Below, one piece after another: positions 1 through 37,709 of a DNA stretch of 37,709 bases; the first letter of the stretch is position 1, and every line of letters begins with the position of its first letter. The position numbers and the translations under genes were made by a program. Below the pieces are notes generated by a model that saw nothing but the letters and a program-made list of their open reading frames with translations, had not been told where the DNA came from and searched no databases. Source of the DNA: a virus. The stretch spans positions 1 to 37,709 of IMG/VR virus record IMGVR_UViG_3300038470_000052. One strand, written 5' to 3'.

Positions 1-127
1 TTTTCCCACCAAACTTTGGGCAGATAGATTTTAAACAATCCGCAAAAATCGGTTGCATACCCATTACAAAAGGTATTGTAGCTAATTTTTTTTTCAGCAT
101 TCGCATCATGCCGCTGGTACCGGGGGG
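1..127. repeat. Terminal direct repeat, copy 1 (assembly overlap)
   Basis: These 127 bases recur identically as the last 127 bases of the window. A gene reads in frame through the join, so the molecule is circular (or circularly permuted). A perfect overlap of 127 bases is a common assembler k-mer length, so I read it as an assembly overlap rather than a biological terminal repeat. Confidence 0.95.
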
Positions 128-281
128 AGTGCTCTACATCCAGATAATCCAGCCCGATTATAAAATTATCCCGGGAAACGGCCAGTACTGGGATATCAGG
201 CTCGCATAATGGCAATCCCTGTAATCCCGGATTGTTCCTGTTTGAATTTTTATGTAAAAAGTAATGGCATTCTGGTATCAT
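1..281 (-). CDS. NlpC/P60-like peptidase (candidate endolysin), N-terminal part across the contig cut
   Basis: This is the first part of a 230-residue protein. It starts at the ATG at 281 and reads off the left edge, then resumes at 37582 and ends at 37171. The start has a good GGAGG site and overlaps the upstream stop as ATGA. The segment encodes residues 1 to about 93, including the motif NTFCNGYATDFCG around residue 72, which resembles the catalytic Cys motif (T-Y/F-C-N) of papain-like NlpC/P60 or CHAP-like cell-wall peptidases. The second half supplies a GHIS histidine motif and a QAG-x-YN motif, which fit the same fold. Residues 1-60 look like an N-terminal extension without a signal peptide. 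Function is inferred from motif order only. Confidence 0.6.
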   Translation of the reverse strand, partial: MIPECHYFLHKNSNRNNPGLQGLPLCEPDIPVLAVSRDNFIIGLDYLDVEHSPRYQRHDANAEKKISYNTFCNGYATDFCGLFKIYLPKVWWE

Positions 282-475
282 GATTTTTCCTCCTGGTTTT
301 CGCTTTGTTTTTCTTTAAATAACTCTTTACAAATTTCGTTATTGTAAACATCTGTCGCATATGCGCCTGCCTGTGCGTTACATGAAAACACACCAATTAT
401 CACTGATACAAATGTTCCTTGATTGCACCATTCGCATATTGCGCAATTCGGAATTTGTTTTTCGTCTTTATTCAT
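278..475 (-). CDS. Small Cys-rich protein (phage Cys-cluster family)
   Basis: This 65-residue hypothetical protein has an AAGGAG site before its ATG and a stop that overlaps the next start (ATGA), so it is translationally coupled to the NlpC/P60-like gene. Near its N-terminus it has C-x2-C-x2-C (NCAICEWC), then a later Cys, a VY element and a further Cys. The arrangement matches the C-terminal domains of the proteins at 27379-27801 and 27809-28219, so the three are likely paralogous metal-binding domains. The C-terminus is charged (KEKQSENQEEKS). No enzymatic function can be assigned. Confidence 0.75.
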   Translation of the reverse strand: MNKDEKQIPNCAICEWCNQGTFVSVIIGVFSCNAQAGAYATDVYNNEICKELFKEKQSENQEEKS

Positions 476-520
476 AAATTTACATCTCCTTATCTAAATA
501 ATTTTTTTGACAACAATATT

Positions 521-904
521 TTATTCCGGCCGTCTTTCAAGTGTTTGCTGCCATTCTTTAACCGACATTCTCATGGCGGTATTATAATCGTCCAAATCAT
601 TGTTTGTATTACACCAACAATCATGACATAAATCCACTTCTGGTTTATCTACATATGCCCACAAAGCACCATCTTTGTCCTGTGCCATCCATTTATATTT
701 ATCCGGGATGTCATTCCAGAAAGGTTTTGCTGCTATCGGCTGCGACATTGTCGCTTCGGTTTTATCCTGTTTTTTCATAATTCGCTCACACGGTGTTTCC
801 TTGTTTTCGTATGTTTCCTCACCGTTATATTCTGGCCGATTAAAAACAATTATCGACGAATCCTCTTTATCACTTTTAAAAAAATTTAAATGGTCTTCGA
901 ACAT
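521..904 (-). CDS. Hypothetical protein
   Basis: The protein has 127 residues. I chose the ATG at 904 because a GGAG element lies just upstream; an earlier in-frame start at 943 has no such site. It is acidic in its N-terminal half (FFKSDKEDSS) and carries a CHDCWC cluster near residue 93. The tryptophan-rich middle (PDKYKWMAQDKDGALWAYVD) suggests a small folded domain. It lies in the minus-strand accessory operon between the tRNA-like gene and the 65-residue Cys-rich protein. I do not recognise the family. Confidence 0.7.
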   Translation of the reverse strand: MFEDHLNFFKSDKEDSSIIVFNRPEYNGEETYENKETPCERIMKKQDKTEATMSQPIAAKPFWNDIPDKYKWMAQDKDGALWAYVDKPEVDLCHDCWCNTNNDLDDYNTAMRMSVKEWQQTLERRPE

Positions 905-979
905 CTTCACTCCAAAAATTACCCCGGTCACCCGGGGCAACATACTACTATGTATTCACAAACTGCCAACGGCAGCTAT

Positions 980-1121
980 TCCAAGAGACGGGATTTGAAC
1001 CCGCACATTGATATTTAGGCAATTATTAACCTACTATCCCATATTTGTTATTTATGGTATCACAAACGATCTTTGGCAATATCAACTCCTTGTTAGCGTC
1101 TACCAATTCCGCTACTCCTGG
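980..1121 (-). tRNA. tRNA-like gene with aberrant anticodon/variable region
   Basis: The minus strand has a 7-bp acceptor stem (CCAGGAG with CTCTTGG, one G-U pair), a D-arm typical of leucine tRNAs (GCGGAATTGGTAGACGC), a perfect T-arm (GCGGG-TTCAAAT-CCCGT) and discriminator A. CCA is not encoded. Between the D-stem and T-stem lie about 92 bases instead of the 35 or so expected even for a long-variable-arm tRNA, and no normal 5-bp/7-base anticodon arm is visible. That region instead offers an 8-bp helix (TTGATATT with AATATCAA) enclosing small hairpins. It may be an intron- or insertion-bearing tRNA, a decayed tRNA, or a functional tRNA mimic. No anticodon is assigned. Confidence 0.55.
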
Positions 1122-1186
1122 TAAAAGCTGGGAACACTGACCCAGCGCAGGCCGTCTATTCCGTGCTGCATCCAACGAGAAAAGAT

Positions 1187-1354
1187 TTATTTATAAATCA
1201 CCATTGCTGAAAAGGTTTCATGATCGCCGTATTTGATATCCACAACCCTTTCCGGTTCTCTTGGATTATCAGACGAATTTAATGTTTCCAGAAAATCATT
1301 AATCTGTCTTTCGATAAGACGCAAATCACCTCCGCAAAATAATTTTACCTTCAT
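1187..1354 (-). CDS. Cse60-like small protein
   Basis: This 55-residue gene starts at ATG 1354 with a clear GGAGG 11 bases upstream and ends at 1187. The protein begins MKVKLFCGGDLRLIERQIND and ends with a VVDIKYGD...MVIYK strand pattern. This is the layout of the small Cse60/sporulation-type family, widespread in phages and Firmicutes: one beta strand, a helix after a G-x-D/N-x2-L motif, then two strands. The family's role in phage is unknown. It sits between the zinc-ribbon protein at 1358 and the tRNA-like gene. Confidence 0.7.
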   Translation of the reverse strand: MKVKLFCGGDLRLIERQINDFLETLNSSDNPREPERVVDIKYGDHETFSAMVIYK

Positions 1355-1357
1355 CTT

Positions 1358-1840
1358 TTATCTACCTCCATTAAAAATAAAATCCTGTGCAGTCACTCCT
1401 GCATCCGCCCAATAATCGCGGAAATTTGTATCTGCCAGCATTTCCCCTGCTATGTGGCCGTAAGCATCTTTTAGATCATTGGCCTGATTGCAATGCTCCT
1501 TTAATTCAGGAGCTATGTCATCAAAACCGAACCCCTGTTTGTAGTCATCTATGATCATTCCTAAGGAGTCGGTGCAATTATAATTGCGGGCGGCCTTCAA
1601 ATGGGTTGCGATTAATCCAATCATAGGCCAATCTTTAAAACCATGCGGGCTTTCCAAGAATTGCTCTATGAGCTGCTCTGCATCGTCAATCGGGGTGTTA
1701 ACTGACATAACAATCGTTATGCTGTTTTCGTTCTCTGCCGCTGTACAGCCCGGCCGATTCCATTCATGGATTGCCTGGCAGGATAGACACAGCCCTATTT
1801 TGTCTACCAGTTTCCCGCAATTTTCACAGATATTTTTCAT
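1358..1840 (-). CDS. Zinc-ribbon protein of unknown function
   Basis: The protein has 160 residues and starts at ATG 1840 after AAAGGA. Residues 5-21 hold C-x2-C...C-x2-C (CENCGK and CLSC), a small zinc ribbon. The remainder is an acidic, mainly helical domain with a conserved-looking core (GFKDWPMIGLIATHLKAARN) and further scattered Cys and His residues. It belongs to the minus-strand accessory operon; a structured spacer with two or three hairpins separates it from the upstream gene. No enzyme motif is visible. Confidence 0.75.
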   Translation of the reverse strand: MKNICENCGKLVDKIGLCLSCQAIHEWNRPGCTAAENENSITIVMSVNTPIDDAEQLIEQFLESPHGFKDWPMIGLIATHLKAARNYNCTDSLGMIIDDYKQGFGFDDIAPELKEHCNQANDLKDAYGHIAGEMLADTNFRDYWADAGVTAQDFIFNGGR

Positions 1841-1870
1841 ACAATTCCTTTCGATGCGTTAGCGTTATCC

Positions 1871-1963
1871 GCCTACACCTGGGATAGTTCCCGGAGGTGC
1901 ATCCTGTAGGCATAAGCCCGGCCAGGCCGAAACACTGTGCCGGGCGATTGTCTGGGAGGACAA
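1871..1963 (-). other. Structured intergenic RNA element E1 (three hairpins)
   Basis: Reading along the minus-strand transcript there are three hairpins in a row. First, at 1963-1948, is a 5-bp stem with loop CTCCCA. Second, at 1945-1916, is GCCCGGC paired with GCCGGGC. Third, at 1911-1871, is GCCTACA paired with TGTAGGC, which encloses an inner hairpin. No U-tract follows, so these are not simple terminators. The first two are also found, with changed stem bases, in the spacer at 2518-2551. Confidence 0.55.
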
Positions 1964-1964
1964 T

Positions 1965-2450
1965 TTAGCTATTATTGTCCTTCCTGTAATTTCCGTTATC
2001 GTACCAGATTTTTAATTCTTCGGTCATAATCATGGCACCGCATTTGTCAACCAAAGTTTCAAAATATTTTTGATCCTGAGACCCGCTTCCTGCTGCCATT
2101 TCACATAACCATTTTTTAAAATCATTCCAATCAATTTTTACTTCTGGCTCGTTCTCCGGTTCGACCACATAAAGTTGAGAGCAAAGGGCTGTTACGAATT
2201 CTTCCATGTTTTCGTAAACTATGATAGGATAATAATCATCCGGTTCTCCAGAGCCCAGGCGGGAGCTGTTTTCATTCCACCAGATTGCTATCATTCCGGC
2301 AACCTCTTCCCTGTTAAGCTCTACGTCATCACCCCATGAAGGGAGATGTTCTTCTTTGATTTTAAATAATTTGCCTGGTTCTAATGTTTTTTCGACAAGA
2401 GCTTTTATATCCTGGTTTTCGCTTTTAGTTTCATTTGATTTTATTGTCAT
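1965..2450 (-). CDS. Acidic hypothetical protein
   Basis: The protein has 161 residues. I chose ATG 2450 because GGAGG lies immediately upstream; the longer reading from 2480 runs through that site. It is rich in Glu, Asp and Trp (EPENEPEVKIDWNDFKKW) with no Cys cluster of the kind seen in its neighbours. It begins with a polar, probably disordered stretch, and the rest appears helical. The stop is followed at once by the E1 hairpins. I do not recognise the family. Confidence 0.7.
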   Translation of the reverse strand: MTIKSNETKSENQDIKALVEKTLEPGKLFKIKEEHLPSWGDDVELNREEVAGMIAIWWNENSSRLGSGEPDDYYPIIVYENMEEFVTALCSQLYVVEPENEPEVKIDWNDFKKWLCEMAAGSGSQDQKYFETLVDKCGAMIMTEELKIWYDNGNYRKDNNS

Positions 2451-2517
2451 TCTGTCCTCCCTTAAAATATCACTCTGCATTTACCCGGGGTTGTGACCGG
2501 CCACGCCTGCATTACAA

Positions 2518-2551
2518 GCCCGACCGAAGCCGGGCAAACCCTGGGAGGTTT
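2518..2551 (-). other. Structured intergenic RNA element E2
   Basis: On the minus-strand transcript, a hairpin AAACC-TCCCAG-GGTTT (2551-2536) is followed directly by GCCCGGC-TTCG-GTCGGGC (2535-2518). The second has a 7-bp stem capped by the very stable C(UUCG)G tetraloop. The CCTCCCAG loop region is shared with E1, while the flanking stem bases differ but still pair. The remaining spacer, to 2451, holds only the ribosome binding site of the next gene. Confidence 0.6.
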
Positions 2552-2577
2552 AGCTATTGCCTTCCAGGGAAAATTAT

Positions 2578-2832
2578 TTAACTTCTATCAATTCCTTCTG
2601 GAACATTTTTATTAAAAACTGTCACCATCCATTTACCAATACCACCAGCAAACTCTACTTTGCAACCACCCATTGAATTTCTATAATGATATGCTGCAAG
2701 ATATGCATCTGTTTCTGTTTCTATAAAAAAATGAAATCCCCAATCCAAAATCCCTATTCCATTTATTTTTATTGTTTGAATTTTACCAGTTTTTGGATTT
2801 TTATGTAAAATACTATCACTTATTCTTGCCAT
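2578..2832 (-). CDS. Hypothetical protein, first gene of the minus-strand accessory operon
   Basis: The protein has 84 residues, starts at ATG 2832 with GGGGAGG upstream, and is predicted to be mostly beta (KIQTIKINGIGILDWGFHFF...CKVEFAGGIGKWMVTVFNK). It is the first gene after the promoter at 2888-2916, whose spacer holds a copy of the 13-bp operator, so it should be expressed when the switch repressor is absent. The roughly 40-base leader can form a small hairpin (AGAGTG with CACTCT). I do not recognise the family. Confidence 0.7.
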   Translation of the reverse strand: MARISDSILHKNPKTGKIQTIKINGIGILDWGFHFFIETETDAYLAAYHYRNSMGGCKVEFAGGIGKWMVTVFNKNVPEGIDRS

Positions 2833-2887
2833 ATAACCTCCCCAGGTTTAGAGTGTCTATTGTGCTCTGCACTCACTCTCTACATAT

Positions 2888-2916
2888 AATATACTCAATT
2901 GGTAGTATTATTGCAA
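2888..2916 (-). promoter_or_regulatory. Minus-strand promoter of the accessory/lysis operon
   Basis: The -35 is TTGCAA (2916-2911), followed by an exact 17-bp spacer and a -10 of TATATT (2893-2888). Transcription is predicted to start near 2881. The spacer contains the operator TACTACCAATTGA (2907-2895). The promoter at 3535-3563 is built in the same way, with the operator in the spacer. Confidence 0.75.
2895..2907 (-). promoter_or_regulatory. 13-bp operator, copy 1
   Basis: TACTACCAATTGA lies between -35 and -10 of the leftward promoter. It matches the consensus TAYTACCRWTTGA shared with 3228-3240, 3544-3556 and, with one mismatch, 28919-28931. A protein bound here would block RNA polymerase. 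Confidence 0.6.
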
Positions 2917-2936
2917 TACATTTATAAAAAATACTA

Positions 2937-3185
2937 CTAATTATTTATATTTATTTTTCGGTATTTTACTTTCTTGGCACGCCTTTTGCCCTTTGGGAAT
3001 CCAACCGGGTTAATGAGTTTCCTTAAAATTCTCAATCCTCGTCTGGTTATGATGTACTTATTACCAAGCAAATATATATCATCATTCTGACCAACTTCCT
3101 GGCAATATTTTTGGCATTTAATTTTTAATGTCTGCCGATGCTGATTGAGTTCAGCTGCCGCCATTGTCAAATCGTAAATTTCCAT
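2937..3185 (-). CDS. Small DNA-binding regulator, paralogue of the divergent gene at 3272 (switch protein A)
   Basis: The protein has 82 residues. Its N-terminus looks like a helix-turn-helix of MerR/excisionase type (DLTMAAAELNQHRQTLKIKC), followed by a wing-like region (YLLGNKYIITRRGLRILRK), a PVG-x-P motif and a very basic tail. The divergent 78-residue protein has the same order: AAE-x-L..R-x-T, then YL-x3-Y, GL-x2-LR, I-x-PVG-x-P and R. ATG 3185 has no ribosome binding site and lies 6 bases after a perfect -10, so the mRNA is probably leaderless, as for lambda cI from PRM. I infer an autoregulated repressor; the family is not one I can name. Confidence 0.75.
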   Translation of the reverse strand: MEIYDLTMAAAELNQHRQTLKIKCQKYCQEVGQNDDIYLLGNKYIITRRGLRILRKLINPVGFPKGKRRAKKVKYRKININN

Positions 3186-3191
3186 ATTTAT

Positions 3192-3220
3192 AATATATCT
3201 TAATAGTACGATTATGTCAA
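3192..3220 (-). promoter_or_regulatory. Minus-strand promoter of switch gene A (leaderless)
   Basis: The -35 is TTGACA (3220-3215), followed by a 17-bp spacer and a -10 of TATATT (3197-3192). The start codon begins 6 bases later, so the transcript should start at or next to the A of ATG. The nearest operator lies 8 bases upstream of this -35, a position that would allow activation rather than repression. Confidence 0.8.
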
Positions 3221-3227
3221 TTAAAAA

Positions 3228-3240
3228 TATTACCGTTTGA
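3228..3240 (+). promoter_or_regulatory. 13-bp operator, copy 2 (central)
   Basis: TATTACCGTTTGA lies between the two divergent promoters. Its last four bases form the first part of the rightward -35 (TTGACT), so occupancy would shut the rightward promoter. It sits just upstream of the leftward promoter, mimicking the lambda OR logic. Confidence 0.6.
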
Positions 3241-3265
3241 CTAAATACATTATATATGGTATATT
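3237..3265 (+). promoter_or_regulatory. Plus-strand promoter of switch gene B (leaderless)
   Basis: The -35 is TTGACT (3237-3242), followed by a 17-bp spacer and a -10 of TATATT (3260-3265). ATG 3272 follows after 6 bases with no ribosome binding site. The spacing from -10 to ATG is identical to that of the opposing promoter. Confidence 0.8.
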
Positions 3266-3271
3266 TTAATC

Positions 3272-3508
3272 ATGGAAAAACTTTATGGAAAATATGAGGC
3301 TGCGGAAATCCTTAAATGCAGACCCGAAACAGTTTTAAAAAAACTACAATTATTATATAAAAATTCCGATGGTAACATCCAGTACCTACGCTGCGGTTAC
3401 GTGCTCAACTCTATCGGATTATCAATGCTCCGGGCTGCCATTAAGCCTGTAGGTAAGCCACGCAAAAATCGTGCCACATATGACATTTTGATGCAATTAA
3501 AAAAATAA
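3272..3508 (+). CDS. Small DNA-binding regulator, paralogue of the gene at 2937 (switch protein B)
   Basis: The protein has 78 residues. An N-terminal helix-turn-helix (KYEAAEILKCRPETVLKKLQ) is followed by a YL-x2-GYVLN segment, GLSMLRAAIKPVGKPRKNR and a short basic tail. It aligns along most of its length with the divergent 82-residue protein, which points to an ancient duplication and the two arms of a genetic switch. The start is fixed by the leaderless promoter just upstream. It probably binds the 13-bp operator, perhaps in competition with protein A as Cro does with CI. The role is inferred from arrangement, not from a known family. Confidence 0.75.
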   Translation: MEKLYGKYEAAEILKCRPETVLKKLQLLYKNSDGNIQYLRCGYVLNSIGLSMLRAAIKPVGKPRKNRATYDILMQLKK

Positions 3509-3534
3509 TAATTTTATAATTTGTTTAAAAAAGC

Positions 3535-3563
3535 TTGTAATATTATTACCGATTGATTATATT
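3535..3563 (+). promoter_or_regulatory. Plus-strand promoter of the recombination operon, with operator copy 3
   Basis: The -35 is TTGTAA (3535-3540), followed by a 17-bp spacer and a -10 of TATATT (3558-3563). The spacer contains the operator TATTACCGATTGA at 3544-3556, exactly as in the leftward promoter at 2888-2916. The predicted leader holds a small hairpin (GCCTG at 3573-3577 with CAGGC at 3585-3589) just before the GGGAGGG site of the first gene. Confidence 0.75.
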
Positions 3564-3606
3564 ATATGTATAGCCTGATTAAAACAGGCAGCCAAGGGAG
3601 GGCAAA

Positions 3607-3777
3607 ATGAAAATAACTGATAAAGAAATCGAACTTTTAGCAAAAATCGCAACTCAAATAATCTGTAACGGAATCGAAGCAACTAAACAAAACATCATGG
3701 AAACTTTTAATTATTCCGAAAATGATGCGCGGTTATTGATTATCACATCTGGCAAACAATTAGGAATAAATATTTAA
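3607..3777 (+). CDS. Small hypothetical protein, first gene of the recombination operon
   Basis: This 56-residue protein starts at ATG 3607 after a strong GGGAGGG site. The sequence begins MKITDKEIELLAKIATQIIC and is predicted to be largely helical, with a possible helix-turn-helix-like second half (ETFNYSENDARLLIITSGKQ). It is the first product of the operator-controlled rightward promoter. I do not recognise the family. Confidence 0.65.
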   Translation: MKITDKEIELLAKIATQIICNGIEATKQNIMETFNYSENDARLLIITSGKQLGINI

Positions 3778-3783
3778 TTTTTC

Positions 3784-3838
3784 ACCCGGCTCCGGCCGGG
3801 TTGTAATTAACCTCCTGGCCGGTGTAGACCAGGGAAGG
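3784..3838 (+). other. Two intergenic hairpins (element E3), the second masking a ribosome binding site
   Basis: Hairpin 1 is ACCCGGC-TCCG-GCCGGGT (3784-3801), followed by TTGTAAT-like sequence as after the E2 hairpin. Hairpin 2 pairs CCTGG (3814-3818) with CCAGG (3829-3833), and CCT (3811-3813) with AGG (3836-3838) across a two-base bulge. It therefore covers the AAGGA site of the next gene and could regulate its translation. Confidence 0.55.
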
Positions 3839-3846
3839 AATTGAAT

Positions 3847-4053
3847 ATGGCAAATTTTGATTATCAGAAGGAACTTGAAAAGTTTAAAGAATTTAAAAAA
3901 ATTCATCCTTATTGCGAAGGGTTTAAAATGTTACCTGAAAGCATTATACAAAAGTTTATCAATGGGGAACCCAGGGCAACAAAGATCCTGAGAAAACGAA
4001 TTGACCGAAACAACGACCTAATTTTTGCCCTGTTGAGCCAGGTAACCGGATAA
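3847..4053 (+). CDS. Small charged hypothetical protein
   Basis: The protein has 68 residues, starting at ATG 3847 eight bases after AAGGA; a TTG at 3841 is an alternative. It is highly charged and helical (FDYQKELEKFKEFKKIHPYC), with a basic patch RATKILRKRIDRNN. Its stop overlaps the start of the YqaJ exonuclease (TAATG), so it is coupled to the recombination genes and may be an accessory factor of that pathway. No known domain is recognised. Confidence 0.7.
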   Translation: MANFDYQKELEKFKEFKKIHPYCEGFKMLPESIIQKFINGEPRATKILRKRIDRNNDLIFALLSQVTG

Positions 4054-5024
4054 TGCACGATTACAAAATCGTCAACAAAGATGAACTGCTTACCAACCGG
4101 TCAAAACTAATCGGGTCTGCTGATATTGCAATCCTGGCCGGTTATGGTAAGCGGTTTAATAAAACCCCACACAGCCTATGGCTGGAAAAGACAGGCAGGG
4201 CAACAGAGCAAATCAGCAGCGAGGCGTTGTATTGGGGCACCGTGCTTGAGGATAAAATAGCAGCCAGGTACATCGAGGATCATAGACCGGATACAGGATT
4301 ATTCCGGACAGAATTTGAGCATCCCGATTATTCTTTCGCAATCGCGCACCCCGATTTAATCTGTACAAAATCGGGGGCAGCATGGATAGTCGAAATAAAA
4401 ACAGCAGGAATCGCCGGGGCTGCCCGAAGAAATGACCCTGATTATGGCTATTCACAGACAGACCGCACAGAAGCCGGAATTCCTGCGAGCGTTTATTGCC
4501 AGGTGCAATGGCAGCTATTATGCACAGACCTGCAATCCGCTATAGTTGCCGTGTTAATCAACACCAGCGATTACCGGGAATATGGCATAATTTTCAGGAA
4601 TGAAAAGCTTATTGAAAAACTCCTGTCCCTGGCCGAGCGTTTTTACTGGCATATCCAGACAGATACAGAACCCACACCTGAAACTTGGCAGGATGTTAAG
4701 CGCATTTACCAGAGCGTAACGCCATATCAATGCATGATAGGCGGGGATACGGCAGCTATGGCCTGGTCGCTAAAAGAAAAAAGCGATAAAATTAGCCTGG
4801 CAATAAAACGTCTGGAAGAAAAAAAAGATGAATGCAGAAACGCTTTGGCGCTGCTGATTGGTGAGAATGGAGAGTTAATCGACGATAACGGAGAAAAAAT
4901 CTGTAGTCAGTACCTCGTTAATCGGGAAACTGTGAGCGTGCCCGAATTGAAAAAAAATAACTGGCTGTACAGCCGGGTAAAAAAATACATTAAAAAAAGT
5001 CAGTCAAGAATTTTAAGATTCTAA
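4053..5024 (+). CDS. YqaJ/lambda-type 5'-3' exonuclease
   Basis: This 323-residue protein is a viral recombinase nuclease of the YqaJ family (PD-(D/E)XK fold). It resects double-stranded ends to give 3' single strands for the partner annealing protein. Visible active-site residues are E66 (GTVLEDK), D101 (AHPDL), E114 and K116 (VEIKT), and the later YCQVQWQL helix typical of the family. The last 80 residues form a helical, charged tail. It lies one gene upstream of RecT, the usual pairing. The start overlaps the previous stop. Confidence 0.9.
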   Translation: MHDYKIVNKDELLTNRSKLIGSADIAILAGYGKRFNKTPHSLWLEKTGRATEQISSEALYWGTVLEDKIAARYIEDHRPDTGLFRTEFEHPDYSFAIAHPDLICTKSGAAWIVEIKTAGIAGAARRNDPDYGYSQTDRTEAGIPASVYCQVQWQLLCTDLQSAIVAVLINTSDYREYGIIFRNEKLIEKLLSLAERFYWHIQTDTEPTPETWQDVKRIYQSVTPYQCMIGGDTAAMAWSLKEKSDKISLAIKRLEEKKDECRNALALLIGENGELIDDNGEKICSQYLVNRETVSVPELKKNNWLYSRVKKYIKKSQSRILRF

Positions 5025-5036
5025 AAGGAGGGTACC

Positions 5037-5537
5037 ATGATCGATAAAGTAAAATCATTGCCTATTTTTATTTCCGGTGCGATATCATTTGATATCAATG
5101 CGGCGCGGGTAATGTTTCGCAATGCAGAGGAAATGTTGCTGGCAGAAGGTTTTCAGATTGTCTATAACCCACAAAGAATTGTAGAGGCAGCAGGATTGAC
5201 AGAGAAAGACCCATACGCAAAATGTTTTGCGATATCCTGCGAATATCTGCATATGTCGAAAATCATTTTTCACCTGCCAGGATGGGAGAAATCTCCAGGT
5301 GCCAGAATGGAGAATTGCATTGCAATGCAGCGGTATATGCATCATATGCTATTGCAAGGCGATACCATGAGACTAATTTTAACCACGTGTGGGTTTGACG
5401 ATTATCTTAAAACAATAAATTATTATGGAGGCAATTATGAGCGAAGACAAAGCGCTAACGGTATTCAAGAATACCCTAACAACACACTTTCCCCGGTTTT
5501 GGGGAACCAGAGCAAACTATTTAACCGGTTCGCCTGA
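5037..5537 (+). CDS. DUF4406-like nucleoside deoxyribosyltransferase-fold protein
   Basis: The protein has 166 residues and starts after AAAAGGAGG. It begins with IFISGAISFDINAARVMFRN and contains a DPYAKCFAISCEYLHMSKII block followed by PGWEKSPGARMEN. These are the hallmarks of the phage DUF4406 family, related to nucleoside 2-deoxyribosyltransferases; PGWE-x-SPGAR-x-E is the conserved nucleotide-site motif. Substrate is unknown; a role in base or nucleotide metabolism is plausible. Its reading frame runs 101 bases into recT with no earlier stop, an unusually long overlap. The last 30 or so residues may be non-conserved or reflect a small deletion. Confidence 0.75.
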   Translation: MIDKVKSLPIFISGAISFDINAARVMFRNAEEMLLAEGFQIVYNPQRIVEAAGLTEKDPYAKCFAISCEYLHMSKIIFHLPGWEKSPGARMENCIAMQRYMHHMLLQGDTMRLILTTCGFDDYLKTINYYGGNYERRQSANGIQEYPNNTLSPVLGNQSKLFNRFA

Positions 5538-6297
5538 AAAATACCTTGAACGGACAATGATCGAGGTAGGACAAAACAAGGGCATGAGCGAGGTACTGGC
5601 AACCCAGGAGGGACGCATATCATTATTGATATGTATTGAAAACGCTATGCGCCTGGGGCTACAGCCCGGTGGGGTACGCAAGCATTTTTACATAGTGCCG
5701 TTTAAGTCAAAAAATGCCGATGGCAGCTACTCAAAAAAGGCTGTTTTCATCCCCACAATGGACGGCCTATTGTCGATTGTTCTTACTCCACCGCCTGTAA
5801 TAAGAGATATAAACGTACAGGCATATTATGAGGGCGAAACAATCCGAATAGACATGGCAAGCGGGAAAGTTGAACATCCGGTAACAGCCGAACAGGTATT
5901 CAGCCGGTCTCCTGATAAAATCAAAGGATTTTACGCTGTGGTCACAAAGTTGAACGGGATGACAGAGGTCACTCCTATGGGTATCAAAGAAATTTACGAT
6001 ATCCGCGATAAGGTGAATGCCAAGAATAAAGGGGAGTCAACTTTTTGGCGTGATTATTTCGTCGAAATGGCAACTAAGACAGTCTTTAAACGCGCGCTAA
6101 AAAAATACCTGGGACTAAAAGAGGGGCTGGCAATGGCGGTAGACTATGACGACCGAATAACAGGGTCAGATCAAGATTATGATGATATGCCGATTGATGA
6201 ACAGATTATTACCGGGATTGACGAATCCGAGCAGGAATTAAAGAAGGTGCAGGAACTTAAAAAAACGGATGACGCTGCGCAAATGGAGATATTTTAA
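5437..6297 (+). CDS. recT: RecT-family single-strand annealing protein
   Basis: The protein has 286 residues. The start is the ATG at 5437 because GGAGG lies at 5427-5431; an upstream ATG at 5425 overlaps that site. The family core is clear: LICIENAMRLGLQPGGVRKH, then the beta hairpin HFYIVPFK...AVFIPTMDGLL, and a late FVEMATKTVFKRALKKYL helix. It anneals complementary strands produced by the YqaJ exonuclease and probably acts in recombination-dependent replication. The C-terminus is acidic, as is common for such proteins. The stop overlaps the next start (TAATG). Confidence 0.92.
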   Translation: MSEDKALTVFKNTLTTHFPRFWGTRANYLTGSPEKYLERTMIEVGQNKGMSEVLATQEGRISLLICIENAMRLGLQPGGVRKHFYIVPFKSKNADGSYSKKAVFIPTMDGLLSIVLTPPPVIRDINVQAYYEGETIRIDMASGKVEHPVTAEQVFSRSPDKIKGFYAVVTKLNGMTEVTPMGIKEIYDIRDKVNAKNKGESTFWRDYFVEMATKTVFKRALKKYLGLKEGLAMAVDYDDRITGSDQDYDDMPIDEQIITGIDESEQELKKVQELKKTDDAAQMEIF

Positions 6298-6731
6298 TGG
6301 GGAATAAGCACGAAGAGATAATCGACCAGACAAAAAAATATCTCCATAAAATAGGCGGCCGTGCCTGGCAAACATACCCAGGGATTGCCTGGAAGGGACA
6401 GGCGCGGCGTAACGGATCGACCGTTATACTGAATAACGCGGTTGCATTTGAAGCGCACACAGAAGGGGAGCCAGACCTCCATGCGTATATTCCAAAAACA
6501 ATAACTCAGGAAATGGTGGGGAAAACAGTTTTATTATTTGCAAAAATTGAAGTGAAAACCGAAAAACAAATGTTAACTCATGAACAGCGGATACGTCTGG
6601 AATATATAACAGCTAACGGAGGGTATGGTTTAATGATAAGGCCAGAGGAAGGAATAAACAATATTTATCTAATATCAAAAGATGATGCTGGCGAGATTGA
6701 TGGGGATATTAATGTTATAGGGGCAATATAA
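6297..6731 (+). CDS. VRR-NUC-like nuclease
   Basis: The protein has 144 residues. The motif order fits the VRR-NUC branch of PD-(D/E)XK nucleases: an N-terminal helix (HEEIIDQTKKYLHKIGG), a strand with GEPDL near residue 60, then KIEVKTEK, then the helix THEQRIRLEYITANGGYGLM, which ends in the typical G-G-x-G turn. Such phage enzymes cut branched DNA or act with helicases. It is translationally coupled to RecT and followed by a helicase gene, so a role in processing recombination or replication intermediates is likely. Confidence 0.8.
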   Translation: MGNKHEEIIDQTKKYLHKIGGRAWQTYPGIAWKGQARRNGSTVILNNAVAFEAHTEGEPDLHAYIPKTITQEMVGKTVLLFAKIEVKTEKQMLTHEQRIRLEYITANGGYGLMIRPEEGINNIYLISKDDAGEIDGDINVIGAI

Positions 6732-6732
6732 A

Positions 6733-7056
6733 ATGGATGATCAGATTAAAATGAATCTCATAATAAAACTAATAGAGGAAATGGGCGGTACTGATACTTT
6801 AAGCGAAGTCACTGAAAAACAAATGATCCCGCTAATCGATTTGGAAAAAATTGTAATCAAAACAGCAGGCGAGGATTACAATAGATCGAGAAGTCTTGCA
6901 GAATGTCTCGCGGCTGCCAGCGTTCTTAAAGGATTGCCAAAAGAATCTCTGTATATCATGGCATGCACGCGTTATTTTGAGGCTGTTTTAGATCGGGCAG
7001 CAGCAGATATTGAAAAGGAAAGGCTGGAAAAAATATGGGAATCAATGAGCCATTAA
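6733..7056 (+). CDS. Hypothetical protein in the recombination operon
   Basis: The protein has 107 residues, with its start 2 bases after the nuclease stop and a GGGG element upstream. It is predicted to be helical, with an acidic N-terminus (MGGTDTLSEVTEKQMIPLID) and an Ala/Leu-rich middle (SLAECLAAASVLKGLPKESL). There are no catalytic motifs. The position between the nuclease and helicase suggests a small partner, but this is context only. Confidence 0.65.
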   Translation: MDDQIKMNLIIKLIEEMGGTDTLSEVTEKQMIPLIDLEKIVIKTAGEDYNRSRSLAECLAAASVLKGLPKESLYIMACTRYFEAVLDRAAADIEKERLEKIWESMSH

Positions 7057-7181
7057 ATGAGATTACTGCCGATATCAAAAATTGTATCAGTTATACAAAA
7101 CAGGTATTGAGCGAAATTGCCAAAATGAAAAAAAGGAACAATGAGAAACGCCTTAAGAAATTACCAAATAGAATTCGTTAG
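7035..7181 (+). CDS. Possible 48-residue overlapping small protein
   Basis: An open frame starts at ATG 7035 inside the end of the previous gene and runs to 7181, inside the start of the helicase gene. It bridges the otherwise 84-base gap. The predicted peptide begins MGINEPLNEITADIKNCISY and ends in a very basic KMKKRNNEKRLKKLPNRIR. The upstream AAAGG-rich sequence is only a weak ribosome site. It could instead be a spacer. Confidence 0.4.
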   Translation: MGINEPLNEITADIKNCISYTKQVLSEIAKMKKRNNEKRLKKLPNRIR

Positions 7182-8637
7182 CGCGATAAGGCAAAAACTA
7201 AACGACGGTTTTAATTCAGTCTGCTGTGTTGCTCCCACCGGTTCAGGAAAGACCGTCGTTTTTTGCCATATAGCAGCAAATGCGATTGAGAAGGGCAAAA
7301 GCGTACTGATACTCACCCATCGCCAAGAAATCCTGGAGCAGACTATCTCGAAATTGTTTGCTTTCGGGATCACCCCCGGGCAGATAATATCAGGCCGAAC
7401 TATGACTAAAAATCCTGTGCAGGTGGGAATGATATCGACATTGGTTAACCGCCTTGGCTCTATTCCGGATTTCGATTTAATCATAATAGACGAAGCGCAC
7501 CACATGCCAGCCAAAACCTGGATGACAGTTAATGACCATTTTCGGCATAACAAAAAACTACACTTTACAGCCACCCCCGAACGCCTGGACGGGCAGGGAA
7601 TGTCCGGGATTTGTGATAGTATGGTATTATGCCGAGACATATTATGGCTTGTCTGCAATGGCTATCTGGTTGTACCTGTGATTAAGCCGCCTCCTCATAA
7701 ATACTTTTTAGACTATCATATGACGCGCGGCGACTACGATGTCACAGAGCAAGAGGCTTATATGAGTAACAGGCTGATAATCGGTGACGTGATAGACCAT
7801 TACCGGCAATATCTTGACCGTAAACCCGCGATCTGCTTTGTGCCCACTATTAAATATGGTCTCAAACTGGAGCAGGATCTGCGTAATGCCAGGATTGGGG
7901 CAAAGCTCGTACAGGGTGGACAAAAATACATGGCAGAGCGTAAGGCGGCTATTAAAGGGCTTACGAACGGAAACACAGAAATTCTTTTAAGCCGGGATGT
8001 GGTCGCAGAAGGGGTGGATGTTCCTTCGGTCTCCGGGATACTAATGTTACGCAAAACAGCATCACTGACAATCGACCTACAGCAGGCTGGCCGGGGGCTG
8101 CGTTTGCCTCCAATAAATGAACAGGCTATGCTGACAAAAGAATCCCGCCTGAAGGCGATAAGACAAAGCGAAAAACCTTGCTGCTACATCCTGGATTTCG
8201 TAGGCAATTATTATCAACATGGGCACATATTGGAGCCGAGAGACTGGAGCCTGCAGGGGCATAAACGGAATCCGAAACAAAAGGCAGATTTTATCGAATG
8301 TCCACGGTGCAGAGCGCCCTGGCCGCGCTCAATCCGCGTCTGTCTGGATTGTGGATATGAGTTCAGCAAAAAGGAGCGCGCGCGTAGATCTGCCAAATTC
8401 GAACACATCCAGGATAGCCTGGTCGATGCGCTGCCAGGAGTTGATTCGCACGACCTGGAGAGGCTGGCTGAAATCATGAGCAAACCTCGAAAACAATCGT
8501 TTGACGACCTGCATAGCCAAATAATAACAGAGGCGGGGGAGATTAAAACTAAAATTGATCTGCTTAAAAAAACAGCCTATGACCAGGGGCTGCTCAATTG
8601 GGCATGGGAAGAGTCAAAGAAGCTCCACAATAAATAA
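7141..8637 (+). CDS. SF2 DEAH-box DNA helicase
   Basis: The protein has 498 residues. It shows the SF2 helicase motif series: motif I APTGSGKT (31-38), Ia LILTHRQEI, DEAH at 117-120, motif III FTATPER, and motif VI QQAGRGLRLPP around residue 310. A C-terminal C4 zinc finger follows (CPRCRAP...CLDCGYE, about 384-403). The phage members resemble UvsW/RadD-like ATP-dependent helicases that act on branched DNA. It closes the recombination operon after exonuclease, RecT and VRR-NUC-like genes, giving a coherent repair and replication set. The start has AAGGA upstream. Confidence 0.9.
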   Translation: MRNALRNYQIEFVSAIRQKLNDGFNSVCCVAPTGSGKTVVFCHIAANAIEKGKSVLILTHRQEILEQTISKLFAFGITPGQIISGRTMTKNPVQVGMISTLVNRLGSIPDFDLIIIDEAHHMPAKTWMTVNDHFRHNKKLHFTATPERLDGQGMSGICDSMVLCRDILWLVCNGYLVVPVIKPPPHKYFLDYHMTRGDYDVTEQEAYMSNRLIIGDVIDHYRQYLDRKPAICFVPTIKYGLKLEQDLRNARIGAKLVQGGQKYMAERKAAIKGLTNGNTEILLSRDVVAEGVDVPSVSGILMLRKTASLTIDLQQAGRGLRLPPINEQAMLTKESRLKAIRQSEKPCCYILDFVGNYYQHGHILEPRDWSLQGHKRNPKQKADFIECPRCRAPWPRSIRVCLDCGYEFSKKERARRSAKFEHIQDSLVDALPGVDSHDLERLAEIMSKPRKQSFDDLHSQIITEAGEIKTKIDLLKKTAYDQGLLNWAWEESKKLHNK

Positions 8638-8639
8638 AT

Positions 8640-8674
8640 GCCAGGTTGCCGCGGGGAGAGTGGCAGAGCCTGGC
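8640..8674. other. Hairpin between convergent transcription units
   Basis: GCCAGG (8640-8645) pairs with CCTGGC (8669-8674), and inner TGCC can pair with GGCA. It sits between the helicase stop (plus strand) and the end of the tail operon (minus strand), where a bidirectional terminator is expected. It lacks a clear U-tract on either side. Confidence 0.4.
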
Positions 8675-8694
8675 TGTGGAGTAAATGTATGAGA

Positions 8695-9096
8695 TCAAAG
8701 CGCTGCTTTCAGATCATCAACTTCTTTTTTTCTGCGTTTGAATTCCAGAATGTCAGGATGATTGCTGCTGCCTTCTGCAATCATTATCGCAGTTAATTCC
8801 TGCATTTTGTCATTGCCATAATCCCGTTTGAAACGCTTATCTACAACAGCAAACAATTTCTTTTTAATATTCTCCGGCACTGGTTTTTTTTCAATAACGC
8901 CATTATCAAAGAGAATAAATTGCGGCAGCCCGTCTTCATCGAAAAAACCACCAATTACATTCATTTCCGGCGTAGGCTCTGCGTTTTTTGCGAAAACCTC
9001 TTTTTCAGGGAACGTGGCCGTATTAAACTGTTGATAACCGGTGATTCGGTCAAAGGCGTCATAGGTTGAAGTTGTAAAATATTCATAAACTATCAT
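8695..9096 (-). CDS. Hypothetical protein at the end of the tail operon
   Basis: The protein has 133 residues with AAGGAG before its ATG. It immediately follows the large tail-tip/receptor-binding gene and is the last late gene. The N-terminal part (MIVYEYFTTSTYDAFDRITG) is strand-rich; the C-terminal 50 residues are helical and charged (EFKRRKKEVDDLKAAL). A short gene after a receptor-binding protein is often a fibre-assembly chaperone or minor tail protein. I do not recognise this one. Confidence 0.7.
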   Translation of the reverse strand: MIVYEYFTTSTYDAFDRITGYQQFNTATFPEKEVFAKNAEPTPEMNVIGGFFDEDGLPQFILFDNGVIEKKPVPENIKKKLFAVVDKRFKRDYGNDKMQELTAIMIAEGSSNHPDILEFKRRKKEVDDLKAAL

Positions 9097-9106
9097 AAAA
9101 AACTCC

Positions 9107-12100
9107 TTAATAGTAAAATCCCAATAGATTTAAATATAAACCACCATTCGCTGATGATATCCAATAATCAATAACCCCTGAATTACTACATAAAACTGTT
9201 TTTTGTGTCGTATTAGCAACATACACTCCTGCCGGCAAATTAGTCCTTTCGGCTGAGGCGAGACGAACCTTCGCATCTGTTGTTTCTGTCGATCCATTTT
9301 GCCTTGCGTATGCAAGAACATAATCGGCTATTGCGTTTCCGTTAAAAACAATAGCAACTAATAAAACAAGTGCTTTAACGCCTTTAGGCACATATGCTGA
9401 AAAATCGACTGTTGTCGGTGTTGTGGCCGCTCCACCGTTTAAAACCCATGTAGACGGCCTATTAGCTTCAGGTATCATATGCAAAAGGCCGGTCGGCGGG
9501 TATGTCTGCTGGTCGTCGAAGATGATTCTGCCATTTGTATTGGTTCGGAAAATTAAATCAGCCGCGGAATAGGTTGTCGTCCACGGAATGTTGTGATTAT
9601 AATGCTGTATCCACAAATCAGGATTTATGTATTGATTTACAGCAATGCATAATTCATCCAAATATGAAGTGATAAAGGTGGACGATCCATAATGATTATA
9701 TGTATTCGCGACTAATTCAAAAGTACCGGTACCCCACGTCCCCCCTATTGCCCCGGAATCAAATTTGTTGTCGTCATATGTATAATACAAAATATCAGAA
9801 CTCGCTTTGTACGAAATAGAAAAATAATGCCATACATTGAGCGTCGGTTCTATTTCTGTATCAAAATAAGAATATGAACCGCCATTTTTTCTTACAGCTA
9901 CTCGCATTCCCGTCACTATGCAAGATACAACTATCTGATTATTATTTGATGCATCGACAAAATAAAACAAAGTTCCTGAAGTAGTCATTTCTGTTAAATA
10001 AAACCAAACGCCACATGATTGATCATTGCCAATCGTCCCCCCTGTTGCCTTTCTTAAATACCCAGGGTATGTGCTACCCGATGCGAATAAGCTTTTGCTA
10101 CCGAATTTATAATAAGAGGCGCTTAATGCAACTTCCGATTTTGTTGTCCATGTATCAGATCCATATTGGTTCGTATAATCACTGTCAAAATTAAAAACTT
10201 CAAAATTCCAATTTGGGAAGAACTCCTCGCTTGCAGGAATTGCTTCGGGATGATATAACCCCCTGGCTCCTATCAAGCTTGTTAATAGCCCCAATACAAT
10301 TCCCTTAACTGTAGACCATGCACCGCCAGTATATTGTTCTGCCACTCTGATTACTTCGTCATCGATTCGCGTTCTCAAATCCCCTTCTGCCGGAGAATCA
10401 TTGTCCCCCGCGTTCCCCACAATCACGCTATCCGTAGCCCTTAACAATAAAGTATTTATCTCGCTGGCTACAATTTTATTCGCATAAATACTGTCCTCTG
10501 CAATATCCCCGGTATCAATAACAGACGTTGCCACAGTGACGGCAGTTGACCAGGTGCTATACTGCGGCTCTTTTGTTACTCGCCTAACATGATAGTATAG
10601 CGTTAACGATGTGGGAGCCGTAGGAGTTCCCCCATGCGGTACCGGGTGCGTTAGCCATTCGGTAGGCCATTCCGTGGATTCGTCAATCGTGTCCTTCCAG
10701 TCCGTTAAATCAAACCCCAGGCTGTACCAGTCTGACAGATCGTCACTGACCTGCACTTCGTAACGGTCAAAATTAGTCAAATCAAGCTGCTTATCCCATT
10801 GCAGGTGAGTGCCTTTAAAAACCCCCTGGTATTTACTGATTACCGGGGTTGTAGGCGTAGTGGTGCCGCCTCCTGCATCAAATCCTTCAATTGCTTCCGT
10901 ATGTGTGACGTAGGTTGTGGAGTCGGGTAATAGATTTCCTACGCTGCCAGGGTTAACCGGTGTTGGCTGATTCCGGATAACAGTGGTGGTCACATCCCCG
11001 GCTACATACGCCTCGATCGGTACGCATCTATAGGTATACTCTTCCAAAAAAGCGTTTGTATGTATTTCCTGGATAACGCAGCGAATTGTAAAATTCAGAT
11101 TGTACTGCTCTTTGACATCGACAAAAGCGCCAATATCAAACAAGTCTTTACTCCTGGCGGTGATTATCTTATTTCCATACCTGTAAAAATTGCTTAACCC
11201 GGTAGCAAGTATAATCGCATCTGCCTCTGTTGTTATGTACTGGCATTCGTATTCACTTACCTTTTCCGTATTCTCAACAATTTCGCGGATAGTTATGTTT
11301 ATGTCGCCTTTAACAATCGCATTTCCTGTAATATCAAACAGATTTATATCATACGTGGAGGCGCCTGTATTTCTGTAGCTCACTTTCGCACGCCTATACA
11401 GGTTTGTGAATTCCTGCTGCTGTATATAGGCGCTTGCCGCGATTGTCACCGTGGGACTGGTTACCGTAATTATCTCTTTATCCGCGATACTATATTCCAG
11501 ATAACTGCTGATTGTGTCTGAATCCGCCGGCCAGTATTCGCCTGCCAGTATAGGGATGTTAGCTTTAAAAGTGCTATCACCTCCGGTTGTTTCCGAAAAA
11601 ACAAGCGCGCCTGATATTGTTTCATGAGTGTAATATTTTAGCCTAACAGCCTCATAGTTCCTATCGTTTAAATCTATGTTGATGTTTTTTAAAATATTAT
11701 TGCCATCGTCTGATGATTGTAATGCGTCTGTTGTGCTGGTATCTACCGGGAATAAATTATAAACATCTATATCGCCGTTTGGCTTCTGATAATAAACATA
11801 CCCAAACTCAAAAAGCAATTTGCTGATTACCTGTTCGTATGTCTGCTCGTTTTCAATCGTCACCAAATAATCGATTGTTTTGTTTATGTCACTCGCGGCT
11901 GTATCATCAATATCCCATCCGGCCTGAACAATAAGCGAATGAAACAAAGAATTGGCTTTGCTTGCCTGCGCAACTTTGTAACCAGCAAACTGTTGTGTTG
12001 TGGTAATCTTTTTCTTAAGCAGGATTGTGTTATCCGTGCATTCTACTTTAGCGGGCTCTGCCAATGTCGCTATATTAAATGTAAAACTGTTTTTCCTGAC

Positions 12101-12343
12101 TCTCCCCACAAACCAAAAATCGTCATCCTGTTTTATCTCAATAAGGATATCGTCTTCACTCTCTAAAACGGAATTAAACACACTCGGCCTGCGGATCATT
12201 ACGAATTCGCAGGTATTCATGACCGGCTTTAAATCTGCTGAAAACATTCTCTCTGATTTTTTTAATGAATCCATTAGCACATTACTGCTAATATCAATTT
12301 GTCCATTTCCATCCTGGAAATCTATTTTTATCGTGTAACTCAT
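9107..12343 (-). CDS. Tail-tip hub and receptor-binding protein
   Basis: The protein has 1078 residues. Residues 1 to about 460 look like a baseplate-hub domain of the Gp27/Dit-Tal type. A fibronectin-III-like segment follows (about 500-600, HLQWDKQLDLTNFDRYEVQV). A short helical linker (IAEDSIYANKIVASEINTLL) is typical of the region joining hub to fibre. About 715-900 forms a concanavalin/LamG-like sandwich, and the C-terminal 150 residues are a Gly/Thr-rich beta receptor-binding region. Only one fibre-like protein is present, so this should determine host binding. The start overlaps the tape-measure stop (ATGA). Confidence 0.82.
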   Translation of the reverse strand: MSYTIKIDFQDGNGQIDISSNVLMDSLKKSERMFSADLKPVMNTCEFVMIRRPSVFNSVLESEDDILIEIKQDDDFWFVGRVRKNSFTFNIATLAEPAKVECTDNTILLKKKITTTQQFAGYKVAQASKANSLFHSLIVQAGWDIDDTAASDINKTIDYLVTIENEQTYEQVISKLLFEFGYVYYQKPNGDIDVYNLFPVDTSTTDALQSSDDGNNILKNINIDLNDRNYEAVRLKYYTHETISGALVFSETTGGDSTFKANIPILAGEYWPADSDTISSYLEYSIADKEIITVTSPTVTIAASAYIQQQEFTNLYRRAKVSYRNTGASTYDINLFDITGNAIVKGDINITIREIVENTEKVSEYECQYITTEADAIILATGLSNFYRYGNKIITARSKDLFDIGAFVDVKEQYNLNFTIRCVIQEIHTNAFLEEYTYRCVPIEAYVAGDVTTTVIRNQPTPVNPGSVGNLLPDSTTYVTHTEAIEGFDAGGGTTTPTTPVISKYQGVFKGTHLQWDKQLDLTNFDRYEVQVSDDLSDWYSLGFDLTDWKDTIDESTEWPTEWLTHPVPHGGTPTAPTSLTLYYHVRRVTKEPQYSTWSTAVTVATSVIDTGDIAEDSIYANKIVASEINTLLLRATDSVIVGNAGDNDSPAEGDLRTRIDDEVIRVAEQYTGGAWSTVKGIVLGLLTSLIGARGLYHPEAIPASEEFFPNWNFEVFNFDSDYTNQYGSDTWTTKSEVALSASYYKFGSKSLFASGSTYPGYLRKATGGTIGNDQSCGVWFYLTEMTTSGTLFYFVDASNNNQIVVSCIVTGMRVAVRKNGGSYSYFDTEIEPTLNVWHYFSISYKASSDILYYTYDDNKFDSGAIGGTWGTGTFELVANTYNHYGSSTFITSYLDELCIAVNQYINPDLWIQHYNHNIPWTTTYSAADLIFRTNTNGRIIFDDQQTYPPTGLLHMIPEANRPSTWVLNGGAATTPTTVDFSAYVPKGVKALVLLVAIVFNGNAIADYVLAYARQNGSTETTDAKVRLASAERTNLPAGVYVANTTQKTVLCSNSGVIDYWISSANGGLYLNLLGFYY

Positions 12344-14493
12344 GCTATTATCTCTTCACCTAACCTCATTCTTTTTACTATGTAATTTGCTAACCCGTCC
12401 AGGGTTTCGTTTGATTCACCCATTATCAATGGGTTGTAAATGTTTAATGTTATATTATATGTACTGCCTCCTGTAATTTGACCACCTGCCCCACCTCCAC
12501 CCTCACCGCCGGTTTCAATCGCGGCCTGGCCTGCGGCGTTAAGCTGTGTCATGCTGATTTGCGTTAACATATTGTCACCGACTCGTGGCACTGGCACTTT
12601 TGCCAGCCCTGCCCCGAACCAGTTTGCGATTTCTATAATGACATTCATTATAGAAGTTATCACAATCGCTATAATGTTAACTATTCCTATGATTGTATTT
12701 GCCAGAGGAACTATTGCCCAATTATAAAGCAATAAGAATCCTTCGGCTAACACTTTGATTATCGGAGCCAATAAATTAAAAATAGGAATCAATATTGCCC
12801 CGAGTGTTTGACCCAATATGACTATTATACCAACTAATGGCTGTAAGGCGCTATTTATAGCACCCCTGGCAAAATCAGCCGCGTATTTTAATACGGAGGT
12901 TAATGGACTAAGTACAATCGAGAACGCCTCAACACTGTTTATTGCGGATATTATCGCGTCATTAAATTGATCTGTGCTCGGCGCAAACCCTGCGAATAAA
13001 TCTTCAAGGAATTTGTTATCCTCTTTTTTTGGTTCGGGGGCAGCCGTCTGCGGAAACTGCCTGGCGAAAAGATCGATAGCATCCGCTGTGGTCTCTATCT
13101 GCTCATAGATAGTTTTTAACACTTCAATAGCTGGGGCGGCAACATCTGTTTCCGCGGCCTCCATTAGCTCATTCTTTTCTGATGTCGCCCCTCCGTCGCT
13201 CTCTCCCTGTTTGTTCATTATTTTTGCAATACTGGTTTTCGCGTTATCGATTTCTTTTTTGAACAATCCCACAAGTGACGTGCTGGCAATACCGAGTTCT
13301 TTGACATATCCATTAAATGTAGAGATAAACTTCCCGGAAACCTCGGCCACAGATTCTCCCAATGCAACACTGGCCTGGTCTACGCTCTGTTTTAAGGCTA
13401 TATATTTTTTATCCTTCTGGATATCGGGAACATCAATGGGGATTCCTAATATTTTTTGTTCAGATAGCCATTTTGAGAAACCTTCCCCTATTGCCATCAT
13501 GAGATTGCCGACTATGATTGTGAGTAACGCACCGCCTGATTTAAATAGGTTTGTCAGCATTACCGGGATCATTTCTATCGATGCTCTGAATGAGGCTAAC
13601 AACAAATTGCCTAAAATCTTAAAAGCTTCTGCAAATGTGGCGGGTTCAAAAGCTTTTCTCATGATTGCCTGAACAGCTGTAAAAACAATAGAGAATAATT
13701 CCGGGATATTTTCGATTGCGTTTCTTATCTGTAGCCGGTTCTCTACAAAGAACTTATTGATTGCATCAATCGCTGGCTTTGCAAACTCTGCCAGCTGTTC
13801 TCCAAACAGTTCTTTTATATCGCCAATATTTTCTTTTAATTTGTTGAGCGAGCCGGTGAATGTGTTCCCCATTGAGATAGCAACACCCCCGAATTTGCTT
13901 TCCAATTCCGCGAGTATAACTTTTTGAGCACTGGCAACATCATTAACAGCCATGAATTGCGCAATCATTTTTTCTGTCTGGTCAGATAACTGGATATTCG
14001 CCCTGCGCAATGCTCCGGCTGCCGTCGTAGGATCATTAAGCGCCCGCCCCACCTGGGACGCTGCTCCCTCCAGTGAGCCGAAAACTTGCTTCATGTTTAG
14101 CGCCGTCATTGTGACGTGCGGGAAAATATCTCGGCCTATATTTGTAAATGGCAATAACAATGCATTGGCTCCTGTGATTGCATCTGCGGAAATCCCTGTT
14201 AAATCCTGGAGTCCCTGTGCGAATCCTTCCAGCTCTTGTGTAGATGAATTGATGACGTTTCCGGTAGATTTCAAAATAGCAGAAAGTTTTGTACTTTGAT
14301 CTAAAGCGCCCGAATATTCATTAACGCAATCCACGATCCCGTCTTTGAGAAACCCCCAGGCTTTAGTTACTGTGTCCATTATCGCTTTAACATCTACAAA
14401 AGATTTAACCAGGCTGTCGGCGCCACGCACCGCGCTATCAGTACCGGCCTTCGTCCTGTCTTCGGATGTTATAACGTATTTAACCTCTGCCAT
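12340..14493 (-). CDS. Tape measure protein
   Basis: The protein has 717 residues. The N-terminal half is helical with an Ala/Gly/Thr-rich pattern (SLVKSFVDVKAIMDTVTKAW) and has the ALNDPTTAAGALRRANIQLS element seen in many tape measures. The C-terminal half has a long run of hydrophobic helices between about 560 and 645 (PLVGIIVILGQTLGAILIPI and following). It ends in a Gly-rich segment and a short beta tail. By the usual 1.5 angstrom per residue rule it suggests a tail near 100 nm. It follows the frameshifting chaperone pair, its standard place. Confidence 0.9.
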   Translation of the reverse strand: MAEVKYVITSEDRTKAGTDSAVRGADSLVKSFVDVKAIMDTVTKAWGFLKDGIVDCVNEYSGALDQSTKLSAILKSTGNVINSSTQELEGFAQGLQDLTGISADAITGANALLLPFTNIGRDIFPHVTMTALNMKQVFGSLEGAASQVGRALNDPTTAAGALRRANIQLSDQTEKMIAQFMAVNDVASAQKVILAELESKFGGVAISMGNTFTGSLNKLKENIGDIKELFGEQLAEFAKPAIDAINKFFVENRLQIRNAIENIPELFSIVFTAVQAIMRKAFEPATFAEAFKILGNLLLASFRASIEMIPVMLTNLFKSGGALLTIIVGNLMMAIGEGFSKWLSEQKILGIPIDVPDIQKDKKYIALKQSVDQASVALGESVAEVSGKFISTFNGYVKELGIASTSLVGLFKKEIDNAKTSIAKIMNKQGESDGGATSEKNELMEAAETDVAAPAIEVLKTIYEQIETTADAIDLFARQFPQTAAPEPKKEDNKFLEDLFAGFAPSTDQFNDAIISAINSVEAFSIVLSPLTSVLKYAADFARGAINSALQPLVGIIVILGQTLGAILIPIFNLLAPIIKVLAEGFLLLYNWAIVPLANTIIGIVNIIAIVITSIMNVIIEIANWFGAGLAKVPVPRVGDNMLTQISMTQLNAAGQAAIETGGEGGGGAGGQITGGSTYNITLNIYNPLIMGESNETLDGLANYIVKRMRLGEEIIA

Positions 14494-14494
14494 C

Positions 14495-14782
14495 TTATGG
14501 CCTCTTTACTCCTATGTTCAATTCCTTAATTCTTTTAGTTATCGCCTCTACCAGGATTCCCTGGATAAACTCCACGAATTCCATTGTTGCGAAGGGCTGA
14601 TCCATTAACCCGCCTTCTGCCGGCAGCGTTATCATATTGCCATTTTCCCTGTCCAGGATATTCATAGCATACCGGATGTAAACAATCCATTTATCATAAT
14701 ATTCTTTCAGATCCGATACCACCCACCCCCCGTCGAGATAGTTTATAGCGACTTGTCTGATTTCGACTCGGTCGCTTTCCGA
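14495..14782 (-). CDS. Tail assembly chaperone, -1 frame extension (T part of the fusion)
   Basis: The minus-strand frame from 14782 to 14495 stays open well upstream of its only GTG (14722). Its translation (VAINYLDGGWVVSDLKEYYD) looks like protein before that GTG. It is therefore best explained as the second half of a frameshift product: ribosomes shift by -1 at CCCTTTT (14788-14782) and continue for 95 residues, giving a protein of about 201 residues. This is the lambda G/GT arrangement in which the longer form binds the tape measure. An independent 75-residue protein from GTG 14722 cannot be excluded. Confidence 0.75.
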   Translation of the reverse strand, partial: SESDRVEIRQVAINYLDGGWVVSDLKEYYDKWIVYIRYAMNILDRENGNMITLPAEGGLMDQPFATMEFVEFIQGILVEAITKRIKELNIGVKRP

Positions 14783-15099
14783 AAAGGGGAGTTTGACATA
14801 TTTTTCAATACGTGGGTGTATAATGTTATGCTGCTTTTGAGCAAATCTATAACAACCGGCGTATCTGCCTGCTCTCCTGATTCGTTGTAAAAATTATGAT
14901 TAGTTATCTTTTCTGGAAAAATCTTTTCGATGAAATCCAGCGTTGCCTGGTCATCCCCCTGCAGGCGTTTTAAATCCATAACCTCATCCCGGCTTAATTC
15001 GCTCATTTCGACCCAGACGTTAGCCTTCTCCTCTCCGAAGAATTCCCCGATTTCTATCCTGTTTTTAAACATTCCCTTACGCGCTTTGTTTATGTCCAC
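14743..15099 (-). CDS. Tail assembly chaperone (G-like)
   Basis: The protein has 118 residues, starting at GTG 15099 with AAAGGAG upstream. It is acidic and helical (FFGEEKANVWVEMSELSRDE), and its position just before the tape measure gene fits tail assembly chaperones. Its last 12 codons overlap the -1 frame. The stop codon TAA lies immediately after the 3' arm of the stimulatory stem-loop. Unusually, a PAPS-reductase-like gene separates it from the tail tube gene. Confidence 0.8.
   Translation of the reverse strand: MDINKARKGMFKNRIEIGEFFGEEKANVWVEMSELSRDEVMDLKRLQGDDQATLDFIEKIFPEKITNHNFYNESGEQADTPVVIDLLKSSITLYTHVLKNMSNSPFRKATESKSDKSL
14747..14788 (-). promoter_or_regulatory. Programmed -1 frameshift signal
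   Basis: The zero-frame codons read C-CCT-TTT, a canonical X-XXY-YYZ heptamer (14788-14782). After a 5-base spacer comes a possible stem: AGCGAC (14776-14771) with GTCGCT (14752-14747), 6 bp with an 18-base loop. A smaller CGAC/GTCG hairpin is an alternative. Position, spacing and frame all fit frameshifting between the two chaperone frames. Confidence 0.75.
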
Positions 15100-15102
15100 A
15101 AT

Positions 15103-16008
15103 TTACTCCTTTCCGTAGGGGAGGCCGATATAATCAAGCACCTCTCCTAATTTTAATTTGTTTACGCAATACTCCCACAAATTTCTATGAGTTTTTTTAA
15201 GCATTTCGAATCTATTAACTTTTTGCATATGTAACCCAAACATGCAGAAAATACAACCCGTTCTCTCGATACCTGTATCATAAATGCTGCAATATTTTAT
15301 ATTTTTTGATCTGATATATTGCCAAATGTCCTCATTAGTCCAAAATGCAATAGGCCAGGAAACAGGTGGTGATTTCCCGAACGCATTGCAACCATGTTTT
15401 TGATATTCAATGCTCCGTCCATTAGAATCTTTTGACATTATTCCGATAATTCCATGTCTTCCTGTTTCTTTTTCGTAGATTCGCAATGGGCTTTTTTTAA
15501 GATACTTACAGCATTTGTCGCTGATTTTAAATGGTGCACTTATCAAAAATTTCCATTTTTCGCTGATTTTAAAACGTTTATATTTTTCCGTTCCCTCCCA
15601 TCGTATTTTTTTTAACGCCTCACTTTTTGTGTTTCGATACTGCTCGATATAAGATGCCTGTTCTTTGCTGATTATTGGATAGCCATATTTATCAATAATT
15701 TCCTTAAAAGTATATTTTGGTTTAATCCATATAACATTGTCAATTGTTTTAACAAATTCTTTTATTTCAGGATATTCCAGGCCTGTATCAACAAACACGG
15801 CAGGAATATGCGGGTAAATTTCGCGCACAAGATCAAGTAAAACAGTCGAATCCTTTCCGCCGGAAAACGAAATATATACATCGCCATTATAATGTTCATA
15901 CCAATCTCTTATCCGCTGTTGTGACAAAATTATTTTCGCATCGAGTGGCAATCCTTGTCTTATTCTTACAGTATCGGGGGTTATTTTTGCAGTAAATTTC
16001 CTTTGCAT
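15103..16008 (-). CDS. PAPS reductase / DndC-like sulfur-transfer enzyme within the tail operon
   Basis: The protein has 301 residues. The PP-loop SGGKDS is at 49-54, followed by the VFVDTGLEYPEI strand typical of PAPS reductases and DndC-type ATP pyrophosphatases. Cysteines at KCCKYLKKSP and in RTGCIFCMFGLH, a motif common in phage members, may hold an Fe-S cluster. The enzyme probably activates or transfers sulfur (sulfate reduction, or modification of nucleic acid); no DndB/D/E genes are present. It sits between the tail tube and chaperone genes, in the same direction and tightly spaced (its stop is next to the chaperone's GTG), like a cargo gene inserted into the late operon. Confidence 0.85.
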   Translation of the reverse strand: MQRKFTAKITPDTVRIRQGLPLDAKIILSQQRIRDWYEHYNGDVYISFSGGKDSTVLLDLVREIYPHIPAVFVDTGLEYPEIKEFVKTIDNVIWIKPKYTFKEIIDKYGYPIISKEQASYIEQYRNTKSEALKKIRWEGTEKYKRFKISEKWKFLISAPFKISDKCCKYLKKSPLRIYEKETGRHGIIGIMSKDSNGRSIEYQKHGCNAFGKSPPVSWPIAFWTNEDIWQYIRSKNIKYCSIYDTGIERTGCIFCMFGLHMQKVNRFEMLKKTHRNLWEYCVNKLKLGEVLDYIGLPYGKE

Positions 16009-16017
16009 AAAATCTCT

Positions 16018-17355
16018 TTAATAATCCGTAGCCCTGGCATTGCCAAGCGTAATCGTACAAGCTTTTGTGCTGCTGCCCTCACTTCCTCTAATCATTAGTT
16101 TCATCTTAATCCTATCCGGGCTTGTTAGGTTAGCAGCCGGATCTTCTGTTATGTATCCTAATGGGATACTGATTATCAGGTAATTATAATATCCGGTTTC
16201 AATCGCCGTTTCCGTTTGGAAATACACCCGCAAATTAACCGTATTACCCGCTTTAAAATAGCTTTCCCTGATTGCTTCGGTATCAGTGTCATAAAACACC
16301 TCCACCTCTGCCGTGACCTTCAATTCCCGCGGTTCAATTTCCGCCATTAACCCGCTGCCGTCCCATACATATAGATCATCTTCGATGCTATTATCCCATG
16401 TGAATTTAAAATCCGTTACATTCGCATAGACGTAACCGTTAACCCTGACCTCGCCGCCTTTCATTTTAAATGGTTTTGCGGTAGACAGCGAAAGCGCGGC
16501 CAGGGCGCCGGTCGCCTCCTGCCTGCCAATCGCTGATATTGTTGCGCGTAAATAATCGTTTATCGCGGCGTCAAGTTTTAGCTGATTAACCTTACAGCTC
16601 GTATATTTTTTGACTGCAACCACCCTGTCAACCATCGCTGTGAAATGGGGAAGGCTGGCTGTGCTGGATACTGGCAATGGGGTAAATACATGGGTATAAG
16701 CGCTTGTGGCTGCCGCTGCCGCTCCATAGCCGGCGGTTATAACCTCAAAGGTGCACCCGGAATCATAGTCAACAGGATCAACACACGCGCCCGCTGTGGC
16801 TGCTGTCATGGTCACCACTGACCCGGTTACTGTTGCGCTAAATGTAGCGAGTGCATGGATTGCCGATGACACAACACTTGCTGCCTGTGCAGATGTTGTC
16901 GCTGTGGGGCAGGCGAATGCCACCGATGTGTAACCGGTAATAGATGGGTTGCTGCCGGTACCACCGACGGTGAAATATCCGCAATAATCGACGCTTGGCG
17001 AATGAAAAAAGAAATACTCGCCGCCGGACAATCCTGAAGGAATGGTAATTTCTGTTACCTCTGCGACCGCTACCTGCAGGGCTGTTGTCGATTGTACCCC
17101 TGCCGTGCAGTATAGGATTTCACCGATGTTATCAGGTTTAACTATGATACTAATATCACCGGTCACTTTTTCGTTCATAACATCCATAGCGCCTACAGCG
17201 CGGCGGCCGACCAGGGTGTCCTGCTCTTTTAGATTCAGAATATCTTTTAAGCTCTCCGATTTTAAATCCATTTGCACCGTAGGGGTTACGGATGTTCCCC
17301 AAACACTCTCAATTCCGATTTGAAGGCTTCCGCCTTTACCTGTAATTGCTGGCAT
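16018..17355 (-). CDS. Major tail tube protein with an inserted domain
   Basis: The protein has 445 residues with GGAGGG before ATG. The N-terminus (GKGGSLQIGIESVWGTSVTP) and the later NSIEDDLYVWDGSGLMAEIE and ELKVTAEVEVFYDTDTEAIR segments are typical of siphovirus tail tube proteins. The usual length is nearer 300 residues. About residues 90-215 form an extra Ala/Thr/Gly-rich beta domain (ITIPSGLSGGEYFFFHSPSV to TFEVITAG) resembling decoration domains on phage tails. It is followed, after the PAPS-reductase-like gene, by the chaperones. Confidence 0.87.
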   Translation of the reverse strand: MPAITGKGGSLQIGIESVWGTSVTPTVQMDLKSESLKDILNLKEQDTLVGRRAVGAMDVMNEKVTGDISIIVKPDNIGEILYCTAGVQSTTALQVAVAEVTEITIPSGLSGGEYFFFHSPSVDYCGYFTVGGTGSNPSITGYTSVAFACPTATTSAQAASVVSSAIHALATFSATVTGSVVTMTAATAGACVDPVDYDSGCTFEVITAGYGAAAAATSAYTHVFTPLPVSSTASLPHFTAMVDRVVAVKKYTSCKVNQLKLDAAINDYLRATISAIGRQEATGALAALSLSTAKPFKMKGGEVRVNGYVYANVTDFKFTWDNSIEDDLYVWDGSGLMAEIEPRELKVTAEVEVFYDTDTEAIRESYFKAGNTVNLRVYFQTETAIETGYYNYLIISIPLGYITEDPAANLTSPDRIKMKLMIRGSEGSSTKACTITLGNARATDY

Positions 17356-17366
17356 ACCGCCCTCCT

Positions 17367-17819
17367 TTAAAACTGTATTTCTTTACTAATCTCAATCTGC
17401 ACATTAATAACGCCGATCCCATTTGATTCAGGGGGGAAATGGCGAATCGCTATGATATTGCAATCCTCAACATTCCCGCCAAGGCTGAAATCATTTGTAA
17501 TCAAATTCTGCATTGCAGACGCATAATGAAGCATCATTAACCCGTCACGATCTCCGATTGTTTCCGCTATGATCAAATCTATCATAGTTCTATTGTTATA
17601 CGCTGATAGAGTTAGGCTATCGAAAGGGATATTTTCAGGGAAAATCATCAATGCCGGATAAAGACTAATCGTGTAAGGGTCTTTAAATCCGTTTACCCAG
17701 TTTTCAATATTCCGAAGCCCCGCGTCGTATTCCGCCTCGATTGCTGCCAAATAAGTATTATAGTTCGATTGCAAATATGTTTTAATCGCAACCATGTAAT
17801 CATAATATTTACTGAGCAT
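17367..17819 (-). CDS. Tail terminator protein
   Basis: The protein has 150 residues. ATG 17819 is preferred because a GAGAGG site lies upstream; a 155-residue reading from 17834 is possible. The gene overlaps the end of the preceding one by 11 bases. It has a helix followed by strands (NTYLAAIEAEYDAGLRNIEN, PALMIFPENIPFDSLTLSAY) and a C-terminal strand GIGVINVQIEISKEIQF, in line with tail terminator/completion proteins. The position between the gp10-like protein and the tail tube gene supports it. Confidence 0.7.
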   Translation of the reverse strand: MLSKYYDYMVAIKTYLQSNYNTYLAAIEAEYDAGLRNIENWVNGFKDPYTISLYPALMIFPENIPFDSLTLSAYNNRTMIDLIIAETIGDRDGLMMLHYASAMQNLITNDFSLGGNVEDCNIIAIRHFPPESNGIGVINVQIEISKEIQF

Positions 17820-18330
17820 TGTCCAGCCTCTCAAATTCTGCCTGTAGCGCCGCCTCTATGATCTGGTTTGCAACATTCGTTTTCATTACATCATCAATCG
17901 CTGGCTGAATGAATGGGCGGTGTGGCATAATAACTTTTTTCGAGAAAACAAAATCCACTCCGAACTTTAATTTATCTCCACGGCGCCTACCTTTTTCTGT
18001 TAATGGGATAAATAGCGCCTTTGCTCTTTTGGGCACAATCGTTCTATCACTTACATTCGGGCTGTCATGCACAATCGCATATTTAATGTTATTACCAACT
18101 TCTGCCTTGCCCGCTGCCGGGGAATCAATTCTGTACCACATGCCACGGCGCAATGTTCCTGTCCTCACGTTCAGCGGATGACCGCCGGTCAAATAATCTT
18201 TCTGGCTGCGTTTAACAATCTCCAGACAAAGCCGCTCAAGGCAGATTGTGTTTACCCTCGGCATATCAGAGCGCAGCTTGTTAAGCATTTCGATTGCGCT
18301 TTTGTCTGTTATTTTAATGTCATATTCCAT
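17809..18330 (-). CDS. HK97 gp10-like head-tail/neck protein
   Basis: The protein has 173 residues; the ATG at 18330 follows AGGGG. It begins MEYDIKITDKSAIEMLNKLR and carries the family signature NVRTGTLRRGMWYRID, then NNIKYAIVHDSP, with a late RPFIQPAIDD element. These are seen in the HK97 gp10 family, a minor tail/neck component involved in joining head and tail. Its order between the connector and terminator is standard. Confidence 0.85.
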   Translation of the reverse strand: MEYDIKITDKSAIEMLNKLRSDMPRVNTICLERLCLEIVKRSQKDYLTGGHPLNVRTGTLRRGMWYRIDSPAAGKAEVGNNIKYAIVHDSPNVSDRTIVPKRAKALFIPLTEKGRRRGDKLKFGVDFVFSKKVIMPHRPFIQPAIDDVMKTNVANQIIEAALQAEFERLDNAQ

Positions 18331-18332
18331 TG

Positions 18333-18935
18333 CTACCCCTGGCAATACCTGATATATGGCGCTATGTCAGCGCGTATATCGTCAATAATATCCGCATTGA
18401 GATCAAATGTATGGGAGCTGTCAGCTATCGATTGCGATTGCACGCCCTCAAGCCCTCCGTTTGACCGCTTCCAGATTCTTTCAACCACCCGGCATACCGA
18501 CAATTTCACATCATCCGGCATATCGGATAAAGAATATCCTGCGTTGTATGTTAGTTTAATATTTCTTTTCCCCGTGTAAAAATACAACCCGTCAAGTTCA
18601 ATTTTACCATCTTCGGGGTATACAATTATATCGTCTGCATCAACTAATTGATCCGCCGTATATTCTCTGTCTGAACTTATGTACAATGTCACACTGGCCG
18701 CTCCTGAATTGATAGGGAACACATTCGGATAAAGCGTCTGTGTACCGTGCCCATCATGGTATTCTGTATAATCGCCTAACAAGAAACCACGATTGCAAAA
18801 CCCACAGACAAGTTTTGACGCCTGATTGACGGCATTCCCTAATATATCATCTACAGAAGTGTTAGATGTTGGTATTCGCAGATGCTTTTTTGCATAATCA
18901 AGCGATACCAATGCGACCGTGGTTGCTATGCTCAT
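18333..18935 (-). CDS. Head-tail connector (gp6-like adaptor)
   Basis: The protein has 200 residues and starts in an ATGA overlap with the preceding stop. The opening SLDYAKKHLRIPTSNTSVDD, with its DILGNAVNQASKLVCGFCNR helix, is the signature of gp6-like adaptors (DNA-packaging/connector family). A strand-rich middle (RNIKLTYNAGYSLSDMPDDV) is followed by VKLSVCRVVERIWKRS. The adaptor sits below the portal and gates DNA. Confidence 0.88.
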   Translation of the reverse strand: MSIATTVALVSLDYAKKHLRIPTSNTSVDDILGNAVNQASKLVCGFCNRGFLLGDYTEYHDGHGTQTLYPNVFPINSGAASVTLYISSDREYTADQLVDADDIIVYPEDGKIELDGLYFYTGKRNIKLTYNAGYSLSDMPDDVKLSVCRVVERIWKRSNGGLEGVQSQSIADSSHTFDLNADIIDDIRADIAPYIRYCQG

Positions 18936-19129
18936 TTTGTCACCAATTCATGACTAAACATTTTGTTGTCAGGCGCTTTGTAGGTCTTCGTTTCGGTAAC
19001 CTTACCGCACACAACGCAGACAGCCCCATAACTGCATTTCTTCATTCTTCTGTCTGTTTTGCAGACGACGCAATAACTCTTTATTTCTTCACCAAACATT
19101 TTAAACAGAGGCCGAGTTTCCCCGGCCAC
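18932..19129 (-). CDS. Small zinc-finger-like protein in the head operon
   Basis: The protein has 65 residues as read from GTG 19129. GGAGG lies almost directly against that GTG, which is closer than usual; the ATG at 19099 has no clear site, so the start is uncertain. Two C-x2-C pairs (CVVCKTD and CVVCGKV) with a basic RRMKKC segment between them form a likely zinc ribbon. The stop overlaps the connector start. Small zinc-finger proteins at this position occur in other phages, with no assigned function. Confidence 0.65.
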   Translation of the reverse strand: MAGETRPLFKMFGEEIKSYCVVCKTDRRMKKCSYGAVCVVCGKVTETKTYKAPDNKMFSHELVTK

Positions 19130-19140
19130 CCTCCGAATTA

Positions 19141-19737
19141 TTATACATCAATATAACAACCGGTTATACTGTTAATATAGCCTGTTGTAGCCCCTGCGTT
19201 TTGGTGCGCAACAATCATGGGAGACCATTTCTCTTTTCCGTAAAAAAGAAATTCGCCTGTGTTCTTGTAATTGGTGCTGGCAGTTGTCAGGTTAACGCTA
19301 TGATGATTATTATCTGTCCTGACTCCAAGGCACCAGATTTTAGCTCCTGCCGATACTGCCGCGGTGAGCGCGTCGTTAAGAATCGCTGTTTTCGTGCCGC
19401 TTGTCCAGGTATTGATTGTTGTGAACTGATATGCTCCTGTTGCAAGCTGGATACACACATGGTCGTTTGCTGCGATTGCTGCCCCGTTCGGTGCCGGGTC
19501 TGCGCTCAATACGACCGTACTGACTCCCAATGCCGCAGCGCTTGCGATTGTGGATGTCACGGTGCCAATGTCAATCATGAAGGTTAATTTATCGGCTGCG
19601 CTGTTAGACCCTGTGGCGTCATAATGCCCGATAGCAATGCGGGCATCAATCATGGGATCGATGTAATGATAAAAAGTGGTACTGGTCGATCCCGCCTTAT
19701 ACCCTTTTGCAACTACGCTTTTTACATATACGTTCAT
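19141..19737 (-). CDS. Putative capsid decoration/head-associated protein
   Basis: The protein has 198 residues with AAAGGAGG upstream. It is almost entirely strand- and Ala/Thr/Gly-rich (SAAALGVSTVVLSADPAPNG, TAAVSAGAKIWCLGVRTDNN) and lies directly after the major capsid gene, where head decoration or stabilising proteins usually are. It ends in GYINSITGCYIDV. The function comes from position and composition; there is no named family I can be sure of. Confidence 0.6.
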   Translation of the reverse strand: MNVYVKSVVAKGYKAGSTSTTFYHYIDPMIDARIAIGHYDATGSNSAADKLTFMIDIGTVTSTIASAAALGVSTVVLSADPAPNGAAIAANDHVCIQLATGAYQFTTINTWTSGTKTAILNDALTAAVSAGAKIWCLGVRTDNNHHSVNLTTASTNYKNTGEFLFYGKEKWSPMIVAHQNAGATTGYINSITGCYIDV

Positions 19738-19749
19738 GGCTGCCTCCTT

Positions 19750-21084
19750 TTATGCCTTTGTCTTCGCGACGACCGTGGCACCTGGCTGGGTATTGAGGAA
19801 CGCAGCCCGGGTGGTGCACTGGAAATAAATCAGGTTGTTTGTAACGAAATCCACTGTTGCCGGGAAAACCATGAATCTGAACTGCCTTCTCATGCCGACA
19901 TGCAGGAACTTCGGATTTACCAGAATCGCAAACTTTGTATTAGGCGCATCGTCTGCAATGTCCGGGAGTTTGCTTGTTTCGTTTATGACCTTCCCCCATG
20001 CGCGCGGTTCGGGCATATTGACATAACTACCAATTTTATAATTGCCGTCTGCATCCTTTTTGCCGAGAACGTTAGCCCATATGGAGTTGTCCATAAAATA
20101 TTCGGCATTCTGCTTTTTCGCCTTCTGCTTATCGCCTGTGAATTTTTTCAACATTTCAAGCATCGCGTCTGAATCGAATCCGGTAAACGATGTGTTGCCG
20201 ATGTCATAAATAAGCGTGCCCGTGTATAACGCGCCATAGGTTGCGTGTGCAAGTACTTCATAGTCATAGCGCATCCCCCATGCTTCCATGAATAAGGTGG
20301 TAAGCAGCCTGCCTATGTCCTGGTTAGTGTCTTCCTGGAACATATCGGCCATCGCCACATAACCGTTAAACATCCTGGTAGTTAATGTTTTCTGCCCGAA
20401 AACCACATGCTTTTCTGTGTTAGCTGTTGCCTGGTTTGTATTTTCGGTAAAGGTAAGCTCTGTATCTGTGCTTGGAAAATAAGCAGTTATCCCGCTGACA
20501 GGCGCTTCGGATGTTTTGCCCATCATGAGGCTGGCATCCCCGGCAATCCGTATCAGCTCCGTCATATATTCAGGCGGCACAGTGTAAGCCGCATTATGCC
20601 CGTTAGCATCCGAATCGTCACCGGTTAATGGGGTGGAGCTGGCGACTTTTTGCCCGGTTTCCCCGGGGGTTTTATCAAGGAACGTTTCCGCCTTGTTCCA
20701 ATCGAGTGTGTCTCCAGTGCCTTTTGTAATCAGCGGGACTGCCCCCATTTCTGCCAGGTTTTTAGATGCCAGTTTTGAATTGTGGATATTTTTCTGTGTT
20801 ATTGCACAAAAGAATTTCCCCATGTAATTATGCAACCTTGCATTCCTGGCATCGATGCTATTCCCATCCAGGAACGAACCTTTGTTTATAATAGTGAGTG
20901 ATTCTTTGATGATCTTTTTCTGTTCGACGACAAGATCATTTGCGATTTTAAGGCTTGCTTCAAGGTCTGTGATTTTCTTTTGATCTTCTTTCGCCTTTGC
21001 TTCTAACGCCTCTGTTTTTTTGGTAGTTTCATTAACCGCCGCAATCAGCTGTTCAGGCGTTGATTTTATGTCTAATACTAACAT
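19750..21084 (-). CDS. Major capsid protein (HK97 fold)
   Basis: The protein has 444 residues with an AGGAGG site. Residues 1 to about 75 are a coiled-coil delta/scaffold domain (ETTKKTEALEAKAKEDQKKI), expected to be cleaved by the protease encoded next to it. The rest has HK97-type features: MTELIRIAGDASLMMGKTSE, GISAYFPS-like strands, a MFNGYVAMADMFQEDTNQDI segment near the spine helix, an EAWGMRYDYEVLAHAT block, and a C-terminal FMVFPATVDFVTNN strand region. No separate scaffold gene is present, in agreement with the fused delta domain. Confidence 0.92.
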   Translation of the reverse strand: MLVLDIKSTPEQLIAAVNETTKKTEALEAKAKEDQKKITDLEASLKIANDLVVEQKKIIKESLTIINKGSFLDGNSIDARNARLHNYMGKFFCAITQKNIHNSKLASKNLAEMGAVPLITKGTGDTLDWNKAETFLDKTPGETGQKVASSTPLTGDDSDANGHNAAYTVPPEYMTELIRIAGDASLMMGKTSEAPVSGITAYFPSTDTELTFTENTNQATANTEKHVVFGQKTLTTRMFNGYVAMADMFQEDTNQDIGRLLTTLFMEAWGMRYDYEVLAHATYGALYTGTLIYDIGNTSFTGFDSDAMLEMLKKFTGDKQKAKKQNAEYFMDNSIWANVLGKKDADGNYKIGSYVNMPEPRAWGKVINETSKLPDIADDAPNTKFAILVNPKFLHVGMRRQFRFMVFPATVDFVTNNLIYFQCTTRAAFLNTQPGATVVAKTKA

Positions 21085-21096
21085 GCTTTCCTCCTG

Positions 21097-21837
21097 TTAT
21101 TTTAAATAATCCTTAATGGTCTGTGCGGTATTTATGGCTTTGCTGGTATCGCTGCCATCCGCTTTATTTTTAACATGGCCTTTGTCAAAAATAGACCGCA
21201 ATTTCGCATCCATTCTTTCGGCAATATCTTTGCCAATATCCCCTGGTAATGTCTCCGGGATTTCCCTGCGTACCGCGTTTGTGTTTGACGGTACGTTTAT
21301 AATTGAAGCTTCAAACAATTCCCATTCCCGATGTATAAGCCTTTCCGGTCTCTCTCTGTCCTCGACAATTTCGATTCGCCTGGGCATGAACCCAATTGAC
21401 ACGCTGCGCAATATTCTTTGTGCCACTTTATTCTTAATCTTGACAGCGAATTCGTCCAAATCGTCAAACATTATCGATCCTATAATTGCGTCTGATTCAT
21501 AACGGACATCTTCTGATATCCCTATCGCCGGGATTCGGTAATCGTGCCCCCACAGAATGACAGGATTTTTTTTGAAGTTTTCCAGCTTGGCGCCTGCCGG
21601 GTCAACCCGTTCCTGGTCACGGTCGAGGGTGTAGTCTGAAAAAACGAACTCAAACAATTCCTGTTTCTCTTTGTTTGTCTTCTGCTTAATCGTGCCTGTG
21701 TTAAAGATAACAATATCGTCATTGACATTCCCGGCTTTGTCAGTGTGGCTTTTAAACCATTCTGTTAGCTGGTTAAATGTTAACGATTTCTCTTCCATTT
21801 CCCCCGTCTGATTTTTTAGTAAAACTTTAGTTAGCAT
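21097..21837 (-). CDS. HK97-type prohead protease (S78)
   Basis: The protein has 246 residues with GGAGG upstream. The catalytic region shows ILWGHDYR with His98, RSVSIGFMP with Ser147, and the following ELFEASIINVPSNTNAVRR strand that completes the fold. The N-terminal 60 residues are an extension. It cleaves scaffold regions from the capsid precursor. It is placed between portal and capsid genes as in HK97-like phages. Confidence 0.92.
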   Translation of the reverse strand: MLTKVLLKNQTGEMEEKSLTFNQLTEWFKSHTDKAGNVNDDIVIFNTGTIKQKTNKEKQELFEFVFSDYTLDRDQERVDPAGAKLENFKKNPVILWGHDYRIPAIGISEDVRYESDAIIGSIMFDDLDEFAVKIKNKVAQRILRSVSIGFMPRRIEIVEDRERPERLIHREWELFEASIINVPSNTNAVRREIPETLPGDIGKDIAERMDAKLRSIFDKGHVKNKADGSDTSKAINTAQTIKDYLK

Positions 21838-21852
21838 TAGTTGCCTCCATTT

Positions 21853-23961
21853 TTAATCCTCTGGCAGTGTCAAACATCTGCAATTGATAACATCCCCCGC
21901 GTCACCGTTCGGATCATGCGGCCTGGTCAATCCATTGCTGAATTTCTCGCCAATCTTCACGGTCTCCCCGTCGATATTGTGCCCCTCTCGCACCTTTGCG
22001 TCCTGGGCTGATAGCCAAGAATGATTTTTGAATCCAACATGCCGGAAACTTTCTTCCCGGCTATCGCTGATAACTCCACCAAGTTCGGTGCGCGCTATCG
22101 TAGGCGCTCTTGATTTTGCTGCGTTATAAACAGCTCTTATTCTATCTGCCCGCTCTGATTCGGTTTCGCCTTTTTCAATCGATGTTTTCATCTCTTCTCT
22201 GATAGTGTCTTTTACAGTATCTGTCAGCTCCTGGAGCTTTCCTTTGTTGACCCTGTTTTTTAATAGCTGTGGAGCTCTCGTGTCATAGATGTTATATGAT
22301 ACATTTAAATTAAGGTCATCAAACAAAACTTTTAAATTATTACCGACTGCCTCCAGCATATTTGTAAACGACACATTCGATAAAGCTTTTAGCTTTTCAA
22401 GTTCGTCTGTCCAGAACGCCTCGCTAAACAAAACATCCTCTAACGCTTTCCCTTTACCGCCAAACAATTCAGTTAAAAACCTGGCACGCTGATCCTGGAA
22501 CCATGCTTTTAGCTGTTTGGCGTAACTGGTTTCTATATTTTCCCATGCGTTTATCTGTCCCCACCAATGCTTATTGCGATAGATTGGGGTATAAAGAGTT
22601 TTTGTCCTGCTCGGCCTGGCTGCGGATTTCCCCATAAACTCGGCCAAGCTTTTCCCTTCGTCGGCAGAAGAGGGCTCCTCTTCCTGTGCGCCTTCGTCTG
22701 TTCCTGCCTCTGTTGCCGGTTCGGGGGCAGGCTGCTCTGCGTCCACGGGCTGCAAAGAGAACGGCTTCCACCATGTGTCACCCCACGGTACGGGCTGCTG
22801 GCCTGACTCTTCGAGCACTCTGTTTATTGTAGTCAGGCCATTGCTGACAAGTTTAATATTCAAATCCGCTGCTGCGTTTTTATCTTCCTGGAGCTCGGGC
22901 AATTCTTTAGTGTCACCTGTTAGCTGATATCCGGCCAGCCCCAAACGGTCAAAAAAATCCACCTTGAATTTATTCTGGATTTTATTGAGAATCGGGAACA
23001 GTGTCAGGCTCCAAAACATTTTCATGGCCGCCGTGAACCGCTCACCTGATAACGGAGCGCCTTCGGTTCCTATCCCACACAGCTCCAAGGGGACGTTCAG
23101 TAATGCGAGGATTGTTTCCCGGTTCCAGGTTTTCATTTCCCCATAGTTCATATCTTTGGGGGTGACTGCAATTTGCTGATATTCCATCCCCTGCCCCAAT
23201 ATGATTGGGTTATAATGATTTTTAAACCCCGGGTGTTCTCTTTTCCAGCGCTCCTTTATTTCTTTCGCCTGTTCATCTGTTAGGCGTATGTCGCTTTTTA
23301 ATACTCCTGGAATGATCGCGTTGTTGTCAAGCAGATTTGAATTGCTGCGGTTTCCTTTATAGTCCTGGTTCATTTCTTCTTTGACTGGGATCTCTATTGC
23401 CGCGCCTCTCCAATAGTTCCATTTGTTCCAGGGTTTAATATGTATTACCTCGCTCGGCAAAAAAACAATCTCTTTTTCTTTTTCCCGGTACCGCCATAAT
23501 ACTATTGCATCTTCATTCTTCGACAACACTGCCTCGAATGTGTGTGGATTCCAAACCCACAGCGTTTCCGGGATTCCGCTGGTATAGTCTCCCCGTCCGA
23601 ACGTAATAACCACTTCATTAAGCACATACCAGGAGCAAATGGATTCGATAAAATCCGTTATTGTCATAGTAGGGTTTGGCTGCCTGAACAGTTTAACTGC
23701 CATGCCTGCCCTGCCATCGGTATCCGGCACCTCCTCCCCATTATTCGTAACAACCCATCTTGCCCGTGCAATATTTTTTGCTATCTTTGACAGCCCGATA
23801 TTGAACCAGGCGTGTTGTCGCATCGGATCTGTTATACTGTTCTTGTTTTCGCTTTCCAGCTCTTCAAGATGATTCGCATACCAGTTAATATCGAATCCGC
23901 CTTTTAGATTCATGTTGAAGAGGCTTTTAACGTTTGTCAGGAACAGCGACAACTTATTCAA
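21853..23961 (-). CDS. Portal protein fused to MuF-like head morphogenesis domain
   Basis: The protein has 702 residues. Residues 1 to about 395 are an HK97-family portal (MRQHAWFNIGLSKIAKNIAR, EVIHIKPWNKWNYWRGAAIE, PLELCGIGTEGAPLSGERFT). An acidic Glu/Pro/Ala linker follows (about 400-440). The C-terminus is MuF/SPP1 gp7-like with RAPTIARTELGGVISDSREE, WLSAQDAKVREGH and GDVINCRCLTLPED. Portal and MuF are usually separate genes or weakly fused; here they are one polypeptide. The start overlaps the terminase stop (ATGA). Confidence 0.92.
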   Translation of the reverse strand: MNKLSLFLTNVKSLFNMNLKGGFDINWYANHLEELESENKNSITDPMRQHAWFNIGLSKIAKNIARARWVVTNNGEEVPDTDGRAGMAVKLFRQPNPTMTITDFIESICSWYVLNEVVITFGRGDYTSGIPETLWVWNPHTFEAVLSKNEDAIVLWRYREKEKEIVFLPSEVIHIKPWNKWNYWRGAAIEIPVKEEMNQDYKGNRSNSNLLDNNAIIPGVLKSDIRLTDEQAKEIKERWKREHPGFKNHYNPIILGQGMEYQQIAVTPKDMNYGEMKTWNRETILALLNVPLELCGIGTEGAPLSGERFTAAMKMFWSLTLFPILNKIQNKFKVDFFDRLGLAGYQLTGDTKELPELQEDKNAAADLNIKLVSNGLTTINRVLEESGQQPVPWGDTWWKPFSLQPVDAEQPAPEPATEAGTDEGAQEEEPSSADEGKSLAEFMGKSAARPSRTKTLYTPIYRNKHWWGQINAWENIETSYAKQLKAWFQDQRARFLTELFGGKGKALEDVLFSEAFWTDELEKLKALSNVSFTNMLEAVGNNLKVLFDDLNLNVSYNIYDTRAPQLLKNRVNKGKLQELTDTVKDTIREEMKTSIEKGETESERADRIRAVYNAAKSRAPTIARTELGGVISDSREESFRHVGFKNHSWLSAQDAKVREGHNIDGETVKIGEKFSNGLTRPHDPNGDAGDVINCRCLTLPED

Positions 23962-25175
23962 AATATCTGGATACCCCCGTTATCAATATCCATTACCATA
24001 TAACGCAGCGCGTCACAGGTATGGTCGTTAATTTTATTCGGCTGCTCTTTGGTTTCCTTGTCTGGTTTGGTTTTGCTCCAGCAGTATGCGAATAACTCGC
24101 GGATAGTGTTTGTGCAGTTTTTAAATATAATTAGCCGTGGTTTACCCTTATCGTTTTTGGCTATTCGTTTAGCTACCGCCTGGATTCCTGCCTCCACGTC
24201 CTTTCTGGCCGGCGTGGTATAGATCCCTAAGTCTTCCAGCTCTGCCCCCTCCTGCGCATCGTGGTCGCGGGCTGTGGATACGAACCGCCCTTTCCGTTCT
24301 CTGATTTTTTCAGCATGATATTTAATCAGCTGCTTTGCCTCATAATGTTCATCATAAATATATAACGTGTCATCATGATCCACCGCCCCCCACAAACAGA
24401 CGAATGGATTGTTGTATCCGAGATCAATTCCCCGGTATCGCTGCCAATCGCTGGGAATATCGAACGGTTCACATGTGTTGGCTTCCAGCGATAATTCTGG
24501 ATAAATAGCGCCCTCGGCAGATACCCACAGCCCTAATATTTTCCGGTCATAAAAGACACCCTTCCCGGATGCACGTTTAAGGCTCTCTATGTAGTCCTGT
24601 GTTAATGTGTGGTTATCCTCAATTTTAAAACCGAATGACCGTACCCAGGGTTTGCCGGATATCAATAGTTCTCCGTCTTTGTCTATGTAATCGGTTTTGA
24701 TGTAATGGAGTGGGTGATCCGGGTTCGTATCCATAAAAATCCTGGAGCCTATGCCAGAACAGCGTGCGAAACATTCCCGGACAGAACTCGGATGCAGCAA
24801 TACCGCCTCATTTATCAATGCTCCGAATGCGGTGAATCCCTGCATGGATTTATATGCTTCAGCATCGTCACATCCGAAACAAACTACCCGATTCCCACAA
24901 AATTCAAAAGCATTATTTTTATCCTGTTTGGTGTCAACTGCAAATAATTCCGCAATCGGTTTTAAAACATTGCGCTCGATACTCCCCTGGCTATAGCCAA
25001 GGATCATGTAGTCATGCCCGGCACCCGTGGATTGCATAATAAATCTGATAAATAGCCATAATAGCAGATAAGTTTTTCCAGAACGAACGGGACCGTGAAG
25101 AATCGATATGTAGGGCTGTTCTCTCATTATGATCCTGGCTACATCACGCTGCCGGGGCGAAAATGGGGCACTCAT
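23958..25175 (-). CDS. terL: Terminase large subunit
   Basis: The protein has 405 residues and is the packaging ATPase/nuclease. Walker A is GPVRSGKT (28-35); the Walker B-like strand FGALINEAVLL has Glu as the catalytic acid. The RNase-H-like nuclease contributes RGIDLGYNNP, STARDHDAQEGAELED and INDHTCDALRYM, giving the three acidic positions. It is slightly shorter than the family norm of 420-480. The PBSX-type terminase family is the closest match I can suggest. Both ends overlap neighbours by ATGA, so expression with the small subunit and portal is coupled. Confidence 0.93.
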   Translation of the reverse strand: MSAPFSPRQRDVARIIMREQPYISILHGPVRSGKTYLLLWLFIRFIMQSTGAGHDYMILGYSQGSIERNVLKPIAELFAVDTKQDKNNAFEFCGNRVVCFGCDDAEAYKSMQGFTAFGALINEAVLLHPSSVRECFARCSGIGSRIFMDTNPDHPLHYIKTDYIDKDGELLISGKPWVRSFGFKIEDNHTLTQDYIESLKRASGKGVFYDRKILGLWVSAEGAIYPELSLEANTCEPFDIPSDWQRYRGIDLGYNNPFVCLWGAVDHDDTLYIYDEHYEAKQLIKYHAEKIRERKGRFVSTARDHDAQEGAELEDLGIYTTPARKDVEAGIQAVAKRIAKNDKGKPRLIIFKNCTNTIRELFAYCWSKTKPDKETKEQPNKINDHTCDALRYMVMDIDNGGIQIF

Positions 25176-25654
25176 TCCTGATTGCCCCCTATAGTTTCGC
25201 CCATGTATTCATCAAATTTTTTCATAAGATTTTCCAGCTGTGTGTTTTCGATCTTAATTTTTTTTGTCTTCAGCCCCTGGATGTCTACCAGGAGACTGAG
25301 CGCCTTTATCCGGATATTGTGATTAGGAACGCATTTTAAATCGCCGCTGCTCGGCTCAATCATTTGGTCAGTGGCATTTAGTCCGTTTTCTATTTCCCGG
25401 GCTATCCGGTCTATCCCTAATCCCACAGACTCCAGGTATTGGTTATACTTCCCGCCTATTTTTTTCCTGATATTCGCATGTGTTCTGGCTCCGATGTTAT
25501 TCAGCCATTTATCATCATGCGCGTTATCGGTAATGGGGTTAAATGCCAGGTACGCCTCGGCAAAAGAAAATGTTTCAGCGTATGTTGCCAAAAATGAGGC
25601 TTCGGGAAGAGTCAGCCCAAGGTCTTGCATTAAATAAAGATTCACGCCTTTCAT
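25172..25654 (-). CDS. terS: Terminase small subunit
   Basis: The protein has 160 residues. An N-terminal helix-turn-helix region (LTLPEASFLATYAETFSFAE, then GARTHANIRKKIGGKYNQYL) is followed by long helices (GIDRIAREIENGL, RIKALSLLVDIQGLKTKKIK) and an acidic tail. It lies directly upstream of terL, coupled by ATGA, and is the first gene of the late operon. GGGG-TGAT precedes its ATG, only a dozen bases after the leader terminator. It would recognise the packaging site. Confidence 0.85.
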   Translation of the reverse strand: MKGVNLYLMQDLGLTLPEASFLATYAETFSFAEAYLAFNPITDNAHDDKWLNNIGARTHANIRKKIGGKYNQYLESVGLGIDRIAREIENGLNATDQMIEPSSGDLKCVPNHNIRIKALSLLVDIQGLKTKKIKIENTQLENLMKKFDEYMGETIGGNQE

Positions 25655-25667
25655 ATCACCCCTAAAT

Positions 25668-25701
25668 AAAAAAGCCGGGGCAGCTATTGCTACCTCCGGC
25701 T
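25668..25701 (-). terminator. Intrinsic terminator in the late-operon leader (attenuator)
   Basis: On the minus strand, AGCCGG (25701-25696) pairs with CCGGCT (25678-25673), with further inner pairing (AGC with GCT), and is followed by six U residues and ATTT. It lies about 60 bases downstream of a strong promoter and 14 bases before the terminase start, so it should stop late transcription unless bypassed. A small CTCG-ATAA-CGAG hairpin precedes it. Confidence 0.8.
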
Positions 25702-25740
25702 TCTCGTTATCGAGTCAGTCAGTCAGGATATACCACAATC

Positions 25741-25769
25741 AGATTATCGGATTTTTTTTATTTTGTCAA
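25741..25769 (-). promoter_or_regulatory. Late promoter for the structural operon
   Basis: The -35 is TTGACA (25769-25764), followed by a 17-bp A-rich spacer and a -10 of TAATCT (25746-25741). The predicted start is near 25734. The -35 lies inside the 3' end of the small upstream gene. There is no copy of the 13-bp operator, so control is probably by the terminator that follows. Confidence 0.75.
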
Positions 25770-25925
25770 TCTTTTTTTTTCGGAGATAGAACAGGTAACA
25801 TCTGTTATCTCGCTATTATGTATCTGGATTTTAAAATCAACAGCTCCGTATTTAATCCCGTTTATTTTATCAGTATTTGATTTTATGCTATCCAGGATTG
25901 CGTTTGTCATTGCCAGCGCTATCAC
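25758..25925 (-). CDS. Small hypothetical protein
   Basis: The protein has 55 residues, starting at GTG 25925 in a GTGA overlap with the preceding stop, with GAGGAG upstream. The longer frame from 25973 would run through the neighbouring gene. It reads as a helix (TNAILDSIKSNTDKING) plus strands (AVDFKIQIHNSEITDVTCSI). It is the last gene of its unit, and its end contains the -35 of the late promoter. Unknown function. Confidence 0.6.
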   Translation of the reverse strand: MIALAMTNAILDSIKSNTDKINGIKYGAVDFKIQIHNSEITDVTCSISEKKRLTK

Positions 25926-27379
25926 TTTTTGAGCTCCTCGATAAACGGGCTTTTGCCTCTGCCATCCAGCCACAATAAATGCTCGGAATGTTTTTTGATA
26001 TCGACACCAGCAGGATTGTTTTTGTATAGCCAGGCGATGGCACCTTCTGCCCCTCCCTGGATTTCCACAAACCTCTTGCCATAATGCCCCGGGCTTCCTG
26101 ATCTAATCATGTATGTGTTATTTTTAGCCAGGTATGGCTCTATCCGTTCGATTAGTTCCCGCTCTGTAGGTATTGCTGCCGTGGGTTTTTTCTCATGTTG
26201 TTTGTGAGATATACGCTCCATTGACAGATAAGGGATCTCCGTAATGATTGACTTTTTGGAGCAGTTAATAACAGGGGCGTTGCTTGCTAATATCTGCATG
26301 AGTACCGACCGTTTATAAAATAGCTGGATGCGTTCGGTTTTCACCCCATTATCAGCCGTCACAATTTGCCGTTCGTCCGGTAATGGGTAATGCTTATCTA
26401 CAAATTGCATTTTTTCTGCGGAAAACTCAATATCAGTAAACCTTTCGGCCGACAAATCGCAGCCAACGAGGTAAATCGGACTATAGCCCATGATCTGCGC
26501 AATCGCTATCTGTGCGGATATCGAGCATGAAAACATTGGGATTTCTGTTTTTATAAAATCATAAGCTGCATCGATAGGCGCGGTTAAAGCTTTGTTTGGA
26601 GTAGTGCAACGGAAAAAATATTTATCAACAGGGATTGTGAGTATTTCAGGTAATACTCCCGGGTGTGTTATGATTGAGTTTTTAAATAAATTGCTGGTTG
26701 CCCTATAATCGAACTGTGCTTTTTTTGTCCGTGCGTCTAACACAAGCGTATGTATTATTGCGCTATCTGTCGTATGATAATTTATAATATTAAAATGACT
26801 CGCTGTGCAGATAACCGGGCGTATCCAGCTGCCAAGATATGGGATAAAATCATTTAATGATGATCCAGACCCTATAACAACACAAGGGCAGTTTGCACTT
26901 CCTGGCTCTATATTGCCTTTCTTTTCAACAGCAAAATAATCAATTATTGTTTTATAATTTTTGTAACTATTCACCACCTCGCTCGATATGATAAAATCTT
27001 CGCTCGCCTTATTGTATCCTGCTGTTGATTCAAAGCTATTTCCTTCATTCGGTTTAATTTGCTCCTGCAATATTCCGGTCTCAAATGCCATGATGTATAG
27101 CTGATCATATGTCAAACCGTTTGTGAATTTGTTAGACGCTACAAAGCAATAGCTGCCTGATTTGTCTGGCACATAATGAGGTGTATATCCTATAGGATGA
27201 TTCCTGTTTTGAGTGCTGATCTTATACGGGTCTTTTAAAACAAATGCAGGATAATTGGCGATAGGTGCTATCAATTTCTTAAACTCTCCAATAGGAATCC
27301 TGTTGTTTTCTATTGGCATTCCCTCAAAAAGCTTCAATTCTCCCTCTTCGATTTTTAAAAAGTTTTTTTCAAATTCCAT
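25922..27379 (-). CDS. DUF115 / MptE-like (Maf-type) protein
   Basis: The protein has 485 residues. The central domain has a nucleotide-sugar or pterin type start (CPCVVIGSGSSLNDFIPYLG), then SIITHPGVLP, and a late SISAQIAIAQIMGYSPIYLV with GCDLSAE. This is the motif order of the DUF115 family (6-hydroxymethylpterin diphosphokinase MptE-like and flagellin Maf glycosyltransferases). In a phage it may glycosylate a virion or host surface component, or make a cofactor; neither can be settled here. The N-terminal 150 and C-terminal 90 residues are specific. It is coupled on both sides to small genes. Confidence 0.75.
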   Translation of the reverse strand: MEFEKNFLKIEEGELKLFEGMPIENNRIPIGEFKKLIAPIANYPAFVLKDPYKISTQNRNHPIGYTPHYVPDKSGSYCFVASNKFTNGLTYDQLYIMAFETGILQEQIKPNEGNSFESTAGYNKASEDFIISSEVVNSYKNYKTIIDYFAVEKKGNIEPGSANCPCVVIGSGSSLNDFIPYLGSWIRPVICTASHFNIINYHTTDSAIIHTLVLDARTKKAQFDYRATSNLFKNSIITHPGVLPEILTIPVDKYFFRCTTPNKALTAPIDAAYDFIKTEIPMFSCSISAQIAIAQIMGYSPIYLVGCDLSAERFTDIEFSAEKMQFVDKHYPLPDERQIVTADNGVKTERIQLFYKRSVLMQILASNAPVINCSKKSIITEIPYLSMERISHKQHEKKPTAAIPTERELIERIEPYLAKNNTYMIRSGSPGHYGKRFVEIQGGAEGAIAWLYKNNPAGVDIKKHSEHLLWLDGRGKSPFIEELKK

Positions 27380-27801
27380 TATTTACTCCTTGTTAGTTGC
27401 TCATTATAAAGCCTAACACATTGCGGTGAGGCGTATACATCTTTTGCTGATTGATATCCCTGAGGAGTACATACCCCAAACATAATATGGCCGCATTTGC
27501 TGCAATTGGGGATTTCATCGCGCGTCTTTTGTTCGGATGACAAATTGCTCTCCTGTTTATCATTTATGGCAACTCCTGCCAATTCGTCTAATAATGGGCA
27601 ATCGCAATCTATTTTTGTCCTGGCCTCTTCTGATAATAATTTGAAGGTTGCTTTGCATGTGAGCACGATTGAAATATCTTTTGCAATTGTACTATCAATT
27701 AGGCTTATACGTGGTGCCCCTCCATCTTCTCTGCACATCGGGCAAGCTGCACATGCTTTAATTATTCTCCTAAAGTTATTGAAAATAATTTGTTTACTCA
27801 T
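27379..27801 (-). CDS. Cys-rich protein, two metal-binding clusters
   Basis: The protein has 140 residues with AAAGGAG upstream. The N-terminal cluster is CAACPMC; the middle has CDCPLL; the C-terminal cluster reads NCSKCGHIMFGVCTPQGYQS then CVRLYNEQL. This C-terminal domain (C-x2-C, C-x2-QG, C-x2-LYN-x-QLT) repeats in the next gene and, in reduced form, in the 65-residue protein at 278-475. Probably a small zinc- or Fe-S-binding protein. Unknown role. Confidence 0.75.
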   Translation of the reverse strand: MSKQIIFNNFRRIIKACAACPMCREDGGAPRISLIDSTIAKDISIVLTCKATFKLLSEEARTKIDCDCPLLDELAGVAINDKQESNLSSEQKTRDEIPNCSKCGHIMFGVCTPQGYQSAKDVYASPQCVRLYNEQLTRSK

Positions 27802-27808
27802 TATTTAT

Positions 27809-28219
27809 TTACTCCTTTGTTAGTTGTTTGTTGTATAGCAACCAGCATTCCTTTGTGCCGTAGGCTAATTGTATAATTTTATTACCCTGTGGTTTACAAA
27901 TTATATTTCCGTTTTCTTGTATTTGTGTATTTACACATTCGGTGCAATCTGGGACTTCCATCACTGGATATTGTGCGAGCGGCGGTAGCGAAGGCGCCTT
28001 GCCTTCGCAATTAAATTCTACATGCCCGGCAATTGGCGTGGCGTTTTCCCCCGTTTCCTCATAATCCAAAAGAATGCATTTTTTATATATTCCTGGTATA
28101 AGGCCATGTAACCAATCCCCTATTAAAGTGCAGTAATTTGCGTCACTCAAATAACACGGGCATTCGCGGCAGTCTTTTATTTCGGTTTTGCCGGATGCAG
28201 TGATAAATGCTTTACTAAT
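27809..28219 (-). CDS. Cys-rich protein, paralogue of the neighbour, probable ATT start
   Basis: The protein is about 136 residues if started at ATT 28219. The first conventional start (TTG 28150) lacks a ribosome site and would cut off the cluster DCRECPCY, which matches the N-terminal cluster of the neighbour. Upstream of 28150 the only well-placed initiation site is AGGAGG (28231-28226) followed after 6 bases by ATT. The C-terminal domain (DCTECVNTQ...CKPQG...CWLLYNKQLT) is clearly homologous to that of the 27379 gene. Confidence 0.65.
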   Translation of the reverse strand: MSKAFITASGKTEIKDCRECPCYLSDANYCTLIGDWLHGLIPGIYKKCILLDYEETGENATPIAGHVEFNCEGKAPSLPPLAQYPVMEVPDCTECVNTQIQENGNIICKPQGNKIIQLAYGTKECWLLYNKQLTKE

Positions 28220-28490
28220 AATCCACCTCCTCGATTAATACCCACCCATGTATCACATAACCGGCTACAAATGGAATCCCTGAAAATAAAAACATTAACC
28301 AGATCATGGCATCACGGTCAAAATATCTGACTGCTATTGGAACATGCTCAAGTTGGTTATAATTGTTAGGCTCTGCTTTTGAAAATAGAACGAAAACTAT
28401 TAAACCCCAATTGATTACAAAGATTACCAGAAATAGAATTGCCGATGTAACCCAGTTTACCCAGTATGGTATTTTAATTCTTTTTTTCAT
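28215..28490 (-). CDS. Small membrane protein with two transmembrane segments
   Basis: The protein has 91 residues with GGGGAG upstream. A basic N-terminus (MKKRIKIPYWVNW) is followed by a transmembrane helix (SAILFLVIFVINWGLIVFVL), a polar loop, and a second (MIWLMFLFSGIPFVAGYVI). It is the first gene of the minus-strand unit driven by the promoter at 28509-28537. Size and topology allow a holin or an exclusion-type membrane protein. The stop overlaps the next gene's initiation region. Confidence 0.7.
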   Translation of the reverse strand: MKKRIKIPYWVNWVTSAILFLVIFVINWGLIVFVLFSKAEPNNYNQLEHVPIAVRYFDRDAMIWLMFLFSGIPFVAGYVIHGWVLIEEVDY

Positions 28491-28508
28491 AATTAATCTC
28501 CCCAGCCT

Positions 28509-28537
28509 ATATTAACACAGTGCGGGAACAATATCAA
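28509..28537 (-). promoter_or_regulatory. Minus-strand promoter of the membrane/Cys-rich/DUF115 unit
   Basis: The -35 is TTGATA (28537-28532), followed by a 17-bp spacer and a -10 of TAATAT (28514-28509). The transcript should start near 28502, about 12 bases before the ATG. No copy of the 13-bp operator is present. Confidence 0.65.
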
Positions 28538-28914
28538 TAAAAAACAAAGGAATTTTTACTAAAAAAACTATCAAATTTGATACTTTACCCGAAGTCAATA
28601 GAGTCTATAAGCGCAATTAGTATAATGCTTTTCTATATTAATATATATATACTATATAAATATATATAATATAAAGAGATATATTATTACTCCTATTGAT
28701 CTAATTGGCCAGGCGTAAAGTGATACGAATTTACCCTATTAGCATTACATTGGGAATATGTACCTCATGATTTTATTTATGGGTATTTTTTAGGACTATA
28801 TATCTATATAGGCGCATCCGCAAATTTAACGTATGTCCAATAAGTACAATAGATTCAATAATCTAATTCTTTTTGCCATAAACAATTATTTTATCATGCG
28901 TCAAAGCATATTTT
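28538..28914. other. Long AT-rich intergenic region, candidate replication origin
   Basis: This 377-base stretch between divergent units has no convincing gene. About 28630-28690 is almost pure A/T. Two related stretches occur: TGATACTTTACCC near 28578 and TGATACGAATTTACCC near 28720. ATCTAATT is also repeated (near 28700 and 28860). Its place next to the HTH and primase-helicase genes suits an origin or control region, but there is no clear iteron array or DnaA box. Confidence 0.35.
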
Positions 28915-28918
28915 TTGA

Positions 28919-28931
28919 CATTACCAATTGA
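28919..28931 (+). promoter_or_regulatory. 13-bp operator, copy 4 (one mismatch)
   Basis: CATTACCAATTGA matches TAYTACCRWTTGA at 12 of 13 positions and overlaps the -35 of the next promoter, the same geometry as the central operator at 3228-3240. This links the replication operon to the switch 12 kb away on the circular map. Confidence 0.55.
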
Positions 28932-28956
28932 CATTAAATGCAAAACAAGATATTAT
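28928..28956 (+). promoter_or_regulatory. Plus-strand promoter of the replication operon
   Basis: The -35 is TTGACA (28928-28933), followed by a 17-bp spacer and a -10 of TATTAT (28951-28956). The start is near 28963, leaving only about 10 bases before ATG 28973, with AGGAG at 28962-28966. A second TTGACA at 28915 has no matching -10. Confidence 0.75.
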
Positions 28957-28972
28957 GCCTCAGGAGTAAAAA

Positions 28973-29266
28973 ATGGATGATTTAATCGTTAAAGTGACAA
29001 AACAAAAGGTTATGGACACGTACTATAACCACAATTTACGTGATACTGCCAGGCTACTGGGAATCACGGTCAGGGCGCTTTATGAGTTAATGGAGCGGTA
29101 TGGTATCAGCAAAAAGGGGCGGGGGAAGCAATGGAAAAATAAACGCCGGGTGCAAATAGTTATGGAAGACCCGGAGAATTCCTTCATCCCGAAGGCGTAT
29201 CTGAAGGACGGCCGGGTGATCCCATTAAAAAAAGAAAAAATGTACTGCTACATCAAAGATAAATAA
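28973..29266 (+). CDS. Fis-type helix-turn-helix DNA-binding protein
   Basis: The protein has 97 residues. A clear HTH of the Fis/NtrC C-terminal type lies at about 16-43 (YNHNLRDTARLLGITVRALY, then ELMERYGI). A basic linker follows (KKGRGKQWKNKRR), then a C-terminal part with strands (RVQIVMEDPENSF, YCYIKDK). It is the first gene behind the operator-controlled promoter and may act on the origin-like region upstream or on later promoters. Sequence specificity is unknown. Confidence 0.8.
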   Translation: MDDLIVKVTKQKVMDTYYNHNLRDTARLLGITVRALYELMERYGISKKGRGKQWKNKRRVQIVMEDPENSFIPKAYLKDGRVIPLKKEKMYCYIKDK

Positions 29267-29274
29267 AAAACCTC

Positions 29275-29303
29275 TTGACAGGATTTTGTTTTTATGTTAT
29301 TTT
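29275..29303 (+). promoter_or_regulatory. Plus-strand promoter of the structured RNA
   Basis: The -35 is TTGACA (29275-29280), followed by an exact 17-bp spacer and a -10 of TATTTT (29298-29303). The predicted first base is about 29310, where the first hairpin of the RNA begins. There is no 13-bp operator here. Confidence 0.75.
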
Positions 29304-29309
29304 GGTAAA

Positions 29310-29446
29310 CGCAGCTGACAACTGCGGGTTTTTGACATAGCCGACACCAATAATAAAAAGGGTTTTACTATCCCTCGTTATTCTACGGGTGTCGGGAATA
29401 GCGGCCGGCGTCACCGGCAGGGGGATAGTAAAGCCCTTTGTTTTTT
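29310..29446 (+). ncRNA. Candidate small structured RNA with interleaved helices and terminator
   Basis: The roughly 137-base transcript would contain, in order: a 5' hairpin CGCAG-CTGACAA-CTGCG (29310-29326); arm A1 CCGACACC (29341-29348); arm B1 (29357-29374); arm A2 GGTGTCGG (29388-29395), which pairs with A1; a hairpin GCCGG-CGTCA-CCGGC (29404-29418); and arm B2 (29422-29439), which pairs with B1 over 18 bp with one G-U pair. A G and six U residues follow (29440-29446). The order A1-B1-A2-B2 makes a pseudoknot or two rival folds. B1-B2 plus the U-tract is an intrinsic terminator. The next gene starts 18 bases later, so this could be a free RNA or an attenuator leader. Confidence 0.7.
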
Positions 29447-29463
29447 CGGTGGTGATTGTGAGT

Positions 29464-30012
29464 ATGAGAAATATAGAATTATTGGATCTATCCATAGCGC
29501 ATTATTCAAGGATGCGCGAATTTGTCTTAAGGCTTTCGGAAAATGAGATAAAAGAATTATATATTTATCCTGTAGAGTTTTTGTACAAGCTTTATAAAAA
29601 AATGTATTCTCAGATAGGGGAAGGTTGGCACGGGAAGGATTGCTCATTATGCAATAATTATTTTAAAGAAGTTCGGGAACAACATGAGGTAAAAATAAAA
29701 TGCACTAAGTGCCCGCTTGACGAATTAGGTTACAATTGTAAGGAAAAAAATTCTGTTTGGAATAAACTGAACGAATCAAGAGATATAGACAAATGGCTTT
29801 CCAATGCGGAAAGGATGATAGAATTATTATGTTTTGCAAAAAAAGAATATGAAGAAAAAGCCAAACAAAAAGAAAAATATCTTTTGAAAAAAAATATTAA
29901 AAATATAAAAGCCGTCATAACAACCTTATCTGATACAAAAAAATCTATGAAATCGCTACTAAAATCCCTAAAGGAAAACCACAAATGCCAAGGAAAACCA
30001 ATCAGCAACTAA
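29464..30012 (+). CDS. Cys-cluster protein upstream of the primase
   Basis: The protein has 182 residues from ATG 29464; an earlier frame from 29389 would run through the structured RNA and is rejected. The site before the ATG is weak (GTGAG). The middle holds DCSLCNNYF...KCTKCPLDELGYNC, the phage-type C-x2-C...C-x2-CP...C cluster. The last 60 residues are Lys-rich and coiled-coil-like (KKNIKNIKAVITTLSDTKKS). The gene overlaps the primase-helicase start by 28 bases. Expression may depend on read-through of the terminator just upstream. Confidence 0.75.
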   Translation: MRNIELLDLSIAHYSRMREFVLRLSENEIKELYIYPVEFLYKLYKKMYSQIGEGWHGKDCSLCNNYFKEVREQHEVKIKCTKCPLDELGYNCKEKNSVWNKLNESRDIDKWLSNAERMIELLCFAKKEYEEKAKQKEKYLLKKNIKNIKAVITTLSDTKKSMKSLLKSLKENHKCQGKPISN

Positions 30013-32372
30013 CATTACAAACACTGCCAACAGATGAAGATTTTGAGAAATTCAACAAGATGATCCGTTCGGAAAGTGCGGTCGAAAAGTTCGGATACGT
30101 CACTAAAATATGGGCTTTTAAAAACATCTTCAAATGTTGCGAATACGTTGAGACAGAATTTGAGCACCACGAAAAAGGTACACATAGAGTTCAGTGGTTT
30201 CTGTCTATGGAACAGGGGTGGCGCATGGGATACCCCCCGTTTGCTCCAAAAGATAAGCTCTGCCTTTATAACGAGGATATGCTATCCGATGAAATAGACA
30301 ACATCCTGTTAGTCGAAGGATTGGATGGCCTGAACCCAACGCCTGAAAACATAGGTGATATATCCAGGCACTTTGTAACAAGCGCAGGTAATACATACCT
30401 GATAATGAGTTACGGAGAGCATAGCCAGGCAGACCGTAGACGCTGGATGTCTCTAACAGAAAGGAAAAGCACCAATATTGTTATATGGCCGAGGCTGTAC
30501 CGGGATGTTAACCGTGACGGTAGCGAAAAGCAGAAAACTGCACAACCCGGATTTAAAACCGCGCTAGATATCAAAGAGAAAATACTGCCCTGGGCGAAGA
30601 TCCTGGATGTATACGAATGGGATTCAAACAACGAGCTGCCGGAGGGGTTTGGGCTTGGCGCCTGCCTGGCAGACGGGTATAGTATCGAGAAGTTCCTTCA
30701 GGTATGTCCCTATTTCGATGCGAAAAAAGACAGAGAAAAACGGCTTGCGCATTCAATTGGATTCGCTCCATTCAAATTTTTAGGCTATGATCAAAAAAAC
30801 TTTTATTTCCTAACAGGCCGGTCATCTTCGTTTTTTAACCTACCCCGGAAAGGAATTGCGAATACCGCATTATTTAACCTGGCACCGCTGGATTGGTGGA
30901 TTGATCACTTCCCCGGGGGCAGGAGCGTAGACTGGAATTCTGCGATTGACTGGCTGATAAATGAAAGCATATCGCGCGGATATGTGGCAAATAACAAATT
31001 CAGGCGCGCCGGATTTTGGAAGGATGGCAGCAATTTTTATTGCAATAACGGCCGGGAAATAATAACCAACAAAGGCGAGAAGATCCCCTACTCGAAAATC
31101 GAATCCGAATATTGTTACATCCAGTCATCAATAACAATAGATAAAATAACAGGCGACCAGGCCACGGACAAACAGGGGGAAGACCTGGTCAGGCTATTCG
31201 AGGCGCAAAACTTTAAAACCAGGCTCCAGGCATGGGAGGCGTGTGGCTGGGCGATCATGGCTCCGTTTTACTCGATGCTGACCAGGAGGCCGCTTATGTG
31301 GATAAAAGGCGCGAGTATGTCCGGAAAATCCTGGTTAATTGAAAACGTAATGGCTCCATTAGCCTGTGAGCTGGCATTTTCCGGAACTCCCAAAACAACA
31401 GATTCCCAGTTTAAACATCAACTCGGCACTGACAACCGGGTTGCGTATTTTGACGAAATGGAAACCAGGTCGAAAAACAACAGGCAAAACATGGAGGCAA
31501 TCGAAAGTAAAATCCAAATGGCGCGGGATAGCACATCAAACAGCTCAAATAAAATCAGCCACACCGGAAAGGACGGGGAGCCGGTCACATTTGAAATCAA
31601 TTCCGGGATCTGCTTTTCTTCGGTCATTCCATACCTCGATAGTGCCCCCCTGGAAAGCCGCTTTATTTGCCCGGAATTGTCAGCGGTATTGGATGAAAAA
31701 ACCAGGAAAGAAAAGCAATCTGGAGTATTTAAAATCCTGCAAACTGGGCTCATGGATGATCCTAAAATATTCATGCGCCGGTTATTTGCAAACATCGACC
31801 AGATAATCAAAAACATCGAATGGCTGAAAAAAGAAATTGCGTCAATCCTGGAAGACCAGCGAAAGGCGGATAATTACGCGCCAATATTCGCCGGGATTTT
31901 CGCACTGACTAATACCGGAGAAATCACCCCGGAGTTTTTTTCTTTGATTGGCGAAATGCTGGCAGATATAAAAGAGAGAACAATCGAAACGGATGAAGAG
32001 GCGCTTATCAACATTATCCTGGAATCCAATGTAGAGGCGGACGGGGGAAAAAGAAAATTGATCTCCGAATTAGTTCATGAAGTACTCAACAATGAGGATG
32101 CCTACGCCTCGAACATGGCATTAGGCAGGTGCGGGCTGACCTATGACCAGCAAACTGATAGCTTGGCAATTGCGACTAACAATGGATTCCTGCGTGGTAT
32201 TTTTGCCGGGTCTCCGTATGGAGTTAAATATGGGGAGGTGCTTATCAGGCACCCGGGGGTAGACAGGAGGTCGGGGGTAACGCAAAATGTTTTCTTCGCC
32301 GGATCAAGGAAAAAATGTGTAGTATTCAGGCGGCAGATGTTTCTAAAAATATTAGACGGAGGGGGAGTATGA
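29985..32372 (+). CDS. Primase-helicase (toprim plus SF3/AAA-like helicase)
   Basis: The protein has 795 residues. A toprim-like region includes NILLVEGLDG (E111) and NIVIWPRLYRDVNRDG (about 165-179), where the usual WPD-x-D motif is stretched. A linker domain follows. The ATPase has Walker A KGASMSGKS (441-449), Walker B VAYFDEME (486-493) and a later sensor-like NSGICFSSVIPYL. The arrangement fits a bifunctional primase-helicase that starts and unwinds at the phage origin. No phage DNA polymerase is seen, so host polymerase is probably recruited. The stop overlaps the next start (ATGA). Confidence 0.85.
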   Translation: MPRKTNQQLTLQTLPTDEDFEKFNKMIRSESAVEKFGYVTKIWAFKNIFKCCEYVETEFEHHEKGTHRVQWFLSMEQGWRMGYPPFAPKDKLCLYNEDMLSDEIDNILLVEGLDGLNPTPENIGDISRHFVTSAGNTYLIMSYGEHSQADRRRWMSLTERKSTNIVIWPRLYRDVNRDGSEKQKTAQPGFKTALDIKEKILPWAKILDVYEWDSNNELPEGFGLGACLADGYSIEKFLQVCPYFDAKKDREKRLAHSIGFAPFKFLGYDQKNFYFLTGRSSSFFNLPRKGIANTALFNLAPLDWWIDHFPGGRSVDWNSAIDWLINESISRGYVANNKFRRAGFWKDGSNFYCNNGREIITNKGEKIPYSKIESEYCYIQSSITIDKITGDQATDKQGEDLVRLFEAQNFKTRLQAWEACGWAIMAPFYSMLTRRPLMWIKGASMSGKSWLIENVMAPLACELAFSGTPKTTDSQFKHQLGTDNRVAYFDEMETRSKNNRQNMEAIESKIQMARDSTSNSSNKISHTGKDGEPVTFEINSGICFSSVIPYLDSAPLESRFICPELSAVLDEKTRKEKQSGVFKILQTGLMDDPKIFMRRLFANIDQIIKNIEWLKKEIASILEDQRKADNYAPIFAGIFALTNTGEITPEFFSLIGEMLADIKERTIETDEEALINIILESNVEADGGKRKLISELVHEVLNNEDAYASNMALGRCGLTYDQQTDSLAIATNNGFLRGIFAGSPYGVKYGEVLIRHPGVDRRSGVTQNVFFAGSRKKCVVFRRQMFLKILDGGGV

Positions 32373-32551
32373 GCAATGTCTTATTAAATAAAAACCCAAT
32401 CTATATAAAAGAAAAATGCAATATATGCAAAAGGGCTTATCCTGAAACAATTCTCAACATAGAGGCCGTAATTCATCACGGAGCAAAAAATTTTGAATGT
32501 CTAAATAGAAAAGAATGCAAAAAATATGCGAAAAAACGAGGCATAAGATGA
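32369..32551 (+). CDS. Small zinc-finger-like protein
   Basis: The protein has 60 residues. ATG 32369 overlaps the primase stop and follows a strong GGAGGGGGAG site; a longer frame from 32315 lies inside the primase gene. It has CNICKRAYPE and FECLNRKECKKYAKK, giving a C-x2-C...C-x5-C finger with a basic tail. One of a run of four tiny Cys-rich or membrane proteins after the primase. Confidence 0.7.
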   Translation: MSNVLLNKNPIYIKEKCNICKRAYPETILNIEAVIHHGAKNFECLNRKECKKYAKKRGIR

Positions 32552-32790
32552 ACAAATCAAGATTACAGGTTCTTAATTTCAAAGTGTTTATTGTTATATG
32601 CTGCGTTTATCTGGCAACTATAATCAGCCAGGGGATTTTTAAATCTGATTTTAGCCCGGTATTTATTGCCTTCTGTACGGCGGTATCACCGGCGATTGTA
32701 TCGTTAAATATCAGGTATGCGGCCAGGGAAACGGCTTTGAGCAAAAGCAGCCCGTCGGTGGTGGAAAAGATAATAACAAAGGGGAGATAA
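32548..32790 (+). CDS. Small two-helix membrane protein (possible holin)
   Basis: The protein has 80 residues starting at ATG 32548, overlapping the previous stop (ATGA). Two hydrophobic segments (KVFIVICCVYLATIISQGIF and FIAFCTAVSPAIVSLNI) are joined by a short polar loop; the C-terminal tail is charged. Length and topology suit a class II holin, but it lies in the early operon, far from the peptidase gene. A membrane-active early protein is equally likely. Confidence 0.65.
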   Translation: MNKSRLQVLNFKVFIVICCVYLATIISQGIFKSDFSPVFIAFCTAVSPAIVSLNIRYAARETALSKSSPSVVEKIITKGR

Positions 32791-32792
32791 AC

Positions 32793-32948
32793 ATGAGTGA
32801 ACAAATCATGGTAAATAAAGATAAGCTTATAAGGCTTATAGATGATAATGATGGTTGCGTACCATGCTGTAAAGAAAAATATGATAAAAATAATTGTCTG
32901 AATACAAATTGTAATGAATGTGTTATTGATTGGTTGCAAAAGGAATAA
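32793..32948 (+). CDS. Tiny Cys-rich protein (51 residues)
   Basis: ATG 32793 follows GGGGAG. The N-terminus MSEQIMVNKDKLIRLIDDND is followed by GCVPCCKEKY...CLNTNCNEC and ends IDWLQKE. Six Cys residues are packed in 24 positions, suggesting a metal-binding knuckle. The next gene starts 2 bases after its stop. Unknown function. Confidence 0.65.
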   Translation: MSEQIMVNKDKLIRLIDDNDGCVPCCKEKYDKNNCLNTNCNECVIDWLQKE

Positions 32949-32950
32949 AG

Positions 32951-33106
32951 ATGAGCGATTCTTATGATGATTTTGAAGAAATCTACGATGAAGACGAAGA
33001 TTATACCTGTTGCGCTCTATGCGGTTGCATTATAGGCGATGAGGTTGGTTTTGGTGTAGAAATCGCACCGGGTGTAATCTGTTGTGATAATTGTATGGAG
33101 GAGTAA
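32951..33106 (+). CDS. Tiny acidic zinc-finger protein (51 residues)
   Basis: ATG 32951 is preceded by AAAGG-type sequence that also codes for the end of the previous gene. The first 18 residues are almost all acidic (SYDDFEEIYDEDEDY). A C4-type ribbon follows (CCALCGC ... CCDNCMEE) around a GDEVGFGVEIAPGV strand pair. Acidic plus ribbon composition suggests a protein that mimics DNA or binds a host factor; this is inference from composition. Confidence 0.65.
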   Translation: MSDSYDDFEEIYDEDEDYTCCALCGCIIGDEVGFGVEIAPGVICCDNCMEE

Positions 33107-33109
33107 ATA

Positions 33110-33520
33110 GTGATAGGAAAGGAACTAAAAGCGGAAAGAATTAAAAAAGAAATTACAATTTCCAGGCTGCATAAATTAACTGGAATAGGATTAATAGAAT
33201 TATCCCAATATGATATTGAATTGAAGCCGCCAACAATTGAACATTTAAAGCTTATTTGTAATTATCTTAATCTTGACTATAAGCATTACCTGGAAATACT
33301 GAAAAACGAAGATGCTTCTGTTTATGCAAAAAATAAACAGGAATGGGAAGAATTTAATCTGATTTGCGATATAATCGGGAAATCAAAACCTGATATTAAA
33401 CCAGATGAAACAATAAAAAAGACATGTATTTGCGGTGGTATACTATCAATAAAAAAATCAGCATATAACGGGCACGTCTGCGCAGCATGTAATAAGTGTG
33501 GATTTAAAATGATTGAGTAA
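33110..33520 (+). CDS. XRE-family regulator with C-terminal zinc ribbon
   Basis: The protein has 136 residues starting at GTG 33110, with GGAGGAG upstream. Residues 3-65 form an XRE HTH (LKAERIKKEITISRLHKLTG, then IELSQYDIELKPPTIEHLKL). The C-terminal 35 residues are a zinc ribbon (CICGGILSIKKSAYNG...CAACNKCGFK). It may be a mid-phase regulator of the operon it lies in. It does not resemble the paired switch proteins at 3.2 kb. Confidence 0.82.
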   Translation: MIGKELKAERIKKEITISRLHKLTGIGLIELSQYDIELKPPTIEHLKLICNYLNLDYKHYLEILKNEDASVYAKNKQEWEEFNLICDIIGKSKPDIKPDETIKKTCICGGILSIKKSAYNGHVCAACNKCGFKMIE

Positions 33521-33533
33521 CAAAGGAGACCAA

Positions 33534-34208
33534 ATGCCATTAAACATTGCTAAAGGAAATATGTATGGATTTATTACCCATACATGGAATTTTATTAAAG
33601 GAGTTTGCCCGCATAACTGTTCATATTGTTATATGCGGAAAAGGTGGCCGCGAATGAAGAAACCGCGCCTTGACGAAAAGGAATTTAAAATCCGCCCCGA
33701 GCCAGGCAGTAAAATATTTGTCGGCAGCAGCATAGATATGTTTGCGGATGCAATCCCTTCTGAATGGATAAATAGAATTTTGTGTTATATTGATGCAATG
33801 AAGGATTGTACTTTTTTATTGCAAACAAAAAATCCTAAAAGATTCAATCATAATCGTTATCCTGGGAATTGCATACTATGCACCACGATAGAAACAAACA
33901 GAAATTGCATAACCGGTAATGAGCCGAAAATAATTGACAGGATATATTATTTTACGCATGGGATGCCAGACAATAGGAGAATGTTGACAATTGAACCAAT
34001 AATGGATTTTGATATTGAGGAAATGTTAAACTTAATTATTCAATCGCATCCATTTCAAATTAATATAGGCGCCGATAGCAGTAACAATCATTTGCCCGAA
34101 CCGTCAAAAGAAAAGCTTGAGGCATTCATTAAATTATTAAAAGACAATAATTTTAATGTCTTTTTAAAACCTAATTTGAATAGGATTTTAAATGGATTTG
34201 ACAGCTGA
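33534..34208 (+). CDS. Radical SAM protein of the DUF5131 (phage Gp37/Gp68-like) type
   Basis: The protein has 224 residues; ATG 33534 follows AAAGGAG. The motif C-x3-C-x2-C (CPHNCSYCYM, C25, C29, C32) would bind the 4Fe-4S cluster. HTWNFIKGVCPHNC, IFVGSSIDMFADAIPSEWIN, FLLQTKNPKRF, MLTIEPIMDFD and the late FQINIGADSS follow the pattern of the phage DUF5131 family. The reaction is unknown; a DNA- or nucleotide-modifying role is suggested by the next two genes. It overlaps the nuclease-like gene by 17 bases. Confidence 0.85.
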   Translation: MPLNIAKGNMYGFITHTWNFIKGVCPHNCSYCYMRKRWPRMKKPRLDEKEFKIRPEPGSKIFVGSSIDMFADAIPSEWINRILCYIDAMKDCTFLLQTKNPKRFNHNRYPGNCILCTTIETNRNCITGNEPKIIDRIYYFTHGMPDNRRMLTIEPIMDFDIEEMLNLIIQSHPFQINIGADSSNNHLPEPSKEKLEAFIKLLKDNNFNVFLKPNLNRILNGFDS

Positions 34209-34677
34209 TATCATTAAAAAAATATTATATTGGCGTTATAGATATAGACTTTGTTATTACTATTGTGCGGATGAAGTAAATTACAAAGATTTTATCTTTA
34301 TTACCAACTATGGATATGTGGGTGAAATAGAAATAAAAACGTCATTAGCGGATTTGAGAGCAGATTTTAAAAAACAAAAACATAACAACATAAAAAATGA
34401 TTATAAAATACACGTAAATTATTTTTATTTTGCAGTTCCAGATTATTTGCTTGAAAAAGCAACCCCGATAATCGAAGGCATGAATACAAAATATGGAATT
34501 ATAAAAATATACAGCAACGCTCTTTATGATATAAAAACAATTAAAAAAGCAAAACTTTTGCAGCCATGTTTTAAGGATAGCAATCTTTTTAATAATATAA
34601 AGGAAAATATAATTGCGCGGTTAACGTCTAAAATAGCAACCGAATCACTAAATGACTTAAGGAAAGTATTTAAATGA
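34192..34677 (+). CDS. MmcB-like PD-(D/E)XK nuclease-fold protein
   Basis: The protein has 161 residues. The core reads DFIFITNYGYVGEIEIKTSL, ADLRADFKKQKHNN, then VNYFYFAVPDYL and YGIIKIYSNALYD. The E-x-EIK-S motif followed by D..KH and FYFAVP is the pattern of MmcB-type and related nucleases. It starts inside the radical SAM gene and ends in an ATGA overlap with the methyltransferase, so all three are made together. Its substrate may be modified or unmodified DNA. Confidence 0.75.
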   Translation: MDLTADIIKKILYWRYRYRLCYYYCADEVNYKDFIFITNYGYVGEIEIKTSLADLRADFKKQKHNNIKNDYKIHVNYFYFAVPDYLLEKATPIIEGMNTKYGIIKIYSNALYDIKTIKKAKLLQPCFKDSNLFNNIKENIIARLTSKIATESLNDLRKVFK

Positions 34678-35333
34678 ACATAGCATACAACATTGACTGC
34701 ATGGATTATATGAGGGAATTGCCAGATAAATATTTCGACCTGGCAATAGTAGATCCGCCGAATGGCAAAGGGAAAAATATTTGCTGTGGAGGAACCTGGT
34801 CGGCCAAATATAAAAAAACTGATATGACGTGGAATAATGAAATTCCAGGCAAAGAATATTTTGACGAACTAATGAGAGTCAGTAAAAACCAAATAATTTG
34901 GTGCGCGATTTATTATCAGGAATATCTTTACAGCAGCCGTGGCTGGATAGTCTGGAGAAAAAAAAATATATATGAAAATTTCTCTATGGCAATGGTCGAA
35001 CTCGCCTGGTCGTCTTTTGACATAAACGCCAAATGCTATGAAAGCCAACCAGAAAGAGGCAACAGGTGGCATCCTGCGCAGAAGCCAGAAAAGCTTTATG
35101 GTTGGCTATTGGCTACTTATGCAAAGCCAGGCTGGAAAATACTTGATACCCATTTAGGTTCTGGCAGCATTAGAAGAGCTTGCGATAAAATGGGTTTTGA
35201 ATTCGTAGGATGCGAAATAGATAAAACCATATTCGACAAACAAGAGCAGCGTTTCCAGGAATACATAAAACAACCTGAATTGTTCGATAAAGAAGAGTAT
35301 GTAAATCAGGATTTGTATTCTTTTGAATCATGA
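34674..35333 (+). CDS. DNA methyltransferase (N6/N4, beta-class) with DPPN motif
   Basis: The protein has 219 residues. Motif order: NIDCMDYMRELPDKYFDLAI, then VDPPNGKGK (catalytic motif IV at 27-30, with Asn in place of the usual Tyr), KNQIIWCAIYY, SRGWIVWRK, HPAQKPEKLYGWLL, and the SAM site ILDTHLGSGS. This is the common phage type of site-specific adenine or cytosine-N4 methylase. The Y-to-N change at the catalytic motif may alter activity or target base. Last gene of the plus-strand operon. Confidence 0.88.
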   Translation: MNIAYNIDCMDYMRELPDKYFDLAIVDPPNGKGKNICCGGTWSAKYKKTDMTWNNEIPGKEYFDELMRVSKNQIIWCAIYYQEYLYSSRGWIVWRKKNIYENFSMAMVELAWSSFDINAKCYESQPERGNRWHPAQKPEKLYGWLLATYAKPGWKILDTHLGSGSIRRACDKMGFEFVGCEIDKTIFDKQEQRFQEYIKQPELFDKEEYVNQDLYSFES

Positions 35334-35346
35334 TATGCATTAATCA

Positions 35347-35742
35347 TTATCTATTTTGCTTCTTCAATAATTCATTGTTTTCATGGATATTTCCGATGAC
35401 TTCAATAACCAGCGCAGTATGTAGTAAAAAAGGTAATGTTGTTTTGGCACTCCAACAACAACTTAAATCATTCCAATAAACCAATCCTATTCCAGTCAAT
35501 TTATTAATTATACAGTCAAATCTACAAATATCATTTTCATAAATATCTTTACCGTTTTTATCCTGTTTGCCGGTGAATTGCATAAATATAAACTCATTTA
35601 TATCTCTCCAACGATAAGTTACGGCCTTTTTCCCTGGGATTATTGGAGCGCAAAGCGCTGTATTTTCTAACCAATTCACAGCCTTAACCTCACACATGAG
35701 ATTAAAACATTTATCCCACGATCTAAATTTATTTTCCTGCAT
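35347..35742 (-). CDS. YopX-family protein
   Basis: The protein has 131 residues with AGGAG before ATG. FRSWDKCFNLMCEVKAVNWL at the N-terminus and MQFTGKQDKNGKDIYENDIC in the middle are the signature of YopX-like phage proteins, followed by a beta-rich end (VIEVIGNIHENN). The family is widespread in phages of Firmicutes and others, with no firm function. It is the last gene of the minus-strand accessory operon and converges with the methyltransferase gene. Confidence 0.88.
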   Translation of the reverse strand: MQENKFRSWDKCFNLMCEVKAVNWLENTALCAPIIPGKKAVTYRWRDINEFIFMQFTGKQDKNGKDIYENDICRFDCIINKLTGIGLVYWNDLSCCWSAKTTLPFLLHTALVIEVIGNIHENNELLKKQNR

Positions 35743-35750
35743 AATTACTC

Positions 35751-36239
35751 CTATTTTACCAAATACAACGCCCAGCCTATCACCGCAACCACCCAGCCAC
35801 TAATTGCTATCCAGAGATTCCAGACCTGCGCTTTCTCTAATTCGATTAACCTCTTCTCTAATTGCTTGGTTAATCCCTGAGAATTTTCCAGTAATTTTTT
35901 GAGCGTTTGCAATTCCTGCCTGGATATTGTTATATTGCTGTTCAAGTCTTTTATAATTATCGTTAAACTGTTGTTTAATGTTTCTGATTGATTCAGTAAT
36001 TCCTTGTAGTTGTCCAATTCCCTCCTGGATTGCATCGAATCTGTCTGTAAGTCGGCTAATGCTTCCTGCAGAAAGATAATTTGTGAATCTAATTGATTCG
36101 AGTAGGATAAAATCTGCCTGGTTGCCTGGTCTATTTGTTCCTGTGACGAAGTATCTGAATAACAGAATAATAATCGCAATAAAGCAAATAGATAAAATAA
36201 CAAAATTAATCTGCCTATGTAATTTTTGTTTTGCTGCAT
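35751..36239 (-). CDS. Membrane-anchored coiled-coil protein, frame B (u-spanin-like topology)
   Basis: The protein has 162 residues. A hydrophobic N-terminus (YIGRLILLFYLFALLRLLFC) ends in Cys26. A long Leu/Gln/Glu coiled coil follows (about 30-135, QLEKRLIELEKAQ), then a C-terminal membrane helix (WNLWIAISGWVVAVIGWALY). N-terminal signal with Cys, periplasmic coiled coil and C-terminal anchor is the layout of unimolecular spanins, but Phe before the Cys is a poor lipobox. ATG 36239 directly follows the upstream TGA. Frame A (35800-36243) overlaps it almost fully. Confidence 0.6.
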   Translation of the reverse strand: MQQNKNYIGRLILLFYLFALLRLLFCYSDTSSQEQIDQATRQILSYSNQLDSQIIFLQEALADLQTDSMQSRRELDNYKELLNQSETLNNSLTIIIKDLNSNITISRQELQTLKKLLENSQGLTKQLEKRLIELEKAQVWNLWIAISGWVVAVIGWALYLVK

Positions 36240-36243
36240 TCAT
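35800..36243 (-). CDS. Overlapping membrane-anchored coiled-coil frame A
   Basis: The protein has 147 residues, starting at ATG 36243 in an ATGA overlap with the preceding stop; the ATG of frame B begins four bases later. It has one transmembrane helix (INFVILSICFIAIIILLFRY) and a heptad-like helix (SIRNIKQQFNDNYKRLEQQY). First codon positions are purines in about two thirds of codons (hand count), more than in frame B, which is coding-like. Either frame, or both, may be used. An Rz/Rz1-like nested pair is a possibility, without a clear lipoprotein signal. Confidence 0.4.
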   Translation of the reverse strand: MNAAKQKLHRQINFVILSICFIAIIILLFRYFVTGTNRPGNQADFILLESIRFTNYLSAGSISRLTDRFDAIQEGIGQLQGITESIRNIKQQFNDNYKRLEQQYNNIQAGIANAQKITGKFSGINQAIREEVNRIRESAGLESLDSN

Positions 36244-36503
36244 TTCCCACCTTCTGATATTTTTGTTTTTTTGTCCTCCTGATCTATGTCTATCAGCGCC
36301 AAATGTTTTACCAATAGGCAATTATCAGTATGTTTTCCGTCCCGATAGCATTTGCGGCTCATATGGTTATTGTCACAATTTTGGCAATCATGTTTTGGCC
36401 TAACATCATTTTCACAAAAAGGACAAATGCTTGCAATATTGTCTAAAATAGTTTTTAGCAATACATGCAGTTCTTTGTATAATTCATGGTCATCATATAA
36501 CAT
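36240..36503 (-). CDS. Cys-rich small protein
   Basis: The protein has 87 residues; ATG 36503 is chosen because AGGGGA lies 9 bases upstream. It overlaps the end of the previous gene. It begins MLYDDHELYKELHVLLKTIL, a helix, followed by CPFCENDVRPKHDCQNCDNN and two more Cys (KCYRDG, DNC), a probable double zinc knuckle. It ends in a basic KKTKISEGGK. The stop overlaps the start of the coiled-coil locus. Confidence 0.65.
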   Translation of the reverse strand: MLYDDHELYKELHVLLKTILDNIASICPFCENDVRPKHDCQNCDNNHMSRKCYRDGKHTDNCLLVKHLALIDIDQEDKKTKISEGGK

Positions 36504-36738
36504 TTGTTTCATTCCCCTGTTCCATTTCAATTAATCTTGCTTTTTCTTCACGAAACACAGCATGAGCATAAAACCCCGTTAATACATGAGTATTAGGGTC
36601 ATATTCAATTTCTCCAACCGGCTCACCGTTAAACCGATTAGAATAAACAATTTTAACAGAAATCAAATTTAGTAAATTGTTTACCTTCGTTCTTTGCTGT
36701 TCGATTGCGTTTTGCGAATCGTCATTTGTCTTTTCCAT
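36493..36738 (-). CDS. Hypothetical protein
   Basis: The protein has 81 residues with GGGGAA upstream of ATG 36738. A polar N-terminus (EKTNDDSQNAIEQQRTKVNN) is followed by strands (ISVKIVYSNRFNGEPVGEIE, HVLTGFYAHAVF) and an acidic end. No Cys cluster and no recognised domain. Part of the minus-strand accessory operon. Confidence 0.65.
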   Translation of the reverse strand: MEKTNDDSQNAIEQQRTKVNNLLNLISVKIVYSNRFNGEPVGEIEYDPNTHVLTGFYAHAVFREEKARLIEMEQGNETNVI

Positions 36739-36765
36739 GTTTTCCCCTTTATGTCTTTTTGAAAA

Positions 36766-37152
36766 TTATTCGCTTTTATCAGTAATGTACTTATAAATAA
36801 TCTCTGTGCATCTGTCTTTTGAATTATATTTTTCACAATAATTACTAATTTTACAATTTTCGCAACGTATTGATGTTGCAATACGGTTTAACCTTTCCAT
36901 ATTTATTACAACCGGCTTATTTTCTGGTTCGGGTTCAGACAACTCCAAAAATTCCTTTAATGTTAATTCTTTGAATTCGCTTTTTATAAAAGTGTCTGAT
37001 GAATACCCAGCGGTTATAATTTTATAATCACAATCCAAATAATAATAACAATAATAATTTGAATCAGATATGCTTTTGCCGCCTTTCGTCAATTTCGCGT
37101 GTTTCTTCTCAATCAATTCCCGATCTTGCCCTGTGACTCTTAATTTATACAT
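36766..37152 (-). CDS. Hypothetical protein with C-terminal Cys cluster
   Basis: The protein has 128 residues; ATG 37152 is favoured by GGGGGAA just upstream (a TTG at 37164 would add four residues). The N-terminal half is strand-like with a Tyr-rich stretch (NYYCYYYLDCDYKIITAGYS). The C-terminus has SIRCENCKISNYCEKYNSKD and one more Cys, a phage-type C-x2-C...C...C cluster. It follows the peptidase gene by 18 bases. Unknown function. Confidence 0.7.
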   Translation of the reverse strand: MYKLRVTGQDRELIEKKHAKLTKGGKSISDSNYYCYYYLDCDYKIITAGYSSDTFIKSEFKELTLKEFLELSEPEPENKPVVINMERLNRIATSIRCENCKISNYCEKYNSKDRCTEIIYKYITDKSE

Positions 37153-37170
37153 ACATTCCCCCAATCTGTT

Positions 37171-37709
37171 TTATTCGTGATAAAAAAAACCAACATTCCC
37201 CTGGAATTTAGCAGCATTCCACCAATCGTCATCAATAAGTCTATAGTTATAATGCCCTGCCTGTGAAATATCAAACCCGCCTGGATTGATTGGCGATAGG
37301 TTGTAAAAATACAAACTAATGTGTCCTGATTTATTCCCTTTGAATCCAGGATATTTTTTTGTATCGCGGAATTTGTTTGCTGCTGAAATCACACATAACG
37401 CATGTTCTTTGGCTTTTGCTTTTAATTCATCCAGATTTTTAGCTTTCTTCCAGCCGAACAACGCAGAATACGGACTATTTAACCAATCATACAACCCATT
37501 AGCTGACACGTCACAAATAGTTTTTCCTGGAATAAAAAGCCATTCCTTCACATCGGTTTTTTCGTAGATTTCAATTGTTGCTTTTTCCCACCAAACTTTG
37601 GGCAGATAGATTTTAAACAATCCGCAAAAATCGGTTGCATACCCATTACAAAAGGTATTGTAGCTAATTTTTTTTTCAGCATTCGCATCATGCCGCTGGT
37701 ACCGGGGGG
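37171..37709 (-). CDS. NlpC/P60-like peptidase (candidate endolysin), C-terminal part across the contig cut
   Basis: This is the second part of the 230-residue protein that starts at 281 on the other side of the cut (37583-37709 repeats 1-127). After the Cys72 motif come LPKVWWEKA, DVSANGLYDWLNSPYSALFG, the helix KAKEHALCVISAA, then GNKSGHISLYF (His181) and SQAGHYNYR (Gln201). The order Cys motif, A-N-x-LYDWL, GHIx-V/L, QAG-x-N is that of a group of papain-like peptidoglycan peptidases. A conventional endolysin is not seen elsewhere, so this is the best lysis enzyme candidate. It lacks a signal peptide and cell-wall-binding domain, so a holin or spanin partner would be needed. Confidence 0.6.
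   Translation of the reverse strand, partial: PRYQRHDANAEKKISYNTFCNGYATDFCGLFKIYLPKVWWEKATIEIYEKTDVKEWLFIPGKTICDVSANGLYDWLNSPYSALFGWKKAKNLDELKAKAKEHALCVISAANKFRDTKKYPGFKGNKSGHISLYFYNLSPINPGGFDISQAGHYNYRLIDDDWWNAAKFQGNVGFFYHE
37583..37709. repeat. Terminal direct repeat, copy 2 (assembly overlap)
   Basis: Identical to bases 1-127. Together with the gene reading through the join, this shows the sequence is circular, about 37,582 bp after removing one copy. Confidence 0.95.

What the first reader, a model, noticed from the sequence alone, without database searches (positions are those of the whole stretch)
2937..3508. Two divergent paralogous, leaderless regulators form an unfamiliar genetic switch
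The 82- and 78-residue proteins are transcribed away from each other and align along most of their length (AAE..., YL-x3-Y, GL-x2-LR, I-x-PVG-x-P). Each has a near-consensus promoter with a 17-bp spacer ending 6 bases before its ATG, with no ribosome site. The lambda CI/Cro switch is built from two unrelated-looking HTH proteins; here both arms seem to be duplicates of one small winged-HTH-like protein. I know of no named family with this arrangement.
Basis: partly seen in the sequence, partly recalled or inferred. Interest (0 to 1): 0.85.

Follow-up and report, generated by a model that had tools for sequence, protein, structure and literature searches.

The report
Mirror-image phage regulator gene pair
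A previously unseen phage carries two small sister proteins made back to back from messages that probably start right at the first codon, and the promoters around them share a DNA motif, so this looks like an on/off gene switch resembling known phage switches but built from an unknown protein family.

Summary
ORFs 2937-3185 (-, 82 aa) and 3272-3508 (+, 78 aa) diverge and are related (29% identity; BLASTP E=1e-5 for the single comparison; shuffle z about 6). Each has a strong sigma-70-like promoter ending 6 bases before its ATG. Only 3 of 1,380 ATGs in the window have such a promoter, and 2 are these.

The arrangement is larger than reported. The next promoter outward on each side is a near copy (32/41 bases). 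The sequence TACCRWTTGA occurs exactly four times in the genome, always intergenic: on the -35 of the 78-aa promoter, inside both outer promoters, and on the -35 of the replication-operon promoter. The 82-aa promoter has none. I read this as a CI/Cro-like repressor pair in which the 82-aa protein holds down the early promoters. Protein-DNA binding is inferred, not shown.

Novelty is moderate. P22 C2 and Cro are detectable paralogues by the same test, and phage PY54 makes both cI and cro as leaderless mRNA. The combination, the mirrored outer promoters and the protein family are new as far as searched: no relatives in any collection. The winged-HTH fold is unproven. No integrase or resolvase was found, so lysogeny is open.

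The parts
2937..3185 (-). 82-aa regulator-like protein (CI position), predicted leaderless start at 3185
3272..3508 (+). 78-aa paralogue (Cro position), predicted leaderless start at 3272
3192..3220 (-). Promoter P82: TTGACA-17-TATATT (11/12), ends 6 nt before ATG; no copy of the shared motif inside
3237..3265 (+). Promoter P78: TTGACT-17-(TG)TATATT (10/12), ends 6 nt before ATG
3229..3243 (+). Operator-like site ATTACCGTTTGACTA, centred -36 on P78 and -51 on P82
3535..3563 (+). Outer promoter P56: TTGTAA-17-TATATT, before the rightward early operon (56-aa gene, RecE, RecT, helicase)
3545..3559 (+). Operator-like site ATTACCGATTGATTA in the spacer of P56 (centre -18)
2888..2916 (-). Outer promoter P84: TTGCAA-17-TATATT, near copy of P56, before the leftward operon (84-aa gene)
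2892..2906 (-). Operator-like site ACTACCAATTGAGTA in the spacer of P84 (centre -18)
28920..28934 (+). Candidate fourth site ATTACCAATTGACAT, centred -36 on the 11/12 promoter 28928-28956 of the replication operon; not significant on score alone
3607..3777 (+). 56-aa orphan protein with a normal Shine-Dalgarno, first gene of the rightward operon
2578..2832 (-). 84-aa protein (phrog_7982, unknown function), first gene after P84

Best explanation
A divergent repressor pair that works like a CI/Cro switch. The 82-aa and 78-aa proteins are paralogous small DNA-binding proteins, made from leaderless mRNAs off back-to-back promoters. One or both bind a shared site (core TACCRWTTGA). Binding would shut the 78-aa promoter (site on its -35), both outer promoters (site in the spacer) and probably the replication-operon promoter, while leaving the 82-aa promoter open. 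The 82-aa protein would then be the maintaining repressor of early genes, and the 78-aa protein a Cro-like competitor that damps early transcription. Shown by sequence: the genes, their paralogy, the promoters, the motif and its positions. Inferred: leaderless initiation, DNA binding, which protein binds which site, and bistability.
For: Paralogy. Promoter placement relative to ATG, 3 of 1,380 ATGs. TACCRWTTGA occurs four times in the genome, all four intergenic although only 8.8% of the genome is intergenic. Outer promoters 32/41 identical; the next best match in the genome is 25/41. Regular geometry: centres at -36 on two promoters and -18 on two. The pair sits at the divergence point of a leftward operon and a RecE/RecT/helicase operon, as in temperate phages.
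Against: No known DNA-binding family matches either protein above cut-off; the AlphaFold models are poor (mean pLDDT 46 and 56) and Foldseek gives nothing. No integrase or resolvase found, so a lysogenic state is not supported. The motif was defined after seeing its copies; the site at 28920 is no better than chance by score (132 of 200 shuffled genomes reach it). No relatives exist to show conservation.
Confidence: 0.58

Rival explanations
1. A timing circuit of a virulent phage: both proteins are early regulators that shut off the early operons as infection proceeds, with no bistable or lysogenic state.
For: No integrase or resolvase by family search, and no partition gene among the family matches seen. 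The sites lie on early promoters.
Against: Two paralogues in opposite directions with an exempt promoter for one of them is what a switch needs; a shut-off circuit needs only one. Many gene products are unassigned, so a maintenance system could be missed.
Confidence: 0.27
2. One protein is the repressor and the other is its antagonist through hetero-oligomers, like an antirepressor or excisionase, rather than through competition for the operator.
For: Paralogy allows mixed dimers. The C-terminal tail differs most between the two.
Against: Nothing in the sequence shows dimerisation; the shared motif fits direct DNA competition equally well.
Confidence: 0.1
3. The proteins are not regulators: the pair is an unrelated small-gene pair and the shared motif is a feature of the phage's promoters themselves.
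For: No recognisable DNA-binding domain. TTGA in the motif overlaps -35 elements at two sites.
Against: In the two outer promoters the motif lies in the spacer, not on the -35. The 82-aa promoter, the strongest in the region, lacks it.
Confidence: 0.05

Closest known systems
PY54 / N15 / phiKO2 immB switch (cI or cB and cro)
   Same: Divergent repressor and Cro; in PY54 both are made from leaderless mRNA, shown by RACE (PMC4488713); in N15/phiKO2 the operator motif recurs upstream of the distant replication gene repA (PMC4997575).
   Different: PY54 and N15 CI/Cro are not detectably paralogous (z -1.5 and 1.7); the prophage repressor is much longer; no near-identical mirrored outer promoters are known to me; different proteins.
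P22 C2/Cro immunity region
   Same: Divergent paralogous pair (z 8.5 by the same test); the start of the RM transcript is annotated within a few bases of the C2 start codon.
   Different: cro has a leader with GGAG; C2 is a long repressor; three operators between the genes.
Lambda CI/Cro
   Same: Same layout: back-to-back promoters, rightward early operon after Cro; cI from PRM is leaderless (general knowledge; cited in PMC4488713).
   Different: CI and Cro not alignable; cro has AAGGAGG; three operators.
Staphylococcus phage phi11 CI/Cro
   Same: Divergent pair with 15-bp operators, CI and Cro each binding different ones (PMC3991615).
   Different: Three operators between the genes; no leaderless claim seen in the passages I read.

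Membership tests
CI/Cro-type divergent phage switch | Two divergent genes with promoters facing away at the early-operon boundary | tested here: met
CI/Cro-type divergent phage switch | Repeated operator overlapping the divergent and other early promoters | tested here: inconclusive
   Four motif copies at four promoters; motif defined after the fact and only one copy lies between the genes
CI/Cro-type divergent phage switch | Both proteins bind the operators with opposing outcomes | not testable with these tools
   Needs EMSA, footprinting and reporters
CI/Cro-type divergent phage switch | Temperate life cycle (integrase or plasmid maintenance genes) | tested here: not met
   No Phage_integrase or Resolvase match in the genome; no partition gene among the family matches seen
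XRE/HTH_3 (CI, Cro) protein family | Significant match to HTH_3 or related models | tested here: not met
   No Pfam, PHROG or NCBIfam match above cut-off; profile score 19.8 vs shuffled maximum 15.3 over only 16 columns
HTH_17 / excisionase-like winged HTH | Significant match to HTH_17 or a confident winged-helix model | tested here: inconclusive
   Profile score 17.5 vs shuffled maximum 16.7; AlphaFold pLDDT 46 and 56; the 82-aa model has a beta-alpha-alpha-beta-beta-alpha order but no Foldseek match
Leaderless mRNA | -10 element 5-8 nt before the start codon and no Shine-Dalgarno | tested here: met
Leaderless mRNA | Mapped 5' end at the start codon | not testable with these tools
   Needs 5'-RACE or dRNA-seq

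The most novel reading that the evidence does not exclude
A switch that arose by inverted duplication of a whole cassette (promoter, regulator gene, outer promoter with operator), giving two mirror-image arms whose proteins belong to a new DNA-binding family, both translated from leaderless mRNA and controlling the phage's early promoters through one shared operator.
Probability: 0.25. Interest if true: 0.6.

Novelty: new variant of a known kind. Interest (0 to 1): 0.4.

Why it matters
If confirmed, it shows that a CI/Cro-style switch can be made from two copies of one very small protein (about 80 residues, with no room for a CI-type C-terminal domain), with one shared operator used at two fixed positions. 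That would give a minimal test case for how a duplicated regulator splits into two opposing roles. Each separate feature already has a precedent, which limits the surprise.

Tried and rejected
Relatives: single-protein and paired-alignment scans of IMG/VR, GTDB contigs, INPHARED, PLSDB (78-aa protein only), 17 related phage records, 391 and 398 genomes drawn from two bacterial groups centred on TerL-bearing genomes (weak hits all lie in long ORFs), a degenerate GLxxLRxxIxPVGxP pattern (the one hit is antisense to a long ORF that I read as a portal gene) and the outer-promoter DNA signature: none. Myosin/calmodulin matches of the 78-aa protein to PDB chains were rejected as chance. Single-sequence structure prediction and Foldseek were uninformative. 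Inverted duplication at DNA level: the arms align end to end (score 84 vs shuffled maximum 56), but split up only the outer promoters are significant (0 of 3,000); the core promoters (108 of 3,000) and gene bodies (403 of 3,000) are not, so duplication rests on protein homology, mirrored order and the outer promoters. A seventh-ranked motif-like site inside the 82-aa gene (3164-3178) is not separable from chance. No relation between the 78-aa protein and the HTH-like gene at 28973.

Full report
What the window is. It is a 37.7-kb viral record with a 127-bp direct repeat at its ends, so I treat it as a complete circularly closed phage genome. It encodes a PBSX-like terminase, portal, capsid and tape measure, RecE and RecT, a helicase and a primase. 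The terminase relatives found in the genome collection are almost all in Clostridia (27-36%), a weak host hint. There is no near DNA relative of its first 12 kb among sequenced phages.

Checking the observation. The two ORFs, their lengths and directions are as stated. Promoters are TTGACA-17-TATATT (3220-3192, minus) and TTGACT-17-TATATT with an extended -10 TG (3237-3265, plus), each ending 6 bases before ATG. As a control I scored every ATG in the window: 3 of 1,380 have a >=10/12 promoter whose -10 ends 4-9 nt upstream, and two of these are the two genes; no other of 49 gene starts does. Neither gene has a usable Shine-Dalgarno, while 30 of 49 genes score one of at least 4 bases (that count includes a distant 4-base TAAG before the 82-aa gene, which I do not count as usable). 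The N-termini align (ME..Y in both), which supports these start codons. Leaderless starts are therefore well predicted, not shown.

Paralogy. 29% identity end to end; BLASTP E=1e-5 for the single comparison; local score 59 against a shuffled mean of 26.5, reached by 1 of 20,000 shuffles, and global by none; mutual best matches among all window ORFs. Identity by codon position is 45/60/26%: third positions are saturated and second positions conserved, so both are real proteins under selection and the split is old.

Searching outward, the promoter after each gene is a near copy of the other: TTGCAA TAATACTACCAATTGAG TATATT (2916-2888, minus) and TTGTAA TATTATTACCGATTGAT TATATT (3535-3563, plus). 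The 41-bp stretch matches 32/41, and the next best place in the genome is 25/41. Both drive the outward operons. The shared core TACCRWTTGA occurs exactly four times in the genome, all intergenic, although 8.8% of bases are intergenic: at 3229-3243, in both outer promoters, and at 28920-28934 on the strongest promoter of the second early region, before an HTH-like gene and the primase. Motif centres fall at -36 on P78 and on the 28928 promoter, and at -18 on both outer promoters. Caveats: the motif was defined after the fact, and the 28920 site does not beat shuffled genomes on score.

How it likely works. A protein bound at these sites would occlude P78, P56, P84 and probably the replication promoter, and would not touch P82, whose -35 is 8 bp away from the nearest site. 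That is the logic of a maintenance repressor encoded by the 82-aa gene and a Cro-like partner encoded by the 78-aa gene. The steps from sequence to binding and to bistability are inferred. A shut-off circuit in a virulent phage is the main rival, since no integrase or resolvase was found.

Fold. No family library recognises either protein above cut-off. AlphaFold without relatives is poor and Foldseek empty. A two-row profile scores slightly above shuffled columns against both HTH_17 and HTH_3, consistent with a generic helix-turn-helix and no more. 'Winged HTH' is a guess.

Comparison with known switches. I ran the same kind of shuffle test on four known pairs: lambda z 0.8, PY54 -1.5, N15 1.7, P22 8.5. 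So a paralogous divergent pair has a clear precedent in P22. Both arms leaderless has a precedent in PY54 (RACE; PMC4488713). Repeating the operator at a distant replication gene has a precedent in N15/phiKO2 (PMC4997575). What I could not find a precedent for is the combination, the mirrored outer promoters, and the protein family, which has no relative in any collection searched. My literature search covered only the open-licence library.

Verdict. A real and coherent regulatory locus, a new variant of a known kind, with an orphan protein family. Interest 0.4.

Noticed in passing
1-127 and 37583-37709: 127-bp identical direct repeat at the two ends of the record, suggesting a complete, circularly closed assembly.
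   Followed up: partly
33110-33520: 136-aa protein with a weak Cro/CI-type HTH (HTH_26, E=5e-4, below cut-off) and what looks like a C-terminal zinc-ribbon, a second possible regulator far from the switch.
   Followed up: no
28491-28972: 482-bp AT-rich divergent intergenic region with TATATA repeats between the structural and replication gene blocks; possible origin or regulatory region.
   Followed up: partly
15103-16008: PAPS-reductase-family gene placed among the tail genes.
   Followed up: no
25922-27379: 485-aa protein with weak similarity to MptE-like (6-hydroxymethylpterin diphosphokinase-like) domains next to the terminase genes.
   Followed up: no
33513-34208: DUF5131 / radical-SAM-like protein encoded by the phage.
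   Followed up: no

Follow-up and report, generated by a model that had tools for sequence, protein, structure and literature searches.

The leaders of the replication genes of plasmids pT181 and pIP501 are described, in the passages drawn on here, as adopting alternative folds that decide between termination and continued transcription (PMC3753616, PMC4981023). Among phage elements, the part of the literature that treats P4 reports that its replication genes are held back by premature termination, with the CI RNA pairing with complementary sequences of the same transcript, and the same account gives IsrK of prophage Gifsy-1 a plan of promoter, short RNA, leaky terminator and mRNA (PMC4825925). 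The putRNA of HK022, described in brief as about 70 nt with two stem-loops, acts on polymerase and renders it termination-resistant (PMC9378689). Here we analyze a 138-nt leader, reaching from its predicted start to the end of a U-tract, in the DNA of a tailed phage (IMG/VR virus record IMGVR_UViG_3300038470_000052); "the window" denotes the whole stretch of 37,709 bases.

The phage and the parts of its leader

The minus strand of the phage carries genes for the large terminase, portal, head and tail, and RecE/RecT-like and helicase genes lie at its left end. An early plus-strand block from 28973 contains helix-turn-helix (HTH), Cys-cluster, primase, Cro/CI-like, DUF5131 and DNA methylase genes, and no integrase was found among the scanned ORFs of the window. 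Judged by its sequence, this is a phage without a close relative, with terminase identity of 43–53% in the best loci and primase identity of ~30%; tblastn with the primase gave 20 phage records. The HTH protein has a weak match to PHROG 1303 (E = 0.00088), and its AlphaFold model shows three helices within residues 10–43 (block pLDDT about 80). The Cys-cluster protein, scanned as a 207-aa ORF, matched no Pfam or PHROGs family and had no NCBIfam match near a cut-off; its predicted structure was left out because the quality was too poor. Elsewhere, a PAPS-reductase-like gene (15103–16008, minus strand) sits within the tail gene cluster, and a 485-aa protein encoded near the terminase gene (25922–27379, minus strand) has a sub-threshold MptE-like match. 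An extended intergenic region (28490–28973), rich in A and T and containing TATA runs, separates the divergent late and early blocks and might harbor an origin.

Table 1. Features of the leader and its flanking genes (positions in the window)
Feature	Position	Strand	Remark
Promoter of 97-aa HTH gene, TTGACA-17-TATTAT	28928..28956	+	second best of window
Small DNA-binding protein (HTH), 97 aa	28973..29266	+	gene directly upstream of leader
Leader promoter: TTGACA, 17 nt, extended TG, TATTTT	29275..29303	+	near-consensus
TTGACA of leader promoter	29275-29280	+	
TATTTT of leader promoter	29298-29303	+	
5′ hairpin H	29310..29326	+	arms 29310-29314/29322-29326
A1, antiterminator strand	29341..29348	+	
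B1, terminator 5′ arm	29357..29374	+	
Hairpin C, terminator state	29376..29403	+	A2 sits in 12-nt loop
A2, partner of A1	29388..29395	+	
Hairpin D	29404..29418	+	
B2, terminator 3′ arm	29422..29439	+	
U6 tract, intrinsic terminator	29441..29446	+	
Shine-Dalgarno-like GGTGGTGAT	29448..29456	+	adjoins U-tract
Cys-cluster protein, 184 aa, first operon gene	29458..30012	+	GTG 29458 or ATG 29464
Primase gene	29985..32372	+	PHROG 35358 DNA primase, E 7e-41

A preliminary description of this DNA had proposed a near-consensus promoter with a 5′ hairpin at the predicted first base, and both were recovered (Table 1), the first base, 29310, opening hairpin H. When both strands are scored with a simple sigma-70 model based on textbook base frequencies, the leader promoter is the fourth best of the whole window, and the three that score higher belong to the upstream HTH gene and to a divergent small-gene pair near 3200. 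The two small proteins of that pair (2937–3185, minus strand; 3272–3508, plus strand) look like paralogues by eye; the pair owns the first and third best promoters, and its mRNAs may be leaderless, because the predicted start sites fall on start codons. Within the leader, a weak promoter at 29332 (rank 116, with a poor –10 box) would start inside B1, so that its transcripts would escape the terminator. Of the minus-strand promoters that face the leader none is good, the best ranking 395th (start 29474), and a weak one may yet be there.

The coordinates and pairing also bear out the order A1-B1-A2-B2 that the same description had given, with helices of 8 and 18 bp. Helix A (A1:A2) consists of eight Watson-Crick pairs (–13.8 kcal/mol), helix B (B1:B2) of 18 pairs including one G-U, and an 8-nt linker lies between A1 and B1. 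Helix B ends in the U6 tract and is, as had been claimed, an intrinsic terminator; a stem of at least 16 bp with a T-tract arose in none of 300 shuffled windows. The structure of the leader is beyond chance. The minimum free energy of 29305–29450 is –61 kcal/mol (z = –5.8), a value reached by 0 of 200 shuffles, and the leader has the lowest folding z of 941 windows (940 sampled plus-strand 138-nt windows and the target, 30 shuffles per window). Helix A alone is weaker evidence, as 43 of 2000 shuffles match its energy. Further 138-nt windows of very low z, at 28961–29098, 13721–13858 and 30281–30418, are located within genes or where genes begin.

The U-tract abuts GGTGGTGAT, which we take to be a match to the anti-Shine-Dalgarno sequence, and no good promoter lies between the U-tract and the Cys-cluster gene; the Cys-cluster and primase genes therefore need readthrough, which may come from either the leader promoter or the HTH-gene promoter.

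Predicted folds of the growing transcript

When successive prefixes were folded (Turner 2004, 37 °C), those with 3′ ends from 29396 to 29426 had A1:A2 in their best fold, and those ending at 29428 or later had B1:B2 together with hairpins C and D. The same change was obtained with Turner 1999 parameters, and at 25 °C it fell at 29426. The A1:A2 fold encloses a self-paired B1, with AAUAA (29352–29356) pairing with UUAUU (29378–29382). A1:A2 and B1:B2 are thus predicted to form two successive, mutually exclusive nested folds.

Shuffling sets the antiterminator fold only moderately apart from chance. When everything except H, B1 and D was shuffled, 20 of 2000 shuffles equalled the fold of the pre-terminator RNA, and in a less favorable test the entire pre-terminator prefix had z = –2.0, with 32 of 1000 shuffles as good. 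The hairpin 29341–29395 was matched by 0 of 1000 shuffles, with bounds picked after the helix was seen; a z as low as that of the A hairpin occurred in 22 of 3766 sampled 55-nt windows, which counts against an attenuator.

In the finished leader the terminator fold surpasses the antiterminator fold in stability by a wide margin (–59 vs. –38.5), so the A hairpin would have to act kinetically or be stabilized. The path from antiterminator to terminator was estimated at 15.6 kcal/mol with nested moves only, a barrier that may be too high because B2 could nucleate on the free B1 loop. RNA polymerase hides the last dozen or so bases of its transcript, and the terminator would therefore already be favored during synthesis of the U-tract; readthrough would accordingly need a slow switch or a stabilizer.

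A second, translational layer of control is possible, although with four base pairs it is only a lead. A GGTG in the GGTGGTGAT stretch is able to pair with CACC of A1, and an A1 not paired with A2 could in this way hide the ribosome-binding site (GGUG in the RNA). Nested folding of the readthrough RNA left the Shine-Dalgarno stretch unpaired with a mean probability of 0.14, which became 0.50 when A1 and A2 were barred from other pairs.

Proposed attenuation and competing explanations

We read the leader as a transcription attenuator of the early replication operon, in which an antiterminator competes with the terminator, and consider this probable, if only just, since prefix folding turns the interleaved arms into two folds that follow and exclude each other, the way attenuators do. 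The preliminary description had offered either a stable RNA or an attenuator; the latter is the better supported, by the competing prefix folds and by a terminator that abuts the Cys-cluster/primase operon, and it is the most likely reading of the locus, which we do not take to be mainly a pseudoknotted noncoding RNA. As in attenuators generally, promoter, leader and intrinsic terminator precede the gene, and an alternative fold, known by prediction only, excludes the terminator. Leader-peptide attenuators carry a short translated ORF; here 29309–29457 contains no ATG, its only starts being GTG and TTG, and there is thus no obvious leader peptide.

Under the attenuator reading, the strong promoter starts a leader that ends in an intrinsic terminator beside the Cys-cluster gene's ribosome-binding site. 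In prefix folding, the A1:A2 hairpin closes around B1 as antiterminator upon emergence of A2 from the polymerase, and B1:B2 becomes the better fold after some seven bases of B2 have emerged. We infer that an A hairpin that is held would allow readthrough and one that is opened or never formed would lead to termination, with a ligand, protein, RNA or the transcription rate setting the outcome. Should this be true, an uncultured phage controls its replication genes by RNA folding, without a known RNA family. In a distinctly unlikely self-antisense version, terminated RNA would capture A1 of nascent leaders and so feed back on the primase. Terminated copies, with A1 unpaired and A2 displayed in the 12-nt loop of hairpin C, could therefore catch a nascent A1; a captured A1 would leave no A hairpin and force termination. 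The phage would thereby sense its own copy number and restrain its primase, one RNA being both target and inhibitor, a compact replication feedback made of a single RNA.

A serious though unlikely alternative to attenuation is a plain promoter with a leaky intrinsic terminator, which would end the HTH transcript and let a fixed share reach the primase operon, the A1-A2 match being due to chance; the locus would then be ordinary. The frequency with which shuffles reach helix A alone favors this explanation, as does the U-tract that follows the 18-bp stem on the minus strand too. Terminators beside ORF starts are, moreover, not rare in phage DNA (46 of 164 lie at most 45 nt from one), which counts against an attenuator. 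The conditional shuffles that hold H, B1 and D fixed speak against a chance match, and of the 15 long-stem terminators listed just one exceeds this one's 43-nt structured loop in length, and it is the same stem on the other strand. It is unlikely, too, that the leader is a stable small RNA predicted to act in trans, with readthrough giving an mRNA. Its own strong promoter, the hairpin at its predicted 5′ end and its 3′ terminator would suit such an RNA, and the plan is that given for IsrK in the portion of the literature cited (PMC4825925), but the search for a target was negative: the window contains no exact partner of GGGTGTCGG, A1 is one of three one-mismatch sites there, and the number of near matches is that expected by chance.

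The pseudoknotted RNA of the preliminary description, in which helices A and B would form simultaneously, is possible, but a simple sum does not favor it: release of A1 and A2 would cost 11.7 kcal/mol, with –13.8 kcal/mol gained from helix A, before any pseudoknot penalty. A folded RNA with both helices at once, predicted to have a structural or protein-binding role, is in keeping with the z of the leader, with A2 in the loop of C and with the A1–B1 linker, yet we found no homologues to show covariation and regard it as very unlikely. The DNA at the start site (29311–29325, GCAGCTGACAACTGC) is a near-palindrome and a possible operator; when as many as 3 mismatches are allowed, it has 9 matches in the window, where 2.67 are expected (0 of 100 shuffles). 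These near matches would fit an operator, or a repeat belonging to a replication origin, next to the primase gene; such a DNA-level element is extremely unlikely to account for the locus, as a promoter before the 18-bp repeat and T-tracts after it in both directions are terminator-like. A lambda boxB-like reading of hairpin H was considered and dropped (boxA was sought by eye only), and for phi29 pRNA there was no Rfam match, the phage having an ordinary large terminase.

Searches for relatives and comparison with known systems

Blastn with the RNA gave five phage records, each covering at most 20% of the query (best E = 0.06) and none a homologue, and no match in plasmids; over 127 loci, the best hit besides the window's own copy had E = 0.21. 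In viral_contigs the exact B1/B2 arm pattern was absent, and the A1/A2 pattern gave 43 oriented matches in 41 stretches, none of which combines a long B-type stem with a T-tract; L175, one of these stretches, has an 8-bp stem and a short T-run and was judged chance. A covariance model built from the leader alone, run over 171 sources (L001 and L128–L134, which repeat other loci, and L179–L187 being set aside), gave E < 1 only in the window, at the leader itself and at the same stem on the other strand, with the next best E at 1.8. As single queries against viral_contigs, the 97-aa, primase and 184-aa proteins found no relatives, and neither did the primase against genome_contigs, as single query or alignment. 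Phages, plasmids, IMG/VR and the retrieved loci thus yielded no homologue of the leader that could show covariation, which counts against an attenuator. The window has no Rfam match at gathering score, in agreement with the earlier statement that the fold is not a known riboswitch; the best sub-threshold match is a microRNA hairpin (27.7 vs. 67 bits). Rfam includes isrK and C4 models, and by sequence and structure the leader was accordingly not assigned to IsrK, P4 CI or P1 C4 RNA.

Among 81 primase loci, some with a short upstream region, five terminator-like stems were seen, three of them beside an ORF start (window, L038 and L070). In L038, a distant primase relative, an 18-bp terminator with T7 (3285–3410) stands directly before the gene preceding primase, and the A1-B1-A2-B2 order is shared via a 7-bp match. 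Such a stem was not seen at the same spot in eight relatives of L038 (L180–L187), and L038 was for this reason left out as support. G006, the closest relative by primase, reads as a circle, the start of L007 recurring at the end of L135. It has TTGACA-17-TATAAT directly ahead of its primase and lacks a leader of this kind, which counts against an attenuator.

Our search, which covered a library of open-access papers, showed neither an attenuator nor a pseudoknotted terminator of this type in a phage; as an attenuator, the leader is a further example of a familiar mechanism, with no relatives found in the collections searched. Compared by description, it resembles the HK022 putRNA in that an RNA structure that would affect termination follows directly on an early phage promoter, and differs, as far as the account of putRNA goes, in ending in its own terminator (PMC9378689). 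With IsrK it shares the order of promoter, short RNA with terminator and readthrough mRNA, with genes just behind; in the passage concerned the downstream genes are different ones, and action in trans is here a proposal (PMC4825925). Early termination before replication genes and pairing within the transcript recall P4, whose CI is described there as a processed RNA with two pairing sites, whereas the phage leader has one A1-A2 pair and a strong terminator (PMC4825925). In pT181 and pIP501, an antisense RNA from the opposite leader strand triggers termination, according to the sections cited, unlike the phage leader, which faces no good minus-strand promoter. Those are plasmids, likened here to a phage by their described plan and not by sequence, and in that plan a small regulator gene, a promoter, an attenuator leader and a replication gene follow one another in the same order as here (PMC3753616, PMC4981023).
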